From Leucobacter massiliensis (GTDB lineage: Bacteria; Actinomycetota; Actinomycetes; Actinomycetales; Microbacteriaceae): DNA of 64,000 nt. The position numbers and the translations under genes are program-made. The notes under the pieces were generated by a model that saw nothing but the letters and a program-made list of their open reading frames with translations, was not told the DNA's origin and ran no database searches. Positions 1 to 64,000 of this stretch are shown piece by piece. Position 1 is the first letter of the stretch. Each line of letters opens with the position of its first letter. The DNA is taken from assembly GCF_002982315.1 (NCBI RefSeq), contig NZ_MWZD01000017.1, positions 62,001 through 126,000 on the forward strand. The letters are read 5' to 3'.

Positions 1-1383
1 GGCTCCAGCTTCGCGACGGAGATCCGCGGCGGCCTCGTGACCTTCGTCACGATGGCCTACATCGTGATCCTCAACCCGATCATCCTCACCAGCGGGGTCG
101 ACGTCGAGGGCAACACGCTCGCCTTCCCCGCGGTCAGCGCCGTGACCGCGCTCACCGCCGGCGTGATGACGATCCTCTTCGGCGTGGTCTCGCGGCTTCC
201 CTTCGGCTTCGCCGCCGGGCTCGGGATCAACGCCTTCCTCGCCTTCTCCGTCGTCGGCCAGGTGACCTGGCCCGAGGCGATGGCGATCGTGGTGATCAAC
301 GGCGTGCTGATCGTGCTGCTCGCCGCCACCGGCCTGCGCCGCATGATCTTCGACGCGGTGCCCGTCGAGCTGAAGCTCGCGATCACGGTCGGCATCGGCC
401 TCTTCATCGCCTTCATCGGCTTCGTCAACGCCGGCTTCGTCACCTCGACGGGCCAGAGCTCGCCGCCCGTCGGCCTGGGCATCGGCGGCTCGGTGGTCAC
501 GATCCCGACCCTCATCTTCGTGGTGACGCTCGTCCTCACGGGAGTGCTCGTCGCGGCGAAGGTGAAGGGCGGGCTGCTCATCGGCCTCGTCAGCGGCACG
601 GTGATCTCGGTGATCGTCGAAGCGATCTGGCACCTCGGGCCGCGTGCCGGCGAGGACGGCGGTGTGGCGAATCCGGGCGGCTGGGGGCTGACGGTGCCCG
701 AGCTGGGATCCGCGCCCTTCGGCCTGCCCGACCTGAGCCTCGTCGGCGCGGTGAGCTTCGACCTCAGCCGCGTCGGCGTGGTGACCGTCGTGATGCTCGT
801 CTTCACCCTTCTCTTCACCAACTTCTTCGACGCGATGGGCACGATGACGGGGCTCTCGCGGGAGGCGGGGCTCGCGGATGAGAAGGGCAACTTCCCGCGG
901 CTGAAGTCGGCGCTGGTCGTCGAGGGCATCGGCGCGATCGCGGGCGGAGCGACGTCCGCCTCCTCGAACACGGTGTTCATCGAGTCGGGGGCGGGCATCG
1001 GCGAGGGCGCGCGCACCGGCTTCGCGAACCTCGTCACGGGGGCGCTGTTCCTGCTCGCCATGTTCTTCACGCCGCTCACCCAGATCGTGCCCACCGAGGT
1101 CGCCGCGGCGGCGCTCGTGATCGTGGGCGCGCTGATGATGGCGCAGATCAAGCACATCGACCTCGGCGACTTCCGGGTGCTGCTGCCCGTGTTCCTCACG
1201 GCCGCCGTGATGCCGATGACCTACTCGATCGCGAACGGCATCGGCGCGGGCTTCGTCGCCTGGGTGCTCGTGCACGCCCTCAGCGGCCGGGCGCGCAGCA
1301 TCCACTGGCTGCTGTGGGTGGTCGCCGCGGGCTTCGTGGTGTTCTTCGCCCGCGGGCCGATCGAGGCGCTGTTCGGGGCGTAG
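1..1383 (+). CDS. NCS2/AzgA-type purine permease, 5' partial
   Basis: This is a multi-pass membrane carrier for adenine, guanine or hypoxanthine. The reading frame is open back to base 1 with family-like sequence (TEIRGGLVTFVTMAYIV), so the true start lies upstream of the window and only a short N-terminal part is missing. Visible family marks are the MAYIVILNP segment near the beginning, the GLGINAFLAFSVV helix, the NFFDAMGTMTG motif and GATSASSNTVFIES. About 12 hydrophobic segments are present. The family is recognised by AzgA/GhxP-like sequence, but the exact base cannot be told. It ends 60 bp before the convergent molybdenum-cofactor genes and has no obvious operon partner here. Confidence 0.88.
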   Translation, partial: GSSFATEIRGGLVTFVTMAYIVILNPIILTSGVDVEGNTLAFPAVSAVTALTAGVMTILFGVVSRLPFGFAAGLGINAFLAFSVVGQVTWPEAMAIVVINGVLIVLLAATGLRRMIFDAVPVELKLAITVGIGLFIAFIGFVNAGFVTSTGQSSPPVGLGIGGSVVTIPTLIFVVTLVLTGVLVAAKVKGGLLIGLVSGTVISVIVEAIWHLGPRAGEDGGVANPGGWGLTVPELGSAPFGLPDLSLVGAVSFDLSRVGVVTVVMLVFTLLFTNFFDAMGTMTGLSREAGLADEKGNFPRLKSALVVEGIGAIAGGATSASSNTVFIESGAGIGEGARTGFANLVTGALFLLAMFFTPLTQIVPTEVAAAALVIVGALMMAQIKHIDLGDFRVLLPVFLTAAVMPMTYSIANGIGAGFVAWVLVHALSGRARSIHWLLWVVAAGFVVFFARGPIEALFGA

Positions 1384-1440
1384 CGCTCGCCTGCTCGGCG
1401 TGCCCGGGCGGCGCGGTGCTGCCGCCCGGGCACGCGTGCG

Positions 1441-1923
1441 TCAGTCGTGCTGCCCGCCGGGGCCGCCGCTGCGCTGCCCGAGCAGGTGATCGATCAGCGG
1501 GTCCAGGATCGCGAGGCCGTCGCGTACGCCGCCCAGCGAGCCGGGCAGCGTGATCACGAAGGTGCCGCGCGCGAAGCCCGCGACTCCGCGCGTGAGCAGC
1601 GCGGCCGGCATCGCTGCGGCGCCGCGGCGGCGCAGCTCCTCGATGAAGCCGGGCAGCTGCACCTCCAGCAGGGGTGCCACCTCCTCGGGGGTGCGGTCGT
1701 CGGGGGAGACCCCGGTGCCGCCCGTCGTCACGACGACCGCGCAGCGATCCCGGATCGCCGCTCGCACCGCCTCTCCCACCGGTGCCCCGTCGGCGACGAC
1801 CGCGGGCGATGGCGTCTCGAAGCCCCGCTCCGCGAGCCATTCCGCGATCACCGGCCCGGTGCGGTCCTCCGCAGTCCCGGCGGCCGCCCGCGTCGAGGCG
1901 ACGATGACCGCGGCCCGTCTCAT
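1441..1923 (-). CDS. mog: Molybdopterin adenylyltransferase (MogA/MoaB family)
   Basis: This 160-residue MoCF-biosynthesis-fold protein adenylates molybdopterin before metal insertion, in the cytoplasm. The diagnostic motif [15 protein letters not shown] (residues about 66-80) and the following [14 protein letters not shown] segment are present. It is the last gene of a minus-strand operon moaD-moeA-moaC-mog. Its ATG overlaps the moaC stop in an ATGA arrangement at 1920-1923, so the genes are translationally coupled. MogA and MoaB cannot be separated by eye; actinobacterial versions of this size usually carry either name. Confidence 0.93.
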
Positions 1924-2468
1924 CCGATCGCCCAGTCGCCGCTCTTGCCACCCGACTTCGCGAGCACCCGGGTGTCCGTGATCGTGGCGTGCTTGTCGAC
2001 GGCCTTGATCATGTCGTAGAGCGTCAGCGCGGCCACGCTGGCCGCGGTGAGCGCCTCCATCTCCACGCCCGTCACGCCCTTCGTGGTCACCGCGGCGAGG
2101 ATCCGCACCCGGTCTGCGGCGGCTTCGAAGTCGATGGCGAGCTTCGTGAGGGGGAGGGGGTGACAGAGCGGGATCAGTTCCCAGGTGCGCTTGGCGGCCA
2201 TGATGCCGGCGACGCGGGCCGTTCCCAGCGCCTCGCCCTTGGGCAGCTCGCCGGCGACGAGCAGCTCGACGACGTCGGAGCGGGTGACGAGGGTCGCCTC
2301 GGCGCGCGCGGTGCGCTTGGTCACCGCCTTCTCGGTGACGTCGACCATGTGCGCGCTGCCGTCGCCGCGCAGGTGCGTGAGGCGCTGGGGCTCGGGGACC
2401 GTGGGAGTTCCCGGAGTCTCGGGGGCGTGCTCGGGCGCGTGCTCGGGCGCGGGGGAAGTGTCAGTCAT
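1920..2468 (-). CDS. moaC: Cyclic pyranopterin monophosphate synthase MoaC
   Basis: MoaC makes cyclic pyranopterin monophosphate from the MoaA product, the first committed pair of Moco steps. The 182-residue protein has the signature blocks [35 protein letters not shown] and [21 protein letters not shown], ending with the active-site KSGGKSG. The first 30 residues are a Pro/Glu-rich, poorly conserved tail with HAPEHAPE repeats, so translation might begin further in. It overlaps moeA by 8 bp upstream and mog by 4 bp downstream. Confidence 0.96.
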
Positions 2469-3864
2469 CGATCCTCCAGATCTCGACGGGGGTGTTCTCC
2501 GCCAGCTCGGCGGGGCCGGGCGGCAGCTGCGCCAGCAGCTCGGCCGCGGCGAGGTCCGCGAGCAGGTGCGAGCCGGGGGCGCTCAGCGAGACGCGCCCGT
2601 CGGCGTCGATGCGGCCGCGGCGCACCTGGTGCTTCTCGGCGGGCTTCTCGACGGCGTGCGCCAGCGGGCGCCTCTCGCGGCGGCGCTCGGCGGGCAGTCC
2701 GGCGAGGCGTCGCAGCTCGGGCAACAGGAACATCTCGGCGGAGACGAGCGCGCTCACCGGGTTGCCGGGGAAACAGAGGACCGGGATCCCCGCCGCAGCC
2801 CCGCCCGGGGCCGCGGCTGCGCCCGGGGCCCCGCCCGGAGCCGCGTCGCCGACGGCGCCGCCGCGATCGGCTCCGGCGAGGGCGCCCAGCGTGCCGAGCC
2901 CCTGCGGCCCGCCCGGCTGCATCGCGATCGGGGCGAAGCGCACGCCGAGCGGGCTGAGCGCCTCCCGCACCACCTCGAAGGCGCCCGCGCTGATCCCGCC
3001 CGTGGTGACCACGAGATCGTGGCCGGGGGCGGCCTCGGCGAGCGCCGCGCGGAAGCGCTCGGGGGTGTCGCCGGTGCGCAGCGTGCCGACGCTCGCGCCC
3101 GCGGCGCGGAGGGCGGCTGCGAGCATGGGGGTGTTGGCGTCGTGAATCAGCCCGGCCCGGAGCGGCGCGTCGCCCGATCCGCCGTCACCGCCCGCGGATC
3201 GCTCCGCCAGTTCGTCGCCCGTGGAGCACAGCAGCACGCGCACGCTCCGCCGCACCGGCACCTCCGCGATCCCGGCCGCCGCGATCAGGCCGATGCGGGC
3301 GGCGGTGAGCCGCGTCCCGGGGTCGAGTACCGGCGACCCGGCAGGAAGGTCCTCTCCCGCCCGCCGCACGAAGCGGCCCGCCGCGCTCGGCTCGGCGAAC
3401 GCCACCTCGGCGTCCCGGTCCGGTGCGGGCCCGCCCGCGCGGCTGAGCGCCGGGAAGCGGGGCGGCAGCGTGCGCTCGACGGGCACCACGGCGTCGGCGC
3501 CGAGCGGGAGGGGGGCGCCCGTCATCACCGGCGAGGCGCTGCCCGGCTCGTGCGCGAGCGGGGCAGCGCCCGCCGCAGTGGCGCGCCCGAGCCGCAGCCG
3601 GACCGGGTGCTCGGCGCTCGCCGCGGCGAGTTCCGCGGCGATCACCGCGTAACCGTCCATCTGCGAGTTGTCGAAGGGTGGCAGCGGGCCATCGGTGCTC
3701 AGCGTCTCCGCCGTCACCTGTCCGAGGAGCCCGGGGTCGTCGACGGGCAGCCGTTCGGCGCCCTCCGCCGCAATGCGGTGCTCCACCGCCGCGAGCAGGC
3801 TCAGCACCTCGGCGCGGTGCTGCTCGACACTGCGCCGCCGCGCCGCCGCGGGTCCGCCGCTCAT
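2461..3864 (-). CDS. moeA: Molybdopterin molybdenumtransferase MoeA (copy 1)
   Basis: MoeA inserts molybdate into adenylated molybdopterin. The start is the ATG at 3864, which overlaps the moaD stop (ATGA); the open frame runs further upstream only as a shadow of moaD. The 467-residue protein shows [34 protein letters not shown] and [12 protein letters not shown], all MoeA landmarks. An Ala/Gly/Pro-rich stretch of about 35 residues sits between AMQPGGPQG and the CFPGNP motif, where the family normally has a few residues. DNA there contains repeated GCCCGGGGC-type units. A second moeA lies at 16536-17789. Confidence 0.95.
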
Positions 3865-4109
3865 CCGCCCGCGAAGGGCGGCAGCACGTCGACCACGGCC
3901 CCGCGGATCTCGCCCCCGTCGCGCCGCACCGTGCCGTCGACCAGGAAGGAGCCCGAGCGCAGCACCCGGCGCATCGCCTCCCCGTGCCGCTCGGCGAGCT
4001 CCGCCCGCAGCGCGTCGAGCGTGGCCGCCGCCGGCGGCGTCCACTGCTCCTCATCGCGGCCCGCGGCCTCGGCCGCCCCCGCGAAGAAGCGCACGGTGAT
4101 CACTGACAT
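3861..4109 (-). CDS. moaD: Molybdopterin synthase sulfur carrier subunit MoaD
   Basis: This small ubiquitin-like carrier (82 residues) delivers sulfur to molybdopterin synthase. It begins SVITVRFFAGAAEAAG and ends in the required Gly-Gly (PPFAGG), the site adenylated by MoeB and thiocarboxylated. The start at 4109 is chosen because a TACGAT -10 box lies 7 nt upstream and there is no Shine-Dalgarno sequence, which fits a leaderless mRNA; ATGs at 4118 and 4130 are alternatives. It heads the operon moaD-moeA-moaC-mog and is divergent from moeB. Confidence 0.9.
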   Translation of the reverse strand: MSVITVRFFAGAAEAAGRDEEQWTPPAAATLDALRAELAERHGEAMRRVLRSGSFLVDGTVRRDGGEIRGAVVDVLPPFAGG

Positions 4110-4116
4110 ATCAGCC

Positions 4117-4122
4117 ATCGTA
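4117..4122 (-). promoter_or_regulatory. -10 box TACGAT for leaderless moaD operon
   Basis: TACGAT reads on the minus strand exactly 7 nt before the moaD ATG. No convincing -35 or ribosome-binding site is visible. The position predicts transcription starting at or next to the start codon. Confidence 0.5.
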
Positions 4123-4150
4123 GCCCGCAACCGAGCGGCGGGGAAACCCC

Positions 4151-4156
4151 TACAAT
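4151..4156 (+). promoter_or_regulatory. -10 box TACAAT for leaderless moeB
   Basis: TACAAT lies 6 nt before the ATG at 4163 with no Shine-Dalgarno sequence between them, predicting a leaderless moeB-moaE transcript. It is divergent from the moaD promoter 30 bp away. Confidence 0.55.
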
Positions 4157-4162
4157 GGCCGC

Positions 4163-5386
4163 ATGGATCCCGAGCAGAGGGGCGCCCCGGGGGCCCTCGT
4201 CGAACCGTGTGCGGCGCTCAGCGGCGAGCAGCGCGAGCGCGCGCTGCGGCAGATCGCCCTGCCCGGCTTCGGCGAGCTCGCGCAGCGCCGCTTCGCCGCG
4301 GCGAGCGTGCTCGTCATCGGCGCCGGCGGGCTCGGCAGCGCGAGCGTGCCCTACCTCGCTGGTGCCGGGATCGGCAGGATCGGCGTCGTCGACGACGACC
4401 GCGTGGAGCTCTCGAATCTGCACCGGCAGATCGCCCACGGCACCGCCGATGTCGGCCGCCCCAAGGTCGCCTCGCTCGCCGGCACGGTCGCCGCGCTCGA
4501 TCCCGCCGTCCGCTTCGACGCCCTCAATCTGCGGCTCACCGCGGCGAACGCGCTCGAGGTGATGCGCGGATACGACCTCGTGATCGACGGCAGCGACAAC
4601 TTCCCCACCCGCTACCTCGTGGCCGACGCGGCCGAGCTGCTGGGCGTGCCGCTGGTGTGGGGCTCGATCCTGCAGTTCCACGGCCAGGTGGGGGTGTCGT
4701 GGCGGCCCGAGCATCCGGGCTACCGCGACCTCTTCCCGGTGCCGCCGCCGCCCGAGGAGGTGCTCGACTGCGGCACCGGGGGCGTGCTGCCCGGCCTCTG
4801 CGGCACGGTCGGCTCGCTGCTCGCCACGGAGGCGATGAAGCTCATCGCGGGCGTTGGCGAGCCGCTGCTGGGCCGCGTGCTCGTGTACGACGCGCTGGCG
4901 GCACGCACCCGGGAGCTGCCCTTCGCGCGGGATCCGCGGGCGGAGCCCGTCACGGGGCTCATCGACTACGAGCTGTTCTGCGCGGGCCCCGGCGGCCCCG
5001 CCATGCCCGAGGCCCTCGACGCCGCCGAGCTGGCGCGCCTCATGGAGGCGGGCGAGCCGCCGCGGCTGATCGACGTCCGCACGGCCGAGGAGCACGCGCA
5101 GCGCTTCGTGCCGGGCGCCGAGTCCGTGCCGCTCGACGAGCTGGAGGCGGGCCGGGAGATCGCTCCCGGCCCGGTGGTGGTGCACTGCGAACGCGATCCG
5201 CGGTCCATCCGCGCCGCCCGGCTGCTCCAGGAGCGCGGGCACACCGGGGTGCGCTACCTGCGGGGTGGCATCCGCGCGCTCGCGGCGACGGCGCCGCAGC
5301 TGCTCGCGGGCGAGGCGGATACGGATCGCGCTACGCTCGATGGGACCCCGGCGCGAGCGCCGCGGGCGGAGGAAGGACGGCGATGA
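4163..5386 (+). CDS. moeB: MoeB/MoeZ adenylyltransferase-sulfurtransferase
   Basis: This 407-residue two-domain protein activates the MoaD C-terminus. Residues about 30-275 are a ThiF/MoeB E1-like domain with the GAGGLGS nucleotide loop, NLHRQIAH and DGSDNFPTRY. Residues about 292-385 are a rhodanese domain (LIDVRTAEEHAQRFVPGA) with a Cys at the persulfide position in the loop CERDPRS. The zinc-binding CxxC pair of E. coli MoeB is missing (GYRDLFP at that site), a pattern I recall from actinobacterial MoeZ, which usually also sulfurates other carriers. It overlaps moaE by 4 bp (ATGA at 5383-5386). About 25 C-terminal residues are Ala/Arg-rich and unconserved. Confidence 0.93.
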   Translation: MDPEQRGAPGALVEPCAALSGEQRERALRQIALPGFGELAQRRFAAASVLVIGAGGLGSASVPYLAGAGIGRIGVVDDDRVELSNLHRQIAHGTADVGRPKVASLAGTVAALDPAVRFDALNLRLTAANALEVMRGYDLVIDGSDNFPTRYLVADAAELLGVPLVWGSILQFHGQVGVSWRPEHPGYRDLFPVPPPPEEVLDCGTGGVLPGLCGTVGSLLATEAMKLIAGVGEPLLGRVLVYDALAARTRELPFARDPRAEPVTGLIDYELFCAGPGGPAMPEALDAAELARLMEAGEPPRLIDVRTAEEHAQRFVPGAESVPLDELEAGREIAPGPVVVHCERDPRSIRAARLLQERGHTGVRYLRGGIRALAATAPQLLAGEADTDRATLDGTPARAPRAEEGRR

Positions 5387-5796
5387 CCCAGCCCTACGCC
5401 CGCGTCGACGAGCAGCCGATCGACGAAGCAGCCGTGCGCGCGGCCGTCGACTCGCCCGAGAGCGGGGCCGTGGTGGTGTTCCACGGGGTGATCCGGAACC
5501 ACGACGGGGGAGCGGCGGTGCGCGCGCTCGACTACAGCGCCCACCCCGAGGCGCAGCGCCTGCTGGCCGAGCTGGTGGCCGACGAGGCCGCGCGCAGCGG
5601 GCTGCGGCTCGCGGCGGCGCATCGGGTGGGGGCGCTGCGGATCGGCGACGCTGCGCTCGTCGCGGCCGCCGCGGCGGCGCACCGCGCGGAGGCCTTCGCC
5701 GCGATCGAGCGCCTGGTGGAGCGCATCAAGGCCGAGATCCCGATCTGGAAGCGCCAGCACTTCGCCGACGACACCTCCGAGTGGGTCGGTCTCTAG
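5383..5796 (+). CDS. moaE: Molybdopterin synthase catalytic subunit MoaE
   Basis: MoaE partners MoaD to form molybdopterin synthase, transferring two sulfurs to cyclic pyranopterin. The 137-residue protein has the family blocks VVFHGVIRNHDGG, LDYSAHPEA, AAHRVGALRIGD and the active-site segment ERIKAEIPIWKRQ. A strong GGAGGAAGG lies 7-15 nt before the ATG, and the start is coupled to the moeB stop. The gene is convergent with moaA across a 29-bp gap. Confidence 0.97.
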   Translation: MTQPYARVDEQPIDEAAVRAAVDSPESGAVVVFHGVIRNHDGGAAVRALDYSAHPEAQRLLAELVADEAARSGLRLAAAHRVGALRIGDAALVAAAAAAHRAEAFAAIERLVERIKAEIPIWKRQHFADDTSEWVGL

Positions 5797-5825
5797 GGCA
5801 GGGGCCGGGTGGCGCTGCGGCGGGC

Positions 5826-6965
5826 TCAGCCGCCGATGTACGACATCTCGATGCGGGCGGGGGCGTCGGGGCCCGGTGCCGCGGCGGCGCCGCTGGCGCG
5901 CAGCTCGGAGTAGCGGTCGTCGCGCTCGTTCCACAGCCCGGCAAGGGCTGCCGTGAGGCGCGCATCGTCGCTGCCGTCGCGCAGCAGCGCACGCAGATCG
6001 GTGCCTGAGCTCGCGAAGAGGCAGGTGAACAGCCGCCCCTCCGCAGAGATGCGGGCGCGCGTGCACGAGCCGCAGAATGCGCCGGTGACGCTGGAGATGA
6101 CGCCGATCTCGCCGCCGCCGTCGCGGTAGCGCCAGCGCTTCGCCGTCTCTCCGGGATGGCTGGCCGGCAGCGCTTCGAGCGGGTGGATCGCGTCGATGCG
6201 GGCGACGATCTCGGCAGAGGGCACGACCTCGTCGAGCACCCAGCCGTTCGAGGTGCCGACGTCCATGTACTCGATGAAGCGCAGGGTACGTCCGGTGCCG
6301 CGGAAGTGCTCGGCGAGCGCCTCGACCTCGTCGTCGTTCACGCCCCGCTTGATCACGGCGTTCACCTTCACCGGCCCGAGCCCGGCCGCCTCGGCGGCCG
6401 CGATCCCGTCGAAGACGCGCGACAGCGGGAAGCGCACGTCGTTGATCGCCTGGAAGCGCTGCTCGCTGAGCGAGTCCACCGACACGGTCACGCGGCGCAG
6501 CCCCGCCTCGGCCAGCGCCGCAGCCTTCACGGGCAGCGCCGAGCCGTTGGTGGTGAGGGCCAGATCGAGGGGCTCGCCCTCGGGAGTGCGGAGCGCGGCG
6601 AGCTCGGCGATGAGGCCCTCGATCCCGCGGCGCAGCAGCGGCTCGCCGCCCGTCAGCCGCAGCTTGCGGACGCCGAGCCCCACGGCGATGCGGGCGATGC
6701 GCACGATCTCCTCGAAGCTCAGCAGCTGATCCCCGTCGAGGAACTGGTAGTCGCGGCCGAAGATCTCGCGCGGCATGCAGTAGACGCAGCGGAAGTTGCA
6801 GCGGTCGGTGACCGAGATGCGGAGATCGCGCAGCGCTCGGCCGCGGGCGTCCCGGGTGCCGGTGGCGGGCAGGCGGCGGATCGCGGCCCGGGCGGGGCGC
6901 TCGGGCTGCGGCGTCGATGCGTGGGATGCGGCGGGGGCGCGATCGGGGCGCGGATCTCTCAGCAT
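5826..6965 (-). CDS. moaA: GTP 3',8-cyclase MoaA
   Basis: MoaA is the radical-SAM enzyme that starts Moco synthesis from GTP. With the start at 6965 (GAGGGGG ribosome-binding site 7 nt upstream) it has 379 residues. The N-terminal cluster motif CNFRCVYC gives Cys56, Cys60 and Cys63. The C-terminal cluster region reads FCGSCTRARISAEGRLFTCLF, and the protein ends in the conserved Gly-Gly (SYIGG). A GTG 57 nt upstream is an alternative start but has no ribosome-binding site. About 45 N-terminal residues are Arg/Ala/Pro-rich and unconserved. It lies between moaE (convergent) and modC (same strand). Confidence 0.96.
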   Translation of the reverse strand: MLRDPRPDRAPAASHASTPQPERPARAAIRRLPATGTRDARGRALRDLRISVTDRCNFRCVYCMPREIFGRDYQFLDGDQLLSFEEIVRIARIAVGLGVRKLRLTGGEPLLRRGIEGLIAELAALRTPEGEPLDLALTTNGSALPVKAAALAEAGLRRVTVSVDSLSEQRFQAINDVRFPLSRVFDGIAAAEAAGLGPVKVNAVIKRGVNDDEVEALAEHFRGTGRTLRFIEYMDVGTSNGWVLDEVVPSAEIVARIDAIHPLEALPASHPGETAKRWRYRDGGGEIGVISSVTGAFCGSCTRARISAEGRLFTCLFASSGTDLRALLRDGSDDARLTAALAGLWNERDDRYSELRASGAAAAPGPDAPARIEMSYIGG

Positions 6966-7058
6966 CTGCGCACCCCCTCGTCTCCCGCCTTGCTGCCGCG
7001 CACGCGCGCCGGCTTTCCCCACCCGACCCTAACACCGCGACCGTGGAGCGGGCTCGGC

Positions 7059-8396
7059 TCAGCCTCCGGGCGCGGCGAAGCGCACCACGGCCGGATCGAG
7101 CGCGAAGCGCACGCGCGTTCCCGGCGCGATCCAGGCGGGAGGCGCACCCGAGAGCGGCAGGCGCGCCCATGCCCCGGGCCACTCGGCGCAGTCGACGCGC
7201 AGGCCGGCGGCCTCGGCGGAGACGGCGCCGATCGTGCCCGTCCAGGCGTTGGTGCGCGGGTTGCCCCCCCCCGCCTCCCTGTTTGCCGCGGCCTCGAGGG
7301 CGGGGGCCGGGGTGGGGGCTTTCTCTTTTTCCCCTTCCCCGACCCACCAAACCCCGGCTGATCCCCGATCGCGGCTTTTGGGGACGGCGCCGGACTGCGG
7401 GGCGAGCGGCGCGATCCGCAGTTCGCCCGGCGGATAGCTCGCGACGGCCGGTTCTCCCGGAGCGGGCAACTCCCCGACGCCGCGCAGCTCGTCGAGCGGG
7501 GCGGCAGCGGGTCGCAGCGTGCCGGCCCCGGTGGCGGTCCCGGCGAGCAGCACGCGGCCGGTGAGCTCGGCGGCGAAGGGGGTGGCGGGTGCGTCGAGCA
7601 CCTCCGCGACCGTGCCGAGCTGAGCGGCCTCACCGGCTTCGAGCACGAGCACGCGGTCGGCGAGCGCGAGCAGATCGGTGGGGTCGTGGGTGACGATGAC
7701 GCCAGGGATCCCGAGCCGTCGCAGCTCCTGCGCGACGAGGGACCGCAGCTCCGCCCGGCTCGTCACGTCGAGCGCGGCGAAGGGCTCGTCGAGGAGGAGC
7801 GCTCGGGGTCCCGCCGCGAGGGCCCGGGCGATCGCAACGCGCTGCTGCTGTCCGCCCGAGAGCTGCGGCTCCCGTGCGCCGCCGCGGCCGGCGAGGCCGA
7901 TCCGGCCGAGCCACTCCTCTGCGACCGCGTCCGCCTCGCGGCGCGGGACGCCCTGAGCACGCGGGCCGAAGGCGATGTTGGCGCGCGCGCCGAGGTGGGG
8001 GAAGAGCCGGGATCGCTGATCGAGCAGCGCGATGCGCCGTCCGGACCGCGCCACCTCGACGCCTCGGACGCCCGTTGCGCGGGAGACGAGCGGGCGCCCG
8101 TCGAGGACCACCCGGCCGGCCTCGATCCGGTGCGTGCCCGAGATCGCGCCGAGCAGCGTCGACTTGCCCGAGCCGTTGGCGCCGATGATCCCGAGCACCT
8201 CGCCGGGGCGCACCGCCGCGGCCGCGCGCAGCGCGAAGCCGCCGCGTCGCACGCGCAGTTCGAAGTCGAGGCCCGGCTGGCCCGGCTGCCCGCCCCCTGC
8301 GCCGTTCCGGCCCTCAGCCCCGCTCCGGTCCCCGCTTCGGGCCGCGCTCCTGCTTCCGGCCCCGCCGGCGTCCCGCCTCACGATCCGCCCGCTCAC
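7059..8396 (-). CDS. modC: Molybdate ABC transporter ATP-binding protein ModC
   Basis: ModC powers molybdate import. Translation starts at the GTG at 8396, overlapping the modB stop (GTGA), giving 445 residues; the open frame further upstream is a shadow of modB. The ATPase shows GANGSGKST (Walker A), LSGGQQQRVAIARAL (signature) and LLLDEPFAALD (Walker B). A C-terminal TOBE region follows (AELTGRVLLAG and TNAWTGTIGAV). Between these TOBE parts lies an insertion of about 45-50 residues (roughly residues 332-379, rich in Pro/Ala/Glu/Lys). It is encoded by a palindromic low-complexity segment described separately. The frame stays open, so the gene may still function. Confidence 0.93.
   Translation of the reverse strand: MSGRIVRRDAGGAGSRSAARSGDRSGAEGRNGAGGGQPGQPGLDFELRVRRGGFALRAAAAVRPGEVLGIIGANGSGKSTLLGAISGTHRIEAGRVVLDGRPLVSRATGVRGVEVARSGRRIALLDQRSRLFPHLGARANIAFGPRAQGVPRREADAVAEEWLGRIGLAGRGGAREPQLSGGQQQRVAIARALAAGPRALLLDEPFAALDVTSRAELRSLVAQELRRLGIPGVIVTHDPTDLLALADRVLVLEAGEAAQLGTVAEVLDAPATPFAAELTGRVLLAGTATGAGTLRPAAAPLDELRGVGELPAPGEPAVASYPPGELRIAPLAPQSGAVPKSRDRGSAGVWWVGEGEKEKAPTPAPALEAAANREAGGGNPRTNAWTGTIGAVSAEAAGLRVDCAEWPGAWARLPLSGAPPAWIAPGTRVRFALDPAVVRFAAPGG
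7258..7388 (-). repeat. In-frame palindromic insertion inside modC
   Basis: This segment differs sharply from the rest of modC. It opens with a run of nine C, contains the inverted arms CCCCGCC and GGCGGGG around a CCGCGG/CTCGAG centre, then a T/C-rich tract (CTTTCTCTTTTTCCCC) and a less biased segment. It splits the TOBE region without breaking the frame. It resembles the GC-rich dispersed palindromic elements seen between genes elsewhere, but here it sits within a coding sequence. The boundaries are approximate. Confidence 0.5.
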
Positions 8397-9205
8397 GATG
8401 CCGCCGCCTGCGGCGAGCGGGATCGCAGGCACAGCAGGGCCGCGACCGCGAGCAGCACGAGCAGCAGCGAGAGCGCGAGCGCCGTGTCCTGGCTCACCCC
8501 CGCCCCGTTGAACGCCGTGTAGATCGCGAGCGGGACGGTGCGCGTGGTGCCCGGGCTGTTGCCCGCGAAGAGCGCGGTCGCGCCGAACTCGCCGAGCGCG
8601 CGCGTGAAGCACAGGATCGTGCCGGCGGCGAGGCTCGGCGCGAGCAGCGGCAGCGTCACCCGCCGGAGCACCGTCCACGGCCCCGCGCCCAGGCTCTCTG
8701 CGGTGCGTTCGTAGGCGCCGTCGAGTCCGCGCAGCGCCCCCTCCACCGCGATCACGAGGAACGGCAGCGAGACGAAGGTCTGCGCGATGATCACGGCCGC
8801 CGTGGTGAAGGGCACGCGCACGCCGAGCCCGGCGAGCGCGTCGCCGAGCAGGCCGCCGCGCCCGAGCAGGGAGAGCAGCGCGAGGCCCCCGACGAGCGGC
8901 GGCAGCACGAGCGGCAGCGTGGTGAGCGCGCGCAGCACGGTGGCGAGCGCACCGCTCGCGCGCGAGATGACGAGCGCGAGCGGCACCCCGAGCAGCAGGC
9001 ACAGCAGCGTCGCCACGGCGGCCGTGCCGAGCGACAGCCCGAGCGCGCTGAGCGCCTCGGGCGAGGCGAGCGTGGTCGGTACGAGCGCCCAGTCGACGCG
9101 GAGCAGCAGTGCCGCGAGCGGCAGCAGGAGCAGGGTCGCGGCGAGGGCGGCGGGCAGCAGGACGGCGCGCGGCAGCGCCGCACCCGCGATCCCCGCGCGG
9201 CTCAC
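8393..9205 (-). CDS. modB: Molybdate ABC transporter permease ModB
   Basis: This 270-residue inner-membrane permease has about 6 transmembrane segments and the ABC EAA loop (AESLGAGPWTVLRRVTLPLLAP) that contacts ModC. The RALGEFGATALFAGNSPGTTRT block is typical of ModB/CysT-type permeases. It overlaps modA by 4 bp (9202-9205) and modC by 4 bp, forming a coupled mopR-modA-modB-modC operon on the minus strand. Confidence 0.95.
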   Translation of the reverse strand: MSRAGIAGAALPRAVLLPAALAATLLLLPLAALLLRVDWALVPTTLASPEALSALGLSLGTAAVATLLCLLLGVPLALVISRASGALATVLRALTTLPLVLPPLVGGLALLSLLGRGGLLGDALAGLGVRVPFTTAAVIIAQTFVSLPFLVIAVEGALRGLDGAYERTAESLGAGPWTVLRRVTLPLLAPSLAAGTILCFTRALGEFGATALFAGNSPGTTRTVPLAIYTAFNGAGVSQDTALALSLLLVLLAVAALLCLRSRSPQAAAS

Positions 9206-10047
9206 GCCGCCCCGAATCCGAGCTCGTCGAGGAGGCGCCGGGCCTCCTCGGAGCGCGTGAACTCCGCGAAGGCCCGAGCCGCCTCGGGGGCGTCCGATCC
9301 GGTGAGCGGCACGATCAGGTAGCTCCCGGCGGCCGCCTCGGAGCCCGGGATGGGGATCCCCTCGACCTCGCCGTCGGCCCGCACCACGTCGGAGGCGTAG
9401 ACGAGCCCGGCGTCGGCCTCGCCGCTGCGCACGCGGGTGAGCACGGCGGTCACGTTCTGCTCCTCGCTCGCGGGCCGCAGCGCGACCCCGTCTCGCTCGA
9501 GCAGGGTGCGCGCGGCGGCGCCGCAGGGCACCTCGGCGGCGCAGACGACCACGACCGGGCTGCTGCCGTTCGCGCCCGCCGCGGTGAGATCCGCGAGCGT
9601 CTCGATGCCGAGCGGGTTTCCGGGCGCGACCGCGATCACCAGCTCGCTCGTGGCGAAGGCGAGCGGTTCACCGGCGGCGAGCCCGGCCTCGACCACCGTC
9701 CGCATGTTCGCCTCGTCTGCGGAGGCGAAGACGTCGGCGGGGGCGCCGCCGACGATCTGCGCGGCGAGCACGGAGGAGCCGTCGAAGGTCTGCGCGAAGG
9801 AGACCCCGGGGTGCTGCCGCGTGAACTCCGCCGCGAGCGGCTCGAAGACGGGCTGCAGCGAGGCAGCGGCCGAGACGGACAGTTCGCCGCGCACCGCACC
9901 GGCATCAGCGGCCGATCCTGCCGCTCCGCCCGCCTCCGTCGCGCTCCCGGCCTGCCCCGCGCAAGCAGGCAGCAGAGCCGCCGTGGCCGCGAGCGCGAAC
10001 GCGGCGAGGGCGCGGCGCGGGCGCGCATCGGAGCGCGGGCCGCTCAC
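9202..10047 (-). CDS. modA: Molybdate-binding lipoprotein ModA
   Basis: This is the extracytoplasmic molybdate receptor, 281 residues with a lipoprotein signal (ALLPAC lipobox, Cys at about 29). The mature part has ModA features: ELSVSAAASLQPVFEPLA near its start, a GSSVLAAQIVGGAPADVFASADEANM block, and GLVYASDV further on. The start is GTG at 10047, overlapping the stop of the upstream regulator (GTGA). Substrate assignment is supported by the Moco neighbourhood; tungstate binding cannot be excluded. Confidence 0.95.
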   Translation of the reverse strand: MSGPRSDARPRRALAAFALAATAALLPACAGQAGSATEAGGAAGSAADAGAVRGELSVSAAASLQPVFEPLAAEFTRQHPGVSFAQTFDGSSVLAAQIVGGAPADVFASADEANMRTVVEAGLAAGEPLAFATSELVIAVAPGNPLGIETLADLTAAGANGSSPVVVVCAAEVPCGAAARTLLERDGVALRPASEEQNVTAVLTRVRSGEADAGLVYASDVVRADGEVEGIPIPGSEAAAGSYLIVPLTGSDAPEAARAFAEFTRSEEARRLLDELGFGAA

Positions 10048-10442
10048 CGCTCCTCGGTCTCCACGATCACGGTCGTGGCCTTCACCACGGCCGTCGCCCG
10101 CGAGCCGACCTCGAGCCGCAGCTCGCGCGCCGCCTCAGAGGTCATCAGCGACACGACGCGATGGGGTCCGCACTGCAGCTCGAGCTGCGCGACCAGTCCC
10201 GAGATCTCGACGGCGGTGACCAGCCCGGTGAAGCGGTTGCGCGCGCTGCGCTTCACGCCCGATTCGCCGTGGCCCGCCGGCGCGATCGCGACGGCGCGCG
10301 CCGCGAGCGAGCGCCCGGAGACCACCTGCCGGCCGGCGGAGTCGAGGGAGCTCTCCAGGTGACCGTCCGCCACCCAGCGGCGCACGGTGTCGTCGCTGAC
10401 TCCGATGAGCGCCGCGGCCTCACTGATCCGATAATGCGTCAT
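10044..10442 (-). CDS. HTH plus Mop/TOBE domain molybdate-responsive regulator
   Basis: This 132-residue protein has an excisionase/MerR-like helix-turn-helix at residues 2-32 (YRISEAAALIGVSDDTVRRWVADG). A molybdate-binding Mop/TOBE domain follows (SARNRFTGLVTAV to TTVIVETEER), joined by a Ser/Ala-rich linker. Such proteins are known as TOBE-domain DNA-binding regulators of molybdate genes. It heads the mod operon, so autoregulation is likely. The ATG at 10442 is preferred because a TAGAGT -10 box lies 7 nt upstream. It is divergent from the formamide cassette. Confidence 0.87.
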   Translation of the reverse strand: MTHYRISEAAALIGVSDDTVRRWVADGHLESSLDSAGRQVVSGRSLAARAVAIAPAGHGESGVKRSARNRFTGLVTAVEISGLVAQLELQCGPHRVVSLMTSEAARELRLEVGSRATAVVKATTVIVETEER

Positions 10443-10449
10443 GAGACTC

Positions 10450-10470
10450 ACTCTATATCCGCATCTGCGG
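10450..10470 (-). promoter_or_regulatory. mod operon -10 box and adjacent palindrome
   Basis: TAGAGT (minus strand, 10450-10455) sits 7 nt before the regulator start, fitting a leaderless transcript. Immediately upstream is the inverted repeat CCGCA-TC-TGCGG at 10459-10470, placed between -10 and -35 where a repressor would act. It is a candidate site for the Mop-domain regulator. Confidence 0.4.
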
Positions 10471-10488
10471 CGAAATCGAGGCGGTGCG

Positions 10489-10517
10489 TTGACGAAGCCG
10501 AGGCGGTCCACTAGCGT
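10489..10517 (+). promoter_or_regulatory. Promoter of the amiS-fmdB-fmdA cassette
   Basis: TTGACG and TAGCGT are separated by exactly 17 bp, a sigma70-type match. The predicted start near 10524 leaves a leader of about 90 nt before the AmiS-like gene. It diverges from the mod operon promoter about 35 bp away. Confidence 0.6.
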
Positions 10518-10615
10518 CCCGAGTACCTGACCGAGTCGGCTCGGCACCGCACGAACGGGGAGTGCTCAGGGTCACCCCGGCAGATCCAGCGCAGTGACGC
10601 GAGGGCGGGGGAGTG

Positions 10616-11368
10616 ATGAGCAGTGTGGGGTTGCTGTACGTCGGCGCGGTGCTGTTCATCAACGGCCTCATGCTGCTGGGCCTCGTGCCGGGAAAGGCCG
10701 CGGCCGCCATGAACCTGTTCGTCGGCGGGATGCAGGTGATCTTCCCCACCCTCATCATCCTCGGCTCCGGCGGCGATCCGGCGACGGTGCTCGCCGCCTC
10801 CGGGCTCTACCTCTTCGGCTTCACCTACCTCTACGTCGCGTGGAACGAGCTCACCGGCGCCGGCGGCGAGGGCCTGGGCTGGTTCTCGCTGTTCGTCGCG
10901 GGCTGCGCCGTCGTCTACGGCTCCCTGCAATTCAGCATCTTCGCCGACCCCGTGTTCGGGGTGATCTGGTTCTCCTGGGCCGTGCTGTGGTTCCTGTTCT
11001 TCCTGGTGCTCGCGCTCGGACGGGAGGCCCTCACCCGGCTCACCGGCTGGTTCACGCTGCTGCTCGGGATCTTCACGGGCGCGGTCCCGGCGATGCTCCT
11101 GCTCACGGGGAGCTACGTCACCGGCGCGATCGAGGGGATCGTCGCCGCGGTGGCCGGGATCGCGCTGTTCGGGATCTCGTGGGTGCTCGGCAGGCCCGGC
11201 GCGGTGCGCACGCGGGGGACCGGCGCCGTTGCCGCGTCCGCCGACCCGGCTCCCGCGGCTCCCGTCGCCCCCGCAGTCACGGCGGGTCCTGCCCCCGTGG
11301 CCGATCCGGCTCCCGCGGCTCCCGCCGTTCCCGCGGCGGCGTCCCGGCAGGATCCGGCGCCGAGCTGA
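10616..11368 (+). CDS. AmiS/UreI family amide or urea channel
   Basis: This 250-residue membrane protein has about 6 hydrophobic helices and the family-typical start SSVGLLYVGAVLFINGLMLLG and FGFTYLYVAWNEL. The family forms pH-gated channels for urea or short amides. Encoded just before formamidase, it probably admits formamide or acetamide. The last 50 residues are an Ala/Pro repeat tail built from near-duplicate DNA units (ADPAPAAP twice). ATG 10616 is chosen over GTG 10613; both follow a GGGCGGGGGAG purine stretch. Confidence 0.88.
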   Translation: MSSVGLLYVGAVLFINGLMLLGLVPGKAAAAMNLFVGGMQVIFPTLIILGSGGDPATVLAASGLYLFGFTYLYVAWNELTGAGGEGLGWFSLFVAGCAVVYGSLQFSIFADPVFGVIWFSWAVLWFLFFLVLALGREALTRLTGWFTLLLGIFTGAVPAMLLLTGSYVTGAIEGIVAAVAGIALFGISWVLGRPGAVRTRGTGAVAASADPAPAAPVAPAVTAGPAPVADPAPAAPAVPAAASRQDPAPS

Positions 11369-11436
11369 TCGTCCGATACCGCCGGATTCGCCCCGGCGCA
11401 CACCCCCCCGCCCAGTCCCGAGAGAAAGGCCGCGCA

Positions 11437-11724
11437 GTGCCCAGTTACGCGTTCCAGTGCTCCGAGGGGTGCCGCTTCGACGCCCTCTACGCCATGTCCG
11501 AGGTGCCCCGTGAGACCGATTGCCGCCGCTGCGGCGCTCCGGCACGGCGCGCGATCACCGCGCCCCACCTCTCGGCCGCCGGATCCTCGGCCTACGGGCT
11601 CATCGAGCACTCCGCCCGCAGCGCCCACGAGCCGGCCGTGGTGGACCGTCTGCCCGCCCGCGCTCCCGGCCGGGCGCAGCGGGTGACCTCCCATCCGCTG
11701 CACGCGAAGCTGCCGCGGCCCTGA
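11437..11724 (+). CDS. fmdB: FmdB family zinc-ribbon protein
   Basis: This 95-residue protein begins PSYAFQCSEGCRFD and carries a second pair CRRCGAPARR, the four Cys of the FmdB/CxxC-ribbon regulatory family first found with formamidase genes. The start is a GTG at 11437. It lies between the amide channel and formamidase, matching the classic fmd arrangement. Its mechanism is not established; a role in regulating or assembling the amidase is inferred from synteny. Confidence 0.88.
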   Translation: MPSYAFQCSEGCRFDALYAMSEVPRETDCRRCGAPARRAITAPHLSAAGSSAYGLIEHSARSAHEPAVVDRLPARAPGRAQRVTSHPLHAKLPRP

Positions 11725-11789
11725 TCCACCGAAGCCCCGAAGAAGACGGACCGGCGAGGCAGCCGATCCCGAAGACAGGAGAGACACCG

Positions 11790-13046
11790 ATGCCCGAACA
11801 CCTTTTCAAGCTCGACTCCTCGAAGAAGTTCACCGAGCAGGAGAAGCTCGGCCACAACCGCTGGCACCCCGAGATCCCGCCGGTCGCGACGGTCAAGCCC
11901 GGCGACAGCTTCCGCGTCGACTGCCGCGAGTGGTTCGACGGCGCGATCAAGAACGACGACTCCGCCGAGGACATCCTCAACGCCCCGCTGCTGACGGTCC
12001 ACACCCTCAGCGGCCCCTTCCGCGTCGAGGGGGCGAAGCCGGGCGACCTGCTCGTCGTCGACATCCTCGACGTGGGCCCGATCCCGCAGGAGGACTCGGG
12101 GCCGCTCGCCGGCCAGGGATGGGGCTACACCGGCATCTTCTCGCGGGGCAACGGCGGCGGTTTCCTCACCGAGCAGTTCCCCGACGCCTACAAGGCGGTG
12201 TGGGACTTCTCCGGGCAGACGGCCACCTCGCGCCACGTGCCCGGGGTGTCCTTCACCGGGATCACGCACCCGGGGCTGATGGGCACCGCGCCGTCCGCCG
12301 ATCTGCTCGCCACCTGGAACAATCGCGAGGGCGCGCTCATCGCCACCGATCCGGAGCGCGTGCCGCCGCTCGCGCTGCCGCCGGAGGCGGAGCACGCGAT
12401 CCTCGGCGGGCTGCCGCGCGATCAGTGGGCGCGGGTCGGATCCGAGGCCGCGCGCACCGCCCCGCCCCGGGAGAATGGCGGCAACCAGGACATCAAGAAC
12501 TTCACGAAGGGCTCCCGCGTCTTCTACCCGGTGTTCGTGGACGGCGCGAACCTCTCGGTCGGCGATCTGCACTTCTCGCAGGGCGACGGCGAGATCACCT
12601 TCTGCGGGGCCATCGAGATGGGCGGCTTCATCGATCTGCGCGTCGACATCATCAAGAACGGGATGGAAGTATACGGCGTCAGCGAGAACGCCATCTTCAT
12701 GCCCGGCAATGTCGAGCCCCAGTACAGCCACTGGCTCGCGTTCTCGGGCACCTCGGTGACGCTCGACGGCGAGCAGAGGTACCTCGACTCGCACCTCTCA
12801 TACCAGCGGGCCTGCCTGCACGCGATCGAGTACCTCACCAAGTTCGGCTACAGCCCCGAGCAGGCCTATCTGCTGTTGGGCGCCGCACCGATCGAGGGGC
12901 GCCTCTCGGGCGTCGTCGACATCCCGAACTCCTGCTCGACCGTCTACCTGCCCGTCGAGATCTTCGACTTCGACGTGCGGCCTTCGGCGGACGGCCCGCA
13001 CCGGATCGACCCGGGCATCGGCGCGCCCTCCGCGGCGAACCGGTAG
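11790..13046 (+). CDS. fmdA: Formamidase FmdA
   Basis: This 418-residue cytosolic amidohydrolase of the FmdA/AmdA family hydrolyses formamide to formate and ammonia. Family blocks include FKLDSSKKFTEQE, GHNRWHPEIPPVATVKPGD, DGAIKNDDSAEDI, VHTLSGPF, HPGLMGTAPS, and LHFSQGDGEITFCGAIEMGG. An AGGAGA ribosome-binding site precedes the ATG. Length is normal for the family. Formate released here could feed the adjacent FdhF-like enzyme, and ammonia could enter central nitrogen metabolism. A strong hairpin follows at 13060-13096. Confidence 0.96.
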   Translation: MPEHLFKLDSSKKFTEQEKLGHNRWHPEIPPVATVKPGDSFRVDCREWFDGAIKNDDSAEDILNAPLLTVHTLSGPFRVEGAKPGDLLVVDILDVGPIPQEDSGPLAGQGWGYTGIFSRGNGGGFLTEQFPDAYKAVWDFSGQTATSRHVPGVSFTGITHPGLMGTAPSADLLATWNNREGALIATDPERVPPLALPPEAEHAILGGLPRDQWARVGSEAARTAPPRENGGNQDIKNFTKGSRVFYPVFVDGANLSVGDLHFSQGDGEITFCGAIEMGGFIDLRVDIIKNGMEVYGVSENAIFMPGNVEPQYSHWLAFSGTSVTLDGEQRYLDSHLSYQRACLHAIEYLTKFGYSPEQAYLLLGAAPIEGRLSGVVDIPNSCSTVYLPVEIFDFDVRPSADGPHRIDPGIGAPSAANR

Positions 13047-13059
13047 CGGCAGCGCGGAA

Positions 13060-13096
13060 GGGGTGCGGGCCGGCCGCCGGCCGCGGCCCGCACCCC
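13060..13096. terminator. Bidirectional terminator between fmdA and fdhF-like gene
   Basis: Perfect 13-bp arms GGGGTGCGGGCCG and CGGCCCGCACCCC flank an 11-nt GC-rich loop. The convergent genes end at 13046 and 13116, so the hairpin can serve both directions. Confidence 0.75.
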
Positions 13097-13115
13097 CTCC
13101 GCGGCCGGCCGGGGC

Positions 13116-15436
<2,321 letters not shown>

Positions 15437-15440
<4 letters not shown>

Positions 15441-16402
15441 GGGCGAACCGCCTTCTGAAACTCGGGCGCACGCTCCCGCGCGTGCGCTGCGTCTGATGCC
15501 TCTGCTGTGTCTGCGTCTGCCGCGTCCGCGGGTGCGTCTGCTGCGTCTGCAGGATCTGCCGGGTGATCGTCGGTGCCCAGGTCGACGATCCGGTCCGCCC
15601 TACTGTAGACCACCATCGAGGGTCCGCGCAGGAATCCCACCAGGGTGAGCCCGGCATCCTCCGCGAGTTCGGCCGCCAGCGAGGACGGCGCGGAGACGGC
15701 CGCGAGCATCGGGATCCCCGCCATCAGCGCCTTCTGGGTCAGCTCGAAGCTCGCGCGGCCGGACACCATGAGCACCAGACCGCGCCCGGGCAGCCGGCCG
15801 TCGCGCAGCGCCCAGCCGATCACCTTGTCGACCGCGTTGTGGCGGCCGACGTCCTCCCGCAGCACCAGCATCTCGCCGCTGCGCCCGTCGAAGAGCGCGG
15901 CGGCGTGCAGGCCGCCCGTGCGCTCGAAGGTGGCCTGCCCCGCGCGCAGCGTCTCGGGGAACGCGGTCAGCGCGGTCGCGTCGACCGTCAGCGGGTCCTC
16001 CGCGACGGTGAAGCGGCTCGCGGTGTGCACCGCCTCGATGCTGGCCTTGCCGCACAGGCCGCACGCGCTCGTCGTCGTGAAGTTGCGCTGCAGGCTCGGA
16101 TCGGGCGGGGCGACGCCGGGTGCGAGGCCGACGTCGAGCACGTTGTAGGTGTTGGGCTCCCCGTCGCTGGAGCAGTGGATGGCGGCCGCCAGATCGCCCT
16201 CGCGGTGGATCACGCCCTCCGAGACGAGGAAGCCCGCGGCGAGGTCGACGTCGTTGCCGGGGGTGCGCATCGTCACCGCCAGCGAGCGGCCGAAGACGCG
16301 GATCTCGAGCGGCTCCTCGACGGCGAGGTAGTCCGCCCGCTCGGTTCGTGCGCCGCCTGCGGTGAGGCGCGTCACCCGGCGGCGGGCTGCGATGCGTGAC
16401 AT
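15437..16402 (-). CDS. fdhD: Sulfurtransferase FdhD
   Basis: FdhD sulfurates the Mo cofactor of formate dehydrogenases. The 321-residue protein shows [32 protein letters not shown], the catalytic CGLCGK loop, [15 protein letters not shown] and [12 protein letters not shown]. It is co-transcribed with, and overlaps, the FdhF-like gene, a strong sign that the latter is a true FDH-type enzyme. The last 45 residues are an Asp/Ala-rich repeat tail beyond the usual family end, encoded by a stretch of repeated (G)CGTCTGC-like triplets. AGGGAG lies 2-7 nt before the ATG. Confidence 0.95.
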
Positions 16403-16535
16403 GCTCCCTGGATAGCACCGAACGGCGGCGCGGGCAAGGTCGGCGCGCGGGGCGGGGCGCCGTGGCCGAGTGCCGGTGGTTCAGGGCAGACTGGGGGCAC
16501 GAGTTCGTGAAGTCGCAACGGAGGGAGGCGCTCGC

Positions 16536-17789
16536 GTGAGCACCACGGTCGAGGCGCACCGCGCGTGGATCCTCGGCGCGCTCGAGCCGCTGCCGGTGCG
16601 GTCGCTGCCGCTCGCCGAAGCGCACGGGCGCACGCTCGCCGAGGAGGTGCGCGCCCGCAATGCGATCCCGCTCTGGGACAACTCCGCAATGGACGGCTAC
16701 GCGCTGCGCGCGGCCGACGTCGCCGGTGCCTCGGCGGAGACTCCCGTCGAGCTGCGGCTGACGGGGGAGGTGCCGGCCGGCAGCGCGGAGGACCCCGCGA
16801 TCGCCCCCGGCGAGGCGGTGCGGATCATGACCGGCGCCCCGCTCCCCGGCGACGCCGATGCGGTGGTGCCCGTCGAGGCGACGCAGGGGCGGCGCGGCAG
16901 CGGATGGGACGCCGGCGCCTGGTCCGACGGCGCCGTGCGAGTGCTCCGGGCGGTGGGGCCCGGGGCGAATGTGCGCCGCCGCGGCGAGGACACCCCGGCG
17001 GGCGGCAGGATCGCGGCGGCCGGATCGCCGCTCCCCGCCGCGCGCCTCGCCGCGCTCGCCGCCGCCGGGGTCGAGCGGCTGCGCGTGCGCGAGCGGCCCC
17101 GGGTCGTGGTGCTCGCCACCGGCTCGGAGCTGCGCGGTCCGGGTGAGGCCCTGCGACGCGGGCAGATTCCCGAGTCCAACTCGCTGCTCATCGCGGGGCT
17201 GCTGCGTGAGCTGGGCATCGACGCCGTCGAGGTGCGGCGCAGCGCGGACGACGCGGTGAGCCTGGCGGGCACGCTGCGGGAGCTCGGCGAGCGCTGCGAC
17301 GCCGTGGTGACCACCGGGGGAGTGGGGCCCGGCACCCACGACGTGGTGCGGATCGCGGCCGAGCAGGAGCCCGGGGTGCGCGCCGTGCGGGTCGCGATGC
17401 GGCCCGGCCAGCTGCAGTGCGCGGGGCGGCTCGCCGGCGGTGCCTTCCTCTTCGCGCTGCCCGGCAACCCCGTGAGCGCCGCGGTCTCCTTCGAGCTGTT
17501 CGTGCGTCCCGCCCTGCTCGCCATGCAGGGACGCAGCGACACCGGCCGCCTGCGCCTGAGCGCGCGAGCGGCCGAGGGGTGGCGCGGGGCGCCGGGGCGC
17601 TTGCAGGTGCTTCCGGTCGTGGTGAGCCAGGGAGGCGACGGACTGCTGTGCGTGCCCGCCGTGAATCTGCGCGGGGTCTCGCACGCGGTCGGCGGGCACG
17701 GCGGCGCGAACGGCTACGCCCTCGTCGAGGCCGAGCGCGGCGATGTAGCCTCCGGCGAGGACGTGCCGGTGATCCTGGTGGGTGCGTGA
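16536..17789 (+). CDS. moeA: Molybdopterin molybdenumtransferase MoeA (copy 2)
   Basis: This second MoeA has 417 residues and starts at the GTG at 16536 behind a GGAGGGAGG site. Landmarks are LWDNSAMDGYAL, RIMTGAPLPGDADAVVP, GVEDRG-like RRRGEDTPAGG, TTGGVGPGTHD and LPGNPVSAAVSF. It lacks the low-complexity insertion of copy 1. Two MoeA paralogues often serve different Mo enzyme classes; here this copy is coupled to mobA, so it may favour the bis-MGD branch used by the FdhF-like enzyme. That division is inference. Confidence 0.95.
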   Translation: MSTTVEAHRAWILGALEPLPVRSLPLAEAHGRTLAEEVRARNAIPLWDNSAMDGYALRAADVAGASAETPVELRLTGEVPAGSAEDPAIAPGEAVRIMTGAPLPGDADAVVPVEATQGRRGSGWDAGAWSDGAVRVLRAVGPGANVRRRGEDTPAGGRIAAAGSPLPAARLAALAAAGVERLRVRERPRVVVLATGSELRGPGEALRRGQIPESNSLLIAGLLRELGIDAVEVRRSADDAVSLAGTLRELGERCDAVVTTGGVGPGTHDVVRIAAEQEPGVRAVRVAMRPGQLQCAGRLAGGAFLFALPGNPVSAAVSFELFVRPALLAMQGRSDTGRLRLSARAAEGWRGAPGRLQVLPVVVSQGGDGLLCVPAVNLRGVSHAVGGHGGANGYALVEAERGDVASGEDVPVILVGA

Positions 17790-18547
17790 TGGGTGCGGAG
17801 CCGCGCCGCAGCGCGCGCGGGGTTTGGCAACACACCCTAGACACGGTGGTGCTGGCGGGAGGCCGCGGGAGTCGGCTGGGCGGCGTCGACAAGGCCGGGA
17901 TCGAGCTGGGCGGCGAGCGGCTGGTGGACCGAGCGGTCGGCGCGGCTCGGGCTGCCGGCGCGGAGCTCGCGGTGGTGGCGGGGCCGGATTCGGCTCGCGT
18001 CCCCGGGGCGCTGCTGGTGCGCGAGGATCCGCCCTTCACCGGACCGCTCGCCGCGCTCGCCGCCGCGCTGCCGAGCGTCCGCGCAGACTGGCTGCTGCTG
18101 CTCAGCTGCGACCTCGTCCACCCGGAGCGGGTCTGCGCCGCGCTGCTCGCCGAGGCCGCCGTCCTCGGGAAGCCGGGGGAGGCGGAGATGGGCGACGGGA
18201 TCCTGCTGCGCGACGAGAACGGCCGGGCACAGTGGCTCGCGGGGCTCTACCGCACCGCGGCGCTGCGCGAGGGGCTGCGCCGCCTGCGCGGTGGTCCGGA
18301 GCACGCGCCTCTGCGCCTCGTCTTCGGCGAGCTGCGGCTGCGCGAGGTCGAGGCGCCTCCCTCCGCGAGCGACGACATCGACGCGCCGGAGGACCTGGCC
18401 CGTGCCCGGGCTGCCGAGCCCGCCCCGCTGCCGGGCGCCTCGCCGCCCGGCGCCGCTCCGCCCGGCAGCGGCCCGCCCGGCAGCGGCCCGCCGACCGCCG
18501 CCGCAGCGAACGTCAGTATCCCCGCCGACTCAGAGGAGCACGCATGA
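17789..18547 (+). CDS. mobA: Molybdenum cofactor guanylyltransferase-like MobA
   Basis: This NTP-transferase attaches a nucleotide to Mo-molybdopterin, needed for bis-MGD. The 252-residue protein carries the glycine-rich GTP loop LAGGRGSRLGGVDKA, REDPPFTGPLAALAAAL and the metal-binding region LLLLSCDLVHPE. Its ATG overlaps the moeA2 stop by one base (TGATG). After about residue 210 the sequence is a Pro/Gly/Ala-rich tail with a duplicated 15-bp unit, beyond the catalytic domain. It overlaps the next gene by 4 bp. Confidence 0.9.
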   Translation: MGAEPRRSARGVWQHTLDTVVLAGGRGSRLGGVDKAGIELGGERLVDRAVGAARAAGAELAVVAGPDSARVPGALLVREDPPFTGPLAALAAALPSVRADWLLLLSCDLVHPERVCAALLAEAAVLGKPGEAEMGDGILLRDENGRAQWLAGLYRTAALREGLRRLRGGPEHAPLRLVFGELRLREVEAPPSASDDIDAPEDLARARAAEPAPLPGASPPGAAPPGSGPPGSGPPTAAAANVSIPADSEEHA

Positions 18548-18822
18548 ACGACACCCCGAAGCATCTGCCGCCACAGGCCCTGGACGCGTGGCTCGCCGCC
18601 GCCGCCGAGACCCTGCAGCTCGACGCCGCAGAGGTGCCCATCGGCACCGTGCTCGACGTCGCGCGCGATGTGGCGCACGACGTCGCGCGCCCCGCGGCCC
18701 CGCTCAGCACCTTCCTGCTGGGTCTCGCGGTCGGCCGTTCCGGCGACCCCGCGGCGCTGCAGCGCCTGGCCGACGCGATCACCGCCCGCGCGGCGGAGTG
18801 GAAGGCCGCCGAGGGAGGGTGA
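18544..18822 (+). CDS. DUF6457 small protein
   Basis: This 92-residue acidic helical protein contains the block LDVARDVAHDVARPAAPLSTFLLGLAVGR, typical of the small actinobacterial DUF6457 family found next to mobA. It is translationally coupled to mobA (ATGA at 18544-18547). No catalytic motif is visible. A helper role in MGD synthesis is suggested only by conserved position. Confidence 0.82.
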   Translation: MNDTPKHLPPQALDAWLAAAAETLQLDAAEVPIGTVLDVARDVAHDVARPAAPLSTFLLGLAVGRSGDPAALQRLADAITARAAEWKAAEGG

Positions 18823-18873
18823 GCGCCGGTCCGCGCCGCCCCACCCGGACCCGGACGGCTGCGTGCGCGGGCG

Positions 18874-19692
18874 TCAGCCGCCGAGCACGACGGAGCGCAG
18901 CTCGTCCACCACGGCTGCGTCGCCCGCGAAGAGGTACGGCTCGCCGGGAGGCGTCGCCTCGTCACGGCCGATGATCGCCGCCCCGGCCTCCGTCGCGATG
19001 AGCGCGCCCGCGGCGTAGTCCCACGGCTGCAGTCCGCGCTCGTAGTAGGCGTCGAGGCGCCCCGCCGCGAGGTTGCAGAGATCGAGGGCGGCCGAGCCGA
19101 TGCGGCGGATGTCGCGCACGTGCGGAATCAGTCGTGCAGCGGCCTCGGCCTGCTCCCGCCGGCGCTCCTCCGTATAGCCGAAGCCGGTGCCGACCAGCAG
19201 CGCGCCGAGCTCCGCGCGCCCGGCGAAGCGCAGCCGCGTGCCGCCGAGTCGGGCGCCGCCGCCCTCCCACGCCTCGAACAACTCGCCCGTCCGCGGGTTG
19301 CACACCGCGGCGGCGACCGCGCGCCGTCGGTCCGCGTAGGCGTCGCCCGGGACGGTCGCGGCAATGCTCACCGCGAAGGCGGGAATGTCGTAGAGGTAGT
19401 TCGTGGTGCCGTCGATCGGGTCGATCCCCCAGGTGATCCCGCTCGTGCCCGCCACGCCGGCCCCCTCCTCACCGAGCACGCCGTCCTCGGGCCGTGCCGC
19501 GAGCAGCTCGTCGACGATCCGGCGCTCGGCCGCGCGATCTGCCTCAGTGACCACGTCGATCGCGCTCGACTTGCTCGCGGCCACCGTAACGCCGCGATCC
19601 CGCATCCGGACGATCAGCTCACCGGCGCGCGTGGCCACCCCGGCGGCGAGGCGGGCGAGGGACTCGGGGTCGTGGGCGTTCGGCGCAGTCAT
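18874..19692 (-). CDS. Inositol monophosphatase family protein
   Basis: This 272-residue Mg-dependent phosphatase of the IMPase/SuhB superfamily has metal-binding motifs EEGAGV, WGIDPIDGTTNYL and the C-terminal LQPWDYAAGALIATEAGA. Substrate (myo-inositol phosphate or another sugar phosphate) cannot be told. The frame is open far upstream, but that part shadows amtB; the ATG at 19692 gives the normal length. A paralogue lies at 49988-50794. Confidence 0.9.
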   Translation of the reverse strand: MTAPNAHDPESLARLAAGVATRAGELIVRMRDRGVTVAASKSSAIDVVTEADRAAERRIVDELLAARPEDGVLGEEGAGVAGTSGITWGIDPIDGTTNYLYDIPAFAVSIAATVPGDAYADRRRAVAAAVCNPRTGELFEAWEGGGARLGGTRLRFAGRAELGALLVGTGFGYTEERRREQAEAAARLIPHVRDIRRIGSAALDLCNLAAGRLDAYYERGLQPWDYAAGALIATEAGAAIIGRDEATPPGEPYLFAGDAAVVDELRSVVLGG

Positions 19693-19825
19693 GCTTCCGA
19701 GCCTAGGGCACGCCGGGCGGCGAGACCGAGCCTGCCGCCGCCCGTCCCCGACCCGTCCCCGGCTCCGTGCCCCAGCCCGCACGGAGCCGGAGGCGGCCAG
19801 GACCCCCTGTCGCACGCAGGCGGAA

Positions 19826-19855
19826 ACGGGGGCCCACCGCGCGGCGGACCCCCGT
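19826..19855 (-). terminator. Terminator hairpin after amtB
   Basis: Arms ACGGGGG and CCCCCGT enclose a GC-rich interior that can also pair (CCGCGCGG). It lies about 30 bp beyond the amtB stop and upstream of the next minus-strand gene. Confidence 0.5.
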
Positions 19856-19883
19856 TCGGGTGCGGGAGGGAGACGCGGAGCCG

Positions 19884-21107
19884 TCAGCGGGCTCCGACCG
19901 GCTCCGTCGGATCGATCGCGTAGGCGTTCTCGCCGTGCGCCGCGAAGTCGATGCCGGCCTCCTCGACCGTCTGCGGCACCCGCAGGCCGGTGACCAGCTT
20001 CACGCCCAGCGCGATGATCAGCGAGGCCACGAAGGAGTAGACCGCCACCGCGAGCACCGAGATCGTCTGCACGAGCAGCAGGCCGGCGTCGCCGCCCGTG
20101 AAGAGACCGTCGTCGAAGGCGAAGAAGCCGAGGTAGATCGAGCCGATCACGCCGGCGACCAGGTGCAGGCCCACCACATCGAGCGAGTCGTCGTAGCCGA
20201 AGCGGTACTTCAGCTCGATTGCGAAGGCGCAGGCGATGCCGGCGATGAGGCCGAGCAGCAGCGCCCACATCGGCGCGAGGTTCAGCGCCGAGGGGGTGAT
20301 CGCCACCAGGCCGGCGACCGCGCCCGAGGCGGCGCCCACCACACCCGGCTTCTTCCCCCGCAGCACGTCGACGAGGATCCAGCCGACGATTCCGGCCGCC
20401 GGCGCCCCCAGCGTGTTCACGAGGATCAGTCCGGCCTCGCCCGCCTCGGTCGCGAGGCCCGAGTTGAAGCCGATCCAGCCGAACCACAGCAGCGCAGCGC
20501 CGATCGTCACGAGCGGCACGCTGTGCGGCTGGTGCGATCCCGGCCCGAAGCCGATCCGCTTGCCCGCGACGATCGCGAGCGCCAGCGCCGCGGCGCCCGC
20601 GTTGATATGGATCACGGTGCCGCCGGCCAGGTCGATGACATCGGGGGTGCCCAGCGTCGCGCCCAGGTTCTGGATCCAGCCGCCGCCCCACACCCATGCC
20701 GCGACGGGGAAGTAGACGAGGGTGGCCCACACGCCCGAGAACAGCACCCACGAGCCGAGGCCGACGCGGTCGGCGATCGCCCCCGAGATGAGCGCGGTGG
20801 TGATCATCGCGAAGACGGCCCCGAAGCCGACGCCGATGTAGTCCTCGGGCAGCGTGTTCAGCAGGCCGAAGTCCTTGAAGGGACTGCCGGCGAAGCCGCT
20901 CTCGCCCTCGGCGAAATAGTTCATGCTGTAGCCGAAGAGGATCCAGAGCACGCCGACGACGCCCATCGCGCTGACGCTGAAGAGCATCATGTTGACGACG
21001 GAGCGCACGCGCACCAGGCCGCCGTAGAACAGCGCGAGGCCCGGGGTCATGATGAGGACGAGTGCGGTGCTCGCGAGCGTCCACACGTCTCCTGTGGTGA
21101 GTTCCAT
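19884..21107 (-). CDS. amtB: Ammonium transporter AmtB
   Basis: This 407-residue trimeric membrane channel conducts ammonium/ammonia. Eleven membrane segments are expected. Motifs are TPGLALFYGGLVR, AGGTVIHINAGAAALA (pore His), FGWIGFNSG and VVGLHLVAGVIGSI (second pore His). ATG 21107 follows an AGGCGGCAGGAT region; the longer frame upstream would run through the regulatory region and is rejected. No glnK is adjacent. Six GlnR-like half-sites lie 65-124 bp upstream, indicating induction under nitrogen limitation. Confidence 0.97.
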   Translation of the reverse strand: MELTTGDVWTLASTALVLIMTPGLALFYGGLVRVRSVVNMMLFSVSAMGVVGVLWILFGYSMNYFAEGESGFAGSPFKDFGLLNTLPEDYIGVGFGAVFAMITTALISGAIADRVGLGSWVLFSGVWATLVYFPVAAWVWGGGWIQNLGATLGTPDVIDLAGGTVIHINAGAAALALAIVAGKRIGFGPGSHQPHSVPLVTIGAALLWFGWIGFNSGLATEAGEAGLILVNTLGAPAAGIVGWILVDVLRGKKPGVVGAASGAVAGLVAITPSALNLAPMWALLLGLIAGIACAFAIELKYRFGYDDSLDVVGLHLVAGVIGSIYLGFFAFDDGLFTGGDAGLLLVQTISVLAVAVYSFVASLIIALGVKLVTGLRVPQTVEEAGIDFAAHGENAYAIDPTEPVGAR

Positions 21108-21171
21108 ATCCTGCCGCCTTTCTCTCGGGCCGGCCGAGATCGCTGTCGTGTGGCCAGTGTGCGCCGGGGCT

Positions 21172-21231
21172 GTTACCCCGCCGTCTCGCCGCAGTTTCGC
21201 CCCCATCACATGTGTGTGACGGTCTCGTTTC
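21172..21231 (-). promoter_or_regulatory. GlnR-like operator array upstream of amtB
   Basis: Reading on the minus strand toward amtB, pentamers occur at exact 11-bp steps: GAAAC (21227-21231), GTCAC (21216-21220), GTGAT (21205-21209), GAAAC (21194-21198), GAGAC (21183-21187) and GTAAC (21172-21176), each separated by 6 nt. Actinobacterial GlnR boxes are described as gTnAC-n6-GaAAC repeats, so this reads as three consecutive boxes or overlapping sites. Confidence 0.8.
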
Positions 21232-21327
21232 GCCCGCCCGGCGCAGGCGTCCCGGCTCGCCCGCCCCGCCCGCCGTCCGTCCCACCCGCGTGCAGCGCCT
21301 CCGGCGCGCGCCGGCCGGCAAGGGTGC

Positions 21328-21333
21328 TAAGAT
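21328..21333 (+). promoter_or_regulatory. rpsO -10 box TAAGAT
   Basis: TAAGAT precedes rpsO by 93 bp; the predicted start near 21340 leaves a leader of about 80 nt. That leader could hold the S15 autoregulatory structure known for other bacteria, though no specific fold is claimed. The 21108-21420 gap otherwise holds only the amtB control region. Confidence 0.5.
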
Positions 21334-21420
21334 GCACAGGTTGCCGTCAGAACGGCCGCGGATAAAGAGAGCCCCAGCATCCCGCTGAAGGCGCCGCGCA
21401 GCAAGAGAGAGGGGATCCCT

Positions 21421-21690
21421 ATGGCACTGGAAGCAGACGTCAAGAAGGCGATCATCGAAGAGTACGCGACCAAGCCCGGTGACACCGGTTCCCCCGAGGT
21501 GCAGGTTGCCATGCTCACCCAGCGGATCAAGGATCTGACCGAGCACCTCAAGACCCACAAGCACGATCACCACTCGCGCCGCGGTCTGCTGCTGCTCGTC
21601 GGCCAGCGTCGCCGCCTCCTGGGCTACCTCCAGGACGTCGACATCACCCGCTACCGCTCGCTCATCGAGCGCCTGGGCCTGCGCCGCTAA
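21421..21690 (+). CDS. rpsO: 30S ribosomal protein S15
   Basis: This 89-residue primary 16S rRNA-binding protein has the standard length and blocks [43 protein letters not shown] and [12 protein letters not shown]. An AGAGAGAGGGG ribosome-binding site precedes the ATG. It is monocistronic here, followed by a strong terminator. The pnp gene often found nearby is not present. Confidence 0.98.
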
Positions 21691-21730
21691 GGTGCCGCCC
21701 AGGGTCCGGTGATCGCCGGATTCACGCTGC

Positions 21731-21765
21731 GAGGCCCCCGTCACCCGGTCGGTGACGGGGGCCTC
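21731..21765 (+). terminator. rpsO terminator
   Basis: Perfect 15-bp arms GAGGCCCCCGTCACC and GGTGACGGGGGCCTC with a 5-nt loop lie 40 bp after rpsO. It can also act for the convergent gene ending at 21797. Confidence 0.85.
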
Positions 21766-21796
21766 TGCGTTGCCTGTGCGGCCCGATCCCGCGGCC

Positions 21797-22426
21797 TCAG
21801 AAGAAGCCGGGACCGTAGGCGAGGGCGTTCGCGAGCGTCGTGATGACCGTCGTCGCAAGGCCCACCGCCGCACCCCCGAGGGCGATGTGCGCGAGGACCC
21901 GGCCCCGGGGCCGGCTGCGGGTGAGCGTGCCGCCGAGCGCGAGGCCGAGCGCGACGAGGTACAGGAGGCCGCCCACGATGAGGTCCAGCCACTGCGCCCA
22001 GAAGAGCTGACCGGGCTCGAAGGAGATCGTGGCCTGGCGGAAGAGCTCACGGTTGATGGCCGGCAGGACGCTGGTCCACACCACCGCGGTGGTCGCGGTG
22101 AGGATCAGCGCGACGAGGCCGAGGACGTTGAGAGGGCCGCCCGCTGCGCGTGCCGTTCCCGTCGCGAACGCTGGGGCTCCCGGCGCGTACTGCGGTTGCG
22201 CCGAGGCGTACTGCTGCGCCGCGTACTGCGGAGCCGGGAGGTACTGCGGTGCCGCGCCCCCGGGCAGGGGAGCGGTGTAGTGCGGTGCAGCGCCTGGTGG
22301 CGGCGCCGCCCACTGCTGCGCCGGCCCGGGCTGCGGCTGCGCCGGCCCGGGCTCGGGCTGCGGCGGGGCGTAGCGGGGGAACTCGGGGCCGTCGTGCGCC
22401 CCTGGGGCGGGATCATTGATGCTCAT
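21797..22426 (-). CDS. Pro/Gln-rich membrane protein of unknown function
   Basis: I do not recognise a named family. The 209-residue protein has about 95 N-terminal residues very rich in Pro, Gln, Ala and Tyr (repeats of PAQPQPGPAQ and APQY). Three hydrophobic segments follow (LNVLGLVALILTATTAVVW, WLDLIVGGLLYLVALGLALGG, IALGGAAVGLATTVITTL). The layout resembles DUF4190-like actinobacterial proteins with a cytoplasmic disordered head. ATG 22426 is chosen because the frame upstream is a shadow. It is divergent from the SRPBCC gene. Confidence 0.72.
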   Translation of the reverse strand: MSINDPAPGAHDGPEFPRYAPPQPEPGPAQPQPGPAQQWAAPPPGAAPHYTAPLPGGAAPQYLPAPQYAAQQYASAQPQYAPGAPAFATGTARAAGGPLNVLGLVALILTATTAVVWTSVLPAINRELFRQATISFEPGQLFWAQWLDLIVGGLLYLVALGLALGGTLTRSRPRGRVLAHIALGGAAVGLATTVITTLANALAYGPGFF

Positions 22427-22546
22427 GAGCGAAGCATAGGGCGTGTCCGGGCGATCCCGCACCACCCGCGGTCCGACGGCGAGGAGGATCGCAGGATGCG
22501 GAGCAGCGGACGCACCCGCTCGTCGTCGTGACGATAGGGTCGGAAC

Positions 22547-23191
22547 ATGCCGGAACGCCGAGGAGACTCGCCCCGCGGAAGCGCCCCGCTGTATATTGAG
22601 TGCCTGATCGCTGCACCAATGTCGCGCGTCTGGGAGCTGACGCAGGATCCTGCCCAGCATGTGCGCTGGGATGCGCGCTTCACTCAGATCGTGCCCACGC
22701 TGGCGCGCGAGGACGGGGCACAGGAGTTCCGATACGAGCTTCGGCTCCCCGTCGGAACGATCCGGGGAACCGGTGTGTCCCTGGGTGAGCGCCGCGCTGC
22801 GAATGGAGGACGCACCTCTGCGCTCGTGTTCTCCGCTCAGAGCCGGCTCTCGCCGATCGCACGGGGACGCGGGTACTGGCGCTACCTGCCGGTTGACGGC
22901 GGTGTGCGCTTCCTCACGGGCTATGACTACACGCCGGGCTGGGGGGTGATCGGCCGGCTGCTGGACCCCGTGATCACCCGGCCGGTCATCCGCTGGCTCA
23001 CGGCGCTGAGCTTTGATCGTCTCCGGATCTGGATCGAGACGGGCACGCCTCCGGAACGGCTCGGGTGGTGGCGGACGCTGCTGCCGGGGCGACATCCCCG
23101 GCCACGAGCCCGGCGGTGCCTGACGCGGCCGCCCGGCCGCGGCGGCGAGGTCATGGACTCGGCTCCCGCCACCCTGGGGCGCCTGAGGTGA
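22547..23191 (+). CDS. SRPBCC-like hydrophobic-ligand fold protein
   Basis: The 214-residue product has an N-terminal START/polyketide-cyclase-like pattern. It opens LYIECLIAAPMSRVWELTQDP, followed by HVRWDARFTQIVP, a strand-rich middle and a C-terminal amphipathic helix (PVIRWLTALSFDRLRIWIE). About 45 C-terminal residues are Arg-rich and unconserved. It overlaps the following DUF4166 gene by 4 bp (GTGA), so the two work in one operon. Ligand unknown; assignment rests on fold-type pattern only. Confidence 0.65.
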   Translation: MPERRGDSPRGSAPLYIECLIAAPMSRVWELTQDPAQHVRWDARFTQIVPTLAREDGAQEFRYELRLPVGTIRGTGVSLGERRAANGGRTSALVFSAQSRLSPIARGRGYWRYLPVDGGVRFLTGYDYTPGWGVIGRLLDPVITRPVIRWLTALSFDRLRIWIETGTPPERLGWWRTLLPGRHPRPRARRCLTRPPGRGGEVMDSAPATLGRLR

Positions 23192-23880
23192 GCGGGATGC
23201 AGGGGGAGGGGGTCTTTCGCCGGGCGCTCGGTGACGACTTCGCGCGACTGCACCCCGAGATGCAGAGGCGGTTCGGCGTGGGTATCGCCGCGGGCTACGC
23301 CTGCGTGGGTCGCGGCGTCATGGAGGAGATTCGCAGTGGTCCGCGCTGGGTGTCGTTGTTCCTCGCCTTCGGAGCGCTCCGCAACATCATGTTCCCGGAG
23401 CGCGGCCGCAACGTCCCGTTCACGATCGAGAACTACGCCTACCTCGACGGCTTCGGCCGCGAGACGGTGAGCTTCGTCCGCACGATGCGGGTGAGCCGGG
23501 GGCGGCGACGCAGATTCGACGCGACGATGGTGTACAGCGAGCGGCGTGGCCGGGTGGTCGACTATCTCGGCACCCACCAGCACCTCGCGGTCGACCTGGA
23601 ACTGTCGGTCACCCCGGGCGGTGGACTGCGCCTGCGATCGGGAGCGCAGCGCTTCTACGAGGGTCTGATCGGCTTTCGCTTCCCCATGCTCCTGAGCGGG
23701 TTCGCGGAGCTGCACGAGCACTACGACGAGGACCGCGGATGCTTCGTCATCGATCTCGAAGTGCGCAATCGCTTCGTGGGGAGGCTGTTCGGATATCGCG
23801 GTGTCTTCAGCTGCGAGTATCTCTCGGGAGTGCCGGTCCCCGAGACGGTGAAGCCCTACCGGGAGGAGCTGCGCGAGTGA
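23188..23880 (+). CDS. DUF4166 domain protein
   Basis: This 230-residue protein has DUF4166 features: LHPEMQRRFGV near the start, RNVPFTIENYAYLDGFGRETVSFVRTMR, YLGTHQHLAVDLELSV and an FRFPMLLSGFAELHEHYDE segment. It starts at a GTG overlapping the previous stop and overlaps the next gene in the same way. Biochemical role is unknown; DUF4166 often accompanies NAD(P)-binding proteins, none of which is seen here. Confidence 0.72.
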   Translation: MSGMQGEGVFRRALGDDFARLHPEMQRRFGVGIAAGYACVGRGVMEEIRSGPRWVSLFLAFGALRNIMFPERGRNVPFTIENYAYLDGFGRETVSFVRTMRVSRGRRRRFDATMVYSERRGRVVDYLGTHQHLAVDLELSVTPGGGLRLRSGAQRFYEGLIGFRFPMLLSGFAELHEHYDEDRGCFVIDLEVRNRFVGRLFGYRGVFSCEYLSGVPVPETVKPYREELRE

Positions 23881-24632
23881 GCGGGAGCGGATCGGTGTTC
23901 CTGGGGGCGCTGGGGGAGCGCGGCACCGCGTCGCTGCACCCCGAGGTGCTGGCCTATGCGGCGGGTGCGGGGGCCGACACCGCGGGTGCACAGCGGATCG
24001 TGGGGGTGTTCGAGGCGGTCGGGAGCCCGTGGGCGCCGCTGCTGCGGCTCGCCCGCCCGCTGCTCGGCCCGGGAGCGCTCATCGCGCGGCGAGGCCGGAA
24101 CGTGTCGTTCGTGCTGACGAACCGCTTCGGGGCCGGAGACGGCGGAGCAGGCGGGGAGCCGGCGTTGCGCGCCACGCGTTCGCTGCGCTTTCCCGGTGGA
24201 ACGGAGGTCTTCAGCGATCTCCTCACGCCGGGGCCGCGGCCGGGCACGCTGCGCAACCGGCTCGGAGAGCGAGGCCGGGTGGAGCTGCTGCTGCGCTGCG
24301 AGGCGAGCCCCGAGGGCGGTTTCCGCATGCGCTCGCTTGCGGCTCGGCTGCGTCTCGGCCGGGAGGGACGGATCCGGATCCCGCTCCCTCGGCTTCTCGG
24401 CGTCGAGGCCGATCTGGCTCAGGGATTCGACGAGGTGACGGGCCGGCACTGGATCGACGCCAGGGCGCGCAATCCGCTCCTCGGCACCGTCCTCGACCCG
24501 TCCCTTATACACATCCGAAGCCGCCGACGGCATGCAGGCGGGTGGGTCGCGGTGGGGGCGCCCGTCGGTACAAAAAACAACACAAATGAAGCGTGCGGAC
24601 TCAGCGGAAATGCGTGGACTCACGGACCCTAG
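23877..24632 (+). CDS. Second DUF4166 protein, C-terminus corrupted by adapter
   Basis: This is a paralogue of the preceding protein, sharing LHPEVLAYAAGAG, RRGRNVSFVLTNRF, SLRFPGGTEVFSD and RIPLPRLLGVEADLAQGFDE. It starts at a GTG overlapping the upstream stop. From about residue 207 (base 24498) the sequence stops resembling the family and becomes translated adapter-like sequence (PSLIHI onward), so the listed stop at 24632 is not trustworthy. The real gene probably ends shortly after ARNPLLGT. Confidence 0.6.
   Translation: MSGSGSVFLGALGERGTASLHPEVLAYAAGAGADTAGAQRIVGVFEAVGSPWAPLLRLARPLLGPGALIARRGRNVSFVLTNRFGAGDGGAGGEPALRATRSLRFPGGTEVFSDLLTPGPRPGTLRNRLGERGRVELLLRCEASPEGGFRMRSLAARLRLGREGRIRIPLPRLLGVEADLAQGFDEVTGRHWIDARARNPLLGTVLDPSLIHIRSRRRHAGGWVAVGAPVGTKNNTNEACGLSGNAWTHGP
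24498..24590 (+). other. Probable Nextera adapter read-through (assembly artefact)
   Basis: CTTATACACATC at 24504-24515 matches the Tn5 mosaic end exactly. It is followed by a degraded match to the Nextera i5-side read-through (GCCGACG at 24523-24529), an 8-9 nt index-like gap, a CGGTGG match at 24550-24555 and an A6 run at 24572-24577 in an AT-rich tail. By hand about 27 of the first 33 bases agree with the adapter as I remember it. Natural sequence probably resumes near 24591. Confidence 0.8.
24592..24610 (+). repeat. Half copy of dispersed palindromic repeat
   Basis: The 19-mer CGTGCGGACTCAGCGGAAA is identical to the right arm of the repeat at 25825-25879. Its expected left arm is absent and replaced by the adapter-like sequence, which suggests sequence was lost or misjoined here. 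Confidence 0.7.
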
Positions 24633-24823
24633 GGCGTGCCGCACAGGGCGGGCGAGCTGGGCGAGGCAGGGCAGGGGCGGCGAGGTGGGCGAGGCGGGCG
24701 AGGGGAGCCGGCGGGGGATTCGTGCTTCGCCCGGAGGGCGCGAATTGCTCGGGAGCCACACGAGTTGTGCACATCATGCCGCGTATCGAAACCGGGGGAG
24801 CCGCGGGATGCCAGCCTGTCGTC

Positions 24824-25834
24824 ATGAACTCCGACGAACGAATACACCGCCTGCGTGAGACGATCGCCTTCCGCGCCGCCCTCCTGCGCGGCATGACCGA
24901 GAACAAGCTCCGAAGCGAGCTGCGCGACGGCTCGCTCGTCCGCGTCGCTGCCGGCGCATATGCCGGAGCCGAGGCGTGGACGAGCCTGAGCCGGGAAGAC
25001 CGTCACCTGGCGGTTGCGATTGCGGCGGATCATCACGCGCGGAGGCGGCCTCCGCTCTTCTGCAGGGTCACGGCGGCCGCCCTCTGGGGTCTGCCGCTCT
25101 ATGGCGTCGGCTACGGACGGGTCGACGTCCTCGCTCGGGGCCGGCGCACGGGTGACAGCAGCGCCACTGTGCGGCGGCACCTGGGAGCGCACGCACCCGA
25201 GGAGATCGTGGAGCGCGGTGGGCTCCTGTGCACGACGCTGCAGCGCACGCTGCTCGACGTCGCCAGGTTCGCATCCACTGAGCAGGCTCTCCCCATTCTC
25301 GATGCCGGACTCCGTTTCGCCTCGGCAGAAAACGGGGCGGGCGGGGAAGCCTGGGCCGGGGAGCTCGGAGAACAACTCGGGCGACTGCGCGGCCAGCGCG
25401 GGGTGGGGCAGGCGCGGCAACTGCTGGGGATCGCGGACCCGCGCTCCGACTCCGTCGCGGAGAGTCTGAGCCGGTTGCAGCTGCACCGGCTCGGCTACGA
25501 GGTGGAGAGCCAGGTGGAGGTCCCCTCGCCCTCAGGGGGTGCCTATCGCGTGGATTTCGAGCTCGTCGGGCTCGGGGTCTTCGGCGAGGTCGACGGTCGT
25601 TACAAGTACACGGACGAGGGCTTGCTCGCTGGTCGCGAAGCTCGTGAGGTGGTGCTCGCGGAGAAGGCGCGGGAGGACTGGATCCGGGGCGTGACGGGAA
25701 AGCGCGTCGTGCGCTGGGGGTTTCAGGAGGCCCGGACGCCCGAGGCCCTGGCCGCGCGGCTCCGCGCCTTCGGCGTGCCGATCCCCGGGCTGCGCCGTTC
25801 TGCCCACGTCGCTGAGTCCGCACGTTTCCGCTGA
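24824..25834 (+). CDS. AbiEi-like antitoxin-domain / endonuclease-fold protein
   Basis: The 336-residue product resembles actinobacterial proteins annotated as AbiEi-type antitoxin-domain proteins. An N-terminal winged-helix-like region (LRSELRDGSLVRVAAGAYAGAEAW) is followed by RVTAAALWGLPLYG and a C-terminal region (AYRVDFELVGLGVFGEVDGRYKYTDE) recalling PD-(D/E)XK-like folds. No AbiEii toxin partner is adjacent, so it is an orphan. The final residues (AESARFR) and stop lie in the dispersed repeat. An ATG at 24776 is an alternative start. Function is uncertain. Confidence 0.65.
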   Translation: MNSDERIHRLRETIAFRAALLRGMTENKLRSELRDGSLVRVAAGAYAGAEAWTSLSREDRHLAVAIAADHHARRRPPLFCRVTAAALWGLPLYGVGYGRVDVLARGRRTGDSSATVRRHLGAHAPEEIVERGGLLCTTLQRTLLDVARFASTEQALPILDAGLRFASAENGAGGEAWAGELGEQLGRLRGQRGVGQARQLLGIADPRSDSVAESLSRLQLHRLGYEVESQVEVPSPSGGAYRVDFELVGLGVFGEVDGRYKYTDEGLLAGREAREVVLAEKAREDWIRGVTGKRVVRWGFQEARTPEALAARLRAFGVPIPGLRRSAHVAESARFR

Positions 25835-25879
25835 GTCCGCACGTTTCAGGGCCGCAGAACCGTGCGGACTCAGCGGAAA
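25811..25879. repeat. Dispersed palindromic repeat, complete copy
   Basis: Perfect 19-bp arms TTTCCGCTGAGTCCGCACG (25825-25843) and CGTGCGGACTCAGCGGAAA (25861-25879) enclose a 17-nt loop containing GGGCCGCAGAA. An extra left half-unit, GCTGAGTCCGCACG, precedes it at 25811-25824. Related copies are at 24592 and 41973-42033. It supplies the stop codon of the preceding gene. Confidence 0.8.
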
Positions 25880-25955
25880 TGGGCGGGCTCGACCGAGAAG
25901 GGGCATCCGGGGGCGGACGGACGGGGCCGAATGGGGCAAGGGGCAGGAGAGACGG

Positions 25956-25991
25956 GTGTGGCCCGCCCTGCCGAAGCAGGACGGGCCACAC
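25956..25991 (-). terminator. Terminator of the aminotransferase gene
   Basis: Sixteen-base arms (GTGTGGCCCGCCCTGC and its near complement with one mismatch) and a CGAA tetraloop lie 17 bp past the aminotransferase stop on the minus strand. Confidence 0.75.
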
Positions 25992-26008
25992 GCGGCGGTC
26001 TCGAAGAC

Positions 26009-27403
26009 TCAGATCTTCGAGGAGGCGTCCTTGAGCACGCTGCGCAGGATGCCGCCGATCTCCGCGAACTCCGCCGGACCGATGGTCAGCGGGGGAGCGA
26101 GCTGGATGACGGGGTCCCCACGGTCGTCGGCGCGGCAGTACAGGCCGGCGTCCCACAGCGCGGGCGACAGGTAGTCGCGCAGGAGCCGATCCGACTCCTC
26201 CTCGTTGAAGGTCTCCTTCGTGGCCTTGTCCTTCACCAGCTCGATGCCGAAGAAGTAGCCCTCGCCGCGGACGTCGCCGACGATGTCGATGTCGAGCAGC
26301 TTCTCCAGCTCGGCGCGGAACAGCGGGCTGTTCTCGCGAACGCGGCCGTTGAGGTTCTCCTCCTCGAAGATGTCGAGGTTCGCGAGGGCCGCAGCCGCCG
26401 CCGCGGGGTGACCCGCGAAGGTGAAGCCGTGGTAGAAGGTGTTCTCGGTCGAGTTGAACGGCTCGGAGACCTTGTCCGAGACGATCATGGCGCCCAGGGG
26501 CACGTAGCCCGAGGTGATGCCCTTCGCCGAGGTGATGATGTCGGGCTCGTAGCCGAGGGCCTTCGAGGCGAAGAAGTCGCCGACGCGGCCGTAGGCGCAG
26601 ATGACCTCATCCGAGACGAGCAGGACGTCGTACTGATCGCAGATCTCGCGCACGCGCTTGAAGTAGCCGGGGGGCGGCGGGAAGCAGCCGCCCGAGTTCT
26701 GGACCGGCTCGAGGAAGACGGCGGCGACGGTGTCGGGGCCCTCGAAGAGGATGGCTTCCTCGATGCGGTTCGCGGCCCACTGGCCGAAGGCCTCGAGATC
26801 GTTCGAGGGGGCGCCCATCTCCTCGGCGCGGTAGAAGTTCGTGTTCGGCACACGGTGGCCGCCCGGGGTGAGCGGCTCGTAGAACTTCTTCATGTCGGGG
26901 ATGCCGGTGATCGCCAGGGCGCCCTGGGGGGTGCCGTGGTAGGCGACGGAGCGCGAGATGACCTTGTGCTTCATCGGCTTGCCCTGGATCTTCCAGAAGT
27001 GCTTGGCGAGCTTGAACGCCGACTCCACGGCCTCGCCTCCGCCGGTGGTGAAGAACACCTTGTTCATCTGGCCGGGCGCGTAGGAGGAGAGCCGCTCGGA
27101 GAGCTCGATCGCGGCCGGGTGGGCGTAGGACCACAGCGGCATGAAGTCGAGCTGCTGCATCTGCTTCGCGGCGGCCTCGACGATGCGCTGGCGGCCGTGG
27201 CCCGCGTTCACGACGAACAGGCCGGCCAGGCCGTCGATGTACTGCTTGCCGGCCGCATCGTAGATGTGGTGGCCCTCGGCACGCGTGATGACGGGGATGC
27301 CGTCGTTCAGCACCTTCCGGTTGGTGAAGTGCGGCCACATGTGGCGTTTGGCCGAGGCCTGCAGGGCGGCGGTGTCGACCGCTGCGGTGGGATCAAAAGA
27401 CAT
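26009..27403 (-). CDS. Class III aminotransferase, probably putrescine/omega-amine
   Basis: This 464-residue PLP enzyme transfers amino groups from a diamine or omega-amino acid. Key features are GLAGLFVVNAGHG, FFTTGGGEAVESAFKLA, EPVQNSGGC, SDEVICAYGR (Asp265) and the PLP lysine Lys294 in SAKGITSGY. The N-terminal part resembles SpuC-type putrescine-pyruvate transaminases. The Lrp regulator gene lies 2 bp upstream in the same operon, and polyamine transport genes are divergent, supporting a putrescine role. Substrate is inferred. Confidence 0.85.
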   Translation of the reverse strand: MSFDPTAAVDTAALQASAKRHMWPHFTNRKVLNDGIPVITRAEGHHIYDAAGKQYIDGLAGLFVVNAGHGRQRIVEAAAKQMQQLDFMPLWSYAHPAAIELSERLSSYAPGQMNKVFFTTGGGEAVESAFKLAKHFWKIQGKPMKHKVISRSVAYHGTPQGALAITGIPDMKKFYEPLTPGGHRVPNTNFYRAEEMGAPSNDLEAFGQWAANRIEEAILFEGPDTVAAVFLEPVQNSGGCFPPPPGYFKRVREICDQYDVLLVSDEVICAYGRVGDFFASKALGYEPDIITSAKGITSGYVPLGAMIVSDKVSEPFNSTENTFYHGFTFAGHPAAAAAALANLDIFEEENLNGRVRENSPLFRAELEKLLDIDIVGDVRGEGYFFGIELVKDKATKETFNEEESDRLLRDYLSPALWDAGLYCRADDRGDPVIQLAPPLTIGPAEFAEIGGILRSVLKDASSKI

Positions 27404-27405
27404 GG

Positions 27406-27873
27406 TTATCGTGTTCCCCAGTCATATTTCTGTTTGGTGAGTTGGAGGTAGACGAAGGTCTCGGTAGAGGCCACTCCGTCGATTCCGCGGATCTTCTCGT
27501 TGAGCAGCTCGATCAGCCCGTCATCGTCCTCGCAGACGACCTCGACGAGGATGTCGAAGGAGCCGGCGCTGAGGACGACGTAGCTGGTCTCCGGCATCTC
27601 TGCGAGACGATCGGCGACGACCCGCGTGTCGCCGGAAACGCGGATGCCGAGCATCGCTTGTCGGCTGAAGCCGAGTCGCATCGGGTCGGTCACGGCAACG
27701 ATCTGCATGACCCCGGCATCCGTGAGCTTCTGCACCCGCTGGCGCACGGCGGCCTCGCTGAGGCCGACCGCCTTGCCGATCTCCGCGTACGAACGGCGGC
27801 CATCGCGCTGGAGTTGCTCGATGATCGCCTTCGACGTGGAGTCGAGCGCCGGAGACGTGCGTTTGCTGCTCAC
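27406..27873 (-). CDS. Lrp/AsnC family transcriptional regulator
   Basis: This 155-residue regulator has an N-terminal HTH (IIEQLQRDGRRSYAEIGKAVGLSEAAVRQRVQKL) and a C-terminal RAM ligand domain (MLGIRVSGDTRVVADRLAEM to YLQLTKQKYDW). The GTG start at 27873 is chosen because TTGCTT-17-AACAAT ends 7 nt upstream, fitting a leaderless message; a TTG at 27909 would overlap the -35. It is co-transcribed with the aminotransferase and divergent from potDABC, and likely controls both in response to an amino acid or polyamine product. Confidence 0.9.
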   Translation of the reverse strand: MSSKRTSPALDSTSKAIIEQLQRDGRRSYAEIGKAVGLSEAAVRQRVQKLTDAGVMQIVAVTDPMRLGFSRQAMLGIRVSGDTRVVADRLAEMPETSYVVLSAGSFDILVEVVCEDDDGLIELLNEKIRGIDGVASTETFVYLQLTKQKYDWGTR

Positions 27874-27880
27874 GCCACTG

Positions 27881-27909
27881 ATTGTTGCAGTGAAGAGCAG
27901 AAAAAGCAA
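27881..27909 (-). promoter_or_regulatory. Promoter of Lrp-aminotransferase operon
   Basis: On the minus strand, TTGCTT (27904-27909) and AACAAT (27881-27886) are 17 bp apart. The -10 lies 7 nt before the GTG start, so the transcript is probably leaderless. Confidence 0.55.
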
Positions 27910-27911
27910 AG

Positions 27912-28035
27912 GAATCCGTAGATATACGGATTCGATTCAGAGAAATACAGCGCTGTATACCCCGGAGCCGGCGCCAGTGCCGGGGTCCCGGCGGGCGAAC
28001 TGCCGGATACCGCGCACTGTGCCGAATTCCACAGT
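27912..28035. promoter_or_regulatory. Three inverted repeats between Lrp and pot genes
   Basis: The AT-richer intergenic region holds three palindromes. They are GAATCCGTA-N4-TACGGATTC at 27912-27933, ATACAGC-GCTGTAT at 27945-27958 and ACTGTG-N8-CACAGT at 28016-28035. They sit upstream of both divergent promoters and are candidate operators for the Lrp-family regulator. Nothing coding is seen in 27874-28205. Confidence 0.5.
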
Positions 28036-28103
28036 AGTTTTCGTAGCGAACACCCGTTTTCATAACTGTTTCATGAAGAAATCGTGACGGCGCGTGTGAG
28101 GGT

Positions 28104-28132
28104 TTGGTGTCTCTTTCGAGTTGTGTCATAGT
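28104..28132 (+). promoter_or_regulatory. potDABC promoter
   Basis: TTGGTG and CATAGT with a 17-bp spacer; predicted start near 28139, about 67 nt before potD. Confidence 0.45.
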
Positions 28133-28205
28133 TCGTGTCATCGAACCGGCGCCGTCGCCGTGCGCGGGCCGGGTATCGAGCAGTGAGTACCGAAGGAGAT
28201 ACCTC

Positions 28206-29411
28206 ATGCCACGCCAGCCCGAAGATCCGATCGTCCGCAGCATCGTCAGCATGATCCGCGGCGCCCAGCTCAGTCGCCGCCAGCTTCTCAGGGGTGCCGC
28301 CGTCGGCGCCGCCGGAGCCGGTGCCCTGAGCCTGGCCTCCTGCGGGACGGGCGGCGGCGGTGGCGGCGGGGAGGCCGGCACCGTGACCTGGGCGAACTGG
28401 ACCTACTACATGGACTTCGACGAGGCGAGCGGCACCTGGCCCTCGCTGGAGCAGTTCAGCAAGGAGACCGGGATCGCGGTCGACTACCTGGAAGACATCG
28501 ACGACAACAACACCTTCTTCGGGAAGATCAAGGACGCGCTGCAGCTCGGGCAGGACACGGGCTACGACACGGTGACCTTCACCGACTGGATGAACGGCAG
28601 GCTCGTGCTCGCCGAGCAGGTGCAGGAGTTCGACTACGCCAATCTGCCGAATGTGGAGGCGAACCTGATCCCGGCTCAGCGCGACGCGCTCGACGTGGAT
28701 CCGGGCCGCAAGTACACGATCCCGTGGCAGATGCCGACGACGGGCTGGGCGTGGAACAAGGAGGCGGTGCCGAACGGCCTGAAGACCCTCGACGACTTCC
28801 TCGCCCCCGAGCTCAAGGGCAAGGTGGGCGTGCTCACCGAGATGCGCGACACCATGGGGCTGATCCTCTCCGGTCTCGGCTACGACCCCTCGGGGAAGTG
28901 GGGCGACAAGGAGTACGACGAGGCGATCGCCTGGCTGGACGACGCGATCCAGAGCGGGCAGATCACGCAGGTCAAGGGGAACAGCTACACGCAGGATCTG
29001 GAGACCGGGGCGACGCTCGCCGCCTTCGTCTGGACCGGCGACGTGGTGATGCTGAACGCCGAGCAGGACGATCAGTGGACGGTCGAGTTCCCCGAGTCGG
29101 GCGGCATGATCGCCTCCGACTCCTTCACGGTGCCCAACGGCACGAGCGCCGAGCAGAAGAAGCTCGTCGAGGAGCTCATCAACTTCTACTACCAGCCCGA
29201 CATCGCCGCGCAGGTCGCCGACTACGTGCAGTACGTCACGCCGGTGCAGGGGGCGCAGGAGGCGATGGAGCAGGTGAACCCCGACAACGTGGACAATCCG
29301 GCCATCTTCCCGAGCGAGACCGACTGGCAACACTTGCACGCGTTCCGCACGCTCACCGCCGAGGAGGACAACCGCTACTCGGAGATGTTCCAGAAGGTGA
29401 TGGGGCTGTAG
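28206..29411 (+). CDS. potD: Spermidine/putrescine-binding lipoprotein PotD
   Basis: This polyamine receptor has 401 residues. The N-terminus has a twin-Arg motif (SRRQLLRG), a hydrophobic Ala/Gly segment and the lipobox LASC, indicating Tat export and lipidation. The mature part shows VTWANWTYYMDFDE, TGIAVDYLEDIDDNNTFFGK, YDTVTFTDWM, KYTIPWQMPTTGWAWN and WTGDVVMLN, as in PotD/F. GAAGGAGAT precedes the ATG. The following potA starts at the next base after its stop. Confidence 0.93.
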   Translation: MPRQPEDPIVRSIVSMIRGAQLSRRQLLRGAAVGAAGAGALSLASCGTGGGGGGGEAGTVTWANWTYYMDFDEASGTWPSLEQFSKETGIAVDYLEDIDDNNTFFGKIKDALQLGQDTGYDTVTFTDWMNGRLVLAEQVQEFDYANLPNVEANLIPAQRDALDVDPGRKYTIPWQMPTTGWAWNKEAVPNGLKTLDDFLAPELKGKVGVLTEMRDTMGLILSGLGYDPSGKWGDKEYDEAIAWLDDAIQSGQITQVKGNSYTQDLETGATLAAFVWTGDVVMLNAEQDDQWTVEFPESGGMIASDSFTVPNGTSAEQKKLVEELINFYYQPDIAAQVADYVQYVTPVQGAQEAMEQVNPDNVDNPAIFPSETDWQHLHAFRTLTAEEDNRYSEMFQKVMGL

Positions 29412-30599
29412 ATGGGCGCAGAGGCACAGAACTCCTTCGCGGAGGCGGGTGCGGATCTCGAGCTCGCGGGAGTGCAGAAGCGGTATCCGGGTTTCACTGC
29501 GGTCGAGGAGCTCGACCTGCGCATTCCGGCAGGCTCGTTCTTCGCGTTGCTCGGCCCCTCCGGATGCGGCAAGACGACGACGCTGCGGATGGTGGCCGGC
29601 CTGGAGGATCCGACCGCGGGCCGGATCCTGATCGGCGGCACGGACGTGACCTCGCGGAAGCCGCACAAGCGTCCGGTCAACACGGTGTTCCAGTCGTACG
29701 CGCTCTTCCCGCACATGTCGGTGCTCGAGAACGTGGCCTTCGGCCTGCGGCGGCGCAGGATCGGCGATCCCGTGGGGAAGGCGCACGAGGCGCTCCGCCT
29801 CGTGGAGCTGGACCACGTTTCCGATCGCAAGCCGGCGCAGCTCTCGGGCGGTCAGCAGCAGCGCGTGGCGCTGGCCCGTGCGGTCGTCAACCGGCCGGCG
29901 CTGCTGCTCCTGGACGAGCCGCTCGGCGCGCTCGACCTGAAGCTGCGGCGGCAGATGCAGCACGAGCTCAAGCAGATCCAGCAGGAGGTCGGGCTGACCT
30001 TCCTGCACGTCACCCATGACCAGGAGGAGGCCATGACGATGGCCGACACGGTGGCGGTGATGAACAAGGGCCGGATCGAGCAGATGGGCGCCCCGGAGGA
30101 GCTCTACGAGCTGCCGAAGACGGTGTTCGTGGCGAACTTCCTGGGGAAGTCGAATCTGTTCCCGGTGCAGGTGACCGGCGGCTCGGATCGGATGATCCAC
30201 GCCGATCTCGCGGGGACGCGGATCAGCCTGCCGCGGGCGCGCAGCGAGCGGGACGGCGGCTCGATCACGGTCGGCGTGCGGCCCGAGAAGCTGCGCCTGC
30301 ACCGGGAGGCGCCCGTGGGCACCGCCGAGCGCAATGTGCTGGGTCCGGGGCGCATCACCGATGTGTCCTTCATCGGGGTGAGCACGGAGTACACGGTCGA
30401 GTTGCCGGGCGTCGGCTCCGTGGAGGTGTTCTCGCAGAACGTCGAGGCGGGTCCCGCGGCGAGCCTGGGCGAGGAGGTCTGGGTGAGCTGGCACGTGGAG
30501 CACACCTTCGGCCTCGCGGACGATCACCTGGAGACCGGCGCCCTCACCGCCGATCTCTCGACGCAGGTGATCGCGGCGCAGGCGGATCTCGGCGGGTAG
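29412..30599 (+). CDS. potA: Polyamine ABC transporter ATPase PotA
   Basis: This 395-residue ATPase has GPSGCGKTT, LSGGQQQRVALARA, LLLLDEPLGALDLKL and the switch His in HVTHDQEEAMTMAD. The PotA/CysA-type HKRPVNTVFQSYALFPHMSV is present. A C-terminal TOBE domain begins near residue 240 (VFVANFLGKSNLFPV). There is no gap from potD, so the two are probably translationally coupled. Confidence 0.94.
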   Translation: MGAEAQNSFAEAGADLELAGVQKRYPGFTAVEELDLRIPAGSFFALLGPSGCGKTTTLRMVAGLEDPTAGRILIGGTDVTSRKPHKRPVNTVFQSYALFPHMSVLENVAFGLRRRRIGDPVGKAHEALRLVELDHVSDRKPAQLSGGQQQRVALARAVVNRPALLLLDEPLGALDLKLRRQMQHELKQIQQEVGLTFLHVTHDQEEAMTMADTVAVMNKGRIEQMGAPEELYELPKTVFVANFLGKSNLFPVQVTGGSDRMIHADLAGTRISLPRARSERDGGSITVGVRPEKLRLHREAPVGTAERNVLGPGRITDVSFIGVSTEYTVELPGVGSVEVFSQNVEAGPAASLGEEVWVSWHVEHTFGLADDHLETGALTADLSTQVIAAQADLGG

Positions 30600-30607
30600 G
30601 GGCGCAC

Positions 30608-31468
30608 ATGGCATTCACCGCGTTTTCCGCGAGCACGCAGCTCGTCGAGCAGAAGCCCGCTAAGAAGGGCCTCATCGCCCTGGTGCTCCTCGCTCCCGGC
30701 ATCGCCTACATGCTGCTCTTCTTCGTGGCGCCGTTCGTGCAGCTGATCCTGACCTCGCTGCAGGCGCCTGCGGAGGGGGCCGGGATCGGGCAGTACGTGG
30801 CGGCCGCCCAGTTCTCGAACTACTGGGCGGGCGTGCAGGAGTACTGGCCGCAGCTGCTGCGGTCCTTCGTGTACGCGATCATCGCGACCATCGTCGGCCT
30901 GCTGATCAGCTACCCGCTGGCTTACCTGATCGGCGTGAAGGTGCGTCACCGGCCGATGCTGCAGGGCATCCTGCTGATCCTCGTGGTCGCGCCGTTCTTC
31001 ATCAGCTTCCTGCTGCGTACCCTCGCCTGGAAGTCGATCCTTCCGGACGAGCTGATCGGCACGCACTTCTCGGTGGTCTTCGGCCTGATCTACAACTTCA
31101 TCCCGTTCATGGTGCTGCCGATGTTCGCCTCGCTGCAGGCGCTCGATCTGCGGCTCGTGGAGGCGGGTTCGGATCTCTACGGGTCCCCGGTGACGGTGTT
31201 CCGGAGGGTGACGCTGCCGCTGTCGATGCCGGGGGTGGTGTCGGGGACGCTGCTGAGCTTCATTCCGATGTCGGGTGACTACGTGAACGCCTCCCGGGAG
31301 TTCCTGGGCGGCACGGGCACGGCGATGATCGGCAATGTGATCGAGTCGAACTTCCTGCAGACGCAGAACTACCCGATGGCGGCCGTGCTCTCGATCATCC
31401 TGATGGCGGTCATCCTGGTCGTGGTCGCCACCTATGTGCGCAAGAGCGGGGCGGAGGATCTGCTGTGA
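30608..31468 (+). CDS. potB: Polyamine ABC transporter permease PotB
   Basis: This 286-residue permease has about 6 helices. The EAA loop is EAGSDLYGSPVTVFRRVTLPLSMPG, and FIPMSGDYVNASREFLGG is typical of the PotB/PotH group. The N-terminus has about 20 hydrophilic residues before the first helix. It overlaps potC by 4 bp. Confidence 0.92.
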   Translation: MAFTAFSASTQLVEQKPAKKGLIALVLLAPGIAYMLLFFVAPFVQLILTSLQAPAEGAGIGQYVAAAQFSNYWAGVQEYWPQLLRSFVYAIIATIVGLLISYPLAYLIGVKVRHRPMLQGILLILVVAPFFISFLLRTLAWKSILPDELIGTHFSVVFGLIYNFIPFMVLPMFASLQALDLRLVEAGSDLYGSPVTVFRRVTLPLSMPGVVSGTLLSFIPMSGDYVNASREFLGGTGTAMIGNVIESNFLQTQNYPMAAVLSIILMAVILVVVATYVRKSGAEDLL

Positions 31469-32268
31469 ACAAGTTCAGCCTCGGCAAGCTCCTCGTGCCC
31501 GTCGTCGCCGGCATCACGCTGATCTACCTGCTGCTGCCCATCGCGCACGTGATCCTGTTCTCCTTCAACGAGAAGCGGGGCCGCAACAACATCACCTGGA
31601 ACGGCTTCTCGCTGCAGAACTGGCAGAATCCGTGCGGCGCGCCTCAGGTGTGCCAGGCCTTCGGCAACAGCATCCTGGTCGGGGTGGTCGCGACGGTGGT
31701 CGCGACGACGCTGGGCACCATGATCGCGATCGCGCTCGTGCGCTTCCACTTCAAGGGGCGCTCGACGGTCAGCCTGCTGCTGTTCACGCCGATGGCGACC
31801 CCCGAGGTGGTGCTGGGCGCCGGCCTCGCGGCGCAGTTCCTGCTGCTCGGCGTCGAGAAGGGGATCGGGACGATCATCCTCGCGCACACCATGTTCTGCA
31901 TCTCCTACGTCGTGGTGGCGGTGAAGGCGCGCGTCGCCTCGCTCGATCCCTCGATCGAGGAGGCGGGGCGGGATCTCTACGGCTCCCCGGCCCAGGTGTT
32001 CTGGCGGATCACGCTGCCGATGCTCATGCCTGGCATCATCGGCGCGGCGCTGCTGAGCTTCGCCCTGTCCTTCGACGACTTCATCATCACGAACTTCAAC
32101 TCTGGCACGGCCACGACCTTCCCGAAGTTCATCTACGTGTCGGCGCTGAAGGGCGTTCCGGCTCAGGCGAACGTGCTCGCCTCGATCGTGTTCTTCGGCG
32201 CGCTGCTGCTCGTGATCGTCGTCCAGGTCATCAACATCAACAAGCAGAAGCGGCTTTCGAGGGCATAG
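31465..32268 (+). CDS. potC: Polyamine ABC transporter permease PotC
   Basis: This 267-residue partner permease carries the EAA loop EAGRDLYGSPAQVFWRITLPMLMPG and LSFALSFDDFIITNFNSG, a hallmark of PotC/PotI. It starts at a GTG overlapping potB and ends the pot operon, followed by a strong terminator at 32291. Confidence 0.93.
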   Translation: MNKFSLGKLLVPVVAGITLIYLLLPIAHVILFSFNEKRGRNNITWNGFSLQNWQNPCGAPQVCQAFGNSILVGVVATVVATTLGTMIAIALVRFHFKGRSTVSLLLFTPMATPEVVLGAGLAAQFLLLGVEKGIGTIILAHTMFCISYVVVAVKARVASLDPSIEEAGRDLYGSPAQVFWRITLPMLMPGIIGAALLSFALSFDDFIITNFNSGTATTFPKFIYVSALKGVPAQANVLASIVFFGALLLVIVVQVININKQKRLSRA

Positions 32269-32290
32269 CTTCGGCCGTCGCCGCCTGCCC

Positions 32291-32327
32291 GGGTGCCCTC
32301 GCCGCAGATTCTGCGGCGGGGGCGCCC
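32291..32327 (+). terminator. pot operon terminator
   Basis: A 16-bp stem with two G-U wobbles (GGGTGCCCTCGCCGCA against TGCGGCGGGGGCGCCC) and a short loop, followed by GCTCTTTGC, lies 23 bp after potC. Confidence 0.8.
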
Positions 32328-32445
32328 GCTCTTTGCGCTGCGTGTGCGAGGGGAGAATGATGGTCCCCTGGCGGCAGAGGAGCCGCACTGGGGAGAGCCG
32401 CCGCGGCGCAGCAGCGCGGGCGACTCCGGAAGTCTTGGAGATCGC

Positions 32446-33858
32446 ATGACGAAGACGTTCGTGCCCGCGGCGAAGCGCGGCGGCACACTCAAGCGCAACC
32501 TCGGCCTGTGGGCCATCGTGGGCCTCGGGCTCGGGTACATGACCCCGACGGTCATCTTCGACACCTTCGGCATGGTCGCGCGCGACACGAACAACGTGGT
32601 GCCGCTCGCGTATCTGGTGGCGCTGATCGTCATGATCTTCACGGCGGTGAGCTACGGGAAGATGTCGGGTGCGATCCCGAGCGCCGGATCCGCCTACACC
32701 TACGTGCGCGAGTCGATCCACCCCAATGTCGGATTCATGGTCGGCTGGACCTCGCTCATCGACTACATGCTGCTGCCGATGGTGAACTGCCTCATCATCC
32801 GGAGCTACCTGGAGGCCGTGTTCCCGGGGGTGCCCGGCTGGATCTGGGTCGTGCTCTACTGCGTGCTGACGACGGGGATCATCTACCTGACGATGCGCGG
32901 CACCTCGAACGTCAACATGATCCTGCTCGTCATCTCGATCGTCGTGATGGCGGTGTTCGTGGTGATGGTGTGGGTGCAGCTCGCCGGCGGCGAGGGCGTG
33001 GGCACGGTCGGCTCGGTGCAGCCCTTCCTGCACGACGGCGTGACCATGGGCGCGGTGCTGATGGGCGCCACGATCGTGTGCTTCTCGTTCATCGGCTTCG
33101 ACGCCGTCACCATGTACGTGGAGGAGGCGAAGAGCCCGAAGATCATGCCGCGCGCGATCCTGCTCACGGTGATCCTGGGCGGCGGGATCTTCCTCGTCGC
33201 CGCCTACTTCACCCAGCTGCGCTTCCCGGACTGGAACGTCTTCGCGCCTGGCGGCGACATGCAGTTCGTGGAGGACAGCACGCTGCCGCTGATCGGCCAG
33301 TTCGTGGGCGGCCCGGCGCTGCAGGCGATCCTCACGGCCGCGGGCTTCTGCGCGACGCTCGCCTCGGGCCTCGCCTCGCACGCCTCGGTGTCGCGCATGC
33401 TGCTCGTGATGGGCCGCAACAATGTGCTGCCGCGCCGCTTCTTCGGCTACGTCAATCCGAAGACGCACACCCCGACCTTCAACATCGTGCTGACGGGCGT
33501 CGTGTGCATGTTCGCGATCGCCTTCACGCTCGAGATGATCGCGGCGTTCATCAACTTCGGTGCGCTGATCGCCTTCACCGCGGTGAACGTGTCGGTGATC
33601 GCGTGGTTCGCGGTGCGCAAGGGCCGCCGCCGCACCCCGCGCGACATCTTCTCCTACATCGTGATGCCCGGCATCGGCATGGTGCTCACGGGCATCCTGT
33701 GGGCGAACCTGCACGCGGACGCCCTCGTGGGCGGTCTGGTGTGGCTTGCTCTCGGCCTCGTCTACCTGCTGTTCCTGACCCGCGGTTTCACCCGCAAGGT
33801 GGCGGCCTTCGACGAGAACCAGCCGGTCACCGGCTACAACAAGGTTCCCGCCGAGTAG
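32446..33858 (+). CDS. APC family permease, PuuP/PlaP-like putrescine importer
   Basis: This 470-residue amino acid/polyamine/organocation carrier has about 12 helices. YMTPTVIFDTFGMVA, FTAVSYGKMSGAIPSAGSAYTY and GFMVGWTSLIDYMLLPM closely follow E. coli PuuP/PlaP as I remember them, and CFSFIGFDAVTMYVEEAKSPK is a general APC mark. It has its own TTGGAG ribosome-binding site after the pot terminator. With potDABC it gives two polyamine uptake routes. Its last 25 bp overlap the convergent yczE gene. Confidence 0.85.
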   Translation: MTKTFVPAAKRGGTLKRNLGLWAIVGLGLGYMTPTVIFDTFGMVARDTNNVVPLAYLVALIVMIFTAVSYGKMSGAIPSAGSAYTYVRESIHPNVGFMVGWTSLIDYMLLPMVNCLIIRSYLEAVFPGVPGWIWVVLYCVLTTGIIYLTMRGTSNVNMILLVISIVVMAVFVVMVWVQLAGGEGVGTVGSVQPFLHDGVTMGAVLMGATIVCFSFIGFDAVTMYVEEAKSPKIMPRAILLTVILGGGIFLVAAYFTQLRFPDWNVFAPGGDMQFVEDSTLPLIGQFVGGPALQAILTAAGFCATLASGLASHASVSRMLLVMGRNNVLPRRFFGYVNPKTHTPTFNIVLTGVVCMFAIAFTLEMIAAFINFGALIAFTAVNVSVIAWFAVRKGRRRTPRDIFSYIVMPGIGMVLTGILWANLHADALVGGLVWLALGLVYLLFLTRGFTRKVAAFDENQPVTGYNKVPAE

Positions 33859-34502
33859 GCCGCCCCGGCCGGCTCGGCGGCGGCCGCCCGTTCGCGGGCG
33901 CGCCGCCGCCGGTGCTCGGGGTCGAAGGGCGGCAGGGTGACGGAGCACAGCGGGCCGATGAGCAGCGCGAAGGCGACGGTGCCGACGCCCACGTTGCCGC
34001 CGAGCACCCAGCCGATCGCGAGCACCGTCACCTCGACCGCGGTGCGCCCGACCCAGATGGGCGTGCCGAAGCGGCGGTGGATGCCGGTCATGAGCCCGTC
34101 GCGCGGCCCGGGGCCGAGGTGCGCGCCGATGTAGATGCCGCTCGCGACGGCGAGCAGCACGAGCCCGACGGCGAAGAACGCGATCCGCGCCCACAGCGTG
34201 ACGGGGACGGGCAGCAGCCACAGTCCGAGCTCGATGCCGGGGCCCACGAGCAGGATGTTGAGGATCGTGCCGATGCCGGGCCGCTGGCGCAGCGGGATCC
34301 AGAGCAGCAGCACGAGGAGTCCGATGACGTTGGTGAGGATCCCGATCCCGAAGCCGCTGTGGAGGGAGACGCCCTGTGCGAAGACCGTCCACGGGTCGAC
34401 GCCGATGGCGGCGCGGATCATGAAGGCGTCGGCGACGCCGTAGAGGATGAGGCCGGGGATGAGGCGGAGGATGCGGAGGGTCACAGGAGCAGTCCACTGC
34501 AT
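33834..34502 (-). CDS. yczE: YczE-like membrane protein
   Basis: This 222-residue protein of the YitT/YczE type has 5-6 membrane segments (LIPGLILYGVADAFMIRAAIG, GILTNVIGLLVLLLWIPL, GIYIGAHLGPGPRDGLMTGI, TVLAIGWVLGGNVGVGTVAFALLIG). Such genes are typically paired with and divergent from a MocR-type regulator, as here. The ATG at 34502 lies inside an inverted-repeat operator and has no clear ribosome-binding site. About 25 C-terminal residues are Ala/Arg-rich. The transported substrate is unknown. Confidence 0.85.
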   Translation of the reverse strand: MQWTAPVTLRILRLIPGLILYGVADAFMIRAAIGVDPWTVFAQGVSLHSGFGIGILTNVIGLLVLLLWIPLRQRPGIGTILNILLVGPGIELGLWLLPVPVTLWARIAFFAVGLVLLAVASGIYIGAHLGPGPRDGLMTGIHRRFGTPIWVGRTAVEVTVLAIGWVLGGNVGVGTVAFALLIGPLCSVTLPPFDPEHRRRRARERAAAAEPAGAAYSAGTLL

Positions 34503-34514
34503 ATTGGACTGCTC
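34487..34514. promoter_or_regulatory. Inverted-repeat operator between yczE and yczR
   Basis: Perfect 10-bp arms GAGCAGTCCA (34487-34496) and TGGACTGCTC (34505-34514) flank an 8-nt spacer (CTGCATAT). The spacer contains the yczE start codon. It lies 18 bp before the yczR -10 box, placed to control both genes. Confidence 0.65.
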
Positions 34515-34532
34515 TGCAAGATGCCAATCGCC

Positions 34533-34538
34533 TAGACT
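34533..34538 (+). promoter_or_regulatory. -10 box TAGACT for leaderless yczR
   Basis: TAGACT sits 6 nt before the ATG at 34545 with no Shine-Dalgarno sequence, predicting a leaderless transcript. Confidence 0.5.
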
Positions 34539-34544
34539 GGCCTG

Positions 34545-35981
34545 ATGATCGCGCACCGACTCTCCGCCGCCAAGCTGCTCGGCCTGCTCGGCAACTGGCG
34601 CGGCACCGGTCACGGCTACCTGGAGCTCAGCGAGAGCATCGAACTCCTCCTCCGCGACGGCGCGATCGCCCCCGGCACGGCGCTGCCCCCCGAGCGCGCC
34701 CTCGCCGAGGCCCTCGGCGTCAGCCGCACCACCATCGCGGCCTGCTACCGTCGGCTGCGCGAGCACGGCCTGGCGCTCTCACGGCAGGGCTCGGGCACCG
34801 TGGTGCGATCCCCGCGGAGCCTGTCCGAGGCCGCCGGCGCGGAGGCGGGCGCCGTCGAGATCGACCTGTCGACGGCCTGCCCGGAGCCGTGGGAGGGACT
34901 GAGTGGCATCGCCGCCCGGGCCATGAGCGAGCACCCCGACGCCTTCCTGCTGCCGGGCTACGACACCCTCGGCCTCCCGGCCCTGCGAACCGCGGTCGCG
35001 GAGCGCTACACGCGCCGCGGTCTCCCCACGTCCCCCGGGCAGATCATGATCACGCTCGGCGCACAGCACGCGATCTTCCTCATCGCCCGGACACTGCTCA
35101 GCCGGGGGGATCGCAGCCTCATCGAATCGCCCAGCTACCCGCACGCCCGCGAGGCGCTCGCCGCCACCGGCGCGCTCGTCGCGGAGCTGCCCGTGGGCCA
35201 CCAGGGCTACGACCCGGCGTCCATGCTCGACACCGTCGCGCGCACCTCGCCCCGCCTCGCCTATCTCATCCCCGACCACCACAATCCGAGCGGGCTCAGC
35301 ATGCCGCCCGAGCTGCGCGCCGCGCTGATCGCGGAGCTCAGCGCGCGCGGCAGCCACGTCATCGCCGACGAGACGACCGCGGAGCTCGCGCTGGGGGAGC
35401 CGCGGTCCGTGCTGCCCTTCGCCGCATCGGCCGAGCGCGCCCACCAGCAGGACGCGATCCTCACCGTCGGCTCGCTCGGCAAGACCGTGTGGGGCGGCCT
35501 GCGCATCGGGTGGATCCGGGCGAGCCCCGAGCTGATCGCCCGCCTGGAGGTCGCCCGCCGCATCGGCGATCTGGGCACGGGAAGCTGGGAGCAGGTGCTC
35601 GCGACGCTCGCCCTGGAGCAGTACGAGCAGGTGCTCGCCGCCCGCGCCCGGGCGCTGACCGCCCGCCACCGCGCGCTGACGGAGCAGCTGCGGGCGGCGC
35701 TGCCGGGCTGGCGGCCCTCGCCCGCCCGCGGCGGTGCGAGTGTCTGGGTCGATCTCGGCGCGCACCGCAGCAGCTCGCTGAGCCGTGAGAGCGCGCGGCG
35801 GGGGGTGCGGCTCGTACCCGGACCGCGATTCGGGAGCCCCGGGGTGTTCGAGCGCTTCGTGCGGCTGCCGTTCAGCCTGCCGGAGCGGCAGCTCGTCGAC
35901 GCCGTGTCCCGGCTGGCCGAAGCCTGGGAGGCCGAGCCCTCCGCGGCACCGGTGCCGGAGCGCGAGGCCGCGGTCGTGTGA
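34545..35981 (+). CDS. yczR: MocR-family PLP-dependent transcriptional regulator YczR
   Basis: This 478-residue fusion has a GntR-type winged helix (residues about 30-88, AIAPGTALPPERALAEALGVSRTTIAACYRRLREHG) and a class I aminotransferase-like domain. PLP features are YDTLGLPALRTAVAERY, IPDHHNPSGLSM, ADETTAELALG and the Schiff-base lysine in VGSLGKTVWGGLRIGW. Pairing with divergent yczE matches the YczR subgroup known from surveys of MocR regulators. It likely senses an amino-compound or vitamin B6 status. Confidence 0.88.
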   Translation: MIAHRLSAAKLLGLLGNWRGTGHGYLELSESIELLLRDGAIAPGTALPPERALAEALGVSRTTIAACYRRLREHGLALSRQGSGTVVRSPRSLSEAAGAEAGAVEIDLSTACPEPWEGLSGIAARAMSEHPDAFLLPGYDTLGLPALRTAVAERYTRRGLPTSPGQIMITLGAQHAIFLIARTLLSRGDRSLIESPSYPHAREALAATGALVAELPVGHQGYDPASMLDTVARTSPRLAYLIPDHHNPSGLSMPPELRAALIAELSARGSHVIADETTAELALGEPRSVLPFAASAERAHQQDAILTVGSLGKTVWGGLRIGWIRASPELIARLEVARRIGDLGTGSWEQVLATLALEQYEQVLAARARALTARHRALTEQLRAALPGWRPSPARGGASVWVDLGAHRSSSLSRESARRGVRLVPGPRFGSPGVFERFVRLPFSLPERQLVDAVSRLAEAWEAEPSAAPVPEREAAVV

Positions 35982-35994
35982 GCCGCCGAGCCGC

Positions 35995-36000
35995 TAAGCT
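35995..36000 (+). promoter_or_regulatory. -10 box TAAGCT before prfB
   Basis: TAAGCT is 8 nt before the prfB ATG, so transcription would start within 2-3 nt of it. The intervening GGGGGATC is too close to be a normal ribosome-binding site in such a transcript. Confidence 0.4.
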
Positions 36001-36008
36001 GGGGGATC

Positions 36009-37118
36009 ATGCTCGACATCGACTTCGCCGCCCGCATCCGCGCCATCCGAGCCACCTACGCCGACATCGCCGCGGTCACCGATCTCGGGAAGCTCGATCG
36101 TGAGATCGCAGAGCTCGAGCAGCAGGCCGCAGCGCCCGATCTGTGGGACGATCCGGCGGCGGCCCAGCAGGTGACGAGCGGGCTCTCGCATCGCCAGGCG
36201 CGCGTCAAGCGCCTGCGGGGGGTCGAGCAGCGCATCGACGACCTGGAGGTGCTGGTCGAGCTGGCGCAGGAGGCCGAGGACGCGGACTCCGCGGCGGAAG
36301 CCGCCGAGGAACTCGCCGCCATCGAGGCGGTCGTCCAGGAGCTCGAGGTGCAGACCATGCTCTCCGGCGAGTACGACGAGCGCGCCGCGGTGGTCACCAT
36401 CCGCTCGGGCGCCGGCGGAGACGACGCCACGGACTTCGCCGAGATGCTGCTGCGCATGTACCTGCGCTGGGCCGAGCAGCACGGTTACGCGACGAAGGTG
36501 CTCGACACCTCCTACGCCGAGGGCGCCGGCATCAAGTCGGCCACCTTCGAGGTGGACGCGCCCTACGCCTTCGGCACGCTCTCGGTCGAGGCCGGCACCC
36601 ACCGCCTCGCGCGCATCAGCCCCTTCGGCTCCGCGGACAAGCGCCAGACGAGCTTCGCCGGCGTCGAGGTGATCCCGCTGCTCGAGGAGGCCACCGAGGT
36701 CGACATCCCCGAGAACGACATCCGCGTCGACGTGTTCCGCTCCAGCGGCCCCGGTGGCCAGTCGGTCAACACGACGGACTCGGCGGTGCGCATCACCCAC
36801 CTGCCCACGGGGATCGTCATCTCCATGCAGAACGAGAAGTCGCAGATCCAGAACCGCGCCGCGGCCATGCGCCTGCTGCAGACCCGGCTGCTGCTGCTGC
36901 AGAAGGAGCAGGAGGCCGCGAAGAAGAAGGAGCTGGCCGGATCGATCACGGCGAGCTGGGGCGATCAGATCCGCTCCTACTTCCTCTACGGGCAGCAGCT
37001 CGTGAAGGATCTGCGCACGGGCCACGAGTCCTCGCAGCCGGACGCGGTCTTCAACGGCGAACTCGACGGCTTCATCGCGGCGGGGATCCGCTGGCGTTCG
37101 CTGAACAAGGACGCCTGA
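36009..37118 (+). CDS. prfB: Peptide chain release factor 2
   Basis: RF2 terminates translation at UGA/UAA. The 369-residue protein has the tripeptide anticodon SPF in [15 protein letters not shown] and the GGQ motif in [17 protein letters not shown]. The N-terminus is continuous in one frame ([20 protein letters not shown]), so the programmed +1 frameshift used by many bacteria is absent. The stop region is tandemly duplicated (20-bp unit). It precedes ftsE-ftsX-smpB, the usual actinobacterial order. Confidence 0.97.
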
Positions 37119-37151
37119 CCACGATCCGCCTCGCCTGACCACGACCCGCCC
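37112..37151 (+). repeat. 20-bp tandem duplication across the prfB stop codon
   Basis: Two copies of a 20-bp unit starting CGCCTGACCACGA (37112-37131 and 37132-37151, 18 of 20 identical) include the prfB stop TGA. The remainder of the prfB-ftsE gap is GC-rich with no gene seen. Confidence 0.75.
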
Positions 37152-37247
37152 CGGAGTGATCCCCGCCCCCGCAGGTGAAGCTGCGACTTCCCTCAGAAAT
37201 GGCGGGCGCGGACCGCGCGCCTGGGGAGGGGGACCGCGCACAGGGCG

Positions 37248-37253
37248 TAAGGT
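37248..37253 (+). promoter_or_regulatory. -10 box TAAGGT before ftsE
   Basis: TAAGGT ends 9 nt before the ftsE ATG, consistent with a near-leaderless ftsEX message. Confidence 0.35.
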
Positions 37254-37262
37254 CGATGCGTC

Positions 37263-38435
37263 ATGATCCTCTTCGAGAACGTCACCAAAAAGTACCGGGG
37301 CACGGCGAAGCCCGCGCTCGACGGCATCGACCTCTCGGTCGATCGCGGCGAGTTCGTCTTCATCGTCGGCGCCTCGGGATCGGGGAAGTCCAGCTGCCTG
37401 CGGCTCATCCTGCGCGAGGATCAGCCGAGCGCCGGCAGGATCCACGTGCTCGGCCAGGACCTCAGCAAGATCTCCTCGCGCAAGGTCCCCTACTTCCGCC
37501 GCAACCTCGGAACCGTGTTCCAGGACTTCCGCCTCCTCACCAACAAGACGGTCTACGACAATGTGGCGTTCTCGCTGCAGGTCATCGGCAAGTCGCGCGG
37601 CTTCATCCAGGAGGCCGTGCCGGACACGCTCGAGATGGTCGGCCTCGCCGGCAAGTCGAAGCGCTTCCCGCACGAGCTCTCCGGCGGTGAGCAGCAGCGC
37701 GTCGCCATCGCCCGCGCCATCGTGAACAAGCCGGCGATCCTGCTCGCCGACGAGCCCACCGGCAACCTCGACCCCGCGACGAGCCTCGGGATCATGCAGC
37801 TGCTCCGCGCGATCAACGCCTCGGGCACGACCGTCGTCATGGCCACCCACGAGGCAGCATTCGTGGACATCATGCAGCAGCGCGTGGTCGAGCTCTCCCA
37901 GGGCGTCGTGGTGCGCGACGAGGTCGGGGGCGGCTACGGCGAGACCGCCTCGATCCCCGTGGCGGATCTCTCCGCCGAGGGCGTCCAGGTCCTCCGCACC
38001 ACGGAGGCGGTCGTGCGCGCCGCGCTCTCGCCCGCCGACACCGCCGAGACGGAACCCGCAGAGACCGTCGAGGCGGCGACCGCCGCGGAGGCGCACGGCC
38101 CCGCCGCCTCGGCCCCCGCGGCGTCCGAGCCCGCCGGCGCCGATGAGGTGCTCGCCGCGCTGCAGGATCGCGTCGCCCAGATCGTGCCGCCCGAGACGGA
38201 GCCGCAGCACGAGGCCTCGGTCTTCGAGGAGCCCCGGCCCTTCGGCGACGAGGCCGCAGACATCGACGACGAGACGGTGCGACCCGGCGGACCGCAGGAC
38301 CGGCGGATCCCCGCCTTCCTCGACCCCGACCGGCCTCTGGACCCCGTGCGCATGTCCGAGACCGGCAGCCTTGCCGAGCACCTCGGACTGCGCCGCAAGG
38401 ACGACGATCAGACGGATGTGGGGCCGGTGCGATGA
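37263..38435 (+). CDS. ftsE: Cell division ATPase FtsE with long C-terminal extension
   Basis: FtsE is the cytoplasmic ATPase of the FtsEX complex that controls peptidoglycan hydrolases at the septum. Residues 1-225 hold the ABC domain: GASGSGKSS, LSGGEQQRVAIARAI, LLADEPTGNLDP and the switch His in MATHE. About 160 further residues are Glu/Ala/Pro-rich and acidic, far beyond the roughly 225 residues of typical FtsE. An extension of this kind is common in related actinobacteria as far as I know. It overlaps ftsX by 4 bp. Confidence 0.95.
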   Translation: MILFENVTKKYRGTAKPALDGIDLSVDRGEFVFIVGASGSGKSSCLRLILREDQPSAGRIHVLGQDLSKISSRKVPYFRRNLGTVFQDFRLLTNKTVYDNVAFSLQVIGKSRGFIQEAVPDTLEMVGLAGKSKRFPHELSGGEQQRVAIARAIVNKPAILLADEPTGNLDPATSLGIMQLLRAINASGTTVVMATHEAAFVDIMQQRVVELSQGVVVRDEVGGGYGETASIPVADLSAEGVQVLRTTEAVVRAALSPADTAETEPAETVEAATAAEAHGPAASAPAASEPAGADEVLAALQDRVAQIVPPETEPQHEASVFEEPRPFGDEAADIDDETVRPGGPQDRRIPAFLDPDRPLDPVRMSETGSLAEHLGLRRKDDDQTDVGPVR

Positions 38436-39346
38436 GGGCGGGGCTGGTGCTCGGCGAGGTCTGGAACGGCCTGCGCCGCAATCTCTCGGTGGTCATCTCG
38501 GTGGTGCTGGTGACTTTCGTGTCGCTGAGCTTCGTCGGCGCGGCCATCATCATGCAGCTGCAGATCCAGCAGATGAAGACCTTCTGGTACGACCGCGCAC
38601 AGGTCGCCATCTACCTCTGCACCGACTTCGACCAGAGCGCGACCTGCTCGGGTCAGGACGCCGGCGAGGACGAGATCGCCGCGGTCGAGGCGGCGCTGCA
38701 GTCCGACACGCTCGCCCCCTATGTGGACGACTTCTTCTTCGTCTCCCACGACCAGGCCTACGAGGAGTTCACCCAGCAGTTCGAAGGCAACCCCATCGTC
38801 GACATCACGAAGCCCGAGCAGCTCAATCAGACCTTCTGGGTGAAGCTCAACGATCCCTCGCGCTCCGACATCATCACCGAGACCTTCTCCGGCATCCCCG
38901 GCGTGCAGAGCGTCTCGGATCAGCGCAGCCTGCTCGACCGCATCTTCCTCTTCCTCGGCGTCGCGAGTTACACGGCGATCGCGATCGCGGGTCTCATGCT
39001 CGTCGCGGCGATGCTCCTCATCTCCACCACGATCCGGCTCTCCGCCTTCTCCCGACGGCGGGAGATCGGCATCATGCGCCTCGTCGGCGCCTCGAACCGT
39101 TTCATCCAGACGCCGTTCATCCTGGAGGGAATCATCGCCGCGCTCGTCGGGGCGGTGCTGGCGAGCGTCGCCTCGGTGGCGATCGTGCGGTTCTTCGTGC
39201 AGGGCTTCCTCGCGCGCGAGGTGCCCTTCACGAGCTATATCACCGTCGAGCAATCCCTCGTCGTCCCGCCGGTCCTGATCCTGGTGGGGGTGCTGCTCTC
39301 GGCGCTGGCCGCGAAGATCGCGATCACGCGATACCTGCGGGTGTAG
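38432..39346 (+). CDS. ftsX: Cell division permease-like protein FtsX
   Basis: This 304-residue membrane partner of FtsE has a cytoplasmic N-terminus and a first helix (LSVVISVVLVTFVSLSFVGAAII). An extracellular domain of about 130 residues carries two Cys (YLCTDFDQSATCSG), and a FtsX permease core ends in three helices (VASYTAIAIAGLMLVAAMLLIS, FILEGIIAALVGAVLASVASVAIV, VLILVGVLLSALAAKIAI). EIGIMRLVGASNRFIQ is characteristic. Its 3' end is triplicated downstream. Confidence 0.96.
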   Translation: MRAGLVLGEVWNGLRRNLSVVISVVLVTFVSLSFVGAAIIMQLQIQQMKTFWYDRAQVAIYLCTDFDQSATCSGQDAGEDEIAAVEAALQSDTLAPYVDDFFFVSHDQAYEEFTQQFEGNPIVDITKPEQLNQTFWVKLNDPSRSDIITETFSGIPGVQSVSDQRSLLDRIFLFLGVASYTAIAIAGLMLVAAMLLISTTIRLSAFSRRREIGIMRLVGASNRFIQTPFILEGIIAALVGAVLASVASVAIVRFFVQGFLAREVPFTSYITVEQSLVVPPVLILVGVLLSALAAKIAITRYLRV

Positions 39347-39394
39347 GGGCGGTACCTGCGGGTGTAGGGGCGGTACCTGCGGGTGTAGCGGTGG
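39332..39394 (+). repeat. 21-bp tandem triplication across the ftsX stop codon
   Basis: Three copies of a 21-bp unit beginning TACCTGCGGGTGTAG (39332-39352, 39353-39373, 39374-39394) each include the codons YLRV and a TAG stop. Copies 1 and 2 are identical; copy 3 has two changes. The frame is preserved through all copies. Confidence 0.85.
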
Positions 39395-39418
39395 GGCCGG
39401 CGAGCGCGCGTCCGGGTG

Positions 39419-39424
39419 TAAGCT
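39419..39424 (+). promoter_or_regulatory. smpB -10 box TAAGCT
   Basis: TAAGCT preceded by TG (extended -10) lies 42 bp before the smpB ATG. It gives a short leader that contains the GAGAGAGGA ribosome-binding site. Confidence 0.45.
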
Positions 39425-39466
39425 GGTTCTTCGCGCCAGAACCCGACCCCGAGAGAGGATGTGACC

Positions 39467-39943
39467 ATGCCCAAGGAGACCGGCGAGAAGCTGATCGCCT
39501 CCAACAAGAAGGCACGGCACGAGTACCACATCCTCGACACCTACGAGGCGGGGATGGTGCTCAGCGGGAGCGAGGTCAAGTCGCTGCGCATGGGCCGCGC
39601 ATCCCTCGTCGACGGCTACGTCTTCATCGAGCGCGGTGAGGCCTGGCTGGACGCCGCATACATTCCCGAGTACCTCAACGGTTCCTGGACGAACCACGCC
39701 CCCCGCCGGAAGCGGAAGCTGCTGCTGCACCGCCAGCAGATCGACAAGCTCTACCAGAAGACCCGCGAGGGCGGCATGACGATCGTGCCGCTGCGGCTCT
39801 ACTTCCTCGACGGCCGCGCGAAGGTCGAGATCGCGCTCGCCAAGGGCAAGAAGGAATACGACAAGCGGCAGACGCTGCGCGAACGGCAGGACAAGCGCGA
39901 GGCCGAGCGGGCCATGCGCTCGCGCAACCGGCTGGGGGAGTAG
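39467..39943 (+). CDS. smpB: SsrA-binding protein SmpB
   Basis: SmpB brings tmRNA to stalled ribosomes. The 158-residue protein has [42 protein letters not shown] and the basic C-terminal tail [26 protein letters not shown] needed in the ribosomal A site. ATG 39467 is chosen over GTG 39461 from spacing to the ribosome-binding site. Its RNA partner ssrA lies 0.9 kb downstream. Confidence 0.97.
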
Positions 39944-39951
39944 CGCCCCGC

Positions 39952-40578
39952 GTGGCCGCAGAGCGAGCGACCCGAGTGCGCAAGGCGCCCGCGGAGCGGC
40001 GTGCGGAGATCATCTCGGCCGCCTCCCGGATCGCGCTCGAAGAGGGGCTCGAACGGATCACGCTGCGCGCGGTCGCCGAGCGGCTGGGCGTGCGGCCCGG
40101 CCTCATCACCCACTACTTCCCCGCGGCGGAGGAGCTCGTGATCGCCGCCTTCCAGCTCGCCGCCTCGCGGGAGCGCGAGCAACTCCACGCGGCGGCGGGC
40201 GGGCCGCTCGCACGCCTCGCCGCCTTCGTGCGGCTCGTGGAGCGCGATGGCGAAGAGCTCTCGCGCCTCTGGCTCAACGCCAAGCACCTCGCGCGCTTCA
40301 CCCCCGCGCTCGCGGAGGCCGTGCAGGAGCAGGAGCGGCTGGATCGCGAGCGGCTCACCGCGCTCATCGCCGAGGGCTGCGCCGCCGGGGCGTTCGCGGC
40401 GGAGGACCCCGAGGCGGCGTGCGTGCGGATCTTCCTCGCGGTCGACGGCTTCGGCGCCTACGCCAACAACCCCTCGCTCATCGCCCACGAGGCGTATGCG
40501 CACTTCGTCGCCGACGTCGCCGAATGGGCGCTCGGACTGCGCCCCGGGACCCTGCGCGCGCTGCTGGCCGGGTCCTGA
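39952..40578 (+). CDS. TetR/AcrR family regulator
   Basis: This 208-residue regulator has the HTH ITLRAVAERLGVRPGLITHYF at about residues 40-60 and an all-helical ligand domain resembling BetI-type regulators (LRLVERDGEELSRLWLNAKHLARFTPALAEAVQEQ). It starts at a GTG 8 bp after smpB, so it probably rides on the smpB transcript. The inducer and targets are unknown. Confidence 0.85.
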   Translation: MAAERATRVRKAPAERRAEIISAASRIALEEGLERITLRAVAERLGVRPGLITHYFPAAEELVIAAFQLAASREREQLHAAAGGPLARLAAFVRLVERDGEELSRLWLNAKHLARFTPALAEAVQEQERLDRERLTALIAEGCAAGAFAAEDPEAACVRIFLAVDGFGAYANNPSLIAHEAYAHFVADVAEWALGLRPGTLRALLAGS

Positions 40579-40615
40579 GCGCGGCCCGCGCGTGAATCCT
40601 TCCGGATCCCACCGC

Positions 40616-40678
40616 CGGCGAGAGGGGAAAAGCGTATCCTTCGACCTCTTCGGGGCCTGCATTTTTCCCCTCTCGGCG
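40616..40678 (+). terminator. Long-loop hairpin after the TetR gene
   Basis: GAGAGGGGAAAA (40620-40631) and TTTTCCCCTCTC (40663-40674) pair perfectly, with extra GC pairs outside and a 31-nt loop. The long loop is unusual for a simple terminator; it may be a terminator or an RNA-level element. Confidence 0.45.
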
Positions 40679-40701
40679 GGGGAGGCGCGGAGGGCGGGTC
40701 C

Positions 40702-40730
40702 TTGGCTTCGGGGCTCCGTGGTGGTATTCT
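40702..40730 (+). promoter_or_regulatory. ssrA promoter
   Basis: TTGGCT (40702-40707) and TATTCT (40725-40730) are 17 bp apart. Transcription near 40737 would give a precursor with about 85 nt removed from the tmRNA 5' end. Confidence 0.6.
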
Positions 40731-40823
40731 GGAGCGCCGGGCTCGCCCGGAGTGACAATTCCACAGCGTGTGATGCGAATGCCCCAGACCGCACCCGCGG
40801 GTGCGCGCACCCCAGGGTGCTCA

Positions 40824-41192
40824 GGGGCCGATCGGTTTCGACACGTCGATTTGAGACTGTGAGAAGCGGGCCGAGGACGCGGAGTTATCTCGTAAACGCC
40901 CTTCGCAAACCATAGGTGCCAACGCTAAGCGCACCGACTTCGCTCTCGCTGCCTAAGCACGAGACCGAGTCCGTCAGGTCGGGTGGGCCTCCGCCCCGGT
41001 TTCCTGGCGTCATCTAGGAGGCTTGCTGGCGCGTCGTGTCTCAGGGCGCGCCGGGACTTTCACTGAGGCTGGGCCTGTCGTTCAAGGTGTTCGTGACAAT
41101 GAACGGGGCCGAGCAGAACGCTTGCACGAACTACGCTCGTAGAAGGCACGGAATCGTCGAAGTGGACCGGGGTTCGATTCCCCGCGGCTCCA
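40824..41192 (+). ncRNA. ssrA: tmRNA (SsrA)
   Basis: The 5' end GGGGCCGATCGG pairs with the 3' CGGCTCC to form the acceptor stem, and the T-arm CGGGGTTCGATTCCCCG is at the 3' side. The resume codon GCC is at 40918, and the tag reads ANAKRTDFALAA followed by TAA (40954-40956). The 3' CCA is not encoded (ACG follows). It rescues stalled ribosomes with SmpB. A terminator follows at 41224 and a second copy of the 3' end at 41367. Confidence 0.97.
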
Positions 41193-41231
41193 CGTACGCA
41201 TTTGCATCGCACGCTGTGGGAACGAGAGAGG
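41168..41231 (+). repeat. Direct repeat copy 1 at the ssrA 3' end (att-like)
   Basis: This 64-bp stretch from the T-arm of tmRNA into the first arm of its terminator is repeated at 41367-41430 with 3 mismatches. A direct repeat of a tmRNA 3' end is the usual mark left by site-specific integration. Confidence 0.75.
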
Positions 41232-41255
41232 CCGCCCCTCGGGGCGGTCTCTCTC
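41224..41255 (+). terminator. ssrA terminator
   Basis: Fifteen-base arms GAGAGAGGCCGCCCC and GGGGCGGTCTCTCTC (one G-U pair) lie 32 bp beyond the tmRNA end. Confidence 0.75.
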
Positions 41256-41366
41256 GTGGTGTTCCGTGGTGCGGGGAATCTCCGTGACCCCTCGAACTGG
41301 CGCCGGGGCGGCGCCAGCGCCGTGGCCGCGCGAAGGCCCACTGGGCCTTCGCTTCGAGCGGCCGGG

Positions 41367-41430
41367 CGGGGTTCGATTCCCCGCGGCTCCACGTACGCAT
41401 TCGCATTGCACGCTGTGGGAACGAGAAAGG
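41367..41430 (+). repeat. Direct repeat copy 2 of the ssrA 3' end (att-like scar)
   Basis: The same 64-bp sequence recurs 199 bp downstream, again starting CGGGGTTCGATTCCCCG. The rest of a tmRNA is absent. The 135 bp between copies carries hairpins (TGGCGCCG/CGGCGCCA and CGAAGGCCC/GGGCCTTCG) but no gene. The 41193-41491 gap therefore holds the terminator, the scar and short hairpins only. Confidence 0.75.
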
Positions 41431-41491
41431 TCGTCCGCTCCACCGTCCCACCGCACGAGTCTTCGGAATGTCCGGGCTGCCGGGCATCAGC

Positions 41492-41908
41492 TCAGAAGGA
41501 CCCGACGCGTTCCCGGTCGCGCTTGCGCTGGAGCGCGACGTTGCCATTGACGATCACGACCACCGCCACCCCCAGCATCAGCAGCGGTGCGACGACCCCG
41601 AGCCCAGCGATCAGGACGTCCACTGCGGTCTCGATGGCGAACAGGCGCAGAAGGCCGAGCAGCAACAGCACACCCATGAAGCCGGCGACGACGCTGCCGC
41701 CGATCACCTGGGCACGGCCGTTCCCCGTGCCCCACGTGAAGCGATGCCCCGGCGCAGGTACCTGCTGCCAGCGGTCCTCCCAGGTGCTCCCGTTCCACCA
41801 CCGCAGCTGCGCTCGCACATCGGCATAGGAGTAGAAGCCGGGAGGAACGCTCTCCCGCTGCTGCTCGGCGGAGCCGTCCGGAAGATGATGCGCGCCAGGA
41901 ACGGACAT
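41492..41908 (-). CDS. Small membrane protein with DUF2510-like segment
   Basis: This 138-residue protein has an N-terminal part containing PPGFYSYADVRAQLRWWNGSTWEDRW, resembling the Trp-rich DUF2510 motif. Two hydrophobic helices follow (VVAGFMGVLLLLGLLRLF and GVVAPLLMLGVAVVVIVNG). ATG 41908 follows GGGGAGC and a TACGAT box 7 nt upstream of the ATG; the longer frame upstream runs into repeat sequence and is not used. Function unknown. Confidence 0.68.
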   Translation of the reverse strand: MSVPGAHHLPDGSAEQQRESVPPGFYSYADVRAQLRWWNGSTWEDRWQQVPAPGHRFTWGTGNGRAQVIGGSVVAGFMGVLLLLGLLRLFAIETAVDVLIAGLGVVAPLLMLGVAVVVIVNGNVALQRKRDRERVGSF

Positions 41909-41972
41909 GCTCCCCATCGTAGCGCTGCGTCTCGGAAGGACGCAGCGCATGGTGTGCGGCTGTCTGGCGAGT

Positions 41973-42033
41973 CCGCGTGCTCCCGGTGAGTCCGCACGCT
42001 GGGCCGCGGCAGAAGTGCGCGGACTCGGCGGAA
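41973..42033. repeat. Diverged copy of dispersed palindromic repeat
   Basis: TGAGTCCGCACG (41987-41998), a loop with GGGCCGCGGCAGAA, and TGCGCGGACTCGGCGGAAA-like sequence (42016-42033) follow the architecture of the copy at 25811-25879. They include an upstream extra half-unit GAGTCCGCGTG. It lies between convergent-unrelated genes; nothing else is seen in 41909-42140. Confidence 0.65.
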
Positions 42034-42140
42034 ACCGATGAGCTCCGCGGAAACAGGCGGGCGAGCTCACCGGGGCGGGTGAGTCCGTCGAGGAGCAAGG
42101 CGGGCAGGCCCGGTCGGGCTCGCTTGCCGGTCGCTGCGGC

Positions 42141-43103
42141 TCAGCGAGGCTCGCCCTGCCGCAGCTGCCGGCCCGGCCCGCTCGCGGCGCGGCGCGAGCC
42201 GGGCGCGCGCGAGCCGGCGACCGGCAGCAGCTGCGGGTGACGCGACACGATCGCGTCCAGCGCTGAGCAGAAGGCCGTCACGCGGGCGAGGAGCAGGGTG
42301 GCCCGCGGCACCGCGACCCAGTAGCGGCGACGTGCGGACAGCTGATCGTGGAGCACGGGCCGCAGCTCCGCCGCCCGCTCCCCGATGTACGTGGGCAGGA
42401 GGGCGACGCCGAGACCCGCCCGCGCCGCCTCGAGGTGGCCGGCGATGTTGTTGGTCTGGATCATCGCGGTGGCGTGCGGCACCACGATGTCCAGGAGGCG
42501 CAGCTGCTCGACGTCGAGCAGCGCGTCCACATACCAGATGAGCGTGTGATCTCGGCGCAGCTCCGCCGCGCTCCCGGGAGTGCCGTGCGTGTCCAGGTAC
42601 TCCTGCGTCGCGTAGAACTTCAGCTCGTAGTCGGTCAGGGCGCGCACCTCGGCGAAACGCGAGGAGGGGCGCTCCAGCGTGATCGCGACATCGAAGTCAC
42701 GCTCGGTCGCCGCGGCGTGGGTGGTCGAGGTCGACACCTCGATCCGCAGGGCGGGGTGACGTTCATGGAACTCCTGCAGCTGGGGCATCAGCACATAGGC
42801 GCCGAAGCCGTCCGAGGTCACCACGCGCAGCGCGCCCGACAGCTCCCCGGAGCCCGGAACGACCTCCTGCGTGGCGGCGACGACCTCCGAGTCGATGGCC
42901 TCCGCGTGCGGCAGCAGCCGCCGTCCCGCCTCGGTCAGCCGCCACCGCTCGCGGCCGCGATCCATGAGCCGCACGCCCAGCGATTCCTCCAGGCGGGTCA
43001 GGCGCCGGGAGACGGTCGTCTCGTCGAGGCCCAGCCGCGACGCTGCGCCGCGGAGCGAGCCGGCGCGCGCGAGCTCCAGGAACACCCCGATGTGCTCAAG
43101 CAT
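42141..43103 (-). CDS. LysR family transcriptional regulator
   Basis: This 320-residue regulator has the N-terminal HTH (FLELARAGSLRGAASRLGLDETTVSRRLTRLEESLGVRL) and a type 2 periplasmic-binding-like effector domain (GALRVVTSDGFGAYVLMPQL, FDVAITLE, NNIAGHLEAARAGLGVALLP). The ATG at 43103 is at the usual LysR position; upstream frame is intergenic. It is divergent from the Fe-ADH gene, with palindromes between them, so it probably regulates that operon. Confidence 0.92.
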   Translation of the reverse strand: MLEHIGVFLELARAGSLRGAASRLGLDETTVSRRLTRLEESLGVRLMDRGRERWRLTEAGRRLLPHAEAIDSEVVAATQEVVPGSGELSGALRVVTSDGFGAYVLMPQLQEFHERHPALRIEVSTSTTHAAATERDFDVAITLERPSSRFAEVRALTDYELKFYATQEYLDTHGTPGSAAELRRDHTLIWYVDALLDVEQLRLLDIVVPHATAMIQTNNIAGHLEAARAGLGVALLPTYIGERAAELRPVLHDQLSARRRYWVAVPRATLLLARVTAFCSALDAIVSRHPQLLPVAGSRAPGSRRAASGPGRQLRQGEPR

Positions 43104-43118
43104 GGAGCTCCTTCCGTG

Positions 43119-43150
43119 TAACTGCAATTGTGCAGTTAAGTCTGCGCAGA
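43119..43150. promoter_or_regulatory. LysR operator candidates
   Basis: TAACTGCA-N4-TGCAGTTA (43119-43138) is a perfect palindrome of the size bound by LysR proteins, followed 2 bp later by TCTGCGCAGA (43141-43150). Both lie between the divergent LysR and Fe-ADH genes. Confidence 0.65.
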
Positions 43151-43241
43151 TAGCCGTTGATTCCGCAACATTGTCAGGCCAGACTCGGGGTGTCGCGTTC
43201 GTCCACGCAGACCAGGCCATCGACGAGGAGTCAGTCGCGCA

Positions 43242-44411
43242 ATGGTGCATCGCATCTCAGTCCCCCCAGTCCTGCGCATCGGCGGAGGCGCCCTCGCCGA
43301 ACTGCCCGACACCGTGCGCGGACTGCGCGCCTCGCGCGCCGTCATCGTCACCGACGCCTTCCTGTCGGGCACCGGCGTCGCCGCCGACATCGCGCGGGCG
43401 CTCGACGCCGCCGGGGTGCCCGCCACCGTCTTCGACGAGACCGTTCCGGATCCCACCACGGCGTCCCTCGAAGCGGGCATCCGCGCCGTCGCAGACCACG
43501 ACGCCGACGTGGTCGTCGGCCTCGGGGGCGGCAGCGCCATCGACAGCGCCAAGGCGCTCGCGGTGCTCGCGGTGCGCGGCGGCGCCATGCGCGAGCTCAA
43601 GGCGCCCGTGCAGTACGACGGAGCCGCCCTGCCCGTCATCGCGATCCCCACCACCGCGGGCACCGGCTCCGAGGCGACGCAGTTCACCGTCATCACCGAT
43701 TCGGCCTCCGGGGAGAAGATGCTGTGCGGCGGACCCGCCTACCTCCCCTCGGCCGCGATCGTCGACTACGAGCTGACGCTCAGCATGCCCCCGCGCCTCA
43801 CCGCCGACACCGGCCTCGACGCGCTCACCCACGCCGTCGAAGCCTATGTGAGCAGCCGCGCCTCCGGCTTCTCCGACGCCCTCGCCCTGCAGGCGATCCG
43901 GCAGATCGGCGGCAGCCTGCGGCGCGCATACGCGGACGGCGGCGACGCCGGGGCCCGCGAGTCGATGATGGAGGCCGCCACCCTCGCCGGGATCGCATTC
44001 TCCAACTCCTCGGTCGCTCTCGTGCACGGCATGAGCCGCCCGCTCGGGGCGCGCTTCCGCATCGCCCACGGCATGGCCAACGCGATGCTCTTCGCCGCGG
44101 TCACCGAGTTCTCGCTCGGGGCGGCGGACGCCCGCTACGCGGACTGCGCGCGGGCACTCGGCGTCGCAGGGGAGCAGGACGCCGACGCCGAGGCGGCGAG
44201 AGCACTCGTCACCGAGCTCCACCGCCTGCGCGCCGAGCTCGCCGTCCCGGCGCCCGCGGACTTCGGGATCGCGCCAGACGACTGGGAAGCCGCGCTCCGC
44301 ACCATGGCCGAGCAGGCGCTCGCCTCCGGCTCGCCCGCGAACAATCCGCGCGTGCCGAGCCGCGGCGAGATCGAGGAACTGTACCGGCGGATCTACGCCC
44401 AGGCCGCGTGA
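43242..44411 (+). CDS. Iron-containing alcohol dehydrogenase / maleylacetate reductase family
   Basis: This 389-residue NAD(P)-dependent dehydrogenase has the dinucleotide motif GLGGGSAIDSAKALAVL and IPTTAGTGSEATQF. Metal ligands lie in TADTGLDALTHAVEAY and LVHGMSRPLGARFRIAHGMANA. It starts the operon with the NCS1 permease and amidase; GAGGAG precedes the ATG. Substrate cannot be read from sequence; it may reduce an aldehyde or keto acid released by the pathway. Confidence 0.9.
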   Translation: MVHRISVPPVLRIGGGALAELPDTVRGLRASRAVIVTDAFLSGTGVAADIARALDAAGVPATVFDETVPDPTTASLEAGIRAVADHDADVVVGLGGGSAIDSAKALAVLAVRGGAMRELKAPVQYDGAALPVIAIPTTAGTGSEATQFTVITDSASGEKMLCGGPAYLPSAAIVDYELTLSMPPRLTADTGLDALTHAVEAYVSSRASGFSDALALQAIRQIGGSLRRAYADGGDAGARESMMEAATLAGIAFSNSSVALVHGMSRPLGARFRIAHGMANAMLFAAVTEFSLGAADARYADCARALGVAGEQDADAEAARALVTELHRLRAELAVPAPADFGIAPDDWEAALRTMAEQALASGSPANNPRVPSRGEIEELYRRIYAQAA

Positions 44412-44484
44412 TCCAGCGGCGGAGCGGCCTGCCAGCAGGCCGCTCCGCACCTCCCCCCAACACCGACGGCAAAGGAGCCTCACC

Positions 44485-45897
44485 ATGTCACTGAGGGACG
44501 CGTTCAGGAGCCCGGCGACCTCGCTGGACGATCAGATGGAGAGCTACGCGACGAGCCGCGTGCCGCATGCGCAGCGGTGGCCGGCGTTCGCGATCCTGCT
44601 GATCCTCACCGGCAACGTCACCGCGATGTTCTGGTTCACCCTCGGCGGGCAGATCGGCTTCCTCGTCGGGTGGCCGGGCATGCTGCTCCCGATCGGCTAC
44701 CTCGTCGTGGTCTCCACGATCCTGGGCGCGCTCATCATGCGGATCGCCTCGAAGGAGGGGCTCAGCCTCGTGCTCCTCACGCGGGGGCTCGGCTTCGGCG
44801 CCAAGGGATCCGCGGTCGCATCCTTCGTCTACGGGATCAACTACATCTTCTACTTCATCTTCGAGGGCAGCATCGTCTCGCACGCGCTCAGTCAGTACTT
44901 CGGCATCGGACAGGGATCCGCCGTGGCGAGCGTCATCTTCGCGCTGGTGGGAGCCGCTGCGCTCTTCTTCGCGTGGCGGGGCATGCACTCCATGAACATC
45001 CTGCAGCGCTTCGGCATGCCGATCTTCATCGGGCTCTTCATCGTCGGTATGCTCATGCTCGCCGATGGGCACGCGCTCGTGGGCCCCGGCCAGTGGGAGT
45101 CGCTGTCACCGGGGGATCCGACCGTCATGGCGCAGGCGTTCTCGCTCGCGAACGGCCAGATCGTCTTCCAGGCGCTCCTCGCCACCGACTACGGCAGGTT
45201 CTCCCGGCCGCAGATCGGCTATCGCGGCACCGCGGCGATCATGTTCGGGGAGCTCGTCATGATCGCCGTCGTCATGATCCTCGGATCGCTGCTCGCCTTC
45301 ACGCTCTACCCGACGCTGAGCCAGGAGAACCCGCAGCTGTGGGCGACGGACCCGGGCTTCGTCTTCGCGCTCGTCATGGGCTTCCTCGGGGTCGTCTTCA
45401 CGATCATCACTCAGATCCGCATCAACGTCATGAACCTGTACTCCGGATCGCTGGCCTTCGCGAACACCTGGGACGCCTTCGCGAAGCGCCCCATCCGGCG
45501 CACCCACTGGATGGTCGGGCTGCTCGTGCTCGGGATCCTGCTCTACCCGGTCAATGTGCTGCAGTACACGGACACCTTCCTCGCCGTCACCGGGATCATG
45601 ACGAACACGTGGATCTTCATCCTCCTCGCGGACTACTTCGTGTGCCGGCGCCTGCTCCGCTTCGCCTCCACCGACCGCATCGAGTACGAGGACCACGAGG
45701 TGCGGCAGTGGAACCCCTGCGGCATGATCGCCATGGCCGTCGCCGTGCTCGTCGGTGCGCTCGGGCTCTTCGGGGTGTACCCCGTCTACTACGCTTCATT
45801 CGCGGCCATGCTCATCGGCCCGATCATTCACGTCACACTGACGGCGGCCACGCGCGGCCGCTTCTACGCGGTCGCGCCCGTGCCGGTCGCGGCCTGA
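44485..45897 (+). CDS. NCS1 family nucleobase/hydantoin-type permease
   Basis: This 470-residue carrier has about 12 helices. The sequence fits the cytosine/purine permease branch (ILTGNVTAMFWFTLGGQIGFLVGWPGM, LVLLTRGLGFGAKGSA, FALVMGFLGVVFTIITQIRINVMNLYSGSLAFAN, NTWIFILLADYFVCRR). The operon position suggests it imports an N-containing ring or amide substrate used by the amidase. The exact substrate is unknown. Confidence 0.87.
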   Translation: MSLRDAFRSPATSLDDQMESYATSRVPHAQRWPAFAILLILTGNVTAMFWFTLGGQIGFLVGWPGMLLPIGYLVVVSTILGALIMRIASKEGLSLVLLTRGLGFGAKGSAVASFVYGINYIFYFIFEGSIVSHALSQYFGIGQGSAVASVIFALVGAAALFFAWRGMHSMNILQRFGMPIFIGLFIVGMLMLADGHALVGPGQWESLSPGDPTVMAQAFSLANGQIVFQALLATDYGRFSRPQIGYRGTAAIMFGELVMIAVVMILGSLLAFTLYPTLSQENPQLWATDPGFVFALVMGFLGVVFTIITQIRINVMNLYSGSLAFANTWDAFAKRPIRRTHWMVGLLVLGILLYPVNVLQYTDTFLAVTGIMTNTWIFILLADYFVCRRLLRFASTDRIEYEDHEVRQWNPCGMIAMAVAVLVGALGLFGVYPVYYASFAAMLIGPIIHVTLTAATRGRFYAVAPVPVAA

Positions 45898-45913
45898 CCC
45901 GGGGGGAGAAACC

Positions 45914-47311
45914 ATGGTTGACGAGATGCTGCACTACGACTCGATCGAGACGGTGTCGCGGAGGATCGTGCGGCGGGAGCTCAGCTCGGCCGAACTGACG
46001 GCGTCGCTGCTCGCGCGCATCGACGCCGTCGATCCCGTGCTCGGGGCCTATGCCCACGTGGACGCCGAGGCCGCCCGTGCCACCGCAGCGCGACTCGACG
46101 AGGAGCTCGCTGCGGGGGAGTGGCGGGGACCGCTGCACGGCGTCCCGATCGCGGTCAAGGACATCTACGCGGACGCCGGCCAGCCGCTGGAGGTCGGCAT
46201 GCCGAGCCGCATCGGCGCGGTCGCCGCCGAGACCGCGACGGTCGTGCGGCGGCTGCGCGAAGCGGGGGCGGTGATCGTCGGACGGGTGCACACCACGGAG
46301 GGCGTCTACGGTGAGCACACTGCGCCGTTCGTCGCGCCGCGCAACCCCTGGGGGCTCGACCGCTGGGTCGGCGTGTCATCGAGCGGGAGCGCCTCCGCAG
46401 CGGCGGGCGGCCTCGCCTTCGCGACCCTCGGCTCGGACACCGGGGGCTCGATCCGCATGCCCTCCGCCGCGAACGGCGTGACCGGCCTCAAGCCCACCTG
46501 GGGCCGCTGCAGCCGCTACGGCGTCTTCGAGCTCGCCGCCACCCTCGACCACGTCGGACCCATCGCCCGCTCGGCCCGTGACACGGGGATCATGCTCGAG
46601 GCCATCGCCGGCTACGATCCGCTGGATCCGACGTCCCTCTCCGCACCCGTCGACGCCTACGGCGCGCGCAGCTCCGGAGATCTCAGCGGGATGCGGATCG
46701 GCTTCGATGCGGACTGGGCGCTCGGCGACGTCTCGGAGACCGTGCGAGTGAGCCTGCTGCGCGCGATGGACGTGTTCGAGGGGCTCGGCGCCGAGTTCGT
46801 TCCCGTTCGCTTCCCCGATCCCGAGCAGATCAACGAGGACTGGTTCGTGGTGTGCGGCGTGCAGACGGCGGCCGCCCACGGCGCCTGGTTCGACCGTCAC
46901 GAGCCGAGCTACGGCAGCGCGCTGCACGAGCTCATCTCCATCGGGCGCGGGACGAGCGGGATCGGCTACCAGGAGGTGCTGCAGCGTCGCGAGACCTTCA
47001 AGGGCCGCGTCGCGCGGTTGCTCTCCGGGGTCGACGCGCTCCTCATCCCGGGCCTGCCCTACGAGGCCCCGCCGGCCGCCGACACGGTCCGGATGGGGGC
47101 GCAGCAGCTCGCGGAGGTGCACCGCTATACCGTCCCGTTCACGATGAGCCAGGTGCCCACGATCACCTTCCCCATCGGATTCACCGAGCGGGAGGGGCTG
47201 CCGGTCGCCGGTCAGCTCGTGGGCGCCGGCTGCACGGAGGCCAGGCTCGTGCGCCTCGCCGCCGCGTTCCAGGGAGCGACGGATCACCACGCGCGGCACC
47301 CGGAGCTGTAG
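45914..47311 (+). CDS. Amidase-signature family amidase
   Basis: This 465-residue amidase has the Ser-cisSer-Lys triad visible: Lys in GVPIAVKDIY, cis-Ser in VGVSSSGSASAAAGG and the nucleophile Ser in GSDTGGSIRMPSA. It follows the permease by 16 bp with GGGGAGA before the ATG; an ATG 12 nt later is possible. It may release ammonia from the imported compound. It is not GatA, since gatB/gatC are absent. Confidence 0.92.
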   Translation: MVDEMLHYDSIETVSRRIVRRELSSAELTASLLARIDAVDPVLGAYAHVDAEAARATAARLDEELAAGEWRGPLHGVPIAVKDIYADAGQPLEVGMPSRIGAVAAETATVVRRLREAGAVIVGRVHTTEGVYGEHTAPFVAPRNPWGLDRWVGVSSSGSASAAAGGLAFATLGSDTGGSIRMPSAANGVTGLKPTWGRCSRYGVFELAATLDHVGPIARSARDTGIMLEAIAGYDPLDPTSLSAPVDAYGARSSGDLSGMRIGFDADWALGDVSETVRVSLLRAMDVFEGLGAEFVPVRFPDPEQINEDWFVVCGVQTAAAHGAWFDRHEPSYGSALHELISIGRGTSGIGYQEVLQRRETFKGRVARLLSGVDALLIPGLPYEAPPAADTVRMGAQQLAEVHRYTVPFTMSQVPTITFPIGFTEREGLPVAGQLVGAGCTEARLVRLAAAFQGATDHHARHPEL

Positions 47312-47344
47312 CGGGCGGCGCGCGGTGGAGCAGCTGCGGGGCAC

Positions 47345-47350
47345 TAGGAT
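47345..47350 (+). promoter_or_regulatory. -10 box TAGGAT before the GlxA-type gene
   Basis: TAGGAT lies 8 nt before the ATG at 47359 without a ribosome-binding site, consistent with leaderless transcription separate from the amidase. Confidence 0.4.
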
Positions 47351-47358
47351 CGTGCAGC

Positions 47359-48297
47359 ATGAGGCGGGTCGCAGTCGTGGTGCTGGAGGGGGCGAAGCCC
47401 CTCGACGTGGGGATCCCGGCGCAGGTGTTCACCACGCGCGCCAGCATGCCCTACTCGGTGTCGGTGTGCGGGGTGCGGCCGGGCCCCATCGCGGGCGGTG
47501 ACGGGCTCTCGTACCGCGTCGAGCACGGCCTCGAAGCCATCGAGGACGCGGATCTCGTCTTCGTCCCCGGCTACCGCAACCCGGATCGAGAGCGGGCGCC
47601 GGCGGAGCTGACCGACGCCCTGCGCCGCGCGCACGCGCGGGGCGCCCGGCTCGCGGCGATCTCGACCGGAGCCTTCGCCCTCGCCGAGACGGGGCTGCTC
47701 GACGGCCGCCGGGCGACCACGCACTGGCACTACGTCCGCGCGCTCGCCGAGCGCTATCCCGCGATCCGGGTGGATGAGCGCGTGCTCTTCGTCGACGAGG
47801 GTTCCGTGCTGACCTCCGCCGGCGCCGCCTCCGGCATCGACCTGTGCCTGCACATCCTCCGCAAGGAAGCCGGCATGGCGGTTGCGAACCACGCCGCGCG
47901 GCGGCTCGTCGCGGCCCCCTACCGCAGCGGCGGGCAGGCTCAGTACGTGCCGCAGAGCGTGCCCGAGTCGCACGGCGAGCGCTTCACCCGGACGCGCGAG
48001 TGGGCGCTCCGGCACCTCGGCGAGCCGATCACCATCGAGCGGCTCGCGGAGCACGCCGCGGTCTCGCCGCGCACGCTCTCGCGTCGCTTCCGCGACGAGA
48101 CCGGGTACACGCCGATGCAGTGGATCATGCGTGCGCGGGTGGACCGCGCGCGGGAGTTGCTGGAGGAGACGGATCTCGCGGTGGATGAGATCGCCTCGTC
48201 GACCGGGCTCGGCACCGCGACGAATCTGCGGCGCTATTTCCGCCGCGTGCTCGGGACCACGCCGACGGAGTATCGCCGCACCTTCTCCGAGGCGTGA
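47359..48297 (+). CDS. GlxA-type AraC family regulator (DJ-1/PfpI plus HTH)
   Basis: This 312-residue protein has an N-terminal DJ-1/PfpI-like domain (VAVVVLEGAKPLDVGIPAQVF, FVPGYRNPD, LAAISTGAFALAETGLLDGRRATTHW) and a C-terminal pair of AraC HTHs (ITIERLAEHAAVSPRTLSRRFRDETGYTPMQWI, EIASSTGLGTATNLRRYFRRVLGTTPTEYRR). The usual nucleophile-elbow Cys is Ser (STGAF), fitting a sensor and not an enzyme. Located after the amidase operon, it may co-regulate it. Confidence 0.9.
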   Translation: MRRVAVVVLEGAKPLDVGIPAQVFTTRASMPYSVSVCGVRPGPIAGGDGLSYRVEHGLEAIEDADLVFVPGYRNPDRERAPAELTDALRRAHARGARLAAISTGAFALAETGLLDGRRATTHWHYVRALAERYPAIRVDERVLFVDEGSVLTSAGAASGIDLCLHILRKEAGMAVANHAARRLVAAPYRSGGQAQYVPQSVPESHGERFTRTREWALRHLGEPITIERLAEHAAVSPRTLSRRFRDETGYTPMQWIMRARVDRARELLEETDLAVDEIASSTGLGTATNLRRYFRRVLGTTPTEYRRTFSEA

Positions 48298-48425
48298 GGC
48301 CCCGAAGAGCAGATTGGCGCTATTCGTTCGAACTATGGCATTTGAGCCACTGGCATCTCGGAAGCGCGTGCGTCAGGCTGGAGTGACAGACCAGCCGAAC
48401 CGCCTCTGAAAGGGAACCAGAACCC

Positions 48426-49424
48426 ATGACCGATCGTGTAGCAATCAACGGCTTCGGACGCATCGGACGCGGCGTGCTCCGCGCCCTGCTCGCCCAGGAC
48501 AGCGATCTCGAGGTCGTGGCCATCAACGACCTCACCGACGGCGCCACCCTTGCCCACCTGCTCGAGTGGGACAGCGTCTACGGCCGCCTCGACCGCGACA
48601 TCTCCTTCGCCGACGGCGAGCTGCGCGTCGACGATCGCCGTATCAAGGTCTTCGCATCCGCCGACCCCGCCGAGCTGCCCTGGGGCGAGCTCGGCGTCGA
48701 CGTGGTGCTCGAATCGACCGGCCGATTCACCAAGGCCGAGGACGCGCGCAAGCACGTCGAGGCCGGCGCGCGGCGCGTGCTCATCAGCGCCCCGGCCACC
48801 GGTGCCGACCTCACCGTCGTCTACGGCGTCAATGACGAGCTCTACGATCCCGAGCAGCACGTCATCGTGTCCAACGCCTCCTGCACCACGAACGCCTTCG
48901 CGCCGCTCGCCGACGTGCTCGACAAGCTCGCCGGCATCGAGCACGGCTTCATGACCACCGTGCACGCCTACACCCAGGACCAGAACCTGATCGACGGCCC
49001 GCACAAGGATCCGCGCCGCGCCCGCGCCGCCGCCCTCAACATCGTGCCCACCACCACCGGAGCGGCCAAGGCCATCGGCCTCGTGCTCCCGCAGCTCGAC
49101 GGCAAGCTGGAGGGCACCTCGATCCGCGTGCCCGTGCCCGTCGGCTCCATCGTCGAGCTCAACGCGACCGTCTCGCGCGACGTCACCCTCGACGAGGTCC
49201 TCGCCGCCTACCGCGCGGCGGCGGACGGCCCGCTCGCCGGGGTGATGCAGTACTCCGAGGATCCGCTCGTCTCCTCCGACATCATCGGCAACCCGTACTC
49301 CTCGATCTTCGACTCCGACCTCACGCAGGCCGGTGGCCGCTACGTCAAGGTCGTCGCCTGGTACGACAACGAGTGGGGCTTCTCCAACCGCGCCGCGCAG
49401 ATGCTCGGCAAGCTCGCGAGCTGA
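48426..49424 (+). CDS. gapA: Glyceraldehyde-3-phosphate dehydrogenase, type I
   Basis: This 332-residue glycolytic enzyme has the NAD motif INGFGRIGRGVLRA and AINDLTD (Asp35, NAD preference). The catalytic Cys153 is in NASCTTN, and WYDNEWGFSNR ends the protein. It stands alone here, without the pgk-tpi genes that often follow it, so it may be a second isoform. A long GC-rich terminator follows. The upstream 128 bp contains GGCTGG/CCAGCC arms but no clear promoter. Confidence 0.96.
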   Translation: MTDRVAINGFGRIGRGVLRALLAQDSDLEVVAINDLTDGATLAHLLEWDSVYGRLDRDISFADGELRVDDRRIKVFASADPAELPWGELGVDVVLESTGRFTKAEDARKHVEAGARRVLISAPATGADLTVVYGVNDELYDPEQHVIVSNASCTTNAFAPLADVLDKLAGIEHGFMTTVHAYTQDQNLIDGPHKDPRRARAAALNIVPTTTGAAKAIGLVLPQLDGKLEGTSIRVPVPVGSIVELNATVSRDVTLDEVLAAYRAAADGPLAGVMQYSEDPLVSSDIIGNPYSSIFDSDLTQAGGRYVKVVAWYDNEWGFSNRAAQMLGKLAS

Positions 49425-49443
49425 GCCGCGCCGCTCGCCGGAT

Positions 49444-49474
49444 GCGCCCGCGGTCCCCTCGGGGCCGCGGGCGC
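49444..49474 (+). terminator. gapA terminator
   Basis: GCGCCCGCGG(T)CCCC pairs with GGGGCCGCGGGCGC with a single bulged T and a 2-nt loop, 20 bp after gapA. Confidence 0.7.
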
Positions 49475-49575
49475 GGCTGTGCGGAGGCGGGGCGGGCGCC
49501 GAGCGTCGGGCGCCGGCTCGTGAACACCGTGCGCGCCGAGGGCGCGTCCTGCCGTGTACGCCGGACCGCCGCAGC

Positions 49576-49986
49576 TCAGCGCTTCGCGGAGCGCAGCCGC
49601 GAGACCAGCGCGACGAGCGTCCGCCAGCCGAGCAGGAAGACACCGAGCGTGAGCGTCGCGACGATCACGAAGGGGAGCGCGGTGCCCGCTCCCGTGAGCG
49701 CCCGCAGCAGCATGCCGAGTGCGACGGCACCGATCCAGACGGGGATGCCGGCGCGCACGACCGCGAGCGGGGCGCGCCAGGCCAGCGCGGCGATCCACGC
49801 GATCGCGAGGCCCGCCAGGAACGGCCAGGCCGTCTCCACCAGGCCCGCCAGCGTCGCCGCGCGGGAGTGCTCGCTGCGTCCCAGCCCCGCGAAGAGCACG
49901 ACGAGCGCCGCATCCGCCGCGAAGGCGGCCGCCACCACCGTGAGGCTCGCGCTGCGGCGCAGCGGTTCCGTTCCCTGATGCGTCAT
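49576..49986 (-). CDS. DUF3054 family membrane protein
   Basis: This 136-residue protein has four hydrophobic segments (LTVVAAAFAADAALVVLFAGLGR, AWPFLAGLAIAWIAALAW, VWIGAVALGMLLRALTG, ALPFVIVATLTLGVFLLGWR), the layout of DUF3054. It begins 1 bp after the phosphatase stop, so it is in the same transcript. Role unknown. Confidence 0.82.
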   Translation of the reverse strand: MTHQGTEPLRRSASLTVVAAAFAADAALVVLFAGLGRSEHSRAATLAGLVETAWPFLAGLAIAWIAALAWRAPLAVVRAGIPVWIGAVALGMLLRALTGAGTALPFVIVATLTLGVFLLGWRTLVALVSRLRSAKR

Positions 49987-49987
49987 C

Positions 49988-50794
49988 TCAGGCCTCCCGC
50001 GCCGCGGCGATCGTCTCGCGCACGGCCTCGTGCAGCGCTCCGTTCGTGGCGAGCGAACTGCCGTTCCAGGCGCTCTCCGCGCCATCGATGTCGGTGAAGC
50101 GACCCCCCGCCTCGCGCACGATCGGCACGAGCGCGGCCAGATCGTAGGGCTTCACGTCGAACTCGGCGACGATGTCGACGAGGCCCTCGGCGAGCAGCAT
50201 GTACGACCACATGTCGCCGTAGGCGCGGTCGCGCCACACCGCGCGGCTGAGTGCGATGAGCGGCTGCAGGTAGCCGGCGAGATCCCACTGCTCGATGCTC
50301 TGGAAACTCAGCGAGGCGTCCTCGAGCCGCTGCACCCCGGAGACGCGCAGCGGGCGGGCCTCCTCGCCTTCGCGGCGGCCCCAGGCGCCCCCGCCCAGCT
50401 CCGCCCACCAGCGCGCGCCGAAGGCGGGAGCCGACACGACGCCCACCGTCGGCACGCCGTCCACCTCCAGCGCGATCAGCGTCGCCCAGTTCGGCACGCC
50501 GCGGAGGAAGTTCGAGGTGCCGTCGATCGGGTCGACGATCCAGCGCCGCGATCCGCGATCCTCACGTCCCGACTCCTCGCCGAAGAAGCCGTCCCTCGGC
50601 CGCTCCGCCGCGATCCGCTCCCGGATCGCGGCCTCCACGGCGCGATCCGCGTCCGTGACGAAGGTGCGATCCGGCTTCGTCTCGACCGTCAGATCGGCGG
50701 CGCGGAAGCGGGGGAGCGAGACGCCGTCCGCGAGATCCGCGAGCGCAAGCGCGAACTCCAGATCGGCGGAGGGGACGGGAGGATCCTGAGCCAT
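49988..50794 (-). CDS. hisN: HisN-like histidinol-phosphatase / IMPase family
   Basis: This 268-residue IMPase-fold phosphatase has FGEESG, WIVDPIDGTSNFLRG and a C-terminal KPYDLAALVPIVREAGGRFTD. The YGDMWSYMLLAEGLVDI segment is like actinobacterial HisN, which completes the histidinol-phosphate step. The assignment is by motif resemblance; a general inositol phosphatase is possible. It is distinct from the paralogue at 18874-19692. Confidence 0.82.
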   Translation of the reverse strand: MAQDPPVPSADLEFALALADLADGVSLPRFRAADLTVETKPDRTFVTDADRAVEAAIRERIAAERPRDGFFGEESGREDRGSRRWIVDPIDGTSNFLRGVPNWATLIALEVDGVPTVGVVSAPAFGARWWAELGGGAWGRREGEEARPLRVSGVQRLEDASLSFQSIEQWDLAGYLQPLIALSRAVWRDRAYGDMWSYMLLAEGLVDIVAEFDVKPYDLAALVPIVREAGGRFTDIDGAESAWNGSSLATNGALHEAVRETIAAAREA

Positions 50795-50840
50795 CGAGGA
50801 CGCCTTTCGGGGATCGGCCGAAGCTCGGCCCGGATACGCG

Positions 50841-50870
50841 AAAGGCCCGGCACATGAGTGCCGGGCCTTT
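50841..50870 (-). terminator. Terminator after tRNA-Lys
   Basis: Perfect 13-bp arms AAAGGCCCGGCAC and GTGCCGGGCCTTT with a 4-nt loop, 6 bp beyond the tRNA 3' end. Confidence 0.85.
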
Positions 50871-50876
50871 CTGTCG

Positions 50877-50949
<73 letters not shown>

Positions 50950-51043
50950 TCGCTGCGCTCGCGGCAACAGATACATACCCTAGCACGAGAGGCGGGCGGG
51001 CAGAAAATCCGCCGGCGCGGCCCGGGCGTGGCGCGGCGCCCCG

Positions 51044-52279
51044 TTATCCGCGCGCCCGCCGCGGGCGCAGCAGGAACGCAGCCGCCACCCCGACCGCCAG
51101 CAGCGAGGCGGCCATCACCGCCAGCCGTGCCGTGTCGGCCGAAGCCGCATCGTCGAAGCTCAGCTCCGTCACGAGCAGCGACACCGTGAAACCCACCCCC
51201 GCCAGCGCGCCCACGCCGATCAGCTCCCGCCACCGCACCGCGCCGTCCAGCTCCGCCCGCGTGAAGCGGGTCAGCAGCCACGTCACCAGCGAGATCCCGA
51301 GCGGCTTGCCGATCACCAGGCCCGCCATGATCCCGAGCGCGATCGGATCGAAGGGGAAGCGGGAATCCCCGCCCACGGCCACGCCCGCCGCGAAGAATGC
51401 GAACACCGGAACCGCGATGCCGCTGGACAGCGGGCGGAAGCGCCGCTCGAAGACCTCCGCGAGCTGGGTGCCGCCCCGCCCCGACACCGGCACCGTGAAC
51501 GCCAGCAGCACCCCCGCGATCGTCGCGTGCACGCCCGAGGCGTGGAACAGCGCCCAGGCCACCACCCCGATCGGCAGCAGCACCAGCCACGGCGCCCACC
51601 CCGAACGCGCCAGGCCCGGCGCGAAGCGCCGCGCGATCAGCCCGTACACCGCGATCACCGCGAGACCGGCGGCGAGGGCCCACAGCTCGATCCCGCTCGT
51701 GTAGAACAGCGCGATGATCGTGATCGCGATGAGGTCGTCCACCACCGCGAGCGTGAGCAGGAACATGCGCAGCGCCGGGGGGATGCGTGGAGCGATGAGC
51801 GCCAGCACCGCGACCGCGAAGGCGATGTCCGTGGCGGTGGGAATCGCCCAGCCGTGCGCCGCCGGCGTGCCCGCGGTGAACGCCACATAGATGAGCGCGG
51901 GCACCGCGACCCCGCCGAACGCCGCCGCGACCGGCACGATCGCCGTCGAGAAGCGGCGCAGCGCCCCGTCGACGAATTCGCGTTTCAGCTCCAGGCCCAC
52001 CATGAAGAAGAAGATGGCGAGCAGCCCGTCTGCCGCCCAGTGTCCGAGCGTTAGATCGAGGTGCAGTGCCTCGGGGCCCACGCGGGTGTCCCGCAGCGCG
52101 AAATACCCCTCCGCGAGCCCGCTGTTCGCGGCGATGAAGCCTGCGAGCGCAGCCAGCATGACGAGGATGCCGCCCGGCAGCTCGGCGCGCAGCAGGCGGC
52201 TGACCCGCGCGGCTTCGCGCCGATTGACGAGGGTGAGGATGCGGCGCGTACGGCCGCGCTGTGCGGGAATGCTGGGCAT
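51044..52279 (-). CDS. nhaA: Na+/H+ antiporter NhaA
   Basis: This 411-residue electrogenic antiporter has the paired Asp of the ion site in LAVVDDLIAITIIALFYT. Also visible are the PTATDIAFAVAVLAL helix, FFFMVGLELKREF, and GVGFTVSLLVTELSF. About 12 helices are expected. The ATG at 52279 gives a normal N-terminus; the frame further upstream shadows the next gene. No regulator is adjacent. Confidence 0.95.
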   Translation of the reverse strand: MPSIPAQRGRTRRILTLVNRREAARVSRLLRAELPGGILVMLAALAGFIAANSGLAEGYFALRDTRVGPEALHLDLTLGHWAADGLLAIFFFMVGLELKREFVDGALRRFSTAIVPVAAAFGGVAVPALIYVAFTAGTPAAHGWAIPTATDIAFAVAVLALIAPRIPPALRMFLLTLAVVDDLIAITIIALFYTSGIELWALAAGLAVIAVYGLIARRFAPGLARSGWAPWLVLLPIGVVAWALFHASGVHATIAGVLLAFTVPVSGRGGTQLAEVFERRFRPLSSGIAVPVFAFFAAGVAVGGDSRFPFDPIALGIMAGLVIGKPLGISLVTWLLTRFTRAELDGAVRWRELIGVGALAGVGFTVSLLVTELSFDDAASADTARLAVMAASLLAVGVAAAFLLRPRRARG

Positions 52280-52377
52280 GGGAGCCTTTCGCTGTCGCTC
52301 GGCAAGGACATTGCCGACCAGACTTCCCGGCGCACCGCAGACCAGCCTACCCTGCGCCCCGGCCCGCATGCGAACCG

Positions 52378-52596
52378 CTACTTCTTCAGGCGCTTGCGGC
52401 CCTTCCCCGAGAACTCCTCGTCCTCGTCCTGCATCGCCACGCTCGCGACCGCGAGGGCGAGCCCGGCCAGCCACACGCCCCACACCAGGAAGCGGCGCCA
52501 GTCCTTCCGCATGTTCTGGGTGCGACGCGCGGTCCCCACGGCGCCGAAGGCTGCCCCGACGACGCCGGGATTGGTCACGTACTTCCCGATAGACAT
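52378..52596 (-). CDS. Small single-pass membrane protein
   Basis: This 72-residue protein starts SIGKYVTNPGVVGAAFGAVGTAR and has one hydrophobic helix (FLVWGVWLAGLALAVASVAM). It ends in an acidic-then-basic tail (DEDEEFSGKGRKRLKK). I do not recognise a named function. It lies back to back with ilvD. Confidence 0.7.
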   Translation of the reverse strand: MSIGKYVTNPGVVGAAFGAVGTARRTQNMRKDWRRFLVWGVWLAGLALAVASVAMQDEDEEFSGKGRKRLKK

Positions 52597-52644
52597 GCGG
52601 CCAGCCTAACGCCTCGCGCGCAGACGCGGTATGGGGTGGGAGAC

Positions 52645-52650
52645 TAGAAT
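52645..52650 (+). promoter_or_regulatory. -10 box TAGAAT for leaderless ilvD
   Basis: TAGAAT is 7 nt before the ATG at 52658, with no Shine-Dalgarno sequence. This is the clearest leaderless arrangement in the window. Confidence 0.6.
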
Positions 52651-52657
52651 GGCGCGT

Positions 52658-54352
52658 ATGTCAGAGATCGATATGAAGCCGCGGAGCCGCGACGTCACCG
52701 ACGGGATCGAGAAGGCCGCCGCGCGGGGCATGCTCCGGGCCGTCGGCATGGGGGATGAGGACTGGGACAAGCCCCAGATCGGCATCGCGAGCTCGTGGAA
52801 CGAGATCACCCCCTGCAATCTGAGCCTCGACCGGCTCGCTCAGGGCGCCAAGGAGGGCGTCCACGCCGGCGGCGGCTACCCGCTGCAGTTCGGCACCATC
52901 TCCGTCTCCGACGGCATCTCCATGGGCCACGAGGGCATGCACTTCTCGCTCGTCTCCCGCGAGGTCATCGCCGACTCGGTCGAGACCGTGGTGATGGCCG
53001 AGCGCCTCGACGGCACCGTCCTGCTCGCCGGCTGCGACAAGTCGCTGCCCGGCATGCTCATGGCCGCAGCGCGACTCGATCTCGCCTCAGTCTTCCTGTA
53101 CGCCGGATCCATCGCCCCCGGCTGGGTCAAGCTCAGCGACGGCACAGAGAAGGAAGTCACCATCATCGACGCCTTCGAAGCCGTCGGCGCCTGCAAGGCC
53201 GGCACCATGAGCGAAGAAGACCTCAAGCGCGTCGAGTGCGCCATCGCCCCCGGCGAAGGCGCCTGCGGCGGCATGTACACGGCGAACACCATGGCCTCCA
53301 TCGCCGAGGCGCTCGGCATGAGCCTGCCCGGCTCCGCCGCCCCGCCCAGCGCCGACCGCCGCCGTGACTACTTCGCCCACCGCTCCGGCGAGGCCGTCGT
53401 CAACATGCTCCGCCTCGGCATCACCGCGCGTGACATCCTCACCCGCAAGGCCTTCGAGAACGCGATCACCCTGCTCATGGCCTACGGCGGCTCCACCAAC
53501 GCCGTGCTGCACCTGCTCGCCATCGCCCGCGAGGCCGAGGTCGAGCTCAGCCTCGAAGACTTCAACCGCATCGGCGCGAAGGTGCCCCACCTCGCCGACA
53601 TGAAGCCCTTCGGCAAGTACGTGATGGCCGACATCGACCGCCACGGCGGCGTCCCCGTCATCCTCAAGGCGCTGCTCGACGCCGGCCTCCTGCACGGCGA
53701 CGCGCTCACCGTCACCGGCAAGACGATGGCCGAGAACCTCGCCGAGCTGAACCCCGACCCGCTCGACGGCGAGGTCGTCCACCAGCTCGACGACCCCATC
53801 CACGCGACCGGCGGGCTCACCATCCTCCACGGCTCGCTCGCCCCCGAGGGCGCCGTCGTGAAGACCGCGGGCTTCGACGCCGAGGTGTTCGAGGGGCCCG
53901 CGCGGGTCTTCGAACGCGAGCGCGCTGCCATGGACGCCCTCACCGAGGGGAAGATCGGCAAGGGCGACATCGTGGTGATCCGCTACGAAGGCCCCAAGGG
54001 CGGCCCCGGTATGCGCGAGATGCTCGCGATCACCGGAGCCATCAAGGGCGCGGGGCTCGGAAAAGATGTACTACTATTGACGGACGGACGATTCTCGGGC
54101 GGCACAACCGGCCTGTGCATCGGCCACATCGCCCCTGAGGCGACGGACGGAGGTCCGATCGCCCTGGTACGCGACGGAGACCTGATACGGGTCGATATCG
54201 CCGCACAAACGCTCGATCTGCTGGTAGACCCCGCTGAGCTCGAGGCCCGACGCGAACACTGGGCCCCGCTTCCCCCGCGATACACGCGCGGAGTTCTGGC
54301 GAAGTACGCGAAGCTCGTGCGCTCAGCATCGGAAGGCGCCATCACCGGCTGA
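52658..54352 (+). CDS. ilvD: Dihydroxy-acid dehydratase IlvD
   Basis: IlvD catalyses the third common step of valine/isoleucine synthesis. The 564-residue protein carries iron-sulfur and substrate motifs [16 protein letters not shown] and [14 protein letters not shown], plus [15 protein letters not shown]. The start at 52658 is set by the leaderless -10 box. From about 54055 to 54250 codon choice shifts abruptly to rare codons (GTA, CTA, TTG, ATA, CGA, GGA) while protein conservation holds. It is followed by ilvB, ilvN and ilvC. Confidence 0.97.
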
Positions 54353-54371
54353 ACCCCGCCGACGGGTCCGA

Positions 54372-54393
54372 CGGCGGCCGAACACGGCCGCCG
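54372..54393 (+). terminator. Hairpin in the ilvD-ilvB gap
   Basis: CGGCGGCCG and CGGCCGCCG form a perfect 9-bp stem with an AACA loop, 19 bp after ilvD and 75 bp before ilvB. It may be a terminator or attenuator. No leader peptide rich in Ile, Leu or Val is visible in the 116-bp gap. Confidence 0.5.
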
Positions 54394-54468
54394 GCACCCG
54401 CCGCGCGCCGCGCGCACCACCCGAACCGCGCACCACACGCCCGTCACCCCCAACTGAGAAAGTGTGCA

Positions 54469-56268
54469 ATGACCTCGGAATCGAGTGCAGTTCCCACGCC
54501 CGCGGCAGCCGCGAAACGCGGCGAGCGACTCACCGGAGCGCAGGCCGTCCTCCGCAGCCTCGAAGCGCTCGGTGTCGAAGACGTCTTCGGGCTCCCCGGC
54601 GGGGCCGTGCTGCCCCTCTACGACACCATCATGGACGCGGACCGGGTCCGCCACATCCTCGTCCGCCACGAGCAGGGCGGCGGGCACGCCGCCGAGGGCT
54701 ACGCCTCCGCCAGCGGCAAGGTCGGCGTCTGCATCGCGACCTCCGGCCCCGGCGCGACGAACCTCGTCACCGCCATCGCCGACGCCTACATGGACTCGGT
54801 GCCCCTCCTCGCCATCACCGGCCAGGTGTTCTCGCACCTGATGGGGTCGGACGCCTTCCAGGAGGCAGACATCGTCGGCATCACCATGCCGATCACCAAG
54901 CACTCCTTCCTCGTGAAGCGACCCGAGGACGTGCCCGGCGCCATCGCCGCCGCATACCACCTCGCCTCCACCGGGCGCCCCGGCCCCGTGCTCGTCGACA
55001 TCACCAAGGACGCGCAGGAGGGCGAGTTCGACTTCGTGTGGGATCCGCGGGTCGACCTCGCAGGCTACCGGCCCATCACCAAGGCCAACAGCAAGCAGAT
55101 CCAGGCCGCCGCCGAGCTCATCGCCTCAGCGCAGCGTCCCGTGTTCTACGTGGGCGGCGGCGTCGTGCGCGCCGGCGCGTCCGAAGAGCTGCTGCAGCTC
55201 GCCGAGCTCGTCGGCGCGCCCGTCGTCACCACGCTCATGGCCCGGGGCGCCTTCCCCGACTCCCACCCGCAGCACCTCGGCATGCCCGGCATGCACGGCA
55301 CCGTCCCCGCCGTCCTCGCCCTCCAGGAATCCGATCTGCTCATCACCCTCGGCGCGCGCTTCGACGACCGCGTCACCGGCAAGGCCGCCCTGTTCGCCCC
55401 CGATGCGAAAGTCATCCACGCCGACATCGACCCGGCCGAGATCGGCAAGATCCGCGCCGCCGACGTGCCCATCGTGGGCGACGCCGCCGACGTGATCTCC
55501 GACCTCATCGCCGCCGTCTCCACCGCGAAGCTCAGCCGCGAATGCGCCGACCTCGCGCCCTGGTGGGAGCGCCTCCACCTCCTGCAGGAACGCTTCCCCC
55601 TCGGGTACCAGCCCACCAGCGATGGACACCTCTCCCCGCAGCACGTCATCCAGCGGATCGGCGAGCTCACCGGACCCGAAGGCGTCTTCGCCGCGGGCGT
55701 CGGCCAGCACCAGATGTGGGCCGCGCAGTTCATCAAGTACGAGCGGCCCAACGCCTGGCTCAACTCCGGCGGTGCGGGCACCATGGGCTACGCCGTGCCC
55801 GCAGCTATGGGCGCCAAGGTCGCCGAGCCCGAGCGCGTCGTGTGGGCGATCGACGGCGACGGCTGCTTCCAGATGACCAACCAGGAGCTCGCCACCTGCG
55901 TGGTGAACGACATCCCCATCAAGGTCGCCATCATCAACAACTCCTCGCTGGGCATGGTGCGCCAGTGGCAGACCCTCATCTACGACGGCCGCTACTCCAA
56001 CACCGAGCTCAACACCGGCCACGGCTCCCGGCGGGTGCCCGACTTCGTGAAGCTCGGCGACGCCTACGGCTGCCTCGCGATCCGCGTCGAACGCGAAGAC
56101 CAGGTCGACGACGCCATCAAGCTCGCGCTCGAGACGAACGACCGGCCGGTCGTCATCGACTTCGTCGTGAGCGCCGACGCGATGGTCTGGCCCATGGTGC
56201 GCCAGGGCACCTCCAACAGCGACATCCAGTACGCCCTCGAGCACGCCCCCGAGTGGGAGGAAGAGTAA
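54469..56268 (+). CDS. ilvB: Acetolactate synthase large subunit
   Basis: This 599-residue ThDP/FAD enzyme forms acetolactate or acetohydroxybutyrate. The catalytic Glu is in [15 protein letters not shown], and the ThDP motif spans [18 protein letters not shown] to [34 protein letters not shown] is a typical regulatory/FAD region. A GAGAAAG element precedes the ATG. The small-subunit gene starts 2 bp after its stop. Confidence 0.97.
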
Positions 56269-56270
56269 CC

Positions 56271-58075
<1,805 letters not shown>

Positions 58076-58083
58076 TGATCGGG

Positions 58084-58118
58084 CGAAGGGCCCCGGGAGA
58101 GGATCCCGGGGCCCTTCG
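58084..58118 (+). terminator. ilvC terminator
   Basis: Perfect 15-bp arms CGAAGGGCCCCGGGA and TCCCGGGGCCCTTCG with a 5-nt loop close the ilv cluster. It can also serve convergent hrpB ending at 58151. Confidence 0.85.
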
Positions 58119-58150
58119 GCGTTCCCGCGCGCCTCCTGGCGGTCGGCCTG

Positions 58151-60969
58151 TCAGCGACCGCCGCCGCGGGCTGCGCGGGAGGTGCGGGCGGTCGCCTGCG
58201 CGGTCCACGGATCCTCGGGCCAGGGGTGCCTGGGGTAGCGGCCCCGCATCTCACGGCGCACCTGCTGGTACGGGCCGTTCCAGAACGAGGACAGATCGTC
58301 CGTGATCGCCAGCGGCTTCCGCGCGGGCGAGAGCAGGTGGAAGAGGACCGGCACGCGGCCCTCCACGAGCCGCGGCGTCTCGGCGAGCCCGAACAGCTCC
58401 TGCAGCTTCACCGCCACCACCGGCGGCGTCGTCGAATCGCCGTCGCCCGCCCCGCCCGGGTCGGCGTCCCCGGCGGAGTCGTCGGCGTCTGCCCCGGAAG
58501 CGCCGTCCGCCCCGTCCGCCACGAGGGCCGATCCCCGCCCGGAGGCCGGCCCCAGCCGCGGATAGTCGATCCGCACCATCGATCCCGAGGGCACCCGCAG
58601 CCGCTCCGGGGCGAGCTCGTCGAGCCGGGCCGCCTCGGGCCACGGCAGGAGCCGCCGCAGGGCCCCCGCGATGTCGATGCCGCGGAGCGATTCTCCCGGC
58701 CCCAGCCGTGCGAGATCCGGTCCGAGCCAGTCGTCGAGCGACGCCAGCAATGAGCTCTCGTCCACCGCGGGCCACGGCTCGCCGAGTATCCGGCGCACGA
58801 GCCCCAGGCGAGCACGCAGCGCGGACGCCGCATCCGTCCAGTGCAGCGCGGCGAGACCCTCCTCACGCAGCTGGGCCGTGCGGGCCGGACGGGCGTCCTC
58901 GGCGGTGGGCGCGACCGGCGTGGAGGAGAGCAGGATCGCTCCGAGCCGCTGCTCCTCGCGCACCCGCACGCGTCCCTCCGCGACGTGCGCCTCGCGCGTG
59001 CGGCTCAGCAGGCCAGCGCCGAGGCGGAGCGCGTCGGCCGCCGCAGCGGAGCGGCGAGGCGGATCACCGCGCCCGTGCCCTCCGCCACGCGGCCCTCCGC
59101 CCGCTGCACCTCCCGCACCGCGATCCACTCCTCGCCGAGCAGGCCGCTGCCCTCGGGGAGCGCGGCCCGGGTGCCGCTCGCCAGCAGATAGCTGCGAGAG
59201 CCCTCGGCGGTGCGCCGCGCGATCCACTCCGGGCGCGCGAGCGCGACGACGATGCCCGCGGCCTCGGAGCGGTGGGCCGTGCGGGCGCGGAGGGTGGCGG
59301 AGGCGCCCTGGGGTGGCTGCGTGCCGGCGATGCGCTCCAGGCGGTCCGCCTCCCGTCGCCAGCGCTGCGAGCCGGGGGAGCGGCCCGCGCGCAGCTCGCG
59401 CAGCAGCCGCGGCAGCTCGGCACCCGGATCCCGGTGGTCGTCCGAGATCGCCGCCACCACCTCGGCCGCGAGGCGGGGGTCGCCCAGCCCGGCGGTCCCG
59501 GCCAGCAGCGCACGCGCCTCACGCACCCCGACCGGCAGCGCCGCCACGCGGGCGCCCAGGGCGGTGGGGCGCCCCGCCGCATCGACGAGATCGAGCGCCC
59601 GCAGCAGGCGCTCGGCATCGTCCATGGCCGCCGCCGGGGGAGGGGTGAGCAGGGCGAGACCCTCGCCGCGCGGCGTGCCCCACACCGCGAGCAGCAGCGC
59701 CGCGTCGGTGAGCTCGGCGGCCAGGATCTCGGGTGCGGCCTCGGCGGGCATCCGGGCGAAGTCGGCCTGCGCATACGCTCGGATCACGCGACCAGGCCCC
59801 TGACGCGCCGCCCGGCCCGCGCGCTGCTCGGCGCTCGCCCGCGAGGCGCTGACCGTCACGAGGCCGCTCATATCGCGGGCCCGGTCGCGCCGCACCTCAC
59901 GCGCGAGACCCGAGTCGATCACGAGCCGCACCCCGGGCACCGTGAGCGAGCTCTCCGCGAGCGGGGTGCTCACCACGATCCGGGGCGGATCGCCGGGAGC
60001 GCGTCCGCGGACGGCACGATCCTGCTCGCGGGCCGGCAGGCGGCCGTGCAGTGGCAGGATCTCGGGAGCGCCGTCATCGGCCTCCCCGCAGCCGCCGTGC
60101 GTCTCGGCGCCTCCGTGAGCGACACGCCGCCGCAGCAGCCGCACCACCTCGTCCACCTCCCGCGCGCCGGGCACGAACACGAGCGCGTCGCAGCCTTCGG
60201 CGCGCTGCGCCTCGGCCGCGAGCTCCGCGAGGTGCGCGAGGGACTCGCGGGTGACGCCGCGCGCGTCGAGACGCGCGCCGGCGAAGGGCGCGTAGTCGGT
60301 GCGCAGCGGGTGCAGCGGCGAGGGGATCTCGACCACGGGCGCGGGAGCGCATCCCGGTCCCGATCCCGATCCCGGCCCCGGCCCCGAGCCGAGCAGGGCG
60401 GCGATCGCGCCGGCGTCGAGCGTCGCAGACATGGCGACCACGATCAGATCCTCGCGCAGGGCGCGCAGCTCGGCCAGCATGCCGAGCAGGAGGTCCCCCT
60501 CGACCGAGCGCTCGTGCACCTCGTCGAGGATCACCGCACCCACGCCGGGCAGCTCGGCGTCTGCGAGGAGGCGCCGCAGCAGCACCCCCGGGGTGAGCAC
60601 CTCCACCCGCGTGCCGGAGCCGGCGCGACGCTCGCCCCGCACCGTGTAGCCGACCGCCCCGCCCAGCTGCTCGCCCTGGAGCGCGGCCAGGCGGGCGGCC
60701 GCGGCGCGGACCGCCACGCGCCTCGGCTGGGTGAGCAGCACCCGGGCCTGCACGGAGCCATCCGCGCCCTCGGCGCCCTCCGCGAGCTCCGCGGTCCGCT
60801 CGGCGAGCATGTTCGCCACCAGCGGCGGCACGAAGGTGGTCTTGCCCGTCCCCGGCGGCGCGGACACGACCATCGCGCCCGAGCCCGCGGCGCGCAGGAG
60901 CTCCGGCGCCGCCGCGGCGACCGGCAACCCCTCGCCGATCCGCCCGAGCTCGAAACGATGTGCCGTCAC
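58151..60969 (-). pseudogene. hrpB: ATP-dependent helicase HrpB, interrupted by a frameshift
   Basis: HrpB is a DEAH-type helicase. The N-terminal frame (60969-59005) has SAPPGTGKTT (motif I), LDEVHERS (motif II), MSATLDAG (III) and ASAEQRAGRAARQGPGR (VI), ending early after RLAAPLRR. The C-terminal part, LRLGAGLLSRTREAHV through QELFGLAETPRLVEGR and VLFHLLSPARKPLAITDDLSSFWNGPY, continues in another frame to 58151. A one-base deletion in the GC-rich run near 59035-59046 would explain it. Since the rest is intact, a sequencing error is as likely as a real mutation. Low-complexity Gly/Pro/Asp inserts occur in both halves. Confidence 0.88.
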
Positions 60970-61012
60970 CCCACCATCCTAGGAGCGGAGGAGGCGTGAA
61001 GCTTCGGGTCGC

Positions 61013-61018
61013 TAGGCT
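61013..61018 (+). promoter_or_regulatory. -10 box TAGGCT for the membrane protein pair
   Basis: TAGGCT lies 7 nt before the ATG at 61026. GGAG between them is too close to serve a normal leader, so leaderless transcription is likely. Confidence 0.4.
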
Positions 61019-61025
61019 GGAGCAC

Positions 61026-61574
61026 ATGCGAAAGAAGACCCCGCGTGAGGCGCGCGAGAGCGCCCTCGCGAGCGGCTGGACCGTGGAGGCAGACCCCGCG
61101 CCCGAGTCCGCGGCGCCCCCGGAGGCGGCGCCCGAGACGGCGCCGGGGCCGAAGATCACCGGAGCGGAGGCCGAGCCTGCCGCGGAGAACGCCGCAGGCT
61201 CTGCTGCCGCCGACGGAACCGCGGCCGGCGCCGACGAGCCGGGAGCCGACGCGGGGCCTCGGCCCCAGCTGAGCAACGGCGCGCTCGTGCTGCTGGGCGT
61301 GACCGGCGGACTCTACCTGCTCTACGCCTGGATCTGGCTGAGCTGGGCGCAGTACTACGCCGGCGTCAACGCCGAGCAGGCGGCCACGAGCGGCTCCCTC
61401 GGCGCGGTGCTGCAGCAGATCGTCTTCTGGGCGGCGCCGCTCGCCCCGATCCTCTGGTTCCTTGCCGCGCTGTGGCTCAACCGCGGGCGCGGGCTGCGCT
61501 GGACGGCGCTCTGGATCGCCATCGGCGCCGTCGTGCTCGTCCCGCTGCCGCTCTTCCTGGGGGGTGCCGCCTGA
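61026..61574 (+). CDS. Membrane protein with acidic Ala/Pro-rich N-terminus
   Basis: I recognise no named family. The 182-residue protein starts MRKKTPREARESALASGW, has a disordered Ala/Glu/Pro-rich stretch to about residue 85, then three hydrophobic segments (GALVLLGVTGGLYLLYAWIWLSW, IVFWAAPLAPILWFLAALWLN, WTALWIAIGAVVLVPLPLFLGG). Its stop overlaps the next start (TGATG), so the two small membrane proteins are coupled. It is divergent from hrpB. Confidence 0.75.
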   Translation: MRKKTPREARESALASGWTVEADPAPESAAPPEAAPETAPGPKITGAEAEPAAENAAGSAAADGTAAGADEPGADAGPRPQLSNGALVLLGVTGGLYLLYAWIWLSWAQYYAGVNAEQAATSGSLGAVLQQIVFWAAPLAPILWFLAALWLNRGRGLRWTALWIAIGAVVLVPLPLFLGGAA

Positions 61575-61897
61575 TGGGCCGTCGGATCGCAGCCTGGGCC
61601 GTCGGCGCGGTGCTGACCGCGCTCTACGCCTCGACCGTGGTCGCCGCGGTCGGCAACTTCGTGCTGCTGCCGCAGCTGGCCGCGCAGCTGGGGCTCGGCA
61701 TGTCGCCGCTCGGCTGGTTCTGGCTGAGCTTCGGGGTGCTCATGCCGGTGGCGGTGTTCGCGATCGCGCTCGTCATCGGGCGCCGCAGGACCGCCGGGCT
61801 GCGGATCCTGGTGCTCGCCGCCGGGCTCGGGGTCGTTGCGGCGTGGCAGCTCGAGGTGATGCACCTGGTGCCGCAGTTCAGCTACTTCGCGTCCTGA
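61574..61897 (+). CDS. Small membrane protein, partner of preceding gene
   Basis: This 107-residue protein has three hydrophobic segments (IAAWAVGAVLTALYASTVVAAVG, WFWLSFGVLMPVAVFAIALVIG, LRILVLAAGLGVVAAWQLEV). It is translationally coupled to the upstream gene. No family recognised; a two-component membrane unit is inferred only from coupling. Confidence 0.72.
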   Translation: MGRRIAAWAVGAVLTALYASTVVAAVGNFVLLPQLAAQLGLGMSPLGWFWLSFGVLMPVAVFAIALVIGRRRTAGLRILVLAAGLGVVAAWQLEVMHLVPQFSYFAS

Positions 61898-62001
61898 GCC
61901 CGCCGCGACGGTCCGGATCCGCCCGTCCGGGGCCCGCACCCGTCCCTCGCGTCGCCGCCCGTCCTCTCTGGGGCGAGGATTCCGGCCCTCCGGGCGAGCG
62001 C

Positions 62002-62007
62002 TAGGAT
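62002..62007 (+). promoter_or_regulatory. serA -10 box TAGGAT
   Basis: TAGGAT lies 58 bp before serA, giving a leader of about 50 nt that contains the GAAGGAA ribosome-binding site. Confidence 0.4.
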
Positions 62008-62065
62008 GGAATCCCGGTGCCCCGCGCCGGATCCTCCCCTCCGACGACTCCGAAGGAACCGCTTG

Positions 62066-63658
62066 ATGTCTGCGCCGGTCGTGCTGATCGCCGAACAACT
62101 CTCGCCCGCCACCATCGCCGCTCTCGGCCCCGACTTCGAGGTGGTGCACGTCGACGGAACGGACCGCGACGCGCTGCGTTCGTCGCTCGCGACCGCGGAC
62201 GCGGTGCTCGTGCGGTCCGCTACGCAGATCGACGCGGAGGCGCTCAGCTGGGCGCCGAAGCTGAAGATCGTGGCCCGTGCCGGCGTCGGCCTCGACAACG
62301 TCGACATCAAGGCGGCCACCCAGGCCGGGGTCATGGTCGTCAACGCCCCGACCTCGAACATCATCAGCGCGGCGGAGCTGACCGTCGCCCACATCCTCGG
62401 CCTCGCGCGCCACCTGCCCCGCGCGCACGCCTCCCTCTCCTCCGGCGCCTGGAAGCGGTCCTCCTTCACCGGCGTCGAGCTCTACGAGAAGACCGTCGGC
62501 ATCATCGGGCTGGGGCGGATCGGCGCCCTCGTCGCCGAGCGCCTGCGCGGTTTCGGCGTCGAGCTCATCGCCTACGACCCCTACGTCACCGCGGCCCGGG
62601 CGCAGCAGCTCGGCGTGCAGCTCGTCACGCTCGACGAGCTCGTCGAGCGCGCCGACTTCCTCACGATCCACATGCCCCGCACGCCCGAGACGCTCGGCAT
62701 GATCGGCGCGGAGCAGCTGCGCGCGATGAAGCCGAGCGCCTATGTGGTCAACGTCGCGCGCGGCGGGCTCATCGACGAAGAGGCGCTCGCCGCCGCGCTC
62801 GCCGCCGGCGAGATCGCCGGCGCGGCGCTCGACGTCTTCGTGCAGGAGCCCCCGGCGGACACCGCGCTCACCGGCCTGCCGAACGTGAACGTGACGCCCC
62901 ACCTCGGCGCCTCCACCGAGGAGGCGCAGGAGAAGGCCGGCGTCTCGGTTGCGAAGTCGGTGCGCCTGGCGCTCGCCGGCGATCTCGTCCCCGACGCGGT
63001 GAACGTGGCGGGCGGCGTGATCGACGAGGTCGTGCGCCCGGGTCTCCCGCTCACCGAGAAGCTCGGCCAGATCTTCGCCGGCCTCGCGGACGGCCCCATC
63101 GCCTCGCTCGACATCGAGGTGCACGGCGAGCTGGCCGAGCGCAATGTCGAGGCGCTGCGCCTCGCGGCCCTCAAGGGCGTGTTCTCCCAGGTGGTCAGCG
63201 AGCCGGTCTCCTACGTGAACGCGCCGCTGCTCGCCGAGCAGCGCAACGTCGAGGTGCGCTTCTCCGTCGACGGCGTCTCGGAGAGCTACCGCAATGTCAT
63301 CACGCTGCGCGGCGCCCTCACCGACGGCACGCAGGTGTCGGTGTCGGGAACCCTGACGGGCCCCAAGCAGGTCGAGAAGATCGTGGAGATCAACGGCTAC
63401 GATCTGGAGCTGCCGATCCCGGAGCACCTGATCGTCTTCAGCTACGTCGACCGGCCGGGCATCGTCGCGACCTACGGCGGCATCCTCGGGGAGGCGGGCG
63501 TCAACATCGCCGGGCTGCAGATCGCCCGCGACGAGAAGAAGGGGACCGCCCTGTCGGTGCTCGCCGTCGACGCTCCCGTCGAGGAGTCGCTGATCGGCGC
63601 GCTGCGCGGTGCGATCGGGGCGGAGCGCCTCGTCACGATCGACGTCGACGCGCTGTAG
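62066..63658 (+). CDS. serA: D-3-phosphoglycerate dehydrogenase SerA
   Basis: SerA catalyses the first step of serine synthesis. The 530-residue long form has the substrate/NAD core (ARAGVGLDNVD; GLGRIG at residues 148-153; ARGGLIDEEAL; catalytic His in VTPHLGAST). It continues with an intervening domain and a C-terminal ACT domain (HLIVFSYVDRPGIVATYGGILGEAGVNIAGLQIAR) for serine feedback, as in mycobacterial SerA. GAAGGAA precedes the ATG by 7 nt. Confidence 0.97.
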   Translation: MSAPVVLIAEQLSPATIAALGPDFEVVHVDGTDRDALRSSLATADAVLVRSATQIDAEALSWAPKLKIVARAGVGLDNVDIKAATQAGVMVVNAPTSNIISAAELTVAHILGLARHLPRAHASLSSGAWKRSSFTGVELYEKTVGIIGLGRIGALVAERLRGFGVELIAYDPYVTAARAQQLGVQLVTLDELVERADFLTIHMPRTPETLGMIGAEQLRAMKPSAYVVNVARGGLIDEEALAAALAAGEIAGAALDVFVQEPPADTALTGLPNVNVTPHLGASTEEAQEKAGVSVAKSVRLALAGDLVPDAVNVAGGVIDEVVRPGLPLTEKLGQIFAGLADGPIASLDIEVHGELAERNVEALRLAALKGVFSQVVSEPVSYVNAPLLAEQRNVEVRFSVDGVSESYRNVITLRGALTDGTQVSVSGTLTGPKQVEKIVEINGYDLELPIPEHLIVFSYVDRPGIVATYGGILGEAGVNIAGLQIARDEKKGTALSVLAVDAPVEESLIGALRGAIGAERLVTIDVDAL

Positions 63659-63665
63659 GCGGGGC

Positions 63666-64000
63666 CTACCGCCCGGCGCGGATGGCGGCGGCGACGGCGT
63701 CGATGTGGTGCCGCGCGGCGCGCTCGGCGGCCGCGCGGTCCCCGGCCTCCACGGCGGCGAGGATCTCGGCGTGCTCCACGTCGGAGTCGCGCTGCCGGGC
63801 CTGGGTGATGTTGAGGAACTCCGACTGCAGGTCGAGCGACCGCCGCATGGACGCCGTGATGCTCACGAGCACGGAGTTGTGGCTGGCCTCGGCGATGAGC
63901 GTGTGGAAGTCGCGGTCGAGGCGCACCCACTCGTGCAGGGACACGGTGTCGACCATGCGCGCGACGAGCTGCCGCATGGCGTCGAGCTCGGCCTCGGTGC
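63666..64000 (-). CDS. FadR/GntR family regulator, C-terminal FCD domain, partial
   Basis: Only the C-terminal part is in the window; the frame is open to base 64000. The visible residues form an all-helical FCD ligand domain with metal-binding-type His/Asp positions (LDRDFHTLIAEASHNSVL, HAEILAAVEAGDRAAAERAARHHI). The HTH lies outside. It is convergent with serA across 7 bp. Confidence 0.85.
   Translation of the reverse strand, partial: TEAELDAMRQLVARMVDTVSLHEWVRLDRDFHTLIAEASHNSVLVSITASMRRSLDLQSEFLNITQARQRDSDVEHAEILAAVEAGDRAAAERAARHHIDAVAAAIRAGR

Follow-up and report, generated by a model that had tools for sequence, protein, structure and literature searches.

The window that we analyzed, a 64,000-nucleotide stretch corresponding to C9:62001-126000 of the Leucobacter massiliensis assembly (3.14 Mb in 24 contigs), carries a second DUF4166 protein gene that breaks off shortly before its expected end. 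The piece 23880-24506 matched PF13761 with an E of 9.3e-17, and the match ends at residue 205 of 209. About 89 bases follow (24498 to ~24586), holding in this order a mosaic end, which is a Tn5 end sequence, an i5 stub, an 8-base index, the reverse complement of P5 and an A-rich tail. Behind the tail stands the right part of a palindromic repeat, and further on the next gene, a reliable right-hand neighbour (Table 1). The segment 24498 to ~24586 is a Nextera (Tn5) adapter read-through built into the Leucobacter assembly, a conclusion about which we have very little doubt.

Table 1. Features at and around the adapter site; coordinates are those of the window.
Feature	Coordinates	Strand	Basis and remarks
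Second DUF4166 protein gene, 3' end lost to adapter; start codon not settled	23880..24497	+	PF13761, homologues
Tn5 mosaic end, degraded	24498..24516	+	16/19 positions; C9:86498-86516, 3 mismatches
Nextera i5-side stub, degraded	24517..24530	+	11/14 positions, 3 mismatches (row L086)
Index slot CATGCAGG	24531..24538	+	2 bases from TATGCAGT (S506 reverse complement)
P5 reverse complement, heavily misread	24539..24569	+	Aligned to 24555; remainder placed by order and length only
A-rich tail beyond adapter end	24570..24586	+	Sequence; A-run of at least 5 starts 55 bases after mosaic end
Palindromic repeat, right part, where genome-like sequence resumes; left arm absent	24587..24614	+	Resumption point approximate, to within a few bases
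Next gene, reliable right-hand neighbour	24824..25834	+	Open piece 24827-25831; no Pfam family at E 0.001
Palindromic repeat, copy with both arms	~25821..25883		Comparison copy; fold of 25815-25890

The original prediction had read this segment as a sequencing adapter embedded in the contig, citing an exact 12-base match to the Tn5 mosaic end, a degraded Nextera i5-side read-through, an index-sized gap and an A-rich tail. The exact match is there, as the core CTTATACACATC at 24504-24515 (C9:86504-86515), and the degraded read-through could be followed around it: the mosaic end CTGTCTCTTATACACATCT is present in read-through orientation at 16 of its 19 positions and passes directly into the stub GACGCTGCCGACGA, 11 of whose 14 positions agree. 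The letters of both parts are given in PMC6460022. The P5 reverse complement aligns to base 24555 with one extra base and matches poorly beyond it, and the A-rich tail is in place, its A-run setting in 55 bases past the mosaic end as compared with 53-64 in other copies of the assembly. Where a gap of index size had been described, a slot of 8 bases does stand in the right position, but it is not blank and holds a readable index agreeing with that of the other copies. Similarly, the start of the adapter at 24498 held, whereas genome-like sequence resumes at about 24587 and not at 24591. Alignment of the Nextera read-through to the site, put forward with the original prediction as a check, gave 79% identity with an E of 9.2e-6 (BLAST of the adapter template); 44 places in the assembly were listed at E up to 10, and the site is the only place within the window among the template matches and mosaic-end matches listed. 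Scored against a template in which the index was masked and the A tail left out, the site reached 26, while 5000 dinucleotide shuffles reached at most 14, 3185 other tiles of the window at most 17 and 8886 tiles from ten relatives (179 kb) at most 20. Unmasking the index gave an alignment of score 30 with one gap, in which 44 of 55 columns agree. The adapter was seen at one flank only of the site.

The claim that the second DUF4166 protein loses similarity exactly at the adapter was confirmed to the base. The piece was matched in 19 of 54 genomes of the genus, this one included, and the ten closest other genomes align to residue 206, the codon of which ends at 24497, one base before the mosaic end begins. 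Directly after residue 206, all ten of the closest homologous genomes carry YRG and reach a stop after 10 to 24 residues; eight more distant homologues align to residue 204 or 205, with related but varied endings. Here the frame stays open to 24632, adding 44 residues that come from the adapter and from the repeat behind it. We infer that the gene has lost its final codons here and the palindrome its left part. No meaning should be read into the 44 added C-terminal residues or into the half palindrome. A scan of the genome contigs with the DUF4166 piece found no relative.

Searching the whole assembly, we found 36 mosaic ends at up to three mismatches and 26 at up to two, as compared with none for the reversed control at either threshold. 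None of the 36 is exact, one carries a single mismatch, 25 carry two and 10 carry three; this spectrum fits the survival of copies that a trimmer had missed, the clean ones having presumably been removed by trimming. Fifty-four of the 81 mismatches change A or T to G or C (35 T>C, 12 A>C and 7 T>G), in a mosaic end that is itself A+T-rich. In eleven of the copies the contig terminates less than 100 bases ahead, C17 having two such copies at a single end; the other 25 point toward a contig end that is more than 100 bases away. A run of at least six G within the 40 bases before the mosaic end was found at 7 of the 36 copies and in 2 of 992 window tiles. Across the genus, 48 of 54 genomes had no mosaic end at up to two mismatches, and five besides this one had matches. 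By contrast, G046, another member of the genus, is an untrimmed assembly: 71 of its 72 mosaic ends are exact, and none of the 32 on the reverse strand lies farther than 50 bases from the start of a contig.

Individual copies differ in their surroundings. Two copies about 9.5 kb apart, C10:140656 (L066) and C10:150201 (L065), agree in their misreads across mosaic end, stub and P5, as though the assembler had gone through a single adapter path of its graph twice; not all copies are therefore independent. At C8:106167 (L017) the same 39-base direct repeat stands on both sides of the adapter, which suggests a false tandem duplication produced by an overlap join through duplicated flanks. An overlap join of this kind was rejected for the window site, the longest run shared by its flanks being 8 bases. 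Facing pairs of adapters occur at C7:64444-64587 (64444 and 64569) and at C10:158366-158560 (158366 and 158542), which would fit a head-to-head join of two contig ends that both had adapter tails.

To compare the library index between copies, the 36 were selected by mosaic end alone and their index slots were read without gaps, so that distant slots may be shifted. A slot was counted as readable when the i5 stub lay within four mismatches and the slot was complete, which held for 20 copies; of the remaining 16, nine had a stub more than four off, among them one i7 copy and one i5 copy with an inserted base, and seven had too little following sequence. Fourteen of the 20 slots lie within two bases of TATGCAGT, three lie at three, two at four and one at seven, and among all 65,536 8-mers TATGCAGT is the best fit to the 20. 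The consensus of the 19 slots outside the window is again TATGCAGT, from which the window slot, CATGCAGG, is two bases away, a distance matched or bettered by 72 of the 63,993 8-mers of the window. In PMC7589761, S506 is listed as ACTGCATA, the reverse complement of which is TATGCAGT, and CGAGGCTG is the index tabulated for N710; the S506 and N710 numbers come from tables for other protocols with the same 8-base codes. On the i7 side, five of six stub matches have a slot within one base of CGAGGCTG and the sixth is seven away, a count that is biased because most i7 loci were fetched with a template containing CGAGGCTG; furthermore, two of the five matching copies have misreads in common.

Whether the sequences on the two sides of the adapter belong together was examined by gene order, using ten stretches from relatives and 11 query regions; two of these regions, 18874-19700 and 21797-22530 on the minus strand, contained stops and were each represented by their longest open piece, and neither bears on the outcome. 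A chimeric misjoin, in which the adapter tails of two non-neighbouring contig pieces were joined and the gene order would also be false, deserves the most attention among the alternatives, given that the facing pairs on C7 and C10 point to pieces joined through their adapters elsewhere in this assembly and that the flanks of the window site have no overlap. The relatives, however, keep the gene order across the site: in four of the ten, a homologue of the right-hand gene comes directly after the second DUF4166 gene, and nine have the aminotransferase no more than 2 kb away; in the tenth the distance is about 9 kb, with the aminotransferase at the stretch's edge. We therefore regard a misjoin as very improbable. 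The relatives share the genes to the left and right as well as their order, so the two flanks probably do adjoin in the genome, apart from a short missing piece. Accordingly, the original prediction that the join between the flanks is artificial stands for its letters, as seen in the adapter parts, the index and the break of the homologues, but not for the order of the genes, which is probably true. A second scan of the genome contigs, with the aminotransferase beside the site, did yield relatives, unlike that with the DUF4166 piece; the closest named ones are Leucobacter, up to 98% identical (among the best 80 of 575 relatives). The left flank occurs only once in the assembly, and the right flank has six further matches, of 31-40 bases and to the repeat part only. 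Between residue 206 and the next gene's start we counted about 330 bases here, 89 of them adapter, and about 327 to 408 in the four relatives, on the assumption that gene starts are alike; by this rough measure, perhaps 90 to 170 bases are missing at the site.

A native sequence that resembles an adapter by chance, next to a protein end that was naturally altered, is more improbable still. Such a reading could draw on the degraded state of the copy (79% over the aligned part) and on the scores of up to 20 that unrelated sequence of relatives attains against the 26 found here, yet none of 5000 shuffles scored above 14, mosaic ends recur 36 times genome-wide against none for the control, the indexes agree, and the homologues break one base before the mosaic end; we rejected it on the shuffles, the recurrence and the index agreement. 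A real Tn5/IS50-type element or laboratory transposon that inserted and left an end, the least probable of the alternatives, would account for 12 exact bases of the Tn5 end sequence, but it was rejected because a synthetic stub, an index common to other copies and P5 occupy the place where the transposon body is expected, in an assembly with 36 copies, 11 of them at contig ends.

The site is probably a short gap that adapter sequence has filled, and not a chimeric join. The half palindromic repeat reported behind the site was recovered: after the A tail only the right arm is present, at 24592-24607, and the left arm of the two-armed comparison copy has no counterpart here. The segment 25815-25890, around that copy, folds at -35.4 kcal/mol with a z of -10.97. 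This strong fold makes loss of reads at a hairpin plausible, and we infer that the gap was perhaps opened by such a strong palindromic hairpin. The 16-base core of the palindrome occurs at nine places in the assembly at up to one mismatch and at none in the control; its exact 13-base core is absent from the 28 named loci and from the ten relatives' stretches. The left flanks of the 36 copies fold no better than 300 random tiles (p 0.35), and their G+C of 0.743, as compared with 0.720 in 992 tiles, does not support a link (p 0.06). As the copies show no general link to hairpins or high G+C, the hairpin is offered as a cause for the window site alone.

The origin of the padded gap could be as follows. 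In a library with short inserts, reads would pass through the insert into the mosaic end, stub, index and P5, and reads continuing past the end of the molecule would yield the A-rich tail. Trimming would have taken out clean adapters while misread ones slipped through. With few good reads near a strong hairpin repeat, one contig piece may have come to end in read-through reads; its adapter tail would then have been used, by assembler or gap filler, to bridge the short gap to the true neighbouring piece.

The adapter site is an ordinary artefact of an already described kind and no real biological feature. PMC11536531 describes adapter contamination of microbial assemblies, where exact 12-base TruSeq matches were counted and were concentrated at contig ends. 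As in that description, adapter lies in contigs, in many copies per assembly, some of them running off contig ends; unlike there, the adapters are Nextera and not TruSeq, all 36 mosaic ends carry one to three misreads, and the copies, 25 of 36 being more than 100 bases from the contig end that they point to, are mostly internal. The Nextera oligos and indexes of Illumina are given in PMC6460022, PMC8185305 and PMC7589761, and the dual-index adapters listed there (i5 S506, i7 N710) agree with our copies in part order, stub letters, index letters and parts of the flow-cell oligos, whereas the window copy differs from them in its misreads and its A-rich tail. Among the papers searched, none contained both the mosaic end and the word Leucobacter. 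The result removes a false lead, and about 36 places in the same assembly need equal caution. The assembly also shows that contigs can contain internal adapters whose mosaic ends are misread at one to three positions, and a screen for exact matches would miss these. More tentatively, and with considerable doubt, degraded intra-contig adapters at read-starved palindromic hairpins, misread beyond the reach of exact-match screens, might be a hidden and systematic reason why G+C-rich drafts show false protein ends and split repeats. Elsewhere in the window, a tmRNA (40824-41195) and a tRNA gene (50877-50949), both ordinary, were the only Rfam matches at gathering scores.
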